Assembly: GCA_027624235.1 (NCBI GenBank)
Contig: JAQBYB010000015.1
Span: 1-50,950, forward strand
Origin: Pseudomonadota bacterium
GTDB taxonomy: Bacteria; Pseudomonadota; Alphaproteobacteria; Rhodospirillales; Casp-alpha2
Reading direction: 5' to 3'
Length of the DNA stretch: 50,950 bases
The first letter of the stretch is position 1; every line of letters starts with the position of its first letter. Made by a program: the position numbers and the translations under genes. Below are positions 1 to 50,950 of this stretch, in pieces. A model generated the notes under the pieces. That model saw only the letters and a list, made by a program, of their open reading frames with translations. It had not been told where the DNA came from and did not search any database.

Positions 1-54
1 GGTGGTGGGCCGGGTGGTGGGCCGGGTGGGGGGCGATGCGGGTTTTTTGCTCAT
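1..54 (-). CDS. addA: AddA helicase-nuclease, N-terminal fragment (cut by window edge)
   Basis: An ATG at 52-54 on the minus strand overlaps the addB stop codon (ATGA arrangement) and stays open for 18 codons to the window edge. The peptide begins MSKKPASPPT and continues with Pro, Thr and Arg. A 12-base unit (CGGCCCACCACC) occurs twice in tandem. No helicase motif is visible, so the call rests on position: in alphaproteobacteria addA usually follows addB directly, and the two proteins form the AddAB complex that resects double-strand breaks. Inference from synteny. Confidence 0.6.
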   Translation of the reverse strand, partial: MSKKPASPPTRPTTRPTT

Positions 55-3023
55 GCGCCGTCGCCCAAACGGCCGCGCCATTCCAGGACCCGCGCCAGAT
101 GGTCATAGTCGCCGGCGTACTCCAACAACATCGGGCGCGGCTGCGACAGGTACGGCATCTTGGGGTCGTCGTACTGGGCGATGAGGTCGCCAAGCCCCTT
201 GAGGGCATCGTCGATGGTCTCGGCAACGTCGAGCTTGAGCACCTTTTCCTCGCCGGGCTTCTTGCCGCCGGACAGCGACAGGTAGACCAGTTGCGCGACC
301 CCGTCGGCGGTCAGGTTTTCGAACCCGCCGGCCTCAGCGATGGCCGCTTCCAGCGGCAACTGGGGGGAAAATCCGGCGATCACCTGGGGCGCCGACGGCG
401 GCGGTCCGGTTTTGTAATCGATCACCGCCAAACCGATGTCGGCGCGGTGGTCGATGCGGTCGGCCCTGGCCGTCAGGGTGAACGGCCCGGCCGGCCCCAT
501 CAGGTTGATGCCGCCGTTGATTTCGCCGGCAAGGTTTTGGAACCCGGCCGCGCGGCGGGCTTTCTCGTAGCCGATGAACCATGCGGCGATACGCTCAAAC
601 CTAGGCCACCAGAAGGCCTCGACGCCGGGCGGCACCTGGGACTGGTTAAAAACGTCGCGGCCGATTTCAAGCAGCAATTTTTCGGCGTCGGCGGGAAGGG
701 CGCCGCGGGTGCGCTCAAGGAATTGGTGCAGGACGCCGTGAATGATGATGCCCCGGTCCGCCGCCCCCGGCTCGGCGTCAATGGGCGGTAAGGGCTTCAG
801 CTTCAGAATATGGCGCGCGTAAATGGCGTAGGGATCGCGAATCCAGTGTTCGACCTGGGTCACGGACAGTTGCCGGGGCCGAACATCCAGCGGCGGCGTC
901 GGCCTTGGTTCGGAAACCGCTCGGCTTGATGGCGGCCTATCCAGGGCATGGACCCATGCCAACCAGGGCTGCGCCGAGGCAAAGCCGGTTTCCATCCCGT
1001 TTTTCTCGAGCACGCTGTCGAGCCGGAGCAACCAGCGCGACGCCATCTGGGGCGTGCCGTCGACACGCTCGGATCGGGTCAGCACCACATTGGCGGCGGC
1101 GAACGCCTGCGCGAAGTCGTGCGCCGCCAGGCCGATGCGGCGTTCCGGGGCGGGCAGCCCGAATTTCCTGAGCATGGGTCTGCTCATCCACGGGTTGGCC
1201 TTGGCTTCGGGCGGCCAGGTATCGTCGTTGAGGCCACCCAAAATCATCACGTCGGCCTGTTGCAGCCGGGCTTCCAGCAGGCCCCAGATATGCAGGCGCG
1301 GATGACGGCCGAAGCGTGGCCGCACCATCCGTCCCGCCATCAGGGTTTCCAGCAAGGCCGGGTAATCGTTGGCGGTAATCGCCGCAAGCGTGGCGCCGGC
1401 GTCTTTGAGTTCGGCGATGAAGTTGGCCGCCGCTTCGCCGGCGTCGCCGGCCCACAGACGGGGTGCGCCGTCCGCCGTATCCTTGGCGGCCAGCGCCTCG
1501 GCCAGGTGGATATGGGCGGTCAGAAAGTCGGTAAGACTCCCTGCCACGCCATCCCCACCCCTGGCCATGACCTTGGTGAACGGCTCAAACAGGGTTTGCA
1601 ATTGATCGAGAAATTCATTCAGCGCCGGCCCGGATTTTTTGGCCACCTTGGCCGCCGCCCGCAGCCCGTTGAAGCCCGGCGCCGGACGCGGGCCGCGCAG
1701 AACGGCGACCTCCAGCGTTCGCGTCAATTTTCGAAACGCCGCCGGCGCCATGCCGCCCGCCGCCAGCGGATGTTTTAAGGCCGCCAGCAGGGATACCGGG
1801 GCCAGGTCGTCGGCAGCCATGCGCGCCGTCAGCATCAGAAACGCGCCGGGCAGGGTCTGCGCCAGGGGCAGCCCGGCGGAATCATCAACGTCGACATCCC
1901 ACCGCGCCAATTCCGCCGCCACCCGCCTGGCCAATCCCCGGTCCGGCGTTACCAGGGCGCAGGTCCGCGAAGGCGTCTTAAGGGTGTGGCGCATGACCAG
2001 GGCGATGACGGCGGCTTCCTCGCGCGGCGTCGGGCAATCGATGCGGGCAATGCCGTCGAGCGCCTTCTTCATAGCCTTTTTACCGGGCAATAGCGCATCC
2101 TCGGTTCCGGCTGGCGTGAGCGCGGCATGGATCAGCCGCGCCCGTGGCGATTGTTCGGCGGCGAAGCCCGGCGCATGCCACTGCCCGACGTCTTCGCGCG
2201 CCGCGCCCAAATGCGCCAACAGCCGCGCCATGCCGAATTGAGGATGGTGTTCTTCGAGGCTGGCCCAGGCGTCGGCGCCGGTGTCAAAATCAAGTCCGGC
2301 AAGGACCACGGCGCCGTGTTCAAGGCCGGCGACAACGGCCAAAAGATCGGCGGTGGCGGGGATCGAGCCGGTCGACCCGGCGGCGATGACAGGCCCGGCT
2401 GGAGGATTCAACGTCCAGGCCCGGCCTTGCGCGTCCAACAACCGATTGCGGCGGTCGGCGGCATCGATGGCGGCTTCTTCTTCCAGCACCTTGGGCCAGG
2501 CATCGGTCAGGACGGTCAGGAATTCCAGGGTTTCCTGCCAGTGCTCGGCGAATTCGTCGGGGACCAGGTTCTTAAGCCCGTCAAACGCCAACCGCTCGGT
2601 GTGGACCTGGTCGAGCAACCGGGCCAGCTCCAGGCCTAAATTGGCGGCCTGGTCGGGGCTGGTGCCGGCATCGCGGGCCATCACCATGCGGGTCAGAATC
2701 AACTGGCGGTGCAGGCCGGACATGGCCTCGGGCACGCTGAGGTCATGATCGCCGCCGCCGTCTGCAATGAGGCCGCCGGAAAACAGTATCCCGTCCTCGT
2801 CCATTTCGCCGAGCGCGATCATCCTGGGCAGCAACAGCGCCCGGCCGCCGCTTTGCCTGAGGAAGGCCTCGGACAGGCTGCGCCGGGCGCGTTTGGTCGG
2901 CACCAGCACCAAAGCCTCGGCCAACGCCAGCGGCGCGTCGCCGACGCGGTCGCGAATACCGGCGGCGAGCACATCGACGAAGGGCAATCCCGCCGCGATG
3001 GAATAGATTTTCGGCGGGGCCAT
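51..3023 (-). CDS. addB: AddB, double-strand break repair helicase-nuclease subunit
   Basis: 990 residues, a normal length for the alphaproteobacterial AddB family. AddB pairs with AddA to unwind and resect DNA ends before RecA-dependent recombination. The N-terminus (MAPPKIYSIAAGLPFVD) and the following LVLVPTKRARRSL stretch fit the degenerate helicase fold. Near the C-terminus a PD-(D/E)XK nuclease core is visible as RADRID followed by LAVIDYKTG, whose Asp and Lys are the expected metal-site and catalytic residues. The start at 3023 is preceded by a purine-rich GGGGGGAAGC stretch. The gene is last but one in a minus-strand run from tsaE to addA, 13 bases after the nucleotidyltransferase. 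Confidence 0.93.
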   Translation of the reverse strand: MAPPKIYSIAAGLPFVDVLAAGIRDRVGDAPLALAEALVLVPTKRARRSLSEAFLRQSGGRALLLPRMIALGEMDEDGILFSGGLIADGGGDHDLSVPEAMSGLHRQLILTRMVMARDAGTSPDQAANLGLELARLLDQVHTERLAFDGLKNLVPDEFAEHWQETLEFLTVLTDAWPKVLEEEAAIDAADRRNRLLDAQGRAWTLNPPAGPVIAAGSTGSIPATADLLAVVAGLEHGAVVLAGLDFDTGADAWASLEEHHPQFGMARLLAHLGAAREDVGQWHAPGFAAEQSPRARLIHAALTPAGTEDALLPGKKAMKKALDGIARIDCPTPREEAAVIALVMRHTLKTPSRTCALVTPDRGLARRVAAELARWDVDVDDSAGLPLAQTLPGAFLMLTARMAADDLAPVSLLAALKHPLAAGGMAPAAFRKLTRTLEVAVLRGPRPAPGFNGLRAAAKVAKKSGPALNEFLDQLQTLFEPFTKVMARGGDGVAGSLTDFLTAHIHLAEALAAKDTADGAPRLWAGDAGEAAANFIAELKDAGATLAAITANDYPALLETLMAGRMVRPRFGRHPRLHIWGLLEARLQQADVMILGGLNDDTWPPEAKANPWMSRPMLRKFGLPAPERRIGLAAHDFAQAFAAANVVLTRSERVDGTPQMASRWLLRLDSVLEKNGMETGFASAQPWLAWVHALDRPPSSRAVSEPRPTPPLDVRPRQLSVTQVEHWIRDPYAIYARHILKLKPLPPIDAEPGAADRGIIIHGVLHQFLERTRGALPADAEKLLLEIGRDVFNQSQVPPGVEAFWWPRFERIAAWFIGYEKARRAAGFQNLAGEINGGINLMGPAGPFTLTARADRIDHRADIGLAVIDYKTGPPPSAPQVIAGFSPQLPLEAAIAEAGGFENLTADGVAQLVYLSLSGGKKPGEEKVLKLDVAETIDDALKGLGDLIAQYDDPKMPYLSQPRPMLLEYAGDYDHLARVLEWRGRLGDGA

Positions 3024-3036
3024 TCTTGCTTCCCCC

Positions 3037-3768
3037 CTAGCGCCGTTTATTGCCGGCGTAGCGGAGGTTCATATAGGTTTCCGCTTCTTCCAACCCTTCC
3101 GGGGTACCGACATGGAACCATTCGCCGTCGTGTACGGCGCCGTGCAGCCTTCCTGCGTCGATGGCCCGGTCGTAGAGGACGTTGAGGGAAAAAGCACCGT
3201 CCGGCGCGTCCTTGAACAATCGCGGGTGTAAAATCTGGATGCCGGTGAACAGCCATGGCGAGACTTCGCCTTCCGAGCGCCGCCTCAACACGTCGTCGCC
3301 GGCAAAGCAGCAGAAGTCGCCGAAGCCGGTATAGCCATAGGCATCAACGGTGGAATGCAGCAGCAATAAGCCGTCCATGGTGGCGTCGTCCCAGGTGTCG
3401 GCCATGCGCCGGAGCGCACTATAAGGCCCGTTAAGCCAGAAGGCGTCCGCGTTGACGGCGAAAAATGGATCGTCGCCCAACAGCGGTAACGCCTTGGCGA
3501 TGCCGCCGCCGGTATCGAGCAGGGCGTCTTCATGGGAAATTTGAAGAGCCGGCGTTTTTCGCCCGGCCAAATGAGTTTTCATCTGGTCGGCCAGGTAGTG
3601 GGTGTTAACGACAACGTCGCCGACGCCGACCGCTTCCAGACGGTCGATGGCGTGGTCGACCAGGGCTTTCCCATCGACCTTGGCCAGCGGCTTGGGCAGC
3701 GTGTCGCTGACCGGTTTCATACGGGTGCCGAGACCGGCGGCCAGCACCATGGCTTTTTTCGGGATCAT
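3037..3768 (-). CDS. MurU-like sugar-1-phosphate nucleotidyltransferase
   Basis: 243 residues. The N-terminal signature MVLAAGLGTRMKP, with LPKPLAKVDG after it, is the nucleotide-binding loop of sugar nucleotidyltransferases; the protein should join NTP and a sugar 1-phosphate to give an NDP-sugar. It overlaps the upstream kinase gene by 4 bases. A kinase plus nucleotidyltransferase pair matches AmgK/MurU, which in Pseudomonas putida salvage MurNAc to UDP-MurNAc for cell-wall recycling. That function is inferred from pairing and family; a mannose-1-phosphate guanylyltransferase-like activity is the alternative. Confidence 0.85.
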   Translation of the reverse strand: MIPKKAMVLAAGLGTRMKPVSDTLPKPLAKVDGKALVDHAIDRLEAVGVGDVVVNTHYLADQMKTHLAGRKTPALQISHEDALLDTGGGIAKALPLLGDDPFFAVNADAFWLNGPYSALRRMADTWDDATMDGLLLLHSTVDAYGYTGFGDFCCFAGDDVLRRRSEGEVSPWLFTGIQILHPRLFKDAPDGAFSLNVLYDRAIDAGRLHGAVHDGEWFHVGTPEGLEEAETYMNLRYAGNKRR

Positions 3769-4802
3769 GCGGAAAGCCCTCGTTTATCGGGCGGAAAATG
3801 CGCATCGAACCAGGCCGCCACCGGGGCCAGCGCCGGATCGGCGAGGGCGTTTTCCAACAACCGCCACACCCTCGGCAGGTGAGCAAGATAGTCGGGCTTG
3901 GCGTCGCGGCGGCTGAGCCGGGTAAAAATGCCGATGACCTTGGCGTGGCGCTGGGCGGCGAGGATGGCAAAGGCGGCCTCGAACCCGGGCCGCTCGATGG
4001 CGGGGAAGGCGTTGAGGTAGCGTTCCATCATGGCGGCCTTAAGATCATCGCCGACATCGCGCCGCGCGTCTTCCAGCAGCGACATCAGATCGTACGCCCC
4101 AGGCCCCCTGACGGCATCCTGGAAATCCAGAAGCCCGCAGCGGGCGATGCCATGGCGACCGTTCACGATCATCAGGTTATCGACGTGATAGTCCCGCAGC
4201 ACCAGGGTCGGCGGTTGGCCGTCGAGCCCGGCGAAGACCGCAAGCCAGGCGTCCCGATAGGCGTCCCGCACGGCATCAGAGGCGGGGGCGGCGTCATCAC
4301 CGAACACCGCCGGCCATGTCCAGTCGACCAGCAACAGGGCTTCGCCGAGAAGCTTGCCGGCGTCGTATTCCTCGATCCCCGGCGGCATCACCCGCGCCGG
4401 CTCGATCCCGTGCAGTGCGATCAACACATCGACGCCGAGTTGGTACAGTTCCGTCTCGGCGGCGTCTTTTGATGATGCCAGCAACTGGGTGAAGGTCTCG
4501 TCGCCGAGGTCTTCGATAATCAGAAAACCGTTGCTCTTGTCCTTGGCGAAGATGTCCGGCGCGCTGAAGCCCAGGGATTTCAAATGCCGGGCGACGGCGA
4601 CGAAGGCATCGACGTTTTCCCGTGGCGGTGGTGCGTCCATCAACATCGCGTTGCGGCCGCCCAGGCTTAGGCGTTCATAGCGGCGGAAGGAGGCGTCAGC
4701 GGGCAAGCGGGCGCGCTTGGCCCCTTTCCAGCCATGGTCGGCGAGAAAGCCGTCGATGACGGCGTCCCGTTGGGTCATTTTATAAACGTCCCGTTCAGTC
4801 AT
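3765..4802 (-). CDS. AmgK-like aminoglycoside phosphotransferase-fold sugar kinase
   Basis: About 345 residues from the ATG at 4802 (MTERDVYKM). The open frame extends to 4898, but that stretch lies wholly inside tsaE and looks unlike the family; a second ATG at 4778 is possible. The kinase core shows VLRDYHVDNLM (catalytic loop with His and Asp) and LLDFQDA (metal-binding Asp), as in the APH superfamily. Homologues beside tsaE and a MurU-like gene phosphorylate the anomeric position of N-acetylmuramate or GlcNAc (AmgK). The start overlaps the tsaE stop by 8 bases, suggesting translational coupling. Antibiotic phosphorylation is unlikely given this conserved housekeeping context. Confidence 0.86.
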   Translation of the reverse strand: MTERDVYKMTQRDAVIDGFLADHGWKGAKRARLPADASFRRYERLSLGGRNAMLMDAPPPRENVDAFVAVARHLKSLGFSAPDIFAKDKSNGFLIIEDLGDETFTQLLASSKDAAETELYQLGVDVLIALHGIEPARVMPPGIEEYDAGKLLGEALLLVDWTWPAVFGDDAAPASDAVRDAYRDAWLAVFAGLDGQPPTLVLRDYHVDNLMIVNGRHGIARCGLLDFQDAVRGPGAYDLMSLLEDARRDVGDDLKAAMMERYLNAFPAIERPGFEAAFAILAAQRHAKVIGIFTRLSRRDAKPDYLAHLPRVWRLLENALADPALAPVAAWFDAHFPPDKRGLSA

Positions 4803-5256
4803 GGTTAAGGCCCCCGAGGCGCGCCGCCCATGAGCCCAACCCCTGTAGCGTCGCTTGACGTTGGCCGTCTTCAGCGCCCGCCGCCAGGGAAAGGTCAAGC
4901 CGGTCGGCCGGCAACAGGTTCCCCATCCGGTCTGGCCATTCGATCAACGAGATACCGTCGGCGAAGGCGTCCTCCATGCCGAGTTCTTCCAATTCATCGG
5001 CGCCTTCAATCCGATACAGATCGAAATGATAAATCGCGATTCCCTTGGGGTCGTCATAGGTCTGCACCAGGGTGTAGGTCGGGCTCGGGACTTCTTCGGG
5101 ATGGTCGGCGCGGGCGTTGATGAAGGCGCGGGCGAAGACGGTCTTGCCGCTGCCCAGATCACCCGACAGCGCAATGACGTCACCGGGTCTGCAAACACCA
5201 GCCACCGTTTTGGCAAGGGCGGCGGTGGCGGCTTCATCGGCGAGGTCAATCATCAT
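4795..5256 (-). CDS. tsaE: TsaE, ATPase for tRNA t6A37 synthesis
   Basis: 153 residues, typical of TsaE (YjeE). The P-loop is ALSGDLGSGKTVFARAF, followed by the family block VPSPTYTLVQTY and the acidic FHFDLYRIEG-like stretch (here YHFDLYRIEG). TsaE works with TsaB and TsaD to put threonylcarbamoyl on A37 of tRNAs that read ANN codons. The start overlaps the 3' end of the divL-like gene, and its stop overlaps the kinase start, so all are likely read as one operon. A second Met directly after the first is an equally good start. Confidence 0.95.
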   Translation of the reverse strand: MMIDLADEAATAALAKTVAGVCRPGDVIALSGDLGSGKTVFARAFINARADHPEEVPSPTYTLVQTYDDPKGIAIYHFDLYRIEGADELEELGMEDAFADGISLIEWPDRMGNLLPADRLDLSLAAGAEDGQRQATLQGLGSWAARLGGLNHD

Positions 5257-7642
5257 CGCCGCTCATTCCCTTATCCGATTCCGTTTCCTTGTCCGGTGCT
5301 TGCGCCGGCAGACGGCAGGTGATGGTGGTGCCGCGCCCCGGCGGGGATTTCACATCGACATCCCCGTCGTGCATGGCAATAAAGCTGCGCACCAGGCTGA
5401 GGCCCAGCCCGGCGCCGCTTTTATCGGCCCCGGGCTCGCTTCCCTGTACAAACGGCTGGAACACGCGTTCGCGGTCGGCTTGCGGAATGCCGATGCCGGT
5501 GTCGGCGACGGTGAGGATCAGGTCGTCGCCTTCGCGCCGGGCTTCCAGGCGCACGGTGCCGCGTTCCGGGGTGAAGGTGGTGGCGTTGGTGAGCAGATTG
5601 AAGATCACCTGTTTCAGGCGCTTCGCATCGGCGATGATCCAGCCGATATCGGGCGGGCAGTCGAACTCCAGTTTCAAATCTTTTTTCCGCGCCCGGTCCC
5701 GGACCATGTTCAGGGCCGACACTAACAGCCCATGCACGTCGAGGGTGTCGCGATCCAGGGTCATCCGCCCGGCCTCAATAGAAGCAAGATCCAGAATGTC
5801 GCTGACCACCGACATCATGCCGTTGGTGGTATCAAGAATACCCTTGGCGTATTCGCTCTGGCGGCGGTTGAGCTTGCCGAAATATTCCTGGCCGAGCATG
5901 TCGGCGAAGCCGATGATGGTGGTCAACGGCGTGCGCACTTCATAGGACACGTTGGCGATGAATTCGTTTTTCAGCCTATCGGCCTCGCCCAGGGCCTCGG
6001 CGCGAAGACGCAATGCGTTCTCGACATTGGCGGTATCGGTGACGTCCAGATAACTCAACAGCATGGCGCCATCGGGCAACGGCAGGTTGGCGTAATCGAT
6101 GACCGTGCCGTTGGCCAGCTCCAGCTTTCCGGTGGTTGCCTCGCGCTTCATCAGCCGGTTGACCACACGTTCCTTATGGACGCCCCAGCTTAAATCATCC
6201 CAGCCGCCTTCGACGGTCAGGTGCTGGCGGCTGTGGTCGACGAAATCGGTGACATGGAAGGTGTCGTCCAGCACGTCTTCCTTCAGGCCCCAAAGCCCCA
6301 TGAACACCGGATTGAAAAGTTTCAACCGGCCATCGGCGCCGAACACGGCGATGCCTTCATGCAGGTTATTCAGGGTTTCCTTCTGCACCGCGCCCAGGGA
6401 TTTAAACGACCGTTCCAGGTCCAGCCGGTCGGAGACATCATTGAAAGCGAACACCAGCCCATCTTTGCCGTGGCGGTTGACGAGCGCCCGGATGGCGCGC
6501 CCGTCGGGAAGATGCAGGAGGTCTTCGCAAGGTCTCGACAGGGTTTCGAATTGTTCCAGTTGGCGCAGCTTGTAATCTCGGAAATCGGCCATTTCCGGCA
6601 ATTTTCTGTGTTCGCGCAGGCGTTCCAGGATTTCACCCAAATCCGGTTCGGCTGTCAGCCAGTCCGGCTCCAGGTCCCAAAGCGTGGCGTAGGCGGTATT
6701 GAAAAACCTGAGCTTGACGTCGGCGTCGAAAATGGCGATGGCGGTGTCGAGGGTTTCCAGAACGGCGTTGCGTTCGGCCTGTAAGCGCGCAAATTGATCT
6801 TCCTTTACTTCGGATTCGGTGCGGTCGATGGCAAAACCGATGGTGCCGCCGGTGGCGCCGCCGTCTTTTTCGTTGCCGCCGCCCACAATACCGAGCGGCA
6901 TTTCGGTCACCTCCATCAGCCTGTCCTCGCCGCCGACGTTGACGTGCAGCCGTTCGGTGACGGACCCCCGTTGGTGGCGGGCGCGCGCCGCCATGTCGGC
7001 ATCGGCGGAGACGACATTGCGGGCCGCGTGGTTAATGAAGGCCAGTGAAAGTGTTGAATCCCTGAGCCACACCGGCAACGGCATGGCGTCCAGCAACGCC
7101 GTCAGGTGGCGGTCTTCCAGGCCAGAGGTGTTGATCGATGACACCCGCCGCCCGACCCCGGCGTCCCCGGTGCCGGTGATGTCGCGCATCCACACCATAT
7201 CGGCGAGCAACTTGCCGTCATCGGTTTCGGCGCGCCCGCCGATCGCCTGGATTCGGCGCCGGCCTGAGGTCAGCAACACATCGAACGGCGTGCCGGCGCC
7301 GCGCAACAGCGACACGCATTGTTCCAGCGCCTTCAGGGAGTCGCCCTCGAAACGCTCCCGCAGGTCGTCATAGCGCGACAGGATGCCGTCCTTGAGGTTG
7401 AGCAGCACCGCCAATCGCCGCGAGCACGCGAAGCCGCCATTGGCGTAATCCCACAGAAACAGGCCGTCCGGGGCGGCCGCCAGCATTTCTTTTGCCTTGA
7501 GGGCAACCGCCTCCAGCCGTCGCCGTTCGGTCTCGACGCCATTCAGTTTTTGGCGTTGCAGGATGACCACCACAAGCGCAACCACGGCCACCACGGCGGC
7601 GCCGGCTACGAAGGCTTGCAGCGGGTCAATTTCGGTAAACAC
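5246..7642 (-). CDS. divL: DivL-like PAS sensor pseudo-histidine kinase (Tyr in the H-box)
   Basis: 798 residues. One membrane segment at about 9-29 is followed by several PAS-like regions (one begins near AAPDGLFLWDY, another near NLHEGIAVFGADG). The dimerisation box reads EFIANVSYEVRTPL: the usual SHELRTPL histidine is Tyr567 (codon at 5942-5944). The ATPase domain keeps its motifs: N-box LKQVIFNLLTNAT, G1 ADTGIGIP and G2 GAGLGLSLV. A Tyr at this place, the length (Caulobacter DivL is about 770 residues) and the tsaE neighbourhood all point to DivL, a polar regulator that controls CckA in the CtrA cell-cycle pathway. The assignment to that pathway is by homology. Confidence 0.85.
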   Translation of the reverse strand: MFTEIDPLQAFVAGAAVVAVVALVVVILQRQKLNGVETERRRLEAVALKAKEMLAAAPDGLFLWDYANGGFACSRRLAVLLNLKDGILSRYDDLRERFEGDSLKALEQCVSLLRGAGTPFDVLLTSGRRRIQAIGGRAETDDGKLLADMVWMRDITGTGDAGVGRRVSSINTSGLEDRHLTALLDAMPLPVWLRDSTLSLAFINHAARNVVSADADMAARARHQRGSVTERLHVNVGGEDRLMEVTEMPLGIVGGGNEKDGGATGGTIGFAIDRTESEVKEDQFARLQAERNAVLETLDTAIAIFDADVKLRFFNTAYATLWDLEPDWLTAEPDLGEILERLREHRKLPEMADFRDYKLRQLEQFETLSRPCEDLLHLPDGRAIRALVNRHGKDGLVFAFNDVSDRLDLERSFKSLGAVQKETLNNLHEGIAVFGADGRLKLFNPVFMGLWGLKEDVLDDTFHVTDFVDHSRQHLTVEGGWDDLSWGVHKERVVNRLMKREATTGKLELANGTVIDYANLPLPDGAMLLSYLDVTDTANVENALRLRAEALGEADRLKNEFIANVSYEVRTPLTTIIGFADMLGQEYFGKLNRRQSEYAKGILDTTNGMMSVVSDILDLASIEAGRMTLDRDTLDVHGLLVSALNMVRDRARKKDLKLEFDCPPDIGWIIADAKRLKQVIFNLLTNATTFTPERGTVRLEARREGDDLILTVADTGIGIPQADRERVFQPFVQGSEPGADKSGAGLGLSLVRSFIAMHDGDVDVKSPPGRGTTITCRLPAQAPDKETESDKGMSGDDD

Positions 7643-7659
7643 CGATTGAGATTAAACGG

Positions 7660-7692
7660 CTGCCCACCCCCTCACAAGAGGGGGGTGGGCAG
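7660..7692 (-). terminator. Strong stem-loop between the radical SAM gene and divL-like gene
   Basis: The arms CTGCCCACCCCCTC and GAGGGGGGTGGGCAG pair over 14 bases with a single bulged G and an ACAA loop. On the minus strand it lies 34 bases after the radical SAM stop and is followed by CCGTTTAATC, a weak T-run. It probably ends the upstream transcript, so the divL-like gene would need its own promoter in the small space before 7642. Confidence 0.6.
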
Positions 7693-7725
7693 CGCCAGAG
7701 GTCCGCTTTTGCCCCATTGCTGGAT

Positions 7726-9231
7726 TTAGTCTGTGAGCTCAGCTGGTTTTGCTGGTATGGCGTCCGTTGAGTACCGCATCGCTTTAACCTCTCGGTAGGT
7801 GTCCGGCTGGGCCTTTGCCATGCCGCCGATGAACACTTCGCGAGAGTTCCAGAAGTACTGCCATGCTTGCCACACGGGAATGTCGAAAAATTTTATATCT
7901 TCCCAGTGATTTAAGTAATGCAATGGCATGAATACCTTTGCCCACTTCTTGGAAAGCAACGGCTGTGCGTAGCGGAGGAAGAACGGAAATCGCCGAAACA
8001 TCCCGGCTGCCCAGGTCATGTTGCTGATAGAGTCGAAGTTGCCGTACAGGTCCTTCGCCTTGTAGGTAAACTCGCCGATCCCTTCGCTGAGATCATTTGC
8101 GATTGCGTAGTTGGAAATTTCCGTTCCCCTGTACATTTTCAGGATGCTCACCCTGATGCCGTAGGGATTTAGGGAACTCGCAAACCTAACGCTTTCTATG
8201 GCCTGTTCCAGAGACTCGTTGGGCAGACAGAACATGATATTGACGATGAATTTGAAGTCATGGTTGCGCAGAAGGGTTGCGATCTCGACGTAGCGCGCAT
8301 TGGTGATTTTCTTATTGAGGACGGTTAGCCGGGTTTCCTCGACACCGCACTCCAAGCCGAAAACACCGCCGCGGCATCCACCGTCCCGCAACGCTATTAT
8401 GGTGCCTTCGTCAAGACTGGTGATTTCTATATTGCACGAGAAATCAAGATCGAAGGCCTCCTTGTACTTCCTCGAAAATGTCTTCACCCACGTCTTGTCC
8501 AAATTGAAGATGTCATCACAAAAATGTATCCGTCGGGTCGGATATTTCCGGAGGATATGTTTTATGTCGGCGATGACGTAATCGATGCTGTGCCGGCGGA
8601 AGACCTTCCCCAATCCCTTGTACATGTCGAAATAGGTGCGCTCGAAGCAATAGGAACATTTATAGGGGCAACCCCGACTGGTGATTACCCTTTTGACCGC
8701 GAAGTTCGCCAACAACGGATATTGATCGTAATACAGCCCTCGATCCGGGAACGGATATTTATCGAGATTTTCCTCGGGCGGGGCCAGAGGATTACACGCC
8801 CATCCTGTCGCAGTCCTGACCAGAAGGCTCTGTACGTCGGCATGGCCCTGGCCCGCCTCAATGCGGCTCATGAGCGTTAACAGAGGTTCTTCACCATCGC
8901 CGATGCAGATAATATCAACGCAGCCGGATGCCATGACGTCTTCGCTCATGAACATGCAATGGGGGCCACCCCAGATCACCGTGCGCCCGGTTTTTTCCTT
9001 GATCAATTCGGATATGTGCCGGAATTGCTCGACCTGCGGGGTCATCACCGAAAAGCCGACGAGGTCCGGATCGACATCCTCAATGTGCTCGATGAGATGT
9101 TCGAGTCTTTTGTAATCCTGAAGTAACGTCAAATTGACGTCGTGGCCGTTCGCCTTCAGGTATGCGCTCAGGTACATGAGTCCCAAGCTTTCGTTTACGC
9201 AATTGTCGCTGACGAACAAGATGCTGGCCAT
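7726..9231 (-). CDS. B12-binding radical SAM protein, substrate unknown
   Basis: 501 residues from the ATG at 9231, which has AGGATCA just upstream; the frame is open to 9294, but the extra 21 residues look unlike the family. The N-terminal ~130 residues (ILFVSDNCVNESLGLMYLSA, then DPDLVGFSVMTPQ and TVIWGGPHCMF) match the Rossmann-type B12-binding domain found in BchE/HpnJ-type enzymes. The cluster motif is SRGCPYKCSYC (CxxxCxxC, three Cys for a [4Fe-4S] cluster). Such enzymes methylate or rearrange unactivated carbons. The reaction here cannot be read from sequence. The gene stands alone, with a possible Fnr-type box about 120 bases upstream, and is more AT-rich than its neighbours. Confidence 0.88.
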   Translation of the reverse strand: MASILFVSDNCVNESLGLMYLSAYLKANGHDVNLTLLQDYKRLEHLIEHIEDVDPDLVGFSVMTPQVEQFRHISELIKEKTGRTVIWGGPHCMFMSEDVMASGCVDIICIGDGEEPLLTLMSRIEAGQGHADVQSLLVRTATGWACNPLAPPEENLDKYPFPDRGLYYDQYPLLANFAVKRVITSRGCPYKCSYCFERTYFDMYKGLGKVFRRHSIDYVIADIKHILRKYPTRRIHFCDDIFNLDKTWVKTFSRKYKEAFDLDFSCNIEITSLDEGTIIALRDGGCRGGVFGLECGVEETRLTVLNKKITNARYVEIATLLRNHDFKFIVNIMFCLPNESLEQAIESVRFASSLNPYGIRVSILKMYRGTEISNYAIANDLSEGIGEFTYKAKDLYGNFDSISNMTWAAGMFRRFPFFLRYAQPLLSKKWAKVFMPLHYLNHWEDIKFFDIPVWQAWQYFWNSREVFIGGMAKAQPDTYREVKAMRYSTDAIPAKPAELTD

Positions 9232-9557
9232 TGATCCTGCTTCCCGATGACCGTTATCGTTAAGGCCCCGCCTCCCCCTCGCCGCCGACGACATGGGGCA
9301 TTTGAATCGAAAGTCCGGTCGATATTGATCACAATGCGGAGACCGGCGCTTTGACTTTTGTCAATGTGCGAAAATATTGGGTTGCGGGGAAAATCAAGAC
9401 GCGCCCGGTGATCAATGCCTGCTGTACCCCAGAAAGCGGACGGTATGACGGTTATCGAAAAACGTCAGCTTGTGACCTATTAGCGGTCATTGGGCATGAA
9501 AGTCTATGCTCAACATCAATGGAATGCAGCGCTGTGATGCGGCTCTCATTTGTGTAA
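9232..9557. other. 326-bp intergenic region upstream of the radical SAM gene
   Basis: No convincing gene. It holds an Fnr-type palindrome (9351-9364), and an inverted pair CCGGTC / GACCGG that brackets about 20 bases near 9315-9346. The remaining AT-rich stretch to 9557 lies past the stop codon of the SET-domain gene and shows no clear terminator. Confidence 0.5.
9351..9364. promoter_or_regulatory. Fnr/FixK-type palindrome
   Basis: TTGACTTTTGTCAA is a perfect inverted repeat that fits TTGA-N6-TCAA, the core recognised by Fnr/FixK-class regulators. It lies about 120 bases before the start of the radical SAM gene read on the minus strand, a plausible place for an activator site if the leader is 60-80 bases. 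A Crp/Fnr-family regulator is encoded at 34320-35012, but nothing shows that it binds here. A chance match is possible. Confidence 0.4.
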
Positions 9558-9971
9558 TTAAACGGAGATTTTTTCTTGCATGCCGATGTTTCTCATGATG
9601 GGTGAATAGCTCTCCCAATCAGCATCAAAATGGCGGTAATTGGAAGTCAATTCTTCACCTTTTTTAATGCTCTTTGCAGCGAGCCAATTGGTTGCCTCAT
9701 CGAAATAAGTGTTGGGCATATTGGAATGATTCGTAAATCGGTCATTATCAATCGAAATGTAGTAAAAACCGTCACGCAGGTCCCGATACCCATATACTTT
9801 GAAATATTCATGGATATTAGGGTGAAGCGAATCAAATTCCTCCGGGGTATAGCGCCGATCAAAAGCCTCTTCAAAACTCCAGAGCAGCGTATCTTTTTTG
9901 ATCGCAACCAAGGAAAACAGGCCTAGCCCGTGAATCCGACTGGGGCCTACATAGGTCGGTATTAGCATCAT
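9558..9971 (-). CDS. SET domain protein, possible lysine methyltransferase
   Basis: 137 residues, essentially one SET domain. Visible parts are the N-terminal GLGLFS motif (15-20), the SAM-site signature NHSNMPN (81-87) and the C-terminal GEELTSNY (105-112) with its conserved Tyr. SET proteins transfer methyl groups from SAM to lysine side chains; small bacterial ones have mostly unknown targets. It starts 6 bases after the PLP decarboxylase stop codon, so the two are almost surely co-translated. The pair is clearly more AT-rich than the chromosome around it, which suggests transfer. No post-SET cysteines are present. Target unknown. Confidence 0.85.
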   Translation of the reverse strand: MMLIPTYVGPSRIHGLGLFSLVAIKKDTLLWSFEEAFDRRYTPEEFDSLHPNIHEYFKVYGYRDLRDGFYYISIDNDRFTNHSNMPNTYFDEATNWLAAKSIKKGEELTSNYRHFDADWESYSPIMRNIGMQEKISV

Positions 9972-9977
9972 CGCCGT

Positions 9978-11159
9978 TCAATCCTTATTCGAGGAAACGC
10001 TAACAACTTCGGCATAGCCAAAGCCGTTAAAATCACTGCGCAGGGATTGGCTGTAAGCCCCCGCATTTTCAAACACAATCCAATCGCCAATGCCGATATC
10101 CGAGGGCAATACAAAAGGCCCTTCCATCATATCGAGCGAGTCACAGGTCGGTCCGGCTAAGCGGTACTCCTGAAAATTATCATCAAAAGCGCGGTCGCAA
10201 GATATGGCGGAAACGGCATAGCGCGTGCCCACCCATTTTGCCGCATCAAACAACCCGCCATAGACACCGTCATTGATGTAAAGAAGATTGCCTTTGCGCA
10301 GTTCCACCCGCGTCACCAACTTGGCGCCGCCGGCAACCAAAATACGCCCCGGCTCAGCCATCAGGGAAAGATGGGATAAAGCGTGTCTGTCCAGCGCATT
10401 TTGAATGGCGGTTACATAATCGTGCAGGCCGCACATATCCCCATCACCCTCATAGGCAACGGGAAAGCCGCCGCCAACATTCAGGCAGTCCAGATTCACC
10501 TTACTGGCTTCGATCAGTCTGGCGCAAAAAGATATGGCTTTAGCGTATTTGCCGGGGTCCGTTGTTTGGGTGCCGACATGAAAACTCAAACCCAGAACTT
10601 TTGAGATCGGACGGCATTTTTTGAGCAGATCGACCGCCTCTTCAAAACACGCTCCAAACTTTTTTGAAAAATCAATGAGCGCCTTGCCGTTTTTTGGTAA
10701 GGCAATGCGCACTGTCAGGTTCAAATCCTGCGCCAGTTTTGTCTCGCGCATAATTTTGAACAGTTCTTCTTCGTGATCCAACACGAAATGCCGTACGCCA
10801 TAATCGAAATAAGCCACGCGAATATCTTCCGGCGTTTTGACAGTATGCATAAAATGCATCTGAGCGTTTGGGAACAAGCTATTAATGCGCTTTAATTCTG
10901 CCAGAGACGCAATATCAAAAGCTTGAATGCCACCTTTTTTTAGAGCTTTCAGCACTTGGCGATCAGGATTGGTTTTGACGGCATAAAGCGGCAATCCCGG
11001 GAAAGCGGCGATAAACTCCTGCGCCGCCTGCTTTATGATTTTCGGGGACAGCGCATAAAGCGGTTTTGTCGGACGCATTTTCAGCACCATACCCTGAAAA
11101 TCATCGTTTTCGTATGAGCGGGATCGCAGGGCACTGCCCTGCTGTAGATTAACGGCCAT
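9978..11159 (-). CDS. Type III PLP-dependent decarboxylase (ornithine/lysine decarboxylase-like)
   Basis: 393 residues, normal for the alanine-racemase-fold decarboxylases. The PLP lysine lies in LYAVKTNPD (Lys62), the phosphate-binding glycines in NVGGGFP, the PLP-ring contact in MAEPGRILV, and the C-terminal catalytic Cys in GPTCDSLD (Cys339). This set is typical of eukaryotic-type ornithine decarboxylase and bacterial lysine/ornithine decarboxylases, which make putrescine or cadaverine. Substrate preference cannot be decided from sequence. The N-terminus has an extra ~25 residues before MVLKMRPTKPLYALS, so a start at 11090 is an alternative. It is followed at once by the SET gene. Confidence 0.88.
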   Translation of the reverse strand: MAVNLQQGSALRSRSYENDDFQGMVLKMRPTKPLYALSPKIIKQAAQEFIAAFPGLPLYAVKTNPDRQVLKALKKGGIQAFDIASLAELKRINSLFPNAQMHFMHTVKTPEDIRVAYFDYGVRHFVLDHEEELFKIMRETKLAQDLNLTVRIALPKNGKALIDFSKKFGACFEEAVDLLKKCRPISKVLGLSFHVGTQTTDPGKYAKAISFCARLIEASKVNLDCLNVGGGFPVAYEGDGDMCGLHDYVTAIQNALDRHALSHLSLMAEPGRILVAGGAKLVTRVELRKGNLLYINDGVYGGLFDAAKWVGTRYAVSAISCDRAFDDNFQEYRLAGPTCDSLDMMEGPFVLPSDIGIGDWIVFENAGAYSQSLRSDFNGFGYAEVVSVSSNKD

Positions 11160-11598
11160 GTTCTTGCGCTTCGATCAAAACGTTGAAAGTTTCAATAGAA
11201 GCGCTAATGACACTTAAGGAGCGCCTTTGGTCCCCCCGTGCCGCAATAGTACGTTTCATCATGCAAACCCTTCCACATCCCGGCGGATCGTACATATACG
11301 AAGTCCCCCCGATTTAAAAAAATTCACGCCGTTACATATAACCATGGCTTTTGTGTCGAAGGTTCAGTGGCACGTGACGTTAATTGCTATTAAGCGGCTT
11401 TTTGGAAAAAGGGAATAGAAAATTTCACGTCAGTTGAATTTTTTTTCACAGCGCTGAAGATTGAAGCCGAATGCCGGCAGAAGGATTTAAGGCATGTGTT
11501 GCATCGACCGGTTGAGGCGCCCCCTAATGCGGACATCCGTTTCCCGGTCACGGGCCGGCTGTCCATGCTGGTGGACTGGGATCGGGCGGCGGGAGGGC

Positions 11599-11627
11599 TT
11601 GACATTTCCTACAAATTGTACTATATT
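11599..11627 (+). promoter_or_regulatory. Near-consensus sigma-70 promoter
   Basis: TTGACA (11599-11604) and TATATT (11622-11627) are separated by exactly 17 bases. Transcription would start near 11634 and run rightwards through the 11-bp repeats toward the 3' end of ahcY, which is on the opposite strand. No good gene follows within reach, so the product may be a non-coding or antisense RNA. Prediction only. Confidence 0.55.
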
Positions 11628-11775
11628 TGTTCTTTCCGTGACGGTGTTGGGAAATTGCTCTTTGACTTGTGAATATGAACAAAATCGCTCCCCGTGGCCC
11701 AACATGTGGACGCGGCGACAAGGTGCGTTCGCGGCGCAGCCGCGGAAGAGAACGTTGCCGGCGAAGGGCCGGGAA

Positions 11776-11891
11776 ATGTCCACCAAACCACTACCCGATG
11801 TCCACCCGATGTCCACTCAATGACTACCGGATGTCCACCCAATGTCCACCGAAACCCCGTCAATGTCCACCAATGTCCACCAATGCCTACC
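11776..11891. repeat. 11-bp helically phased tandem repeat, unit ATGTCCACCNN
   Basis: ATGTCCAC occurs at 11776, 11798, 11809, 11831, 11842, 11863 and 11873. Degenerate copies fill the gaps at about 11787, 11820, 11853 and 11883, giving about eleven units spaced 10-11 bases, close to one helical turn. Because 11 is not a multiple of 3, the unit changes frame at every copy, which argues against a repeat-containing protein. It could be a protein-binding array or simply slippage-derived sequence. Confidence 0.8.
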
Positions 11892-11941
11892 TTTTGAAAA
11901 AATGGGCAGCGGCGAAGGGCCTCACGATGGGGCAAGGTGCC

Positions 11942-11985
11942 CGCCTGGAATACGCCTGGAATACGCCTTGAAGTCGCCTGAAAGC
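11942..11985. repeat. Second 11-bp tandem repeat, unit CGCCTGGAATA
   Basis: Four units start at 11942, 11953, 11964 and 11975, each exactly 11 bases apart; the first two are identical and the next two degenerate (CGCCTTGAAGT, CGCCTGAAAGC). The unit differs from the array at 11776 but shares its period. It ends about 25 bases before the ahcY stop codon. Confidence 0.75.
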
Positions 11986-12010
11986 GGCGCGGTCGCGGCC
12001 CCGAGGCTAA

Positions 12011-13408
12011 TTAGTAGCGATACGAATCCGGCTTGAACGGGCCGTTTTCGCCGACGCCGATGTAATCGGCCTGCGCCTTGCTGAGCTTGGTCAGTTTGAC
12101 GCCGAGCTTGTCGAGATGCAGGGCGGCGACCTTTTCGTCCAGGCGCTTGGGCAGGACGTAGACCTGTTTGCCGTACTCGCCGGGCTTTTGCCACAATTCC
12201 ATTTGCGCCAGCACCTGGTTGGTGAAGGACGCGCTCATCACGAAGCTGGGATGGCCGGTGGCGCAGCCCAGGTTCACCAGGCGGCCTTCGGCGAGCAGGA
12301 TAATCCGCTTGCCGTCGGGCAGTTCGATCTCATCGACCTGCGGCTTGATGTTGGTCCATTTGAAGTTGCGCAGGCCTTCGACCTGAATTTCGCTGTCGAA
12401 GTGGCCGATGTTGCAGACGATGGCGCGATCTTTCATGGCGCGGACATGATCGACGGTAATGACGTCGATGTTGCCGGTGCAGGTGACGAAAATGTCGCCC
12501 CGGGGGGCGCCGTCTTCCATGGTGACAACCTCGAAGCCTTCCATCGCCGCCTGCAACGCGCAGATCGGGTCGGGCTCCGTCACCAGCACCCGGCAGCCGG
12601 AACTGCGCAGACTCTCCGCCGAGCCCTTGCCGACGTCGCCATAGCCGGCGACCACGGCGACCTTGCCGGCCATCATCACGTCGGTGGCGCGGCGGATGCC
12701 GTCGACCAGGCTTTCGCGGCAGCCGTATTTGTTATCGAACTTGGATTTTGTCACCGAATCATTGACGTTGATGGCCGGGAACAACAACGTGCCCTTTTCC
12801 TGCATGCCATAGAGACGGTGCACGCCGGTGGTGGTTTCCTCGGTGACGCCCCGGATGTCCTTGGCGGCGTTGGTGTACCAGCCGGGTTTTTCGGCCAGTT
12901 TCTTTTTGATCGAGGCGAACAACACTTCTTCTTCCTCATTGCCCGGCTTGTCGAGGACGGAGGGGTTGGTCTCGGCTTCGATGCCCAGGTGCAGCAGCAG
13001 CGTCACGTCGCCGCCGTCATCGAGGATCATGTTGGCGGTGCCGCCGTCGGACCAGTCGAAAACCCGGTGCGCGTAGTCCCAGTATTCGACAAGGCTTTCG
13101 CCCTTAACGGCGAACACCGGCGTTCCCCCGGCCGCGATCGCCGCCGCGGCGTGGTCCTGGGTCGAGAAAATATTGCAGGTCGCCCAACGAACATCGGCGC
13201 CCAAGGCCTTCAGGGTTTGAATCAACACCGCCGTCTGGATGGTCATGTGCAGCGAGCCGGCGACGCGCGCGCCCTTGAGCGGCTGACTGTCCATGAATTC
13301 GTCCCGGATCGCCATCAGGCCGGGCATTTCCGTTTCGGCCAGGGAGATTTCCTTATCTCCCCATTCGGACAAGGAAAGGTCGGCGATCTTGTAATCATCA
13401 AACGGCAT
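12011..13408 (-). CDS. ahcY: S-adenosylhomocysteine hydrolase
   Basis: 465 residues, full length. AhcY splits S-adenosylhomocysteine into adenosine and homocysteine, clearing the product inhibitor of all SAM methyltransferases. The tightly bound NAD site is [17 protein letters not shown], and the C-terminus ends in KPDSYRY, the family's conserved tail whose Lys and Tyr reach the neighbouring subunit's cofactor. The start at 13408 has GAGGAGCGCCACC directly before it. In many alphaproteobacteria ahcY sits next to the PTS/chvGI block, as here. Confidence 0.97.
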
Positions 13409-13467
13409 GGTGGCGCTCCTCGGGAGTTTGTGAACGGCGGGAAACAGGGGGTTTACCAGTCACCGCA

Positions 13468-13483
13468 AGGGGTCGCAACCCCT
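13468..13483 (-). other. Perfect stem-loop upstream of ahcY
   Basis: AGGGGT-TGCG-ACCCCT on the minus strand: a 6-bp stem with a 4-base loop, about 60 bases before the ahcY start and 24 bases after the ptsP stop. There is no T-run after it, so it is a weak candidate terminator. The plus-strand 12-mer TCGCAACCCCTC recurs upstream of gltB at 33321-33332. Confidence 0.45.
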
Positions 13484-13506
13484 CTTGAAAGCATACAATC
13501 GGATTC

Positions 13507-15270
13507 TCAGGCAAGGGCGTTGAAATCATCCAGCAACATGGCGATCCGCCCCGAGTCGACCTGGTCCATAATCACCCCGGCGCGGTGGTTGGCGGCGGCC
13601 ATATCCATTTCCCGGATTCGTTGTTTGACCAGGGGAATGCTGCTCGGCGTCATCGACAGCTCACGGATGCCAAGGCCCAACAGCAACGCCGTATAGCGGG
13701 GGTCGCCGGCCATTTCACCACAGATGGCGATGGGGATGCGGGCGCGGAGGGCGGCGTCGGCGGTGAATTGTAACAGCCTCAATAGCCCCGGATGCAGCGG
13801 GTTGAACAGGTGGGCGACGTGTTCATTGCCGCGGTCGATGGCGAGGGTATACATGGTCAGGTCGTTGGACCCGATGGAAAAAAAATCGCTGTGCTGGGCC
13901 AGGGCATCGGCGGCCAAGGCGGCGCCGGGGACTTCGATCATAACGCCGAGTGCCGGCAGCGGATTGGGTACCGTGATGCCGCGCCGGGTCAGCTTTGCGG
14001 CGGCTTTTTTTAAGATATCCCGCGCCTGGCGAACTTCGGCCACGGCGCTGATCATCGGCAGCAGGATGCGCACATTGCCTGTGTTGGCGGCGCGTAAAAT
14101 CGCCCGAAATTGAGTCTCCAGGATGTCCGGCTGGACCAGGGACAGGCGGATGCCGCGAAGGCCCAGGTTGGAGACGGCGTCGGCGTCGATCCCGCTGAGC
14201 AGCGCCGCCACCGGCTTTTCGGCGCCGACATCCAGGGTGCGCACGGTCACCGGGCGTTTGCCCATGACGCTGATGACGCTTCTGAGCTGTTCCACCTGTT
14301 CGTCTTCGGAGGGAACGTCTTCGCGGTTCATGAACAGAAATTCGCTGCGCAACAGGCCGATGCCGGTGGCCCCGGCATGGGTCACCATGGCCATTTCGAT
14401 CGGCAATTCGACATTGGCCTGCAAGACCACTTCGGTACCGTCGCGGGTGACGGCGGGAAGGTTGCGCAGTCGTTCCAGAAGGCGTGTCTGTTTCAGGTGT
14501 TCGGTTCGCCGGCGCTCAAAGGCGGCGATGGTGCTCTGGGTCGGGTTGACGACAACGCGGCCGGCGGTGCCGTCGACGATGATGGTGTCGCCGGTCCTGA
14601 CGTCGCCGGTTAGCCCGGCCACGCCCAACACCGTCGGTAGACCTAATGCCCTGGCCATAATGGCGGTATGCCCTTCGGCGCTACCGCCCACGACCGCGGC
14701 GCCGGCGACCAGGGTCGGGTCCAACTGCGCGGTATCGGCGGGGGTCAATTGTTCGGCGACGATGATGCTGCCTTCGGGCACCGCGGAAAAAGGTTTGACC
14801 GGGGTCTTGGTCAGGTTTCTAAGAAGCCGGTTGCCGACTTCGCGGATATCGTCGATGCGGGCCGCGATATAACTGTCATCCATGGCATGGAAGACGGCGG
14901 CGATGGCGGCAATTTCGGCTTTGACGGCGGCTTCGGCGTTGATCTGGAAGTCGACGATCCGTTGCTCGGCGCCACGCACCAGGCGCGAATCCTGAAGCAT
15001 GCGCAGATAGGCGTCCAACAGAAAGGTGAGCTCTTCGCCGTTGGCGCCGGATTTGGCCGTGGTCCGGGTCTGGAGCCGGCGAATTTGTCGGCGCGCCAAG
15101 CGGACGGCGACATCCAGGCGTTTTTTCTCAGCCTCGACGGCTTTCTTTGCAATCTTCCGTTCACGCACATCGACGGCGCCACTTTGGCGGACATAGGCGG
15201 GCCCGATGGCGATGCCCACGGCGACGCCCAAGCCAACAAAATGCTGCTCTTTTTGGGGATTCTTGGTCAT
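13507..15270 (-). CDS. ptsP: PTS enzyme I (phosphoenolpyruvate-protein phosphotransferase)
   Basis: About 587 residues. Enzyme I takes phosphate from PEP and passes it to HPr. The phospho-His lies in GGSAEGHTAIMARALG, and the C-terminal PEP-binding barrel shows GIGLLRSEFLFMNR and the ICGEMAGDP block that precedes the catalytic Cys region. There is no N-terminal GAF domain, so it is closer to a plain EI than to the long PtsP of the nitrogen PTS. ATGs at 15288, 15279 and 15270 are possible; 15270 is best spaced from the AGGG at about 15285. The start overlaps or abuts the HPr stop codon (15272-15274). Confidence 0.93.
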   Translation of the reverse strand: MTKNPQKEQHFVGLGVAVGIAIGPAYVRQSGAVDVRERKIAKKAVEAEKKRLDVAVRLARRQIRRLQTRTTAKSGANGEELTFLLDAYLRMLQDSRLVRGAEQRIVDFQINAEAAVKAEIAAIAAVFHAMDDSYIAARIDDIREVGNRLLRNLTKTPVKPFSAVPEGSIIVAEQLTPADTAQLDPTLVAGAAVVGGSAEGHTAIMARALGLPTVLGVAGLTGDVRTGDTIIVDGTAGRVVVNPTQSTIAAFERRRTEHLKQTRLLERLRNLPAVTRDGTEVVLQANVELPIEMAMVTHAGATGIGLLRSEFLFMNREDVPSEDEQVEQLRSVISVMGKRPVTVRTLDVGAEKPVAALLSGIDADAVSNLGLRGIRLSLVQPDILETQFRAILRAANTGNVRILLPMISAVAEVRQARDILKKAAAKLTRRGITVPNPLPALGVMIEVPGAALAADALAQHSDFFSIGSNDLTMYTLAIDRGNEHVAHLFNPLHPGLLRLLQFTADAALRARIPIAICGEMAGDPRYTALLLGLGIRELSMTPSSIPLVKQRIREMDMAAANHRAGVIMDQVDSGRIAMLLDDFNALA

Positions 15271-15271
15271 T

Positions 15272-15616
15272 TTAACCATCGCCCTCATGGAACTTATCGG
15301 CGATCAGCGTTGCCAGGGCATCAATCGCGGCATTGGCGTCGGCACCGATGGCGGCAAGCTCGATATCGCTTCCCGGCGCCGCAGCCAGCATCATCAAGCC
15401 CATGATCGAAAGACCCGACACGGTTTGCTCGCCCCGGCTGACCAAAATTTTTGCTTCGAAATGGCTGGCGGTGCTGGTGAATTTCGCCGCCGCTCGGGCA
15501 TGCAGGCCGCGTGAATTGATAATGGTGACTTGCCGGCGCACGGTCTCAAACGCCTCATCCTGCTGAGCAGGGCTACCGGAGTCGTTTGTGGCCGGGGAAT
15601 TTTGACCGTCGCTCAT
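15272..15616 (-). CDS. ptsH: HPr phosphocarrier protein with N-terminal extension
   Basis: 114 residues, about 25 longer than a standard HPr because of a polar N-terminal extension (1-24). The phospho-His is His39 in SRGLHARAAAKF, and the regulatory Ser is Ser70 in GLSIMGLMML, 31 residues later as in HPr His15/Ser46. His39 is charged by enzyme I; Ser70 is the expected target of the HprK encoded at 16979-17401. It lies between the EIIA and EI genes, overlapping EIIA by 4 bases. Confidence 0.95.
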   Translation of the reverse strand: MSDGQNSPATNDSGSPAQQDEAFETVRRQVTIINSRGLHARAAAKFTSTASHFEAKILVSRGEQTVSGLSIMGLMMLAAAPGSDIELAAIGADANAAIDALATLIADKFHEGDG

Positions 15617-16020
15617 CCCTCATCCTGCGACAGCAACTTCGAGGCGATGTTGATGTATTTGCGCCCGGCTTCCTGGGCGCTGACGATGGCCTCGGCCAGC
15701 GGCTCGGTCTTGCGCACGCTGGCCAGCTTGATCAACATCGGAAGATTGACGCCGGCGATGATTTCCACATTCGCCTTGTCCATGACGGAAATGGCTAAAT
15801 TGGAAGGCGTTCCACCAAACATGTCGGTGAGCAGCACAACGCCGTCGCCTTCATCGGCCTTGGCGGCGCTGTCCAGAATTTCGGCGCGGCGTTGTTCCAT
15901 ATCGTCGTCCGGGCCAATGCATACGGATATCACGTTGGTTTGTGGCCCGACCACGTGTTCCAGCGCCGCAACCAGTTCTTCGGCCAAACGACCATGGGTA
16001 ACAAGAACCATACCGATCAT
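15613..16020 (-). CDS. PTS EIIA component, mannose family
   Basis: 135 residues, a complete EIIA-Man domain. It opens MIGMVLVTHGRLAEEL, whose His9 is the phosphorylation site, and contains VLLTDMFGGTPSNLA, the family signature. No EIIB or EIIC partner is encoded near it, so it probably acts as the phosphorylated output of a regulatory chain (EI to HPr to EIIA), as proposed for many alphaproteobacteria. The gene follows rapZ after a 54-base gap and overlaps HPr. Confidence 0.93.
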   Translation of the reverse strand: MIGMVLVTHGRLAEELVAALEHVVGPQTNVISVCIGPDDDMEQRRAEILDSAAKADEGDGVVLLTDMFGGTPSNLAISVMDKANVEIIAGVNLPMLIKLASVRKTEPLAEAIVSAQEAGRKYINIASKLLSQDEG

Positions 16021-16074
16021 CTTAAAAGCTCTCTCTCGCGGGTGTTTGAACAGTCCTTCAGAGTGGCCAGATTT

Positions 16075-16971
16075 TTAGTCTCTATTGCTGGATTTGTCCA
16101 AGTCCCTGTGACTCAATTGTAAGGGGGCGCCCTTGCCTTCAAGCCAGGCATTCAGTTTTTCGGCAACAAAAACAGAGCGATGGCGGCCTCCGGTGCAACC
16201 GACGGCGATGGTCAGATAATTTTTTCCTTCTTCCACATAGCGCGGCAACAAAGGTTCCAACAGGCGGGTCAGGTTGTCAAAAAAAACCTCGAAGTCTTCA
16301 TCGGCGGAGATGAATGCGCCAACGTCCTTGTCACGGCCGCTGAGATCCCTCAAATCCCGTTGGTAATGGGGATTACGCAGGAAACGGACGTCGAACACCA
16401 GGTCGGCGTTGCGCGGCAGCCCAAGGCGGTAGGAAAACGAGGTCACGAAAACAGACAATCCGGGGGTGGCCCCAATCCCAAAATGACCTTCAAGTGATCG
16501 CTTCAGATCCTTGATCGCCATTTCCGAGGTATCGATCAACACGCTTGCCTGTTCCCGAACCGTGGCCATCAGATCTCTTTCCCGGCGTAGGCCGTCGCTG
16601 ATCGGCCGGTCGACGGCAAGCGGATGGCGGCGGCGGGTTTCTTCAAACCGGCGACCCAGGATTTCATCGTCGCAATCCAGGAATACCAGTTTCACATCCA
16701 TATCCGGGTGTTTGAACAGGATATTGAGCTCATCCAGAAATCCAGGCGCATTAAAGTCACGGGTGCGGATGTCGATACCGATGGCGATGGGGTGGGGAAA
16801 TTCCCCGTCTCCCAATAGACGACCGATCAGTGAAATCGGCAGGTTGTCCACCGCTTCATAGCCCAAATCCTCAAGCACGCCTAAGGCCGAACTTTTACCG
16901 GCTCCGGAAACGCCGGTGACCAGAAGCAATGGCGCCCTGATTTGGCCGAGAGTTTGGCTGTTGGTACTCAT
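16075..16971 (-). CDS. rapZ: RapZ/YvcJ-family nucleotide-binding protein
   Basis: 298 residues. The Walker A motif is VTGVSGAGKSS (18-28). The C-terminal domain has GCTGGRHRSVFVAEKL, the conserved patch that binds small RNAs and metabolites in E. coli RapZ. There RapZ directs RNase E to the GlmZ RNA and so tunes glucosamine-6-phosphate supply for cell wall. In alphaproteobacteria the target is unproven. The gene sits between hprK (7-base gap) and EIIA, which ties it to PTS signalling. Confidence 0.93.
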   Translation of the reverse strand: MSTNSQTLGQIRAPLLLVTGVSGAGKSSALGVLEDLGYEAVDNLPISLIGRLLGDGEFPHPIAIGIDIRTRDFNAPGFLDELNILFKHPDMDVKLVFLDCDDEILGRRFEETRRRHPLAVDRPISDGLRRERDLMATVREQASVLIDTSEMAIKDLKRSLEGHFGIGATPGLSVFVTSFSYRLGLPRNADLVFDVRFLRNPHYQRDLRDLSGRDKDVGAFISADEDFEVFFDNLTRLLEPLLPRYVEEGKNYLTIAVGCTGGRHRSVFVAEKLNAWLEGKGAPLQLSHRDLDKSSNRD

Positions 16972-16978
16972 GATGGGG

Positions 16979-17401
16979 TCAGTATAGCTCTACGGTGTAT
17001 TGAAGGGCAGCGCGGACTTTCGCCGGGGCCGATGCCTCGAAGGGAGCCAGCCGGAGCAATGCCACGGCAATGCCTAGTATATCTACAGTTGCCGGTTCCG
17101 GCAGCCGTTCAACCTTTTCCGGGCTGACCAAGTCGATAATCAGGGCCAGCGGGGATTCGGGTACCGCGCCGACGATGAGAATACCAATGCCTCGAACCTC
17201 GATACGCCCTGTGAGCGCTGTCGGCGACGAGGCAAAAACAAGCCCATCGCGCACCGCCAGGTCGGTGCGGTCATCGGCGACAAGGCGGGCGCCGGCATCG
17301 ATCAGGCGCAACGCCAGATCCGACTTGCCGCTTGCCGACGGGCCTCTTATCAAGACTCCTTTACCATTGATGTCTATTGAGGTTGCGTGAACTTGTTCCA
17401 T
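16979..17401 (-). CDS. hprK: HPr kinase/phosphorylase, short alphaproteobacterial form
   Basis: 140 residues from the ATG at 17401 (MEQVHATSIDINGKG); the frame is open from a TTG at 17437, which overlaps the chvG stop. Only the C-terminal catalytic domain of the Firmicute enzyme is present, as is usual in alphaproteobacteria. The P-loop is GPSASGKSD and the later signature is IEVRGIGILIVG. HprK phosphorylates HPr on serine using ATP and can reverse it. Next to chvG-chvI it links energy state with envelope signalling. Confidence 0.92.
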   Translation of the reverse strand: MEQVHATSIDINGKGVLIRGPSASGKSDLALRLIDAGARLVADDRTDLAVRDGLVFASSPTALTGRIEVRGIGILIVGAVPESPLALIIDLVSPEKVERLPEPATVDILGIAVALLRLAPFEASAPAKVRAALQYTVELY

Positions 17402-17433
17402 GCCGACAAGCGTGGAGCCCCCTGAATGCCCTG

Positions 17434-19086
17434 TCAACCGACCAACAGACGAACCGTAAAACGTGCACCCAGGATGTTGCCGTCTGCGTCCGTGCGGTTG
17501 GACGCAGTCAACTGGCCACCGTGGGCATTGATGATTTGTCTCGAAATGCTGAGGCCAAGGCCGGAATGGGTGCCGAATTTTTCGGAGTCGCGGCGTTCCG
17601 TATAGAAACGCTCGAAGATTGCGTCTTCCTTGCCCTTCGGCAGTCCAGGACCTTCGTCGTCGACATCAACGATTAACCAACCGTTTTCGCGGGACGCGGT
17701 GATGGTAATGCGGTCTTCGGCGCCGCTGAACGAGATGGCGTTGGTGAAAAGATTCCGAAAAACCTGAGCCAGCCTGATTTCAATGCCATCGACGATCAGC
17801 GGCTCAGCTTCCAGGCCGATGCCTTCAAGATGAATTCGGCGGGCGCCGTCTTTACCATTGTCGAAAATGGCGTCATGCAGGTCGACCAGGGTTTTCAGCA
17901 TGGCGCCGATGTCGACCGGTTCGGTTTCAGCCCTGGACAGTTCCGCATCCAGGCGCGAGGCATCGGAAATGTCGCTGATCAACCTGTCCAGGCGGACAAC
18001 GTCTTCCTGGATGATGGTCATCATCTTGCGCTGCTGTTTCGGGTCTTTCAGCCGCGCCGTGGTTTCGACGGCACTCCTGAGTGAGGTCAGGGGGTTCTTG
18101 ATTTCGTGCGCCACGTCGGCGGCAAAACTTTCGATGGCATCCATTCGTTGCCACAGCGCCTCGGTCATTTCCGACAGGCTTTCGGCCAATTCCCCGATTT
18201 CATCGTTGCGCCCTTTGAAGTCGGGAATGGTTTGTTTGCGGCCGTGGTCATGGCGGACCAACTCGGCGGCGGCGGCGAGGCGGCGGATCGGCCGGGCGAT
18301 GGTGCCGGCAAGATACATGGACAGCAACACCGTTACCGCCAGGGCGGCGCCGAAAATCTTCAGGATGGCGATGCGGACCTCCAAAAGAGCTTCGTCGATG
18401 GCACCCGATCCTTTGGTCAGCATCACCGCGCCCAAGACCTGCTTATAGCGTTGCACCGGCACGGCGACGCTGAGAATCAAAGGGTCGCCCCCGGCGCTGC
18501 GCACCTGATGCGTTGTTCCTCCGCCCAGGGCTGAAATAACCTCGGGGTAATCCCGGGCGTGTTGGCGGGACCGTTCCCGATAGACCGGCAGAACGTCCTG
18601 GCCGATCAACCTGCGCATCAATCGGTCATAGACATCAAGGGCCGCCGGAATCAATCCGCGCTCGGCGCCCGGCGGCGGCAATTCCTCGATCCGGACTATC
18701 CCGCCCGACCCCCCCATGCGCAGGGAATCGGCGACCAGAAAGCCGTTGTTGCGGAACAGGCGGGCACGGGTTCCCGTTGTCTCTACCAGACGGCGGACAA
18801 TCCGGTCGGCAATTTCAAAAATCAGCTGGTGGCCGGCCGGGGTGTCGGCGGCGATGGCGCCTTCGCCGAGGGCGGCGGCGAACATCTGGGCCTGCACGGT
18901 GAGCGACTTAATTTCCGCGTCGATCAGGGTTTTGCGATATTCACCGTGAAACAAAACACCGCCGCCGAGAAGCGCCAGCGCCAGGATATTGATCGCCAGG
19001 ATACGCCGGGTCAGGGGTGAAAGCAGGGGCCTGTCCCGCGCGCTTTCCGGGTGGTTGCTGGGTTGAGTGTTCGACACCCGTGTCAT
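17434..19086 (-). CDS. chvG: ChvG/ExoS-type sensor histidine kinase
   Basis: 550 residues from the ATG at 19086, chosen because GGAGG lies just upstream and because longer starts would run far into chvI. A first membrane segment (ILAINILALALLGGGVLF) precedes a periplasmic domain, a second segment (FGAALAVTVLLSMYLAG) and a HAMP linker (RPIRRLAAAAELVR). The phospho-His is in DVAHEIKNPLTSLRS, and the ATPase domain has QVFRNLFTNAISF, DDEGPGLP and GLGLSISRQI. ChvG senses acid or envelope change and phosphorylates ChvI in Agrobacterium and Sinorhizobium. Confidence 0.94.
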   Translation of the reverse strand: MTRVSNTQPSNHPESARDRPLLSPLTRRILAINILALALLGGGVLFHGEYRKTLIDAEIKSLTVQAQMFAAALGEGAIAADTPAGHQLIFEIADRIVRRLVETTGTRARLFRNNGFLVADSLRMGGSGGIVRIEELPPPGAERGLIPAALDVYDRLMRRLIGQDVLPVYRERSRQHARDYPEVISALGGGTTHQVRSAGGDPLILSVAVPVQRYKQVLGAVMLTKGSGAIDEALLEVRIAILKIFGAALAVTVLLSMYLAGTIARPIRRLAAAAELVRHDHGRKQTIPDFKGRNDEIGELAESLSEMTEALWQRMDAIESFAADVAHEIKNPLTSLRSAVETTARLKDPKQQRKMMTIIQEDVVRLDRLISDISDASRLDAELSRAETEPVDIGAMLKTLVDLHDAIFDNGKDGARRIHLEGIGLEAEPLIVDGIEIRLAQVFRNLFTNAISFSGAEDRITITASRENGWLIVDVDDEGPGLPKGKEDAIFERFYTERRDSEKFGTHSGLGLSISRQIINAHGGQLTASNRTDADGNILGARFTVRLLVG

Positions 19087-19099
19087 GGTGCCTCCGACA

Positions 19100-19792
19100 T
19101 CAGCTACCGCGGTAACGATAGCCGACACCATAAAGGGTTTCGATTTCAGCGAAATCCTCGTCCACGGATTTAAATTTCCGGCGCAGGCGTTTGACATGAC
19201 TGTCGATGGTCCTGTCATCGACGTAGATATGTTCCCCATACGCCGCGTCGATCAGTTGGTCCCGGTTTTTGACATGGCCGGGCCGGCGGGCCAGCGCCTC
19301 GACCAACAGGAACTCGGTGACCGTCAGGTTCACTTCGGTGTCCTTCCAGGCACACAAATGGCGGGTCTTATCGAGGACCAAATCGCCCCGGCGCATGACG
19401 TCGATCGCCTCCTTTTCCTCACCCGGCTTTTCATGACGGCGCAACACGGCATGAATCCGTTCCAACAACAGACGCTGGGAGAAAGGTTTCTTGATGTAAT
19501 CGTCGGCGCCCATACGAAGCCCCATGACCTCATCGACCTCGTCATCCTTGGAGGTCAGGAAGATTACCGGAAGATTATTTTTTTGGCGCAGATTGCCGAG
19601 CAGCTCCATGCCGTCCATTTTTGGCATCTTGATGTCCAAAATCGCCAGGTCCACGGGCTTGCGGGCGATTCCTTCCAGGGCCTCGACGCCGTCCCCATAG
19701 GTATCCACCCGGTAGCCTTCATCCTCAAGCGCGGCGGAAAGCGAGGCGAGAATGTTCTGGTCGTCGTCGACGAGGGCAATGGTTTGGGCCAT
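19100..19792 (-). CDS. chvI: ChvI-type response regulator
   Basis: 230 residues: a receiver domain with acidic pocket VDDD (8-11), phospho-Asp53 in [10 protein letters not shown] and Lys in DDYIKKPF, then an OmpR-type winged helix ending TLYGVGYRY. It is the first gene of the minus-strand run chvI-chvG-hprK-rapZ-EIIA-HPr-EI. The arrangement opposite pckA is conserved in the class, and ChvI homologues control envelope, exopolysaccharide and central-carbon genes. Confidence 0.95.
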
Positions 19793-19904
19793 GCAGATGG
19801 TTCCTTTTGGTCCTCTTAGGGAGCAGGGGCAGACCTAAGGGGGATTTATGGCAAAATTATAGCCATTAAAGGGGCCGTGCTGAAAGAATGCTGTTGAGGC
19901 GTGA

Positions 19905-19934
19905 TTGACGGCCAGCTTTTTTTTGCCCTATAGT
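19905..19934 (+). promoter_or_regulatory. Promoter for the cobalamin riboswitch and cbtB
   Basis: TTGACG (19905-19910) and TATAGT (19929-19934) are 18 bases apart. The predicted start, near 19941, coincides with the 5' edge of the riboswitch, which supports the call. Confidence 0.6.
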
Positions 19935-19940
19935 CAGGGT

Positions 19941-20160
19941 GGATGGTTCCCCATATGGCGATAAAGCCAGGGGATCAAAAGGGAACACGGACGGGTCGAC
20001 CCAACTGGGGACTTTCAACCGTGGCTGCCCCCGCAACTGTAAGCGGTGAGTTTCTACGCAACCAAGCCACTGGGAAACCGGGAAGGCGGCGTGAAGCGAA
20101 GAACCGCAAGCCAGGAGACCTGCCGTCCAGTGACATCGCTAGCCTGCGGGACGGGGGAAT
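19941..20160 (+). ncRNA. Cobalamin riboswitch
   Basis: The B12-box is seen as GCAACTGTAAGCGG near 20033-20046, preceded by GGCTGCCCCC, followed by AAGCCACTGGGAAACCGGG and then GCAAGCCAGGAGACCTGCC (near 20106-20125). An upstream AAAAGGGAAC matches another conserved block. These appear in the right order for this RNA class. The GC-rich stretch after the aptamer (near 20150-20180) can fold and may hide the cbtB ribosome site. B12 binding should turn off cbtB and cbtA. Confidence 0.93.
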
Positions 20161-20228
20161 CCGGCGGGGCGGTTTTAACCGTAGCGGTGAGGACTTAGAC
20201 TTTTCATCGCTTACGGAGACCACACATT

Positions 20229-20429
20229 ATGCCAACCGATACGAAATATCTCGACGAAAAAACCCTTAACGACCATGTCCTGGTAACAACCGCATCGCGG
20301 GTTGGTCCTGCGTTGCTGGCACTGTTGTTCGGCTCTTTCCTTTTGCTCGGCGCCGGGTTCGCCGGTTCGGCCACCCTTCACAACGCCGCCCACGACGGAC
20401 GCCACGCCCTCAGCTTTCCCTGTCACTAA
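20229..20429 (+). CDS. cbtB: CbtB, small subunit of predicted cobalt transporter
   Basis: 66 residues with a single membrane segment (ALLALLFGSFLLLGAGFAG) and the CbtB C-terminal signature HNAAHDGRHALSFPCH, whose His and Cys residues may bind metal. CbtB is found with CbtA downstream of B12 riboswitches and is predicted to take up cobalt. GGAGACC before the ATG is the ribosome site. The protein is short but matches the family in full. Confidence 0.93.
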   Translation: MPTDTKYLDEKTLNDHVLVTTASRVGPALLALLFGSFLLLGAGFAGSATLHNAAHDGRHALSFPCH

Positions 20430-20441
20430 CGGGGTCCGGCG

Positions 20442-21134
20442 ATGGTTGGACGGATCGTCCTGACGGCGGTCCTCGCCGGCTTGGTGTCGGGCGTTTTCCT
20501 GTGGTCTGCCCACATGGTCAAGACGACGCCGCTGATTCTAGCCGCCGAGGTTTATGAAAAGGGCGCCGGCGCCACGGGCACCGATCATCCCCATGCGGAT
20601 AAAACCGAGGCCGCCCGGCCCCACACCCATGCCCCGCCTGCGGCCGGTTTTGAGCGCGCCGCCTACACCTTGCTTGCGGATTTGGTCAGCGCCGTCGGTT
20701 TTGCGTTCCTGTTGACAGCGGCAGTTTCATTGAAGGCCACACCCATCGATTGGCGCTTAGGTATTCTTTGGGGGCTTTCAGGGTATGCGGCTTTTTTCCT
20801 GGCGCCATCGTTGGGGTTGCCCCCGGAACTGCCGGGCATGCAGGCCGCCGAACTTGGCGCCAGACAGACCTGGTGGCTGGCGACAGCGGTGGCGACGGCT
20901 ATTGGTTTAGGCCTTGCCGCATTTTCGCCCCGTCGCGTTGCACAGGCCTTGGGTGTAGGCTTGGTCGTGCTTCCCCATGTCATTGGCGCGCCGGCCCATG
21001 AGGTTGGGCAAAGCAATGTGCCTGCGGAACTGGCGGCTCAATTTGTCATCACCACGTCGGTGGTATCGGGTTTATTCTGGATAGTGCTAGGTGGACTGAC
21101 TGGTTATTTCTATAATCGTTTCGGAAATTCTTGA
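20442..21134 (+). CDS. cbtA: CbtA, membrane subunit of predicted cobalt transporter
   Basis: 230 residues, 12 bases after cbtB. About five membrane segments are visible, the first at VGRIVLTAVLAGLVSGVFLWS and the last at ISGLFWIVLGGLTGYFYN-like sequence near the end. A His-rich loop at about 45-65 (DHPHADK, PHTHAPP) is a likely metal collector. Together with CbtB and the riboswitch, the role is cobalt supply for B12 synthesis; this is a family prediction, not a tested function. Confidence 0.92.
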   Translation: MVGRIVLTAVLAGLVSGVFLWSAHMVKTTPLILAAEVYEKGAGATGTDHPHADKTEAARPHTHAPPAAGFERAAYTLLADLVSAVGFAFLLTAAVSLKATPIDWRLGILWGLSGYAAFFLAPSLGLPPELPGMQAAELGARQTWWLATAVATAIGLGLAAFSPRRVAQALGVGLVVLPHVIGAPAHEVGQSNVPAELAAQFVITTSVVSGLFWIVLGGLTGYFYNRFGNS

Positions 21135-21151
21135 ACCGAAGAAGTCGCTTC

Positions 21152-21928
21152 ATGTCCAACAAAAAACCCATCAAAAAGAGCCAAAAATCAAACCCCGGCA
21201 TCGCCAACCCCGACAAGATTGACCGTGCCCAATTCTCCCGCGCCAGCCGTCTTATGATGCGCGGCGCCCGTTCGGCGGTGTTGTCGACGGCGCTGAAATC
21301 GGGGGAGGGTTGGCCCTATGGGTCGCTGGTCAGTGTGGCGCTGGATAGCGATTCGAGCCCGTTGATGCTGTTTTCCACCCTGTCCGACCACACCCGGAAC
21401 TTGGCCGTCGATTCCCGTGCCTCGCTGCTGATCGAGGAAACGTCGCGCCTGAAGAATCCGCAAACCGGTCCCCGCGTCAGTGTTTTGGGCCGGATTAATA
21501 AAACCAACGATGAACGCCACCATCGGCGATTTTTAGCCCTTCACCCGGAAGCCTCGTTATATGCCGGCTTCGGCGATTTCAACTTCTTTAAGATGACGGT
21601 GGAGCGCATTCATTTCGTCGGTGGTTTTGCCAAGGCGGTTTGGTTTAAGGCCCCGGACATCCTAACCGACAGCAAGGCCGCCGCCGCCGTCGCCAAGGCC
21701 GAGGTCGGGGTGCTGGCGCACATGAACGAAGACCACCCGAATGCCGTCGATCATTACGCCAACGTCCTTCTCGGGCGCCGCGGAAAAGGCTGGACAATGA
21801 CCGGCATCGACCCCGATGGCGCCGATCTCAGGCGCGGCGGTCGGATCGCCCGGTTGGAATTTGAAGCCCCCGTCACCAGCCGTACCCAAGTCCGCCAGGA
21901 ACTGGTGCGGTTGGCGGGACTTAATTAA
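21152..21928 (+). CDS. HugZ-type pyridoxamine-phosphate-oxidase-fold protein
   Basis: About 258 residues from the ATG at 21152; a TTG at 21131 overlapping the cbtA stop is the alternative. The N-terminal split-barrel resembles flavin/haem-binding pyridoxamine oxidases (GWPYGSLVSVALDSDSSPLMLFS), and the C-terminal part (GVLAHMNEDHPNAVDHYA) is the DUF2470-like domain seen in HugZ/HutZ haem-degrading enzymes. The very N-terminus is Lys/Ser rich. Its place after cbtBA might be coincidental or may reflect tetrapyrrole metabolism. Haem oxygenase activity is unproven. Confidence 0.82.
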   Translation: MSNKKPIKKSQKSNPGIANPDKIDRAQFSRASRLMMRGARSAVLSTALKSGEGWPYGSLVSVALDSDSSPLMLFSTLSDHTRNLAVDSRASLLIEETSRLKNPQTGPRVSVLGRINKTNDERHHRRFLALHPEASLYAGFGDFNFFKMTVERIHFVGGFAKAVWFKAPDILTDSKAAAAVAKAEVGVLAHMNEDHPNAVDHYANVLLGRRGKGWTMTGIDPDGADLRRGGRIARLEFEAPVTSRTQVRQELVRLAGLN

Positions 21929-22041
21929 AAAGTAGGGTCAAAAAAGATTTGTTGAGTCGATGCGGGCAAGGGTATCGTTGTGGATGGATTGGAATTAATA
22001 AAAAGAAAATTTCGTAATAATATTGAAGGGGGAGGGATTCC

Positions 22042-23649
22042 GTGGAAAATATTGGACACCGGATCAGTAGTTATGGTTTGGATAATCATGGCTTGGGCAA
22101 TGTCGGCAAGGCCTATTGGAATTTGTCGGCGCCACAGCTTTGCACCGAATTTTTAGCCCGCAACGAAGGCCTGCTGGCCGCCGGCGGGGCAATGGTCACG
22201 GTCACCGGCATCCACACCGGGCGTTCCCCCAAGGATCGCTTCGTCGTCGAGCAAGCATCCACCAAGGACGACATCTGGTGGGGCCCGGTCAACGCGGCGA
22301 TCTCGGAAAAAAAATTCGAGCGCATGCTGGACAAGATGGTGGGCCATTTGCAGGGCCGCGACGTGTTTGTTCAGGATTGTTATGTCGGCGCCGATGAGCA
22401 TTACCGTATGCCGATCCGCATCATCACCGAGGAAGCCTGGCACAACCTGTTCGCGCGCAACATGTTCCTGCAGCCGGATCCCAAGGAGCTTCCGGGGTTC
22501 AAGCCGCTGTGGACGGTATTGCAGGCGCCCAGCCTGGAGGCCGACCCGGCCCATGACGGGACTACGTCGGGAACCTTCATCCTCGTCAACATTGCGCGGC
22601 AAATGATTCTTGTCGGCGGCACGGGATATGCCGGTGAAATCAAGAAATCGATTTTTTCGGTGATGAATTACCTGCTGCCGCCACGCGACGTTTTGCCCAT
22701 GCATTGTTCCGCCAATATCGGACCGGAAGGCAACACGGCGATCTTCTTCGGCCTTTCCGGCACCGGCAAGACGACGCTGTCGGCCGACAGTGCGCGCACC
22801 CTGATCGGCGATGACGAACACGGCTGGGGGCCGAACGGCATTTTTAATTTTGAGGGCGGCTGCTACGCCAAGACCATTAACCTGAGCAAGGAAGCCGAGC
22901 CGGAAATTTTCGAGACGACGCGCACCTTTGGCTCGATCATTGAAAACGTGGTCATGGACCCGGACACCCGGGAGCTGGATTTTTTCGACACCACGCTGAC
23001 CGAAAACGGCCGCGTGTCCTATTCCATCGAACACATTGCGAATGCGTCCGAGACCGGCACCGGCGGTCACCCTACCAACATTATGATGCTGACCTGCGAC
23101 GCCTTCGGCGTGTTGCCGCCGATCAGCAAATTGACGCCCGATCAGGCCATGTATCATTTCCTGTCGGGCTATACGGCCAAGGTGGCCGGCACCGAAAAGG
23201 GCCTGAAGGAGCCTCAGGCGACGTTCTCCACCTGCTTCGGCGCGCCGTTCATGCTCCGCCACCCGACGGTTTACGCCATGCTGCTGGGCGATAAAATGGC
23301 CAAACAGGGCGCCACCTGCTGGCTGGTCAATACCGGCTGGTCCGGTGGCGGCTTCGGCGTCGGCGAGCGGATGGCCATTCAGCACACCCGGGCCCTGGTC
23401 AATGCGGCGCTGGACGGCCAGTTGGCCAAGGCGACCTTCACGCCGGATGAAAATTTCGGCGTCCTGGTGCCGGATGCCTGTCCCGGCGTGCCGTCGGAGG
23501 TTTTGAATCCGCGCAACACCTGGAAGGATAAGGCCGCCTACGACGCCCAGGCCAAGCACCTGACCCAATTGTTCGAGAAAAACTTCAAGCAATTCGAAGC
23601 CGACGTCGACGACAAAGTTAAAGCGGCCGCGATCAGAGCGGCGGCCTAA
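22042..23649 (+). CDS. pckA: ATP-dependent phosphoenolpyruvate carboxykinase
   Basis: 535 residues, full length. PckA turns oxaloacetate and ATP into PEP, CO2 and ADP, the entry step to gluconeogenesis. The P-loop is FFGLSGTGKTTLSAD, and the metal and substrate site block is GDDEHGWGPNG. Translation starts at a GTG (22042) with a strong GGGGGAGGG before it. In alphaproteobacteria pckA usually faces chvI directly; here the cbtBA/HugZ block lies between them. It converges with the radical SAM gene at 23657, leaving 7 bases. Confidence 0.96.
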   Translation: MENIGHRISSYGLDNHGLGNVGKAYWNLSAPQLCTEFLARNEGLLAAGGAMVTVTGIHTGRSPKDRFVVEQASTKDDIWWGPVNAAISEKKFERMLDKMVGHLQGRDVFVQDCYVGADEHYRMPIRIITEEAWHNLFARNMFLQPDPKELPGFKPLWTVLQAPSLEADPAHDGTTSGTFILVNIARQMILVGGTGYAGEIKKSIFSVMNYLLPPRDVLPMHCSANIGPEGNTAIFFGLSGTGKTTLSADSARTLIGDDEHGWGPNGIFNFEGGCYAKTINLSKEAEPEIFETTRTFGSIIENVVMDPDTRELDFFDTTLTENGRVSYSIEHIANASETGTGGHPTNIMMLTCDAFGVLPPISKLTPDQAMYHFLSGYTAKVAGTEKGLKEPQATFSTCFGAPFMLRHPTVYAMLLGDKMAKQGATCWLVNTGWSGGGFGVGERMAIQHTRALVNAALDGQLAKATFTPDENFGVLVPDACPGVPSEVLNPRNTWKDKAAYDAQAKHLTQLFEKNFKQFEADVDDKVKAAAIRAAA

Positions 23650-23656
23650 ACGTCCC

Positions 23657-25663
23657 TCAAACGGGGTTGCAGCGCCGCCAAATTTCCTGTGCCGGTTTTG
23701 CATCCAACAGGCGCGACAGCCATCTGAGCGGATCGGGGCCGTACAGGTTGATCATGGAATTGACCGCCCGTTCGATGCCGAGTTGATCAGCGATCAACTC
23801 ATACCGGATGGAATTTTGAAACTCGTCTAACGACCGTTTTCCATGATCGTTGTGCCAGGCCTCGATATCGTAATCCAGTTCGATGGTGATCGGCTTGAAG
23901 GACTGGTCTTGTAATTCCAGCATCGGGCGGATGTCGCGAACGGCGTGGCCCCAGGTCGAAAGGGAATCGAACCAGGGCGCCGCCCCGCCCATGGCCTGGG
24001 TTATGGTCAGGGCAAGATCGGTGGCTTCGATGAAATGGGTGACGGCTAGTTTCGGCACGAATCCGCGAATGACATTTTCACCGAGTTCACCGCTGAGCAT
24101 GCGGCTATAGTTTTCATCGTCGGCAATGAACCGCTGAATGGCCTCGGGGGAATCGAAAAGTTCACCATGGCTGGCTTGGATAAAGCCCCGGTAAACACCA
24201 CCCAACGCACCATCATGGGTTTTGATGGCACGCCAGAATTCCTCCACCAGATCGAACCAATCGATGCCCAATTCGCGGGTGACGGGCCGAAGAAAATCAA
24301 ACTGGCTGGTCGAAAGCGCCGTAAAGATGAAAGAGATGCCACGGCACTCTATATAATCCTCGAAGCTCATGGTGTTGGTGGCGATGCAGACTTCGTCGTA
24401 TTCGAAGATGCGTTTGCCGCCGATTTCACCGAATTGCTTCGGCACCGGGCGGAAACGGGTCTGCATTTTGTGGCGCAGGCGGCTTTCCTTCGATGCCAGG
24501 GAGGTGCCTTTCAACAGCATCGTCGTATACGGAAGCGGCATGCCGACTTCCGAATCCGATAACGTCCGCAGGCCCTGGATATAGGAGTCCTTGGTTTCTT
24601 CCGGCAGCGGGACAATAACGGCGGCGACCGTGTTGATTCCATTTTCCTTGAACCGGGCGTAAACGCCCTTCAGGTCGGCTTCACCGAGGTTTTTACGTTT
24701 AATTGCCGTCAGCGTCTCGGGGTTCAAGGTCTGCGGTGAAATGGACATGGAAATTTGGCGATCAAGCTTAATGGCGACCTGGATCAAACGCTCCAGTTGC
24801 GATTTTCCGGTGTCGACAACAAAGGTACGCGGCCAGTTAAATTCCTTACCCAATTTCGCGATCGTGTCCGCAGTTTCGAGATCGCGTTGGTACATGCCGA
24901 AATTACTGTCGGAAATGCCTAATGGAATATCGGGAAAATCGGCCATTTTGGCGCCGATATATCGAAGCTCTTCGACGACGCGCTCGGTGCTGAACCCGTA
25001 CACCTTGTTGTACCAATCGGTTCCCTGCACGCAGTACGTACAGGCATAGGGGCACCCCCGGGTAGTTTCGATAAAGGGCGTGAAATAACCGTTGAGGAAT
25101 TGATCCATCATCCCGGACAGGACCGGCGATGGAATAATGTCCAATTCCTTTAACCGTTCGGGGGCATCGCCCTTGTTAAGGCGGCCGTCGGCATCCAGGC
25201 AGATTACCCCCGGCGGCGGAGATTTTTGCAGGTCTTTCACGGAAATACCGCTTTGGAGCGCACTTAATATGGCGGCGAAGGCGGTTTCACCTTCGTAATT
25301 GTAGACGTAGAAATCGAGTTCATCCCGATAGGTCAGATAGGCGGCAATCTCATTGGTATCGACTGGAAATTCTGGCCCGCCGCCGATGATGACGGAGCCT
25401 GGAATAGTTTGTTTGGCATGTCGTCCGACGGCCCCGGACAATTCCGCGTTCCAGCAATAGTTGGACAATCCGATGATGTCGGGCTGTTCGGAATCCAGAA
25501 CCCGGATCATGTCGTCCGGGTCAGAGTGGAGCGTGAACGAAGCACCCTCGCCCAGTTGCGACTGGGCGTAACTGGCAACGTAGCCGATGGCGATGGGCAT
25601 ATAGGTGGAATGCCGCCCCACCGTCGAATAGCGAAGATCGCCAAGGTGAATTTTCAAGGTCAT
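23657..25663 (-). CDS. B12-binding radical SAM protein, long form, substrate unknown
   Basis: About 668 residues. A GTG at 25669 and an ATG at 25663 are both possible and neither has a clear ribosome site. The N-terminal ~140 residues have a B12-binding-like fold (PDIIGLSNYCWNAEL, VIIGGGPEFP). The radical SAM cluster motif is TRGCPYACTYC. A long C-terminal part (about 430-668) has no motif I can name. It is not a close copy of the protein at 7726-9231, although domain order is the same. The reaction cannot be predicted. The gene is followed tail-to-tail by pckA. Confidence 0.86.
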   Translation of the reverse strand: MTLKIHLGDLRYSTVGRHSTYMPIAIGYVASYAQSQLGEGASFTLHSDPDDMIRVLDSEQPDIIGLSNYCWNAELSGAVGRHAKQTIPGSVIIGGGPEFPVDTNEIAAYLTYRDELDFYVYNYEGETAFAAILSALQSGISVKDLQKSPPPGVICLDADGRLNKGDAPERLKELDIIPSPVLSGMMDQFLNGYFTPFIETTRGCPYACTYCVQGTDWYNKVYGFSTERVVEELRYIGAKMADFPDIPLGISDSNFGMYQRDLETADTIAKLGKEFNWPRTFVVDTGKSQLERLIQVAIKLDRQISMSISPQTLNPETLTAIKRKNLGEADLKGVYARFKENGINTVAAVIVPLPEETKDSYIQGLRTLSDSEVGMPLPYTTMLLKGTSLASKESRLRHKMQTRFRPVPKQFGEIGGKRIFEYDEVCIATNTMSFEDYIECRGISFIFTALSTSQFDFLRPVTRELGIDWFDLVEEFWRAIKTHDGALGGVYRGFIQASHGELFDSPEAIQRFIADDENYSRMLSGELGENVIRGFVPKLAVTHFIEATDLALTITQAMGGAAPWFDSLSTWGHAVRDIRPMLELQDQSFKPITIELDYDIEAWHNDHGKRSLDEFQNSIRYELIADQLGIERAVNSMINLYGPDPLRWLSRLLDAKPAQEIWRRCNPV

Positions 25664-25743
25664 TCCCACTTAGTATTAAATGGTGCCGGAAGACCTAGCT
25701 GACCACTAGTTTATTAAAGAATCATAAATTGCATACCGTGGGA

Positions 25744-26733
25744 CTATTTAGAAAGTTTTTCGCCGCAATGGGGGCAGAATTGGGGCCTTGGCTTTTCGGG
25801 GGAATCTCGACGCGGGGCGCCGGCACTGGCTTGTGCGGCTCTTTGGCGGCCTTTCCTGAGAATGGTTTCCGCCTCGTCCTTGGAAAGGCCAAGCTCCACC
25901 TGTGATTCCCGAAGCCTGACCCGTTCGTCGGAATCGATGACGCCGTCTCCCATGACGTCGCCGACGACCTGCTCAAAAGCCTCGCGCCGTTCCCGCAGGG
26001 CTTGCGAGAAGCCCGACGCCAGCAACCCCGCCGGCAGGGCGACCACGCCGACGCTGATGATGCCGATCACGGCGCCCAGAATACGCCCGATCACCGTGAC
26101 CGGCACGATATCGCCGTAACCGACTGTGGTCATGGTGATCACCGCCCACCAAAGCGCATGTGGGATTGAGCTGAAGGCTACCGGTTGCACCTTATGTTCG
26201 GCCAGATAGGTCAAACTGGCGGCCATGATAATCAGCAACAAAAGAACAAATAGCGCCGCGCCGACGTTGCGGGCTTCCTTTTGCAGGACTTGCAGCAACA
26301 GCCCCATGGACGACGAATACCGGGTCAGCCGGAACACCCGGAACAGCCGCAGCACGCGAAGCATTCTCAGATCGACCTGGACGAAAAATACTAGGTAGAA
26401 CGGCGCGATCACCATTAGGTCCAGCAACGCCATTGGTGTCAGCATAAAGCGCATACGGCCCCAAACGGGGTGGCGGTATTTTCTTTCCGCATGATCGGGC
26501 GCCGACCAGACGCGCAAAAAGTATTCAATGGTGAAAATGACCACGGAGAATATCTCAAAACCGGCGAAGAAAAGCGGTGCGGCATCGTAGATCTCGCGAA
26601 CCGATTCAAAAATCACCAAAACCACGTTTATCGAAATCAATGTGATCAGGGCAATGTCGGCCCATTCGCTCAGGCGGTCGCCCTTGCGGCCAATGGCGAG
26701 GATTTCGTAAACGCGGCGTCTGATTCTTCGCAT
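25744..26733 (-). CDS. Voltage-gated potassium channel with C-terminal zinc ribbon
   Basis: 329 residues. Six membrane segments fit the Kv plan. S4 (121-139) carries Arg at every third position (123, 126, 129, 132, 135, 138), the voltage sensor. The pore has MTTVGYGDIVP with the K+ filter TVGYGD at 203-208. After S6 there is a linker with an acidic DSDERVRLRES motif, and the last residues are FCPHCGEKLSK, half of a zinc ribbon that could pair between subunits. Physiological role unknown. Confidence 0.9.
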   Translation of the reverse strand: MRRIRRRVYEILAIGRKGDRLSEWADIALITLISINVVLVIFESVREIYDAAPLFFAGFEIFSVVIFTIEYFLRVWSAPDHAERKYRHPVWGRMRFMLTPMALLDLMVIAPFYLVFFVQVDLRMLRVLRLFRVFRLTRYSSSMGLLLQVLQKEARNVGAALFVLLLLIIMAASLTYLAEHKVQPVAFSSIPHALWWAVITMTTVGYGDIVPVTVIGRILGAVIGIISVGVVALPAGLLASGFSQALRERREAFEQVVGDVMGDGVIDSDERVRLRESQVELGLSKDEAETILRKGRQRAAQASAGAPRRDSPEKPRPQFCPHCGEKLSK

Positions 26734-26779
26734 GATCCCTAAAGGGTACTCGCTGGGCAGGTCCAGAGTAAAGGGAGGC

Positions 26780-27163
26780 TCAGCCCGTTCTGCTCGCAGC
26801 GAAGGCCAACACCGCCCAGCCCGCCATCAAGGCCATCCCGCCGACGGGGGCGACGCCGGACAGGAACAGCTCTCCGCTGACGCCCAGGTAATACAAGGTG
26901 CCGGAAAATAGAACGATACCGGCGACAAACAAGCCCCCGGCCAGATGCCCCCATTTGGCGGCGTTCGTGCCCTGGCGCTGTTCCGTGAACCAGGCGACGG
27001 CCAACAATGCCAGGCTGTGCCACATGTGATATTGGACGCCTGAATTGAAGGAGTCTTGGAAGGTATCTTCGGTGCTAAGATCGTGTGCCCCGTAAGCGCC
27101 GGCGCCAACGGCGACAAGGCCGCTGATCGAGGCGATCACCAGCCAGGGGTTGGCGCCCTTCAT
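26780..27163 (-). CDS. DUF423 family small membrane protein
   Basis: 127 residues with about four membrane segments, the first at [21 protein letters not shown], a good match to the DUF423 (YgdD-like) family. The function of that family is unknown. Its ATG overlaps the gltD stop (ATGA), so it is translated after gltD. Confidence 0.88.
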
Positions 27164-28587
27164 CTGGGCAGCATCGTCGCGCCCATCAGGAATTCATCGA
27201 TGGCGCGGGCACATTGGCGTCCTTCGCGGATCGCCCAGACCACCAATGACTGGCCGCGGCGCATGTCACCGGCGGCGAACACCTTATCGATGCTGGTCTT
27301 ATAGGTCTGGTCGTCGGCGGCGACGTTGCCGCGCCCGTCATAGGCGACGTTCAGCGTATTCAGCATGCCTTCGTGCACCGGGTAAATGAACCCCAAGGCC
27401 AAAAGCACCAGGTCCGCCTTGATCTCGAATCTGGAACTCAGGATTTCGGCCATCCGGCCGTCTTGCCATTGGAGCCGGATGCATTTGAGGCTTGAGACCT
27501 TACCGTCCTCGCCTTCAAACTTTTTGGTGGCAACCGCCCAGTCGCGTTCGCATCCTTCTTGCTGCGACGACGAGGTGCGCAATTTCAACGGCCAATCGGG
27601 CCAGGTCAGGCTTTTGTTCTCTTTTTCCGGCGGCATCGGCATGATTTCCATTTGCGTGATTGATGCCGCTCCCTGGCGCCTGGCGGTGCCGACGCAGTCC
27701 GAGCCGGTATCGCCGCCGCCGATGACGATCACATGCTTGCCGGTTGCTAAAATCTCGGTGTCGGCGGGAATCATCTCGTTGTTGTTGCGGCGGTTTTGCT
27801 GGCTCAGGTAGCGCATGGCGAAGTGAACGCCGTCCAGGTCGCGCCCCGGCACGTCCAGGTCACGGGGGTGTTCGGCGCCACCCGTAAGCGCGACCGCGTC
27901 GAATTTTTTCAGAACGTCGTCGGGATTAACATTAACGCCGACATGATTATTGGGCCGAAAGCTGACGCCCTCGGATTGCATCTGGGCCATACGCCTGTCG
28001 ATCAAGTGCTTGGACAGTTTGAAATCCGGAATGCCGAAACGAAGCAAGCCGCCGATCTTGGGGTTTTTCTCAAACACGACGACCTCGTGTCCGGCGCGGG
28101 CCAGTTGTTGGGCGCACGCCATCCCGGCGGGGCCGGAGCCGACGACGGCAATCCGTTTGCCGCTGCTGCGCGACGCCACCTGGGGCCGAATCCAGCCTTC
28201 TTCCCAGCCCTTATCGACGATCGCGCATTCGATGGTCTTGATGGTCACCGGCGCATCGGTGATGTTCAGTGTACAGGCGGCTTCGCACGGTGCCGGGCAG
28301 ATGCGGCCGGTAAACTCTGGAAAATTATTGGTCGAATGCAGAACGTCCAGCGCTTGGCGTAAATCGCCCCGATACACCAGATCATTCCAATCGGGGATGT
28401 TGTTGTTGACCGGACAGCCCGTGTGGCAGAACGGAATGCCGCAATCCATGCAGCGTGCACCTTGACGCCCCACTTCGTTGCTGGCCAGCGGCACAACGAA
28501 TTCGTCATAGCCCTGAATGCGATCTTCAACCGGAAGATAGCCGCGTTCGGTCCGTTCAATTTCTAAAAATCCGGTGGGCTTGCCCAT
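27160..28587 (-). CDS. gltD: Glutamate synthase small subunit (NADPH)
   Basis: 475 residues from the ATG at 28587 ([12 protein letters not shown]), which has AAGGACGG upstream; the frame is open to 28668 but that part overlaps gltB and looks unlike the family. N-terminal cysteines [14 protein letters not shown] and CPAPCEAAC hold iron-sulfur clusters. The FAD site is [15 protein letters not shown] and the NADPH site [15 protein letters not shown]. GltD passes electrons from NADPH to GltB, completing the GS-GOGAT nitrogen route. Confidence 0.96.
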
Positions 28588-28612
28588 GGCTTGCCGTCCT
28601 TCTTGTTTAAGC

Positions 28613-31600
28613 CTATTCGCCGGCGGCGAGGCTGATTTTATCCTGTTCGGGGGCCGCTTTCGCATCAAGCAGCGCGCGCCGGTAATCGACGGGCATGACT
28701 TTGACGAACTGGGGCAATGTGGTTTTCCAGGCGTTTAGAATTTTCCGCGCTCGTTGGCTTTTCGTCAGCTTGGCGTGGCGCTCAATCAGGAAGCGCAAAC
28801 GAGCTTCATCGCCGCCCAGCGGGTCGGCCAGCACATCAGTGATATTGCCAAGGGCGGCGGCTTTATCGTCGGGCGTGATCCGTTCGATGTCGACCATCGC
28901 CGGATTGCAGCGCTTTTCGAAATCACCGGCTTCATCCAACACATAGGCGATGCCGCCCGACATGCCGGCGGCGAAGTTGCGACCGATCTGTCCCAGCACA
29001 ACGACGCAGCCGCCGGTCATGTATTCGCAGCCATGATCGCCAACGCCTTCGACAACGGCGGTGGCGCCGGAGTTGCGCACGGCGAAGCGTTCCCCGGCGA
29101 CGCCCCGGAAATAACTTTCACCGGCAATGGCGCCGTACAGCACGGTGTTGCCGACAATGATGTTGTCCTCGGGCACGATGGTGCTTTTGGTCTGCGGGTA
29201 GATGATGATGCGCCCACCCGACAGGCCCTTGCCAACGTAGTCGTTGGCGTCACCGGCGAGTTCAAGGGTAACGCCGCGCGCCAACCATCCGCCGAAGCTT
29301 TGGCCGGCGGTTCCTTCCATTAGAATATGGATGGCGCCGTCATTAAGGCCGGCATGGCCGTAGCGTCTGGCGATCTCACCCGACAGCATGGCGCCGACGG
29401 TGCGGTTGATGTTGCGGACCGGCATTTTGATGATCACCGGAGTCTTATTTTCCAGTGCCGGGCGGGCCTGTTCGATCAGGTCATTATCCAACGCCTTGTC
29501 GAGGCCGTGGTTCTGGGCCTCGCAGTTGAAGACGGCGACATTGGGGCCGACATCGGGCTTGGCGAAGATGCGCGAGAAATCCAGCCCCTTGGCCTTCCAG
29601 TGGGTGATTGCCTTGGCGGTGTCGAGCCGATCCATGCGGCCGATCATATCGTTGAAGGTGCGGAAGCCTAACTCGGCCATGATTTCCCGGACTTCCTCGG
29701 CGATGAAGGTGAAGAAGTTGATAACGTGTTCGGGCGCACCGGTGAACCGCTTGCGCAGTTCGGGATCCTGGGTGGCAACACCGGTCGGGCAGGTGTTGAG
29801 GTGGCATTTGCGCATCATGACACAGCCCTGGGAGATCAAGGCGGCGGTGGCGAAGCCGAACTCATCGGCGCCCAGCAGCGCCCCGATGACGACGTCGCGG
29901 CCCGACCGCAGGCCGCCGTCGACCTGCACCGCGATGCGGCCGCGCAGCCGATTGAGAACCAGGGTTTGGTGTGTTTCGGCCAGACCGAGTTCCCAGAACG
30001 ACCCGGCATTCATGATCGAGGTCAGCGGGCTGGCGCCGGTGCCGCCATCGTTGCCGGAAATGGTGACATGGTCGGCATGCGCCTTGGAGACGCCGGCGGC
30101 AACGGTGCCGACGCCGATTTCGGACACCAGCTTGACCGAAATGCGGGCTTTGGGATTGACGTTCTTGAGGTCGTGAATCAACTGCGCCAGGTCTTCGATG
30201 GAATAGATGTCGTGGTGCGGCGGCGGCGAAATCAGACCGACTCCGGGCGTCGAGTGCCGTATCCGCGCAATCCAGTCATCGACTTTGTGCCCCGGCAATT
30301 GCCCACCCTCGCCGGGCTTGGCGCCCTGGGCCATTTTGATCTGAAGGTCGTCGGCATTGACCAGGTATTCAGCCGTGACGCCGAAACGGCCGGACGCCAC
30401 CTGTTTGATGGCGGATCGCATGGAATCACCGTTTTCCATGGGCGTGTAACGGATTGAATCTTCGCCACCTTCGCCGGTATTGGATTTGCCGCCGATCCGG
30501 TTCATGGCGATGGCCAGGTTGGTGTGGGCCTCCCACGAAATCGACCCGAACGACATCGCGCCGGTGGCGAACCGCTTGACGATCTCGCTGACCGGCTCGA
30601 TCTCTTCCAACGGCAGCGGTGCGCCGGCGCGTTTAAGCCGGAACAGGCCGCGCAGGTTGCGGGCGGACCGATCCTTGGCGTTGATTTTGCCGGTGAAGGC
30701 CTTGAAGCGCTGATAATCACCGGAGCGGACCGCGTGTTGCAGGGCGCCGACGGTTTCCGGCGTCCACAGGTGATCTTCGCCGCGCAGCCGCAAGGCGTAT
30801 TCGCCGCCGACATCCAGCGCGTTGCTCAACACCGGATCGTCGCTGAAGGCGGCGCGGTGACGTTGAGAGGTTTCTTCGCCGATCTCGGCGATGCCGATAC
30901 CCTCGATCATGGTTTGGGTGTTGGTGAAATACTTATCAATGAAGGTTGAGTTAAGCCCGACGGCATCAAAGATCTGTGCGCCGCAGTAGGACTGATAGGT
31001 GGAGATGCCCATCTTCGACATCACCTTGAGGATACCCTTGTTCAAGGCCTTGACGTAGTTGCCGTGGATATTCTCTTCGCTCATCGGCTTGGCGAGTTCG
31101 TGGCCCAGGGCGGACAACGTATCGAAAGCCAGATACGGGTTGATGGCCTCGGCGCCATAGCCGGCCAGCAGGCAGAAATCGTGAACCTTCTTGGCCTCGC
31201 CGGTCTCAATCACCAGCCCGACTTCGGTCCTCAGCCCTTCGCGGATCAGGTGGTGATGCACCGCCGCCGTCACCAGCAACGCCGGGATCGCCATGCGGTC
31301 GGCGTTCATGGCGCGGTCCGACAGAATCAGGATGTTGTGGCCTTGCTCGACGACTTCGGCGGCCTTGGCGCACAGTGTTTCCAGCGCCACCGCCATGCCG
31401 TCGGCGCCGTCGGCGGAGGGGCAGCAGGTATCCAGGGTATAAGTGCGGAAGGCCTTGTCGGCCAGATTTTCGATATGGCGAATTTTTTCCAGGTCGATGT
31501 TCGACAGGATTGGCTGACGGACCTCAAGGCGTTTGTGGGTGCCGCCGGTATGCAGGCCGAGAAGATTGGGCCGGGGTCCGATCAACGACACCAGCGACAT

Positions 31601-33241
31601 CACCGATTCCTCGCGGATCGGGTCGATGGGCGGGTTGGTGACCTGGGCGAAGTTCTGGTGGAAATAATCGTAGAGCAGCTTCGGGCGGTCCGACAGCACT
31701 GCCGGCGGAATATCCCGGCCCATGGACCCGACCGGATCCTGGCCATCGGCAGCCATCGGCGCCAGAAAGAACTTGATGTCTTCCTGGCTGTAGCCGAAGG
31801 CCTGCTGACGGTCCAAAAGAGTGGCGTGGTCCGGCGGCATGGCCGCGACTTCGGGCGGCAGGGCCTCAAGTTGGATTTGCGTTTCGTCCAGCCAGCTTTG
31901 GTACGGCTCGGCGCGGGCCAGATCGGCTTTCAGCGCATCGTCATCGACGATGCATTGCTTTTCAAGATCAATGAGCAGCATCTTGCCCGGTTGCAGACGC
32001 CATTTTTTGACGATCCGTTCTTCCGGCACCGGCAGCACGCCGACTTCCGAGCCGAGGACGACGATATCGTCATCGGTGATGACATAGCGCGCCGGGCGAA
32101 GCCCGTTGCGGTCGAGGGTGGCGCCGATCTGGCGGCCATCGGTAAAGGCAATCGCCGCCGGCCCGTCCCAGGGCTCCATCAGGGCGGCGTGGTATTCGTA
32201 AAAGGCGCGGCGTTCGGCGTCCATCAACGGATGTCCATCCCAGGCTTCCGGGATCATGATCATCATCGCATGGGCCAGCGAGTAGCCGCCGGCAACCAGC
32301 AATTCGAGGGCGTTGTCGAAGGTCGCCGAATCCGAGGCGCCATCGCCGACCAACGGCCACAATTTTTCCAAATCGTCGCCCAACTGGTCGGATTTCATAG
32401 AATGGCGGCGCGCCAGCATCCAGTTGATGTTGCCGCGCACGGTGTTGATCTCGCCGTTGTGGCACAGATACCGGAACGGCTGCGCCAGCGCCCACGACGG
32501 GAAGGTGTTGGTGGAAAACCGCTGGTGGACCAGGGCGATCGCCGATTGGAACCGGTCGTCGCCGAGGTCCTTGTAATATTTGTCGACGTTGGGGGCCAGC
32601 ATCATGCCCTTGTAGACAATGGTGCGGGCCGACAACGAGGCGATGTAGAAATGGCCGATGTCTTCGATATCGGCATCCCAGACCAAATGATGGGCCTGCT
32701 TGCGGATGACATAGAGCTTGCGCTCAAAGGCGTCGGTGTCGGCGCAGTTATCGCCGCGGCGGATAAAGACCTGGCTAATGACCGGCTCTATGGGTTTGAC
32801 GCTGTCGCCTAAATAGGAATTATCGACGGGCACGTCGCGCCAGCCGAGAACCTGTTGGCCTTCTTTCTTGATTGCCGCCTCGATCGACGCGGTGCAGGCA
32901 TTTCGCCCGGGTTTATTGCGGGGCAGGAATACCATGCCGACCCCGTAATCGCCTTCTTCGGGCAGCGCAAAGCCCAGAGTTTCCGCTTCTTCGCGGAAAA
33001 GACGGTCGGGCAACTGCATCAGGATACCGGCGCCATCGCCGGCAAGCGGGTCGGCGCCGACCGCACCGCGGTGATCCAGATTGATGAGAATCTGGATACC
33101 CTGACGGACGATCTCATGGCTCTTGCGGTTTTTGATATTGGCGATAAAGCCAATGCCGCAGTTGTCATGCTCGTTCCTGGGGTCGTACAAGCCTTGCGCT
33201 TGGGGCAATCCGACCGGTGTGGGCCAATCACGTTGGCTCAT
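28613..33241 (-). CDS. gltB: Glutamate synthase large subunit
   Basis: About 1542 residues. The first part is a class II glutamine amidotransferase whose catalytic Cys lies in [13 protein letters not shown], after a short propeptide. The central FMN barrel and the [3Fe-4S] cysteines ([16 protein letters not shown]) follow, then the C-terminal GXGXG beta-helix. The enzyme makes two glutamates from glutamine and 2-oxoglutarate. ATGs at 33253 and 33241 both occur; the GAAAGG directly before 33253 is too close for that start and slightly far for 33241. The gene is co-directional with gltD, 25 bases upstream of it. Confidence 0.96.
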
Positions 33242-33316
33242 TATTTTTAGCATCCTTTCGGCAAAACGGCCTGTTCAATACCAAAGCCAAGCCGCTCATA
33301 CCAGAATCAATTTAGT

Positions 33317-33335
33317 GGGATCGCAACCCCTCAAG
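33317..33335 (-). other. Stem-loop upstream of gltB, related to one upstream of ahcY
   Basis: On the minus strand GGGGT-TGCG-ATCCC can pair with one G-U. The plus-strand 12-mer TCGCAACCCCTC (33321-33332) is identical to 13473-13484 upstream of ahcY. No T-run follows, and both precede highly expressed metabolic genes. Confidence 0.35.
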
Positions 33336-33434
33336 TAGGGCCATCTTATAGCAGTTGGCGAAGCTTGGCTATATGGGGCTTGGGTTGAAGTCCCAGATTT
33401 GCTATATTTGCTACAACATATAGGGGGTTTTGGC

Positions 33435-34241
33435 TTGCCAATTCTGCATATTGCGGTCCTGGCCATTGTTCAGGGTGTTACCGAATTTCTTCCGATCAGC
33501 AGCCAGGCGCATTTAAGGCTGGTGTCAGCCTTTACCGGCTGGGCCGATCAAGGCTTGATGATGGATGTCGCCGTTCATGTCGGCACGCTGGGGGCGGTGA
33601 TGCTGTATTTCTGGCGCGATTTATGGGCGATGACCGTCGGCATTTTACGGCTGCCGCGGGGACGCAGCGACCCGGCGGCGCGGCTGGCCGGATTGCTGAT
33701 CATCGGCACCATTCCGGCGGTCGCCGCAGGCTATCTGTTCAGCCGCTATTTTCCGGGCGGCTTGCGCGGGCTTGAAATTATCGCCTGGACGACGCTCGTC
33801 TTCGGCATTGTGTTGTATATCGCCGACCAGATCGGGATGACGGTGCGGCGCATCGAACATTTGCGCATCGGCGATGTCGTGATCATCGGCATCGCTCAGG
33901 CAGTGGCACTGATTCCCGGCACCAGCCGGTCCGGCATCACCATGACGGCGGCAAGATTTTTGGGCATGGAACGCCGCGACGGCGCGCGGTTTTCGATGCT
34001 GCTGTCGATCCCGGTGATCATCGGCGCCGGTAGCCTGCAAGGCTGGAAACTGTATCAATCCGGCGACGCCCAATTGACCATGGCGGCGATTCTGGCCGCC
34101 GGATTGGCATTCGCCACAGCGCTCATCGTCATGGCCGTGTTGATGGCGTGGTTGAAGCGCTCGACCTACACCCCGTTTGTGATCTACCGGATTGCCTTGG
34201 GCGGGTTCCTGCTGGCCGTGGTTTACGGCTGGGTGGGCTGA
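33435..34241 (+). CDS. uppP: Undecaprenyl-diphosphate phosphatase
   Basis: 268 residues from a TTG at 33435, chosen because AGGGGG lies 7 bases before it; a more upstream TTG at 33399 lacks such a site. The family block is VTEFLPISSQAHL, with the Glu needed for catalysis, and the second is PGTSRSGITM with the Arg and Ser of the active site. About seven membrane segments follow. UppP (BacA) removes a phosphate from C55-PP so that the carrier lipid can be reused for cell wall; it also gives bacitracin tolerance. Confidence 0.95.
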   Translation: MPILHIAVLAIVQGVTEFLPISSQAHLRLVSAFTGWADQGLMMDVAVHVGTLGAVMLYFWRDLWAMTVGILRLPRGRSDPAARLAGLLIIGTIPAVAAGYLFSRYFPGGLRGLEIIAWTTLVFGIVLYIADQIGMTVRRIEHLRIGDVVIIGIAQAVALIPGTSRSGITMTAARFLGMERRDGARFSMLLSIPVIIGAGSLQGWKLYQSGDAQLTMAAILAAGLAFATALIVMAVLMAWLKRSTYTPFVIYRIALGGFLLAVVYGWVG

Positions 34242-34319
34242 GCCACACACGGTTAACGTGATGCTCGTCCTAATCTACTGTCAGCAAAATAATCAGTCGA
34301 AAACTTAGGCAACTTTAAT

Positions 34320-35012
34320 ATGCGAGAGTACAGCATCGGAACCATCAAGGGTCTGGAGCCGATTCTTCCTTCAAATCTAGCGAAAAAATTGGCTGAAATT
34401 GATGCTCCGATATCGTTCGTAAAAAATTCCCAAATTTACTATCAGGGGGATGAAGCAGACCACGTATTCTTCCTGTTGCATGGGCGTGTAAAATCGACCT
34501 TGATTGGAAGCTCTGGTCAAGAATCGATCCTTCGCATTCATCTCCCGCACAGCATTCTTGGTCTTACGGCTTTGGCTAGCCATCCAATCCGCGACGCCAG
34601 CGCCACTTGCCTGGACCCGGTTACGGTGGTTTCGATCAAGCGCCCTCAATTCCTGGATATCATGCGTTCGGAACCGGATTTCGGCACCCATGTCGTTCGA
34701 TTGCTGACGGATCGTATGAGTGATTTTCATCACCGTGTCGGGGATTGGTTGGCGCAGTCCGTGGAACAGCGTTTGTCTCAGACTCTCCTCGCCTTGTCGG
34801 CACCGGACCCCAACGGCGGCAATCCGTATGTTCGGGAAATTCCGCTAACCCATGAAGAATTGGCCCAGATGATTAACGCTCGTCGCCCAACGGTGTCGAG
34901 TGCTCTTTCCCGCTTGGCGGGTCTGGGCATCGTTAAAAAAACTGGAAGGCGGCTCATGATCGCTAATCGTGACCTGCTAGCCCGGCACGTAACCGACACA
35001 TTTTCAGAATAA
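34320..35012 (+). CDS. Crp/Fnr-family transcription regulator
   Basis: 230 residues: a cyclic-nucleotide-binding-fold barrel (IYYQGDEADHVFFLLHGRVK) followed by a helix-turn-helix (LTHEELAQMINARRPTVSSALSRL). Only one Cys is present, so there is no Fnr-type iron-sulfur cluster. The phosphate cassette of true CRP is not evident, so the ligand is unknown. The gene is more AT-rich than its left neighbour and lies 93 bases upstream of the dioxygenase, which it may control. Confidence 0.87.
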   Translation: MREYSIGTIKGLEPILPSNLAKKLAEIDAPISFVKNSQIYYQGDEADHVFFLLHGRVKSTLIGSSGQESILRIHLPHSILGLTALASHPIRDASATCLDPVTVVSIKRPQFLDIMRSEPDFGTHVVRLLTDRMSDFHHRVGDWLAQSVEQRLSQTLLALSAPDPNGGNPYVREIPLTHEELAQMINARRPTVSSALSRLAGLGIVKKTGRRLMIANRDLLARHVTDTFSE

Positions 35013-35105
35013 TTTTTTAAGCAAACGTCATCCGGCTTACAGACCGCAAGCACCGGGGACTGTAGTCGTCATCCATTGGAAACCTTGAGTGTAAGGGATA
35101 TGCAG

Positions 35106-36020
35106 ATGGCGCAGGCCGAGAAAACCACACGTTTCAACCATCCGTCAGAAATACAGCTTCAACCCATCCATCCCTCCGTGGGGGCGGAGATCAGCGACGT
35201 TGATCTGAAGACCGTGTCTGAGGACGAGTTCGCACCAATTGGCCGCTTGTTTGATCAATATTCAGCCCTTTTATTTCGGAATCAAAAATTGAATGAGGAT
35301 AATCTTCTTCGTTTTAGTCGCTTTTTCGGCGATCTGGACGAAGCCCCGGTCAATGAAAATGGGAAAACAGCGGTCGAGGGCTACCCTGAGATTTACGTAA
35401 TCTCCAACATCGTGGGAAGCAATGGCAAAGGCGTCGGCAGTCTGGGCGCAGGAGAAGCCAGTTGGCATACGGATATGTCATATCTCGAATGCCCACCGCG
35501 GGCTTCGTTACTTTATGCGGTCGAGATACCGCCGCAGGGTGGCAACACCTGGTTAGCTGGCATGGATGCGGCGCTCGATGGAATGCCTGGTGATCTTCGT
35601 CGACAAATCGAAGGGCGCCGGGTCAAACACGATGGAACCTTCAATTCTGGTGGGTTTGTTCGTCAAGGCCTGGACGCAAACAATGATCCATTGACGTGCG
35701 TCGGCACCTTCCATCCGGCGATCTGCAAACATCCCCAAACGGGCCGTGAGGTGCTTTTTCTTGGCCGTAGGCGTAATGCTTATGTGGAAGGCTTGTCTTT
35801 GGAGACATCCGAAGCCTTACTGGATAAGCTATGGGCGCACGCAACGTGTTCCCGGTTCATCTACTCCCACCAGTGGCGTGTTGGAGATTTGTTAATGTGG
35901 GACAATCGGGCCACCCTTCACCGTCGAGATGCCTTCGATTTGAACGCGCGGCGTTATATGCTGCGGACCCAGATAAAAGGCGATGATCGACCGGCGGCTG
36001 ATTTTACCAGCGCCGCTTAA
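35106..36020 (+). CDS. TauD/TfdA-type Fe(II)/2-oxoglutarate dioxygenase
   Basis: 304 residues from the ATG at 35106; ATG 35100 and a TTG at 35076 are also in frame, but AAGGGAT is best spaced for 35106. The iron facial triad is His121 and Asp123 (SWHTDMSY) and His272 (NRATLHRRD); Arg287 in RYMLR probably holds 2-oxoglutarate. Relatives oxidise taurine, aryloxyalkanoates or sulfate esters. The substrate cannot be named. It ends 16 bases before the SDR gene, so the two may share a transcript. Confidence 0.9.
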   Translation: MAQAEKTTRFNHPSEIQLQPIHPSVGAEISDVDLKTVSEDEFAPIGRLFDQYSALLFRNQKLNEDNLLRFSRFFGDLDEAPVNENGKTAVEGYPEIYVISNIVGSNGKGVGSLGAGEASWHTDMSYLECPPRASLLYAVEIPPQGGNTWLAGMDAALDGMPGDLRRQIEGRRVKHDGTFNSGGFVRQGLDANNDPLTCVGTFHPAICKHPQTGREVLFLGRRRNAYVEGLSLETSEALLDKLWAHATCSRFIYSHQWRVGDLLMWDNRATLHRRDAFDLNARRYMLRTQIKGDDRPAADFTSAA

Positions 36021-36036
36021 ACAGTAGAGTAGGGCG

Positions 36037-36828
36037 ATGGATTTCCAACTGAAAGACAAGGTCGCGTTCGTGACGGGCGGTAGCCGGGGTATCGGGCGGG
36101 CGGTGGCGCTGATGCTGGCGGGGCAAGGCATGAACGTTGCCATTTGCGGCCGCACACAAGAAAGCCTGGACCAAACCGTGGCAGACATTCGCGCCCTGGG
36201 CGTGGACGCCTGGGCCTTTCAGACGGACGTCAGCCGCCTCGAAGACATCGAGCGGTTCGTCGCCGCCGCCGCCGCTGCCGCCGGGCGCGTCGATGTGCTG
36301 GTCAATAACGCCGTCACCTCGACCAGCGCCCCTTTCGATGAATTGACCGACGATGAGTTCCGCTACCATATCGATGTGAAGCTCATGGCCTATATCCGTA
36401 TCGCGCGACTGGTGCTGCCCCATATGCAACAACAAGGCGGTGGGCGTATCGTCAACATCGGCGGCATGACGGCGCGCATCGTCGCGCCGCTGCGGATGAC
36501 CAACGGTGTGACCAACGCCGGCGTCGCCAACTTCACCAAACAATTCGCGGGATATGCGGCCCGCCATAACGTCACGGTTAATTGCGTCCATCCGGGCTAC
36601 ACCGCAACAGAGCGGATCAGGCAAGTTTTCGAATCAGAGGCCAAACAAGCGTCGATGGATATCGACGCCGTCATCGCCAAGCGCATGACCGACATTCCGC
36701 TCGGAAAATTGATCCAACCTGAGGATATCGCCTCCGCCGTGTTGTTTTTCTGCTCGCCCCTGGCGGGGATGGTCACGGGCCAATCCATCGCCGTCGACGG
36801 CGGCTCGGGTGAGGCGGTAATCTACTAA
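36037..36828 (+). CDS. SDR-fold protein lacking the catalytic Ser-Tyr-Lys
   Basis: 263 residues. The nucleotide-binding motif VTGGSRGIGRAVAL (12-25) and VNNAVTS (89-95) are intact, so NAD(P) binding is likely. The active-site region reads IVNIGGMTARI and MTNGVTNAGVANF: where family members have Ser, Tyr and Lys there are Gly143, Asn156 and Asn160. The C-terminal VTGQSIAVDGGSGEAV is normal. Either it is a pseudo-enzyme or it uses different chemistry. It follows the dioxygenase closely. Confidence 0.88.
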   Translation: MDFQLKDKVAFVTGGSRGIGRAVALMLAGQGMNVAICGRTQESLDQTVADIRALGVDAWAFQTDVSRLEDIERFVAAAAAAAGRVDVLVNNAVTSTSAPFDELTDDEFRYHIDVKLMAYIRIARLVLPHMQQQGGGRIVNIGGMTARIVAPLRMTNGVTNAGVANFTKQFAGYAARHNVTVNCVHPGYTATERIRQVFESEAKQASMDIDAVIAKRMTDIPLGKLIQPEDIASAVLFFCSPLAGMVTGQSIAVDGGSGEAVIY

Positions 36829-36846
36829 CGTATCGGTTTATTGGTG

Positions 36847-37212
36847 ATGAACTACAAGGCGTTCAACAAATATTGCCAGTCCCTTGCAACGACGACCTAT
36901 GTCGTTCAATGGGGCGGCTCGCACGTCTGGAAAGTGGGCGGCAAGGTGTTTGCCATCGGCGGCTGGGGCTACGGTAAATACCCCGGTGTGACCTTCAAGG
37001 TCTCCGAGATTGCCTATGAATTGCTAAGGGATAAGCCCGGATTGCGCCCGGCGCCGTACCTTGCGTCGCGCGGCATGAAGTGGATCCAGCACTACGCCGA
37101 ACCGGGCTTGAGCGATAAGGAATTAAAGGAATACCTGGCGGAATCCCATCGCGTCGTGTCCCTCGGCTTACCTAAGAAAAAACAAAAGGAATTGGGACTC
37201 AATCAGAGTTAA
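36847..37212 (+). CDS. MmcQ/YjbR family DNA-binding-like protein
   Basis: 121 residues from the ATG at 36847 (TTG 36841 and GTG 36844 are also in frame). The sequence has the CyaY-like MmcQ/YjbR fold: FNKYCQSLATTTYVVQWG near the start, VWKVGGKVFAIG, VTFKVSEI and a C-terminal LAESHRVVSLGL-type helix. Some members are reported to bind DNA, but the general role is unknown. It converges with the small gene at 37209, overlapping by 4 bases. Confidence 0.82.
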   Translation: MNYKAFNKYCQSLATTTYVVQWGGSHVWKVGGKVFAIGGWGYGKYPGVTFKVSEIAYELLRDKPGLRPAPYLASRGMKWIQHYAEPGLSDKELKEYLAESHRVVSLGLPKKKQKELGLNQS

Positions 37213-37442
37213 GGCCGATCCTTGAGCCAGGAAACAGTGGCCAGCGCCTGATCGAAGGCTTCTTGTTCCGTTTTGAAACTTTTCTCGATATGCCCACCGA
37301 TGGCGAACCAACCCGACAGGTCTTCGACGTCGCGGCGGAATTCCTCAAAACCATACGTCTCATCGGGGCGCAAAAAAATATCGACGCAACGCCCGCCGTC
37401 CGGCGTGTTGATGGAGCGCATCACTTTGTTGATGTGGGCCAC
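37209..37442 (-). CDS. Conserved small hypothetical protein
   Basis: 77 residues from a GTG at 37442, preceded by AAGGG at a 7-base distance. The frame is open further upstream but would then overlap ghrA with an unlikely Pro/Thr-rich peptide. The sequence (DIFLRPDETYGFEEFRRDVED, then WFAIGGHIEKSF) looks like a compact alpha/beta protein. I cannot name a family. It starts 10 bases after the ghrA-like stop, so it is probably last in that operon. Confidence 0.7.
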   Translation of the reverse strand: MAHINKVMRSINTPDGGRCVDIFLRPDETYGFEEFRRDVEDLSGWFAIGGHIEKSFKTEQEAFDQALATVSWLKDRP

Positions 37443-37452
37443 GAATTTACCC

Positions 37453-38391
37453 TTAGTACCCGGTGTCGGGGTCGACGATGGGGGCGGGCGCATCACCGGC
37501 GCGGATGCGGCGGATGTTGTCGGCAACGGCCAGCGCGGCGGTTTCCGGCGTCGTTAGGCTGGCGGCGTGGGGGGTCATATTGATCTTCGGATGCGGCCAA
37601 AAGGGATGATCGGCGGGCAGCGGTTCGGTGTGAAAAACGTCTAGCGTCGCCGCTTTGAGGTGGCCGCTGTCCAGGGCCTGGATCAGGTCTGTATCGACCA
37701 CATGCGGGCCGCGCGCGGCGTTAATGACGAAGGCGCCTTTCGGCAGTTGGCTAAGCGTATCGGCATTGATGATGCCCGCCGTTTCCGGCGTCAGCGGCAA
37801 CAGGCAGACCAGGATTTCGGTGCGCGCCAGGAACGCCGCGAGGCCGTCGGCGCCGTGGAAACTTTCGACGCCGTCCAGCGTCTTGGCCGAACGGCTCCAG
37901 CCGGCGACGTCGAATTCCAGGGCGCGCAAATGCGCCGCCGCATCCGCGCCTAAAATGCCGAGACCCATGATACCGACGCGGCGCCTGCGGGTGTCGGCCT
38001 GGGGCAGTTGTTGCCATTTTCCGGCGGCGCTGCTGTCGGCATATTCGGCAAAGCGGCGGTGGTAATGGATTGTCCAATAGAGGACATATTCACGAATGCC
38101 CCGGGTCAGGCCGGGGTCGACCAGCCGCACCACCGGGACTCCCGGGGGCAGGTCGCGGTCGATCAAGTGATCGACTCCGGCGCCGAGCGAGAAAATCGCC
38201 TTCAAGTTCGGCAAATCCTTGAACGCGCCCTTTTTCGGACCCCACGCCAGCCCGAATTCGATGGCGGCGGGATCGCCGATGGTTGCGCCGTCGGGCGTCC
38301 AGATGCGGAAATTCAGATCCGGGATTTCGGCCGCCAGGGCGTTGCGCCAGCGTTCGGCGTCGTCACCCTTCGAGGAAAATAGGATTGCCAC
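37453..38391 (-). CDS. ghrA: GhrA-like glyoxylate/hydroxypyruvate reductase
   Basis: 312 residues, D-2-hydroxyacid dehydrogenase family. The dinucleotide motif is VGIMGLGILGADAAAHLR, and the catalytic Arg lies in INAARGPHVVDTDL with His in the MTPHAAS block near the C-terminus. It most resembles GhrA, which reduces glyoxylate and hydroxypyruvate with NADPH. The start is a GTG at 38391 that overlaps the yejF stop (TAGTG), so it is coupled to the ABC transporter. Whether it works on the imported peptide pathway is unknown. Confidence 0.87.
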   Translation of the reverse strand: MAILFSSKGDDAERWRNALAAEIPDLNFRIWTPDGATIGDPAAIEFGLAWGPKKGAFKDLPNLKAIFSLGAGVDHLIDRDLPPGVPVVRLVDPGLTRGIREYVLYWTIHYHRRFAEYADSSAAGKWQQLPQADTRRRRVGIMGLGILGADAAAHLRALEFDVAGWSRSAKTLDGVESFHGADGLAAFLARTEILVCLLPLTPETAGIINADTLSQLPKGAFVINAARGPHVVDTDLIQALDSGHLKAATLDVFHTEPLPADHPFWPHPKINMTPHAASLTTPETAALAVADNIRRIRAGDAPAPIVDPDTGY

Positions 38392-40031
38392 TAATCGCTG
38401 ACTACGCCGGTGTCGTCGGCCTTCATGTCGAAGGCGGCGGCCATCAGCGCCTTGGTGTAGGGGTCTTGCGGATTGTCGAGGACGTCTTCGGCGGTGCCCT
38501 GCTCAACCACCCGGCCCCGGTGCATGACGATGATGTCGTGGGCCATGGCGCGAATGACTTTTAAATCGTGACTGATGAACAGGTAGGCGAGATCGTGGTT
38601 GGTTTGCAGGGCGCGCAACAGATCGACGATCTGCGCCTGCACCGACATGTCGAGGGCGCTGGTCGGCTCATCCAAAACGATGAATTTCGGTTTCAGGATC
38701 AGCGCCCGGGCAATGGCGATGCGCTGGCGCTGGCCACCGGAAAATTCGTGCGGATAGCGGTTCAGCATATTTGCTTCCAGGCCGACTTCCTCCAGCGCCT
38801 GCACGACCAGATCGCGGCGCCGGTCGTTACCGCCGCCGCCGCCATTCTCGCCGATGTCATGCACCAGCAGCCCTTCCTCGACGATCTGGCGGATCGACAG
38901 CCTCGGGCTGAGCGAGCCAAACGGGTCCTGGAAAACGATCTGCATTTCGCGCCGGTACGGCTTCAACGCCTTGGCGTTCATGGCTTGCAGCGAGCGTCCC
39001 TCAAAGGTGATCTCGCCGCGGCTTTTTTCCAGCTTCAACAACGCCCGGCCGAGGGTGCTTTTGCCGGACCCACTTTCGCCGACGACGCCCAGCGTATGGC
39101 CCCGGCGTACCGACAAGGTGATTCCGTCGACCGCCTTGACGTGGTCGACGGTGCGCCGGATGACGCCTTTCCTGATTGGAAACCAGACCTTGATGTCGTC
39201 GCCGCGCATAATCACGGGCGCGTCGGTGGGCGGGGCGTCGGGGCGACCCTTGGGCTCGGCGGCCAGAAGGTGCTTGGTGTATTCGTGGCTGGGGTTGTTG
39301 AAGACCTGTTCGGCGTCGCCCTGGTCGACGATTTCGCCGTCGGTCATCACCGATACGGTGTCGGCCATGTGGCGGACGATGCCCAAATCATGGGTAATCA
39401 ACAACATCGCCATGCCGAGTTTTTTCTGAAGGTCTTGCAGCAGCTTCAGCACCTGCGCCTGAATGGTGACGTCCAAGGCCGTCGTCGGCTCATCGGCGAT
39501 CAGGATGTCGGGGTCATTGGCGAGCGCCATGGCGATCATCACGCGCTGTTGCTGGCCGCCGGAAAATTCGTGCGGCAGGGCGCCGAGCCGGGATTTGGCC
39601 TCGCTTAAACCGACCAGGTCCAACAGCTCCAGCACCCGCGTGCGCGCCTCGGCGGGGCTGATTGGCTTGTGCAGGTGCAGAACTTCGGCAATCTGCTTTT
39701 CGATGGTATGCAGCGGGTTCAGAGACGTCAGCGGTTCCTGAAAGATCATGGCGATGCGGTTGCCCCTGATCTCGCGCATCGTATAATTCGGCGCGCCGAC
39801 CAACTCCTGGCCCTGGAAGGTAATGCTGCCGCCCGAATGGTGGGCGCGCGGATAGGGCAACAGCTGCATGACCGACAGCGCCGTCACCGACTTGCCCGAA
39901 CCCGACTCACCGACCAGCGCGTGAGTCTCGCCTTTTTCGATCGTCAGCGAGACGCCGCGAACCGCCTTGACCTCGTCGGCGCCGCTACCGAACGAGGCGT
40001 GCAGTCCGGAAATTTTCAATAACGGGTTCAT
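38391..40031 (-). CDS. yejF: YejF-type ABC transporter ATPase (fused double domain)
   Basis: 546 residues with two ABC domains in one chain. Domain one has Walker A GESGSGKSVT (41-50) and signature FSGGQQQRV; domain two has Walker A GESGSGKSTL (about 313-322) and signature FSGGQRQRI. The fused layout is typical of YejF, the ATPase of a peptide importer that in enterics takes up microcin C and oligopeptides. It overlaps yejE by 4 bases (ATGA). Confidence 0.94.
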   Translation of the reverse strand: MNPLLKISGLHASFGSGADEVKAVRGVSLTIEKGETHALVGESGSGKSVTALSVMQLLPYPRAHHSGGSITFQGQELVGAPNYTMREIRGNRIAMIFQEPLTSLNPLHTIEKQIAEVLHLHKPISPAEARTRVLELLDLVGLSEAKSRLGALPHEFSGGQQQRVMIAMALANDPDILIADEPTTALDVTIQAQVLKLLQDLQKKLGMAMLLITHDLGIVRHMADTVSVMTDGEIVDQGDAEQVFNNPSHEYTKHLLAAEPKGRPDAPPTDAPVIMRGDDIKVWFPIRKGVIRRTVDHVKAVDGITLSVRRGHTLGVVGESGSGKSTLGRALLKLEKSRGEITFEGRSLQAMNAKALKPYRREMQIVFQDPFGSLSPRLSIRQIVEEGLLVHDIGENGGGGGNDRRRDLVVQALEEVGLEANMLNRYPHEFSGGQRQRIAIARALILKPKFIVLDEPTSALDMSVQAQIVDLLRALQTNHDLAYLFISHDLKVIRAMAHDIIVMHRGRVVEQGTAEDVLDNPQDPYTKALMAAAFDMKADDTGVVSD

Positions 40032-41077
40032 CGGAAGGTCTTCCTCGGGTCAAACGCGTCGCGCACCGCTTCGCCGATAAAAACCAGCAGCGACAGCATC
40101 AGGGCGACCACCCAAAACGCCGTAAATCCCAGCCACGGCGCATGCAGGTTGGCTTTGCCCTGATTCAGCAATTCGCCCAGGCTGGCCGAGCCCACCGGCA
40201 GGCCGAAGCCGAGGAAATCCAGCGCCGTCAGGGTGGTGATCGACCCGGCCAGCGTGAACGGCATGAAGGTGATCGTCGCCACCGTGGCGTTGGGCAACAC
40301 GTGTTTAAAGATGATCTTGAGGTCGCTGACGCCGAGCGCCTTGGCGGCGCGGACGAAATCCAGATTGCGGGCCTTCAGGAATTCGGCGCGGACAACGCCG
40401 ACAAATCCCATCCAGCTGAATAGCAGCATCAGGCTCAACAGCCACCAGAAATTCGGCGTGATGACGCTGGCCATGATGATCAGCAGATACAGCATCGGCA
40501 TCCCGGCCCAGACCTCGATGAAGCGTTGCCCCAACAGATCGGGTAGGCCGCCGTAAAAGCCCTGCAAGGCGCCGATGGAAACGCCGACAGAGGCGCTGAC
40601 GATGGTCAGCGACAGCCCGAACAGCACCGAGATGCGAAAGCCATAGATCATCCGGGCGACGACATCGCGGCCCTGATCATCGGTGCCGAGCCAGTTCTGG
40701 GCGCTCGGCGGCGATGGCGCCGGGGTCTTGAGGCCGTAGTTGATGGTGTCGAAGGAATAGCGCACCAGCGGCCACACCATCCAGCCCTTGGCATTGATCA
40801 GCTTGATGACGAATTTGTCGCGGTAATCGGTCTCGGTCAGGAATTCGCCGCCGAAGGTGGTCTCCGGGTAATCGGCGAAGACTGGTGAATAGAAGCCGCC
40901 GTCGTAGCGGACCAGCAACGGTTTGTCGTTGGCGATGAATTCGGCGAACAGGCTGAGGAAGAACAGCGCCAGAAATATCCAAAGCGACCAGAACCCCCGC
41001 CGGTTGCGGCTGAAATTGGCCAACCGGCGCCGCGTGATCGGCGTCAGACGAAATCCCAGGAATCGGCTTTCCGACAC
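40028..41077 (-). CDS. yejE: YejE-type ABC transporter permease
   Basis: 349 residues with six or so membrane segments. The N-terminal extension before the core (first segment FWSLWIFLALFFLSLFAEFIA) and the permease loop EFLKARNLDFVRAAKALGVSD, with its EAA-like contact for the ATPase, are characteristic of the DppC/YejE class. It forms the channel with YejB. It starts 2 bases after the yejB stop. Confidence 0.94.
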   Translation of the reverse strand: MSESRFLGFRLTPITRRRLANFSRNRRGFWSLWIFLALFFLSLFAEFIANDKPLLVRYDGGFYSPVFADYPETTFGGEFLTETDYRDKFVIKLINAKGWMVWPLVRYSFDTINYGLKTPAPSPPSAQNWLGTDDQGRDVVARMIYGFRISVLFGLSLTIVSASVGVSIGALQGFYGGLPDLLGQRFIEVWAGMPMLYLLIIMASVITPNFWWLLSLMLLFSWMGFVGVVRAEFLKARNLDFVRAAKALGVSDLKIIFKHVLPNATVATITFMPFTLAGSITTLTALDFLGFGLPVGSASLGELLNQGKANLHAPWLGFTAFWVVALMLSLLVFIGEAVRDAFDPRKTFR

Positions 41078-41079
41078 GG

Positions 41080-42195
41080 TTATACCTCCCGCGCTTCGAA
41101 GTCGATGCGGGGATCGACGATGTGGTACATGAGGTCGCCGATAATTCCCATCAACAGCCCCAGCAGCGTGAAAAAGTACAGCGTCCCGAACATCACCGGG
41201 AAGTCGCGCTTCAAGGCCGCCTCAAACCCCAACAGGCCGAGCCCGTCGAGGGAGAAAATAATCTCCGTCAGCATCACGCCGGTGAATAGGATGCCGATGA
41301 AGGCGGATGGAAAACCGGCGATGACGATCAACATGGCGTTGCGGAAGACATGGCCATAGAGCACGCGTTTTTCCGCCAACCCCTTGGCCCGCGCGGTGAT
41401 CACGTATTGTTTGTTGATCTCTTCCAGAAATGAATTCTTGGTCAACATGGTCAGCCCCGCGAAACCGCCGATGACCATGGACAGCAGCGGCAGCGTCATG
41501 TGCCAGAAGTAATCGGCGATCTTGCCGAACACGGTGAGCGTCTCAAAATTGGGTGAAGTCAGGCCGCGCAACGGGAAGTAGGGGAAAATGCCGCCGCGGG
41601 CGAACAGCATGATCAACAGGATCGCGAACAGGAACGATGGCACCGCGTTGCCGAAAATAACGACCCCGGATGTCCACACATCGAAACGCGAGCCGTCCTG
41701 AACCGCCTTTCGGATGCCCAGCGGGATTGATATCAGATAGACCAACAGCGTCGTCCAGATGCCCAGCGAGATCGACACCGGCATTTTATCGATGACCAGT
41801 TGGAAGACGCTTTTATCCTGAAAGAAACTGTCGCCGAAATCGAAACGGATGTAGCTATCCATCATCAGGGTGAAACGTTCCCAGGCCGGTTTGTCGAGGC
41901 CGAATTGCTTTTCGATGTCCTTGATCAGATCCGGCGGCAACCCCTGGGCGCCGCGATAGCGGCTTGGCGCGCCGGCCTGTTTTCCGGTGATATTGGTGCG
42001 TTTGCCGGCGTTGACCTCACTGCCCGCTTCGCCGCCGACCCTGGCGGTGACGTCCACGGCGTCGCCGGTCAACTGGGCGATCATTTGATCCACCGGCCCG
42101 CCCGGCAATACCTGCACGACGGCGAAGTTGATGACCATGATCCCCAACAACGTCGGAATGATCAGCAACAGGCGGCGGATGATGTATGCGTACAT
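41080..42195 (-). CDS. yejB: YejB-type ABC transporter permease
   Basis: 371 residues, DppB/YejB class. The first membrane segment is [22 protein letters not shown], with the usual GGPVDQ after it, and the EAA-type loop is [21 protein letters not shown]. An insertion of about 40 residues near 45-85 (Ala/Gly-rich) is longer than the DppB standard but normal for YejB. It follows the binding protein gene by 14 bases. Confidence 0.94.
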
Positions 42196-42209
42196 GGATC
42201 AAATGCCGC

Positions 42210-44039
42210 TCATTGTTTGGCCGACGCCAGGTTGTTTTTAAGGACGGCTTCCTTTTTCGGGTCCACCCACCAGGCCAGGAACTGGTTACCCTGAATGGGG
42301 GTGATGGCGGGCCGCCCGAACTTGTCCCAATAGGCGACGCGGTCGAATTTGGCGTGCCAATGGGGGATCACCCAATGGCCCCATTGCAAGACCCTGTCCA
42401 GCGCCCGGACGCTCGTCACCAGGGCTTTGCGATCGGACGCGGCAATTACCTTTTCGATCAGCTCGTCGATCACCGGATCCTTGATGCCGATGGTATTGCG
42501 GCCCCCTTCGATATCGGCGGTTTTGCTGCCCCAATAGGACCGTTGTTCGTTGCCCGGCGACAGCGATTGCCCGGCGCCGCCGACGATGACGTCAAAGTCA
42601 AAGGTGTCGATACGGCGGCTGTATTGCGACGGGTCGACGGTGCGGACGCGGACAATGACGCCCAATTTTTCCAGGTTCTTGGCAAAGGGCAGCACGATGC
42701 GCTCAAACAACGGGCTGACCAGCAAGACCTCGAATTCCAGGGCCTTGCCGGTTTTGTCGTTGATGCGCTTATTATCCTTAATCCGCCAGCCGGCGTCGCT
42801 CAACAACTTGCCGCCGATGCGCAGATTGCGGCGCGCGTCACCGGAGCCGTCATTCTTCGGCGGGTTGTATTCTTGCGAAAAGACCGCGTCCGGGATGCGG
42901 CCCCGATAGGCTTCCAGCAGTTTCAGTTCATCGCCTTTCGGCAGTTCCGTCGCCGCCAATTCGGAATTGTCGAAATAGCTGCGGGTGCGGGCGTATTGGC
43001 CGTAGAAAAGATTCTTGTTGGACCATTCAAAATCGAAGCCGTAGGCCAACGCTTCGCGGACGCGGCTGTCCTTGAAGATGTCGCGCCGGGTGTTGAAGAT
43101 GAAGGCCTGCATGCCCGATGACCGGTTGTGCTTGATGTCGACCTTTTGGATCAGGCCCTTTTCCACATTGGGAGTCTTGTAGGCGGTGGCCCAGGCCTTC
43201 GACGAATCTTCGGCGCGGTAGTCGTATTCCCCGGCCTTGAACGCCAGCAGGGAAACGGTGCTGTCGCGGTAATAGTCATAACGGATGGTATCAAAATTGT
43301 ACTGGCCGCGGTTGACGGGAATTTTCTCGCCCCACCAGTCCTTGACCCGGCTGTAGGTGATCGACCGGCCCGGCTCGAAACTTTCGATCTTATAGGGGCC
43401 GCTGCCGAGCGGTGGCTCCAGGGTGGTCTTGGTGAAATCGCGGTCTTTCCAATAATGCTTCGGCAGGATCGTCAATTGGCCCAGGATCAACGGCAGTTCC
43501 TGGTTCTCGCCGGGCTTGAAGTTGAAGCGCACGGTGCGCGGCCCGGTTTTCACGACCTCGGACACATTGCCGTAATAAAACCGGTAAAACGGTGTTCCCT
43601 TGGTGGTCAGGGTGTTGAAGGTCCAGATCACGTCTTCGACGCTGACCGGCTTGCCGTCGTGCCATTTGGCCTCAGGCCGCAGCGTGAAGGCGACCCAGGA
43701 GCGGTCTTTGGGGACCTCGATGGATTCGGCTAACTGGCCGTATTGGCTGAATGCCTCGTCAGAAGAGCCATGCATCAGGTTGTCGTAAATGAACCCAACG
43801 CCCGCTGCGCCGTTGCCCTTGACGATGAAGCTGTTGAACGAATCAAACGTGCCGACGGCGTTAAGGCGGACAGAGCCGCCCTTGGGCGCGGCCGGGTTGG
43901 TGTACTCGAAATGGCTGAACCCGGCTGGATATTTAAGGTCGCCGTGCATGGCGATGCCGTGCGATTTTTCGGCGGCGATGCCTGAAATGGGGGCAAGGCC
44001 GAGAACGGCGCTAATAACGGCAACGATCAAAAGGCGCAT
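42210..44039 (-). CDS. yejA: YejA-type extracellular solute-binding protein
   Basis: 609 residues with a signal peptide (MRLLIVAVISAVLGL, cleavage about residue 22). It belongs to SBP family 5: the N-terminal ALHGDLKY-like block (here AMHGDLKYPAGFSHF) and the long bilobal body are typical. It is the periplasmic receptor for the YejBEF importer, probably for short peptides. As first gene of the run yejA-B-E-F-ghrA-small, its promoter should lie in 44040-44114. Confidence 0.93.
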   Translation of the reverse strand: MRLLIVAVISAVLGLAPISGIAAEKSHGIAMHGDLKYPAGFSHFEYTNPAAPKGGSVRLNAVGTFDSFNSFIVKGNGAAGVGFIYDNLMHGSSDEAFSQYGQLAESIEVPKDRSWVAFTLRPEAKWHDGKPVSVEDVIWTFNTLTTKGTPFYRFYYGNVSEVVKTGPRTVRFNFKPGENQELPLILGQLTILPKHYWKDRDFTKTTLEPPLGSGPYKIESFEPGRSITYSRVKDWWGEKIPVNRGQYNFDTIRYDYYRDSTVSLLAFKAGEYDYRAEDSSKAWATAYKTPNVEKGLIQKVDIKHNRSSGMQAFIFNTRRDIFKDSRVREALAYGFDFEWSNKNLFYGQYARTRSYFDNSELAATELPKGDELKLLEAYRGRIPDAVFSQEYNPPKNDGSGDARRNLRIGGKLLSDAGWRIKDNKRINDKTGKALEFEVLLVSPLFERIVLPFAKNLEKLGVIVRVRTVDPSQYSRRIDTFDFDVIVGGAGQSLSPGNEQRSYWGSKTADIEGGRNTIGIKDPVIDELIEKVIAASDRKALVTSVRALDRVLQWGHWVIPHWHAKFDRVAYWDKFGRPAITPIQGNQFLAWWVDPKKEAVLKNNLASAKQ

Positions 44040-44114
44040 AGGGTTCCTTTATGTTTGATTGAATTCCTTCAGAGGATATCAAAACACCACTCAAGGATGG
44101 CTAAAATATGATGG

Positions 44115-44912
44115 TCAACCGGCCAGCAATTCAAGCGCGGCGGCATGGATGCGCTTATCCCCGGCGGCCAGCACGGTGCCGTCGTCACCGGCGCCCATGT
44201 CGGCCGCCAATGGTTTACCCTTCCAATTGGTAATAACGCCGCCGGCGCCTTCGATGATCGGCACCATCGGGGCGTAGTCGTGCAAATCCATGGTGCCTTC
44301 GCAGACGATATCCACATAGCCGTTGGCGAGCAGGCCATAGGCCATGCATTCGGCGCCGTAGACGGCCCGCCACGACGCCTTTTGCAGGCGCTCATAGGCA
44401 GACGTTTCGGCGTCTTTGAACATGTGCGGCGAGGTCGCGTACAGCCAGGCCGCCTCGACGCTTTCACAGGCCCTGGTGGTGACCGGTTTGCCGTTAAACG
44501 TCGTCGGCTGTCCGTGCACGCCGATCCAGCGCTCATTCAGCGCCGGCATGTCGAGGACGCCAAGTATCGGGCGGCCATTTTGCAACAACGCGATCAGGGT
44601 GCCGAACAACGGCTTGCCGGTAACGAAGGATTGGGTGCCGTCGATGGGGTCCAGCACCCAGACGAATTCGGCGTCGGTGCGCACGTTGGGGAATTCCTCG
44701 CCGATGATGCCGTGGTCGGGAAAGGTGGCCTCGATCAGCCCGCGCATGGCCACTTCGGCGTCCTTGTCGGCGATGGTGACCGGGCTTTGGTCCGCTTTCG
44801 CGTCAATCGCCAGTGGCGTTCGGAAATGCGGCATGACCACGTTGCGCGCCGCCTCGGCCAGTTGTTCGGCCAAGGCGATAAAGCGGTCATCCCCGGCGCG
44901 GGCCTCGGTCAT
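44115..44912 (-). CDS. hisN: Histidinol-phosphatase of the inositol-monophosphatase family
   Basis: 265 residues. The family metal-site motifs are EEFPNVRTDAEFVWVLDPIDGTQSF (only key parts: the Glu pair, then DPIDGT) and the C-terminal DLHDYAPMVPIIEGAGG. Alphaproteobacterial relatives of this size are mostly HisN, which dephosphorylates histidinol phosphate in histidine synthesis. Inositol-1-phosphatase is a possible alternative. Its ATG overlaps the cytochrome stop codon. Confidence 0.85.
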   Translation of the reverse strand: MTEARAGDDRFIALAEQLAEAARNVVMPHFRTPLAIDAKADQSPVTIADKDAEVAMRGLIEATFPDHGIIGEEFPNVRTDAEFVWVLDPIDGTQSFVTGKPLFGTLIALLQNGRPILGVLDMPALNERWIGVHGQPTTFNGKPVTTRACESVEAAWLYATSPHMFKDAETSAYERLQKASWRAVYGAECMAYGLLANGYVDIVCEGTMDLHDYAPMVPIIEGAGGVITNWKGKPLAADMGAGDDGTVLAAGDKRIHAAALELLAG

Positions 44913-45466
44913 GGCAACGGTTTTGGCTGATCGCTCAAGGACCGCAGGTAAGCGATGACGGCGGCACGATCTGTTGGCTTAGCAAGGCCGTTAAAGCTCA
45001 TCTTGGTGCCTTTAGCGAACGTCTTCGGGTTTGCCAAGAAGGCGTCCATGTCCTGATAGGACCATGCGCCGCCAAGTCCCTTCAGGGCGTCGGAATATTT
45101 GAACCCCTCGCCAGCGGCCTTGGCCTTGCCGACGATATCCCAAAGATTGGGACCGACCAGGTTTTTGCCGCCTTTGTCGGTGGAATGGCAGGCTTTGCAT
45201 TTTTTGAATGTTTTTTCTCCGGCGGCGGCATCGGCAGCGGCCAGCATCGCCATCACGCCGCTGGCCGCTTTTGCTGCGGCGGCAGGATCGGCTTTCGCGG
45301 CAGGGGCCGCTTTGGTGGTGGTTTTCGCGGCCTTTTGGGCGGTGAAAACGGCTTTTTTCAGGGGTTCGGCCTGGACCAGGGTGTCACCGGCAAAATCGAC
45401 GGCCCAGACCAGCCAGGCCGCCGCCAAAAACCCAAAACCCGTCTTTTCATAGATTGAAAAACGCAT
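44909..45466 (-). CDS. Membrane-anchored c-type cytochrome (CycM-like)
   Basis: 185 residues from the ATG at 45466 (MRFSIYEKTGFGF). An uncleaved membrane anchor lies at about 11-28, followed by an Ala/Lys-rich tether (about 40-85), then a class I cytochrome c domain with haem site CKACH (Cys90, Cys93, His94) and the distal Met in GTKMSFNG. Bradyrhizobium CycM, of the same plan, carries electrons from the bc1 complex to the terminal oxidase. The gene is divergent from kdsB, with a shared promoter space of about 100 bases. Confidence 0.9.
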   Translation of the reverse strand: MRFSIYEKTGFGFLAAAWLVWAVDFAGDTLVQAEPLKKAVFTAQKAAKTTTKAAPAAKADPAAAAKAASGVMAMLAAADAAAGEKTFKKCKACHSTDKGGKNLVGPNLWDIVGKAKAAGEGFKYSDALKGLGGAWSYQDMDAFLANPKTFAKGTKMSFNGLAKPTDRAAVIAYLRSLSDQPKPLP

Positions 45467-45562
45467 GCTGGTTGTCCCAAAGGTTGGCAATAGGCTGATG
45501 TTGCCTCAAGCCGTCCTTTTGTTCAATCAGCAAAGCTGTTTTCGGAGTCCCTTGGGGCGGCT

Positions 45563-46330
45563 ATGGTGTGGGGCATGAGCGATAAACACGCACCGCCTAA
45601 AAATCCGATCATTGTCATTCCGGCCAGACTGGCGTCGACGCGGCTGCCGGATAAGCCGCTCGCCGATATTCATGGCCTCCCGATGATCGTCCATGTCTGG
45701 CGCCGCGCCATGGAGGCCGATGCCGGCCCGGTGATCGTTGCCTGTGCCGATTTCCAAATCATCGATGCCGTCAAGGAAGCCGGCGGCGACGCCATTTATA
45801 CCAGCCCCACCCACGTCTCGGGCTCGGACCGGGTGTTCGAAGCCCTGCATACGGTGGACCCCTTAAAGAAGCACGATTGCGTCATCAATCTTCAGGGCGA
45901 CCTGCCGACCGTTGACCCCGCCGCGGTCAAGGCGTCGTTGTTGCCGCTGGCGAACGCGGGCGTGGATATTGCCACCCTTGTTAGCCCGATCACCGACGCG
46001 GCGGAGCGTAACAACCCCAACGTCGTCAAGGCGGTGTTGTCGATGGCGGACGGCGCAAGTACCGGCCGCGCCCTTTATTTCAGTCGCACGGCGGTGCCCA
46101 GTGGCGACGGGCCAATGTATCACCACATCGGCTTATACGCTTTCCGGCGCGCCGCCCTGGATCGTTTCGTCAAATTGCCCCAGGGTGATCTGGAAAAACA
46201 GGAGAGCCTGGAACAGCTTCGTGCGCTGGAAGCCGGCATGCGCATTGACGCGCAACTCGTTGACACGGTTCCGTTGGGTGTCGATACTCCCGCCGACCTT
46301 GAACGCGCCCGCGAGATTTTGGCGCCGTAG
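45563..46330 (+). CDS. kdsB: CMP-KDO synthetase
   Basis: 255 residues. KdsB joins CTP and Kdo to give CMP-Kdo for lipopolysaccharide core. The N-terminal IVIPARLASTRLPDKPL and the later NLQGDLPTVDP are family signatures. A start at 45575 (MSDKHAPP) is also possible; GGGGCGG before 45563 favours the longer form. The gene is followed by pheA after 28 bases, a pair often seen in alphaproteobacteria. Confidence 0.94.
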   Translation: MVWGMSDKHAPPKNPIIVIPARLASTRLPDKPLADIHGLPMIVHVWRRAMEADAGPVIVACADFQIIDAVKEAGGDAIYTSPTHVSGSDRVFEALHTVDPLKKHDCVINLQGDLPTVDPAAVKASLLPLANAGVDIATLVSPITDAAERNNPNVVKAVLSMADGASTGRALYFSRTAVPSGDGPMYHHIGLYAFRRAALDRFVKLPQGDLEKQESLEQLRALEAGMRIDAQLVDTVPLGVDTPADLERAREILAP

Positions 46331-46358
46331 GCCCCTTAAACCGCGAGCCATTCAGCCG

Positions 46359-47222
46359 ATGTCAGACCGCAAAAATATTCTCGCCTTCCAGGGCTCGCTC
46401 GGAGCGTATTCGGACATGGCGTGTCGCAGCGCCTATCCGGAAATGACGACGCTGCCCAGCCGCTCGTTCGAGGATACCTTCGAAGCGGTGCGGTCCGGCG
46501 CTGCCGCCTTGGCGATGATTCCGATTGAGAATTCCGTCGCCGGGCGGGTTGCCGACATTCACCACCTGTTGCCCGATTCCGGTCTTCACATCGTCGCCGA
46601 ACATTTCCAGCGGGTGAACCATCACCTGTTGGGCGTTACCGGTGCCAAGATTTCCGACCTGACCCACGTCCACAGCCATATTCACGCGCTCAACCAGTGC
46701 CGCAAGCTGATCCAGGAATTGCGGCTGGAACCGGTCGAACACGTCGACACCGCCGGCGCCGCCGCCGATATTGCGGCTGTCGGCGATAAGACCCAAGGCG
46801 CCATCGCGTCGGAATTGGCGGCTGGAATGGATGGCTTGGTCAGCTTAATGGCTGGTATCGAAGACGCCGATCACAACACCACGCGCTTCATTGTCATGGC
46901 GGCGGAACCTAATGATCCCGGCGTCGATGCCGCGGGCGTGATGACCAGTTTTGTGTTTCGGGTCCGCAATGTGCCGGCGGCGCTCTACAAATCCCTCGGC
47001 GGGTTCGCCACCAACGGCGTCAACCTGACCAAGCTGGAAAGCTACGTCGATGCCGGTTTCGTCGCCGCCCAATTTTATGCCGACGCCGAAGGCCACCCGG
47101 AACAAAAGGCGTTAAAAATGGCGCTGGAAGAACTTGAATTCGTCACCCACGAAATCAAGATTCTGGGTGTTTACCCGGCGCATCCCTTCCGCCTGCAACA
47201 CAACGGCGGCGAGGAAGGCTAA
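46359..47222 (+). CDS. pheA: Prephenate dehydratase
   Basis: 287 residues from the ATG at 46359; the frame is open far upstream but that part lies within kdsB. It has the catalytic domain (LAFQGSLGAYSDMACRSA; AMIPIENSVAGRV; a Thr in DHNTTRFIVM) and a C-terminal ACT domain (GVNLTKLESYVD). It turns prephenate into phenylpyruvate on the path to phenylalanine, with feedback by Phe expected through ACT. No chorismate mutase domain is present. Confidence 0.95.
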   Translation: MSDRKNILAFQGSLGAYSDMACRSAYPEMTTLPSRSFEDTFEAVRSGAAALAMIPIENSVAGRVADIHHLLPDSGLHIVAEHFQRVNHHLLGVTGAKISDLTHVHSHIHALNQCRKLIQELRLEPVEHVDTAGAAADIAAVGDKTQGAIASELAAGMDGLVSLMAGIEDADHNTTRFIVMAAEPNDPGVDAAGVMTSFVFRVRNVPAALYKSLGGFATNGVNLTKLESYVDAGFVAAQFYADAEGHPEQKALKMALEELEFVTHEIKILGVYPAHPFRLQHNGGEEG

Positions 47223-47225
47223 GAC

Positions 47226-48191
47226 TCAACCGCTCCGGACTTCCTTGAGCCAGCCATCCATCAGCCAGCGGGCGATGGAATCTGTCCTCGGCATGCGGTT
47301 GTTCCCGGGGGGCTCATCGCCCCATTCGCCGAAGCCCAGCATTTCGTCCGCGGTGAACCAGCGGGCATCTTCCAGTTCGCGGGCGTCGATTAGAATTTTT
47401 GTGGTTTCGGCTCTGGCCCGGAACCCCAGCATCAACGACGACGGGAACGGCCACGGTTGCGACGCCATGTATTGGACATCGGTGACGCGGATGTCGGATT
47501 CTTCCAGAACCTCGCGGGCAACGGCTTCTTCCAGGGTCTCGCCCGGCTCGACGAAGCCGGCCAGGGTCGAATACATGCCGTTAACCCAACGCCGTTGCCG
47601 TCCCAACAGGCAGGCCGGGCCATTGCCTTCGGGGTTGTCGTGGGTGACCAGCATGATGACCGCCGGATCGGTGCGCGGGAAATGCATGTGGGTGTCGTCG
47701 CCCCCGTCGCCCCTGCCATCGCAAATCCTGACCAGACCGCCGTCCCGGTTTGTCGTCGGCGCCCCGCAGACGCCGCAGAACATGTGCTTTTGGTGCCAAT
47801 GAACCATGCCCCGGGCATAGGCCAGAAGGGCGCCCTCCGGCCCCGCCATCAAGGCGCCGACGCGCCGTAAATCTTCGAACCCACCGGTGTCTGTGAACGG
47901 CGCCAGGGCATATTCATCCAGCCCCGAAAGATCGGCGGCGGCGTAGGCGGTGTTGCCGTCCAGGCCCAACAGAACGACGGCGCCGGCTTCTTTAATCGCC
48001 GTTTGCGCAGCTGTGCCGTTGAGGAACACCGCTTGCGGCATGGAATCGGATTTGAACAGGTTTAGGCCTCGCCAGACCGGCGCCACCAGCGTTGCGGGAT
48101 CGCCCAGGCGTTCCGCGACCCAGGTCTCGTCGCGGCGCAAGGCGCTCGCGCGGTCAAGCGCGACGCCAGCGTATTTTAAATTTTTTACCAT
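47226..48191 (-). CDS. nudC: NADH pyrophosphatase, altered zinc ribbon
   Basis: 321 residues from the ATG at 48191. The Nudix box GFVEPGETLEEAVAREVLEES and the NudC marker SQPWPFPSS are intact, so it should hydrolyse NADH or remove NAD caps from RNA. The zinc ribbon reads CGVCGAP and then ICDGRGDGG: the fourth Cys expected is missing and a short Gly/Asp insertion with HMH follows. Zinc binding may use His or be lost. It converges with pheA, leaving 3 bases. Confidence 0.93.
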   Translation of the reverse strand: MVKNLKYAGVALDRASALRRDETWVAERLGDPATLVAPVWRGLNLFKSDSMPQAVFLNGTAAQTAIKEAGAVVLLGLDGNTAYAAADLSGLDEYALAPFTDTGGFEDLRRVGALMAGPEGALLAYARGMVHWHQKHMFCGVCGAPTTNRDGGLVRICDGRGDGGDDTHMHFPRTDPAVIMLVTHDNPEGNGPACLLGRQRRWVNGMYSTLAGFVEPGETLEEAVAREVLEESDIRVTDVQYMASQPWPFPSSLMLGFRARAETTKILIDARELEDARWFTADEMLGFGEWGDEPPGNNRMPRTDSIARWLMDGWLKEVRSG

Positions 48192-48393
48192 CCTCGAAAT
48201 CTGACACAAGGCCGCGACCGTTACAACCAACCAACAATCCTAAACTCTTTTATCACTATATCCCTGTAAACCATTGAGACGTTGATGTTTTGTTAATACT
48301 CACGGCTTAGCCTATCGCCACTTCTTATTGTTCTCATCCCTCTGGGTGCTTCGGTCGACAGACCGGAGTATGGGGGGAACGAAGGAGGCGAAG

Positions 48394-48909
48394 ATGAAGA
48401 CGGGCGGGCGCCCTCTGGGCGGAACTTCCTTGTTGTTGGCGATAGCTTTTTTGCTGAGTGCGTGCGTTTCTCCGCTCGGGGGCACCGACTTTGCGTATAA
48501 CTGTCCCCAAGTAAGTGCAAAAGCAGTCAAGCAGATCAATTGGACGCAGGTGCCGGAGATCGACCTTCGAATTCGCCACAGTGAGTTCTCGCCGATGGTG
48601 GTCCGTATGCGCCAGGGCTGGCCCTATATATTCCGTATCCGCAACCGTGATGACCGTGGCCACGTGTTCAGGGCCCATGATTTTTTCACCAATGTCGCCG
48701 TCCTTCAGACCACCGTTGGCGGGCGGGAGGACAAAACCGAGTGTTACGGCGCGCTTTGGGTTCCGGCCCACGAAACGGCGGTCATCAAATTAGTGGCGGC
48801 GGTTGACGGTCATTATGAATACGAGGATCTGCCGATTTCGCTTCTCGCCGGGTTCTCCAGCGGTCCCGACGGCGTCATCATCATCGAAGAACGTAAATCC
48901 CGAATCTGA
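48394..48909 (+). CDS. Lipoprotein with cupredoxin-like domain, function unknown
   Basis: 171 residues from the ATG at 48394 with a perfect GGAGG site; the frame is open from 48328 but without a ribosome site. A signal peptide ends in the lipobox LLSACVS, so it is probably lipidated. The rest has an all-beta pattern like cupredoxins (VRMRQGWPYIFRIRNRD, HVFRAHDFFTN, YGALWVPAHETAVIKL, GHYEYEDLP), but a clear Cys-His-Met copper site is not obvious. It lies upstream of the SRP RNA gene. Confidence 0.75.
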   Translation: MKTGGRPLGGTSLLLAIAFLLSACVSPLGGTDFAYNCPQVSAKAVKQINWTQVPEIDLRIRHSEFSPMVVRMRQGWPYIFRIRNRDDRGHVFRAHDFFTNVAVLQTTVGGREDKTECYGALWVPAHETAVIKLVAAVDGHYEYEDLPISLLAGFSSGPDGVIIIEERKSRI

Positions 48910-48962
48910 AAACGCCGACGGCAATGCTTGGAGCGCCATAGCGCGGCTGTTATAGTGGCCCC

Positions 48963-49057
48963 GGGAGACTGGGGCCGGACAGGCCTCTCGCCAACCCGGT
49001 CAGGTCCGGAAGGAAGCAGCCGTAACGAGTTTCGTCTGGGTCGGTTTCCAGTCTCCC
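48963..49057 (+). ncRNA. ffs: 4.5S signal recognition particle RNA
   Basis: About 95 nt. The terminal helix is GGGAGACTGG / CCAGTCTCCC. The apical part holds the invariant SRP core CAGGTCCGGAAGGAAGCAG, with the GGAA loop and the asymmetric internal loop that bind Ffh. Its position directly upstream of dnaX is common in proteobacteria. With Ffh it targets membrane proteins to the translocon. Confidence 0.96.
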
Positions 49058-49065
49058 ACCTTTAA

Positions 49066-49095
49066 CCCGCCGCGCCGATACCCATCGGCGGCGGG
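49066..49095 (+). terminator. Possible terminator after ffs
   Basis: CCCGCCG (49066-49072) can pair with CGGCGGG (49088-49095 region) around a loop of about 15 bases. The T-run that follows is poor (CTTCAATT), so termination may be partial, allowing reading on into dnaX. Confidence 0.35.
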
Positions 49096-49130
49096 CTTCA
49101 ATTGGCACCGGGCGGACGACAAAACCGACG

Positions 49131-50681
49131 ATGAACAAGACCCCCTCACCCGAAACCGCCGTCGCCGAGCCTTCGACTTCGCCGACAGCGCCGTATCAGG
49201 TTTTCGCCCGAAAATACCGTCCGTCGACGTTCGCCGAACTGGTCGGCCAGGACGCCATGGTGCAGACGCTGACCAACGCCATCCACGCGGACCGGCTGGC
49301 GCAAGCCTATATTCTGACCGGCGTTCGGGGCATCGGCAAAACATCGACGGCCCGCATCATCGCCCGCGCTTTGAATTGTATCGGCGCCGACGGCAATGGC
49401 GGTCCGACGCCGGATCCTTGCGGGGTGTGCGCGAACTGCGTCGCCATCGCCGAAGACCGCCATGTTGATGTGTTGGAGATGGACGCCGCCAGCCGCACCG
49501 GTGTTGGCGATATCCGCGAGCTTATCGAAGGCGTGCGGTATCGCCCGACATCGGCACGATTCAAGATCTACATCATCGACGAAGTACACATGCTGTCCCC
49601 GCAGGCCTTTAATGCATTGCTGAAAACGCTCGAAGAACCGCCCGAACATGTGAAATTCGTATTCGCCACCACCGAAATCCGTAAGATTCCGGTGACCGTG
49701 CTTAGCCGCTGCCAACGCTTTGATCTCAGGCGCGTCGATATGGAGACCTTGGCCGCCCATTTCGCCGCCATTGCCGAAAAAGAAGGCGCCAGAATATCAG
49801 GGTCCGCCCTGCATATGATTGCCCGCGCCGCTGACGGCAGTGTTCGCGACGGGCTCAGCCTGTTGGACCAGGCCGTGTCTCATGCGGCAACGGACGGCGA
49901 CGGTGAAATCAGCGAGGCCGAGGTTAGGAGCATGCTGGGGCTAGCCGACCGTTCGCGCAGTTTCATGCTGCTGGAGTCGGTGATGGCGGGGGACGTCGCG
50001 TCGGCGCTGGAACTGCTTGATCAGCTGTACAAGGAAGGCGCTGATCCGCTGGCTATTATAGAAGACCTGCTGGAAATCATCCATTGGCTGACCCGCATCA
50101 AGGTTACGGCTGCCGCCGCCGATGCCCCGGAAGTGCCGGAAATCGAGCGGGTCCGGGGCAAGGATCTGGAAAGCCGGCTGTCGATGGCGGCCCTGGCCAG
50201 GTCCTGGCAGATGTTACTCAAGGGGCTGCAAGAGGTGCGCCAGGCGCCGTCGCCGATCCAGGCGGCGGAAATGATCCTGGTGCGGCTAGCCCATGCCGCC
50301 GAGCTGCCGACCCCGGAAGAAGCCATCCGCGGGATGAGCCAAAGTGGCGTTACGTCGCCTGCTATGTCGGCGCCCGCCGCCCCACCCGCCCCGCCACCCG
50401 CTGCCGCGCCGCCGCCGGAGGCGCGGTTGACCAGGGCGGATTCTTCTCCGGTGGTGGTGGCGATGCCTGAACCCGCCGCGGAGGTGGTGGCCGCACCAGA
50501 ATCGGTCCCTCCGATCCCGGTCGCGTCCAATGATGTCGGCAAACCAGCCTCTGATCCTGCCAAACATCCATTGGTGAAGGCGGTGATGGCGACGTTCCCC
50601 GGTTCCAGCATCGAAGAAATCCGTGAGGCTCCCGGTCCCGCTCCCCCGGATACCGAGCAGGACGATGCCGACGCCGAATAA
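49131..50681 (+). CDS. dnaX: DNA polymerase III subunits gamma and tau
   Basis: 516 residues. The clamp-loader ATPase has the Walker A GVRGIGKTSTARI (about 64-76), a zinc module with Cys in NCIGADG and CGVCANC, the DEVHML box and the sensor FATTE. The C-terminal third is Pro/Ala-rich (tau region) and ends in an acidic tail. No obvious A-rich frameshift site was found, so a gamma form, if made, is not predicted here. DnaX loads the sliding clamp and links polymerase to helicase. Confidence 0.95.
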   Translation: MNKTPSPETAVAEPSTSPTAPYQVFARKYRPSTFAELVGQDAMVQTLTNAIHADRLAQAYILTGVRGIGKTSTARIIARALNCIGADGNGGPTPDPCGVCANCVAIAEDRHVDVLEMDAASRTGVGDIRELIEGVRYRPTSARFKIYIIDEVHMLSPQAFNALLKTLEEPPEHVKFVFATTEIRKIPVTVLSRCQRFDLRRVDMETLAAHFAAIAEKEGARISGSALHMIARAADGSVRDGLSLLDQAVSHAATDGDGEISEAEVRSMLGLADRSRSFMLLESVMAGDVASALELLDQLYKEGADPLAIIEDLLEIIHWLTRIKVTAAAADAPEVPEIERVRGKDLESRLSMAALARSWQMLLKGLQEVRQAPSPIQAAEMILVRLAHAAELPTPEEAIRGMSQSGVTSPAMSAPAAPPAPPPAAAPPPEARLTRADSSPVVVAMPEPAAEVVAAPESVPPIPVASNDVGKPASDPAKHPLVKAVMATFPGSSIEEIREAPGPAPPDTEQDDADAE

Positions 50682-50857
50682 AAAACGGCGGCCCGCAGGT
50701 CATTGATGGACTCGGTGAATGTCTTATAGGAAATGCCGCTGAGGGTATGATCCAGGCCCTTGTCAGGGGCCATGGAACGGGCAGTCATGGCGACTCCGGC
50801 ACATCCCTGCGCAAACAACAGGCTGAACATTAAGATAAGGACTTTCGGTCTATACAT
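50682..50857 (-). pseudogene. Truncated DUF3568-like lipoprotein gene
   Basis: The minus-strand start at 50857 has GGAGGTCACC before it. The peptide begins MYRPKVLILMFSLLFAQGCAG, a lipoprotein signal with lipobox (AQGCAG; Cys19), and continues to GISYKTFTESINDLRAAVF, which resembles the first part of DUF3568 proteins (usually about 130-150 residues). At residue 59 the match ends exactly where dnaX stops; the frame then runs on antisense to dnaX as unrelated Ser/Ala-rich sequence. This looks like a gene cut by a deletion or rearrangement, or an assembly join. Confidence 0.6.
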
Positions 50858-50950
50858 GGTGACCTCCTTTACATTAATGTTTTTTCACACAGTACCCGAC
50901 TTAACGGGATAAACACCTGAAGCGATTCATATTTTGAGATTCTCTATCGA

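Follow-up and report, generated by a model that had tools for sequence, protein, structure and literature searches.

Organisation of the locus

The window, by which we mean the whole analysed stretch of 50,950 nucleotides, carries on its minus strand a decarboxylase gene (11159-9978) that is followed after 6 nt by a SET gene (9971-9558), both of them intact. The features of the region are listed here by their position in the window.

5246..7642, minus strand: histidine kinase, native flank, 71% and 67% identical to its counterparts in G002 and G007
7726..9294, minus strand: B12-binding radical SAM protein, a neighbour taken to lie outside the foreign pair
9558..9971, minus strand: single-domain SET protein of 137 aa, predicted lysine N-methyltransferase (Pfam PF00856)
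9972..9977, minus strand: gap of 6 nt between the decarboxylase stop and the SET start
9978..11159, minus strand: ODC-like PLP decarboxylase of the alanine-racemase fold (fold III), 393 aa (PF02784 and PF00278)
11775..11883, no strand: imperfect 11/33-bp tandem repeat of the ATGTCCACC type in the spacer downstream of ahcY
12011..13408, minus strand: ahcY, native flank, 94% identical to that of genus mate G004

The preliminary description had placed the two genes 6 bases apart on one strand and had seen that their base composition differs from the ahcY side, and both observations were confirmed. The GC content was 0.43 for the SET gene and 0.497 for the decarboxylase gene, compared to 0.612 for ahcY and 0.618 for the histidine kinase gene. 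At the third codon position the values were 0.478 and 0.533 for the pair against 0.83 and 0.772 for ahcY and the kinase gene, and the flanking kinase, ahcY and ptsP genes together ranged from 0.77 to 0.83. Between 7600 and 13600 no known RNA element scored above threshold. The 11-mer GGTGGACATTG of the tandem repeat at 11775-11883 occurs in three copies in the window, where 0.03 are expected. A defence function of the pair was rejected, since PADLOC returned no defence-system match for the two genes.

Origin of the pair

The decarboxylases closest to the window copy (65-72% identity) and the SET proteins closest to the window SET (49-52% identity) were found in the same order, here called the Micavibrio-containing order because it includes G433, whose locus L040 bears the name Micavibrio sp. 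Within this order, the window decarboxylase was 72% identical to that of G914 and 70% to that of G432. In a quick tree of 117 decarboxylases it was placed inside the set of the Micavibrio-containing order, next to G914, and a second decarboxylase copy of the host genome, on contig C145, grouped with the genus mates. The SET tree was calculated with 53 of 57 SETs, four of more than 190 aa being excluded, and joined the window SET with those of G869 and G903 in a supported trio (100/96), both relatives coming from the Micavibrio-containing order. In the family of the window, SET was present in 1 of 48 genomes.

The genus mates G002 and G007 have the arrangement ptsP-ahcY-spacer-kinase without the pair, with other ORFs in the spacer, which measures 1.9 and 1.5 kb, respectively. 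With G004 the window has a stretch in common at 11599-11912 (67%), which places the foreign piece at lower coordinates. Based on the trees, the synteny, the third-position GC and the rarity of SET in the family, the pair was probably acquired horizontally from Micavibrio-like relatives. The host genome is a draft of 159 contigs, and the region of the pair may be misassembled. Contamination is argued against by ahcY (94% to G004) and the kinase gene (71% to G002), which share the contig with the pair.

Within the genus, insertions into the spacer between ahcY and the kinase gene vary (window 7643-12010, L172 7530-9415, L174 6835-8313). In the window it contains the foreign pair together with the radical SAM gene; G002 has cold-shock-like and pentapeptide-like ORFs there, and G007, with a spacer of 40% GC, a recombinase-like ORF. 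The ORFs of the two mates were named by eye. The radical SAM gene was rejected as a third member of the foreign pair because relatives with 69-77% identity sit on other contigs of the three genus mates G002, G005 and G007. Its product (7726-9294) had a weak PADLOC candidate match, PDC-M51A with 42.9 bits, which is probably a generic match to B12-radical SAM proteins.

Mobile elements were searched for the pair as well. Of 50,697 phage records, 8 contained SET relatives, as did 15 of the 72,556 plasmid records, all with less than 60% identity. In six of these 23 records no decarboxylase was listed near the SET gene, one of the six (Azospirillum) having no annotated features and the plasmid gene table being incomplete, and none of the six was among the matches listed by tblastn of the decarboxylase (E<=1e-30, with a length filter). 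Five SETs on viral contigs had no decarboxylase match. Likewise, an HMM search (E<=1) of 40 viral decarboxylase loci found no SET; tblastn gave two matches at E=0.037 at best, which were not counted. An origin of the pair from a phage or plasmid was thus unsupported by the phage, plasmid and viral-contig searches.

The SET protein

In the Pfam profile search, the SET protein matched PF00856 with 38.7 bits (cut-off 22.4), and the catalytic motifs are present, which bears out its earlier naming as a SET-domain protein. No NCBIfam model matched. In an alignment of 25 rows that includes the window protein (A6), the residues G15, G17, D75, R78, N81, H82, N87, E107, T109 and Y112 were invariant. The motifs GxG, NHxxxPN and ExTxxY, the last with the catalytic tyrosine, were invariant or nearly so in the 25 rows, and we take them to be the cofactor and catalytic motifs of the window SET.

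The AlphaFold model (pLDDT 87.5) shows nothing but a SET domain and, at its C-terminus, a short tail predicted with low confidence. Compared to the PDB, it showed the SET fold (E 3.8e-7, prob 1.00) with the SET domains of MLL, ASH1L, EZH2 and the chlorella-virus vSET (3kma) among the matches. The 50 fold matches shown had TM-scores by query length of 0.54-0.68 and identities of at most 25%, and a profile search returned the same families. With vSET (PBCV-1 A612L) and the MLL/KMT2 SET domains, the window protein has the single SET fold and the motif set in common; these enzymes are listed as histone H3 lysine enzymes, but the window SET is at most 25% identical to any of the 50 matches shown. 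Wherever a name was listed, the solved SET match was a histone or protein-lysine methyltransferase. Judged from its motifs, the window SET should be an active methyltransferase, and by family precedent it is expected to methylate lysine side chains of proteins.

Parts of a review on bacterial SET proteins view them mainly as chromatin or host-directed enzymes (PMC3980110).

Specificity of the decarboxylase

The decarboxylase scored 135.6 bits with PF02784 (cut-off 23.4) and 44.6 bits with PF00278 (cut-off 23). The preliminary description was correct in naming a PLP decarboxylase but not in its ornithine/lysine specificity, since the neighbours of the relatives and the specificity helix point to arginine and agmatine. 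Ten residues of the catalytic site, which we take to be its Lys/His/Cys/Tyr set, were checked and each was invariant in 117 of 117 rows. A wrong-frame row (L161) that had entered alignment A4 is excluded from alignment A5.

The closest solved sequences were lysine/ornithine decarboxylases, ODCs and the chlorella-virus arginine decarboxylase. An ornithine or lysine decarboxylase, with which the pair would start putrescine or cadaverine synthesis directly, is favoured by the best PDB sequence match, the lysine/ornithine decarboxylase of Vibrio vulnificus (2plj), and by the best fold matches of the model, which were ODCs with the PBCV-1 arginine decarboxylase just behind. Relatives with 36-37% identity on Rhizobium plasmids point in the same direction, as does a gene adjoining 17 of 76 decarboxylase relatives that presumably encodes a homospermidine synthase, a putrescine-using enzyme; no NCBIfam model matched its representative. 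In addition, parts of one report describe alanine-racemase-fold ODCs of 377-385 aa in other alphaproteobacteria, A. tumefaciens, P. denitrificans and B. abortus (PMC11999265).

Against such a specificity, the scores were far under the cut-offs of the LysA model TIGR01048 (150.4 vs 297.9) and of the ornithine/lysine decarboxylase model DokD, NF052544 (79.3 vs 700), and the residues of the specificity helix differ between 2plj and the window enzyme. The specificity aspartate in the 'YDH' of mouse and human ODC, presumably Asp332, is replaced by a non-acidic residue at the aligned place of the window enzyme in one pairwise alignment each, and 116 of the 117 subfamily rows keep a D or E elsewhere in the helix. 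Agmatine-handling genes also lie beside decarboxylase relatives, as described below. Because these neighbours and the sequence of the specificity helix point to arginine and agmatine, the window enzyme is most probably a short ODC-like arginine decarboxylase, and an ornithine or lysine decarboxylase appears rather improbable.

Short arginine decarboxylases of the alanine-racemase fold are covered in parts of two reports, an ancestral-size enzyme and the ODC-like enzyme of a chlorella virus (PMC8503589, PMC7857480). The latter type, PBCV-1 A207R (2nva/2nv9), has the fold and the ODC size of the window enzyme, which matched 2nva with E = 3.8e-35 over residues 25-385 and a model TM-score of 0.77-0.78. 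A207R differs in being viral and only 28-29% identical. PBCV-1 also encodes a bare SET protein, A612L, and the two viral genes are presumably far apart, judged from the gene numbers.

Agmatine genes around the decarboxylase relatives

In the host genome, the second decarboxylase on C145 is 44% identical to the window copy and is followed by an agmatinase (TIGR01230, 184.7 against a cut-off of 174.3). An agmatinase-like gene, named by eye, was found at the same place after the native decarboxylase of the genus mates G005 and G007. Locus L040 has a gene that scored above cut-off as N-carbamoylputrescine amidase and another, resembling agmatine deiminase, that stayed under cut-off; the relative in G914 adjoins a CdmS-type synthase above cut-off. 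Of 76 loci, 28 had a deoxyhypusine-synthase/CdmS-like gene within five genes of the decarboxylase and 19 an agmatinase-like one. These counts refer to the 76 loci called out of 81 tried (L047, L053, L065, L071 and L073 were left out); the genes were called by a greedy longest-ORF script that is prone to wrong frames in GC-rich DNA, and the neighbours were clustered by BLAST, with only representatives, from other loci, checked by model. Arginase-family genes were present in six of seven genomes checked; as a point against the explanation proposed below, none was detected in G439, one of the genomes with the pair. Agmatine-using genes are found beside close decarboxylase relatives, and the window copy itself has none adjacent.

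For Thermus, parts of a report describe an agmatine-based homospermidine pathway with CdmS and a SpeB-like ureohydrolase (PMC10981699). As in that pathway, decarboxylase relatives adjoin a CdmS-type synthase (G914) or CdmS-like and agmatinase-like genes (L039), whereas the window pair has neither a CdmS nor an agmatinase gene beside it.

At L039 8001-14082, genes judged by eye to be GNAT-like, RimK-like ATP-grasp (a long one), CdmS-like and agmatinase-like follow the decarboxylase gene in this order, with another ATP-grasp gene at the end; together they are possibly an agmatine/polyamine-peptide cluster. A long gene resembling the RimK-like one lies directly before SET in L004, also by eye. 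A possible RimK-like ATP-grasp link was noticed by eye at a single locus for each of the two families.

Recurrence and rarity of the pair

The order decarboxylase-then-SET on the same strand was observed in three lineages, represented by the window, by G903 of the Micavibrio-containing order and by G412, G442, G440 and G439, the four genomes of an unrelated genus, g283. The G903 pair adjoins an agmatinase and NspC, both above cut-off, and lies also beside a carboxynorspermidine synthase-like gene that scored 430 bits, under the cut-off of 800.

The frequency of the pairing was followed from the SET side in several groups of genomes. Among 385 genomes of the class, 29 had a SET match, and the window and G412 were paired with a decarboxylase among the 30 loci returned. 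Of 398 genomes of the phylum, 57 matched SET, and the 30 loci returned contained no pair besides that of the window. In the order of G412, a SET match was found in 7 of 15 genomes; the four with the G412-type SET (G412, G442, G440 and G439) all had the decarboxylase directly upstream. SET matches came from 25 of the 142 genomes of the Micavibrio-containing order, where G903 was the paired one among the 30 loci returned; two further places for which no locus was returned lie, by position, away from any decarboxylase. These two orders were picked by choice, and counts that draw on them, those of the neighbour control below included, are not random samples.

The preliminary description had named it as evidence against the pairing if the two genes were usually apart in related genomes, and this is what we found. 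No SET was detected in the best 80 decarboxylase loci of the genome collection (tblastn E<=1, HMM), several of which end near the gene; the sole exception was L044, where a borderline HMM match (E 0.88) lies some 7 kb from the decarboxylase. In the Micavibrio-containing order, the decarboxylase was present at E<=1e-40 in 74 of 142 genomes, and it was paired in 1 of the 74. A search of the seven genomes behind the near decarboxylase loci with P0001 gave a SET match in two (G434 and G435), neither of them adjacent. In G434 and G847, SET lies on the contig of the decarboxylase at a distance of 24-26 kb, and the SET of G869, which is closest to the window SET on the tree, is not adjacent to a decarboxylase either. 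Adjacency is hence not kept in most relatives of either gene. Adjacency, order and strand do recur in unrelated lineages, and this recurrence keeps the idea of a joint function alive, although most copies seen of each gene are apart.

The paired SETs are 37-49% identical to the window SET. A single clade of the six paired SETs was rejected by the AU test (p = 0.0206, with long branches in play). Because the paired SETs are not one clade, the pairing may have arisen more than once.

Neighbours and signs of coupling

For a control, we compared the neighbours that are common to SETs less than 55% identical to each other, using 57 SETs. The decarboxylase was recovered across the three lineages, with at least 360 residues and 37-51% identity. 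An SDR-like family, named by eye, occurred beside six divergent SETs with 28-35% identity and varying side and strand. A diguanylate-cyclase family was found beside four SETs, on two plasmids, where it lies directly downstream, and in two genomes; in L188 another ORF lies between the two genes. A second SET was a neighbour of several SETs, and three SETs of the Micavibrio-containing order had a near-identical syntenic block in common. The decarboxylase was thus not borne out as the clearest recurrent neighbour among the 57 SETs.

On the Rhodobacterales plasmids L143 (5001-7750) and L144 (5001-7600), SET stands directly before a gene for a bifunctional diguanylate cyclase/phosphodiesterase. Tandem SET genes, distinct from the decarboxylase-paired SET, were seen in L038 (7705-9044), L125, L126 and L128-L137 (family f81).

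Several sequence properties of the pairs bear on a coupling of the two genes. In the four-genome genus of G412, dN/dS was 0.12-0.32 for SET and 0.08-0.21 for the decarboxylase, indicating purifying selection on both. All six paired SETs, and 3 of the 51 unpaired ones, have the sequence YRxFD after the catalytic tyrosine, the motif having been picked after viewing the alignment. In G903, the gap of 151 nt between decarboxylase and SET contains a terminator-like hairpin, one of 4 such sites in the region where 3.2 are expected. The gaps of 54-94 nt in the four genomes of genus g283 have strong hairpins as well (z -4.2 to -5.6). The hairpins speak against a tightly coupled unit.

The hairpins in the g283 gaps are located at L121 1906-1959, L122 1903-1956, L123 1429-1500 and L124 1407-1500, and no obvious T run follows the stem.

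A possible function of the pair

The fold, the motifs, the foreign origin and the recurrence come from computation. The same two families standing side by side in at least two other lineages hints at a shared job. In the best explanation as a whole, which we hold to be plausible at nearly an even chance, a two-gene unit of Micavibrio-like origin would have been acquired horizontally and set into the variable spacer between ahcY and the histidine kinase gene. Its upstream gene would encode an ODC-like arginine decarboxylase producing agmatine, an entry to putrescine, spermidine or homospermidine, in a host that already has its own decarboxylase copy adjoining an agmatinase. The downstream SET, a motif-complete methyltransferase, would modify a component of agmatine/polyamine metabolism; this step is suggested because at least three lineages have the two families in one and the same gene order. 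A functional link between SET and decarboxylase, taken by itself, falls slightly short of an even chance.

The likeliest joint function is protein-lysine methylation within agmatine/polyamine metabolism, and almost as likely is a SET that has no functional tie to the decarboxylase and arrived together with it in a spacer that gains and loses genes. The latter is consistent with the different cargo of this spacer in G002 and G007, with both genes travelling among alphaproteobacteria and with the terminator-like hairpin between the two genes in G903. Most decarboxylase loci examined are also without a SET neighbour, most SETs examined are without a decarboxylase, and other gene families likewise recur beside divergent SETs. 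What argues against a mere passenger is the same order and strand in three lineages with SETs as divergent as those paired here, and the retention of the pair under purifying selection across four genomes of one genus.

If methylation within agmatine/polyamine metabolism is the function, the simplest target of the SET would be the decarboxylase itself, although we consider this unlikely. No lysine peculiar to the paired decarboxylases was seen when paired and unpaired enzymes were compared.

The side chain of lysine, H2N-(CH2)4, is chemically like the aminobutyl ends of polyamines. The lysine channel of the SET might accordingly accept putrescine, spermidine or homospermidine by the aminobutyl end, which would then be N-methylated, and the G903 pair is co-located with agmatinase, NspC and the carboxynorspermidine synthase-like gene. 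This is very unlikely, since the direct product agmatine ends in a guanidine and the named solved SET matches are histone or protein-lysine methyltransferases; protein lysines were, according to parts of a 2005 survey, the substrate of all SET enzymes studied by then (PMC1282579). The narrower proposal that the polyamine comes from the pathway of the paired decarboxylase has a still slimmer chance. If true, SET enzymes, known as protein-lysine methyltransferases, would also act in small-molecule polyamine biosynthesis.

Among the titles and abstract starts covered by our literature search, none described a coupling of SET with a decarboxylase of arginine or ornithine. The enzymes themselves are known, their recurrent association apparently unreported. 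With this recurrent partner, the SET protein can be given concrete candidate substrates, either the decarboxylase or a different protein or metabolite from the synthesis of agmatine and polyamines.
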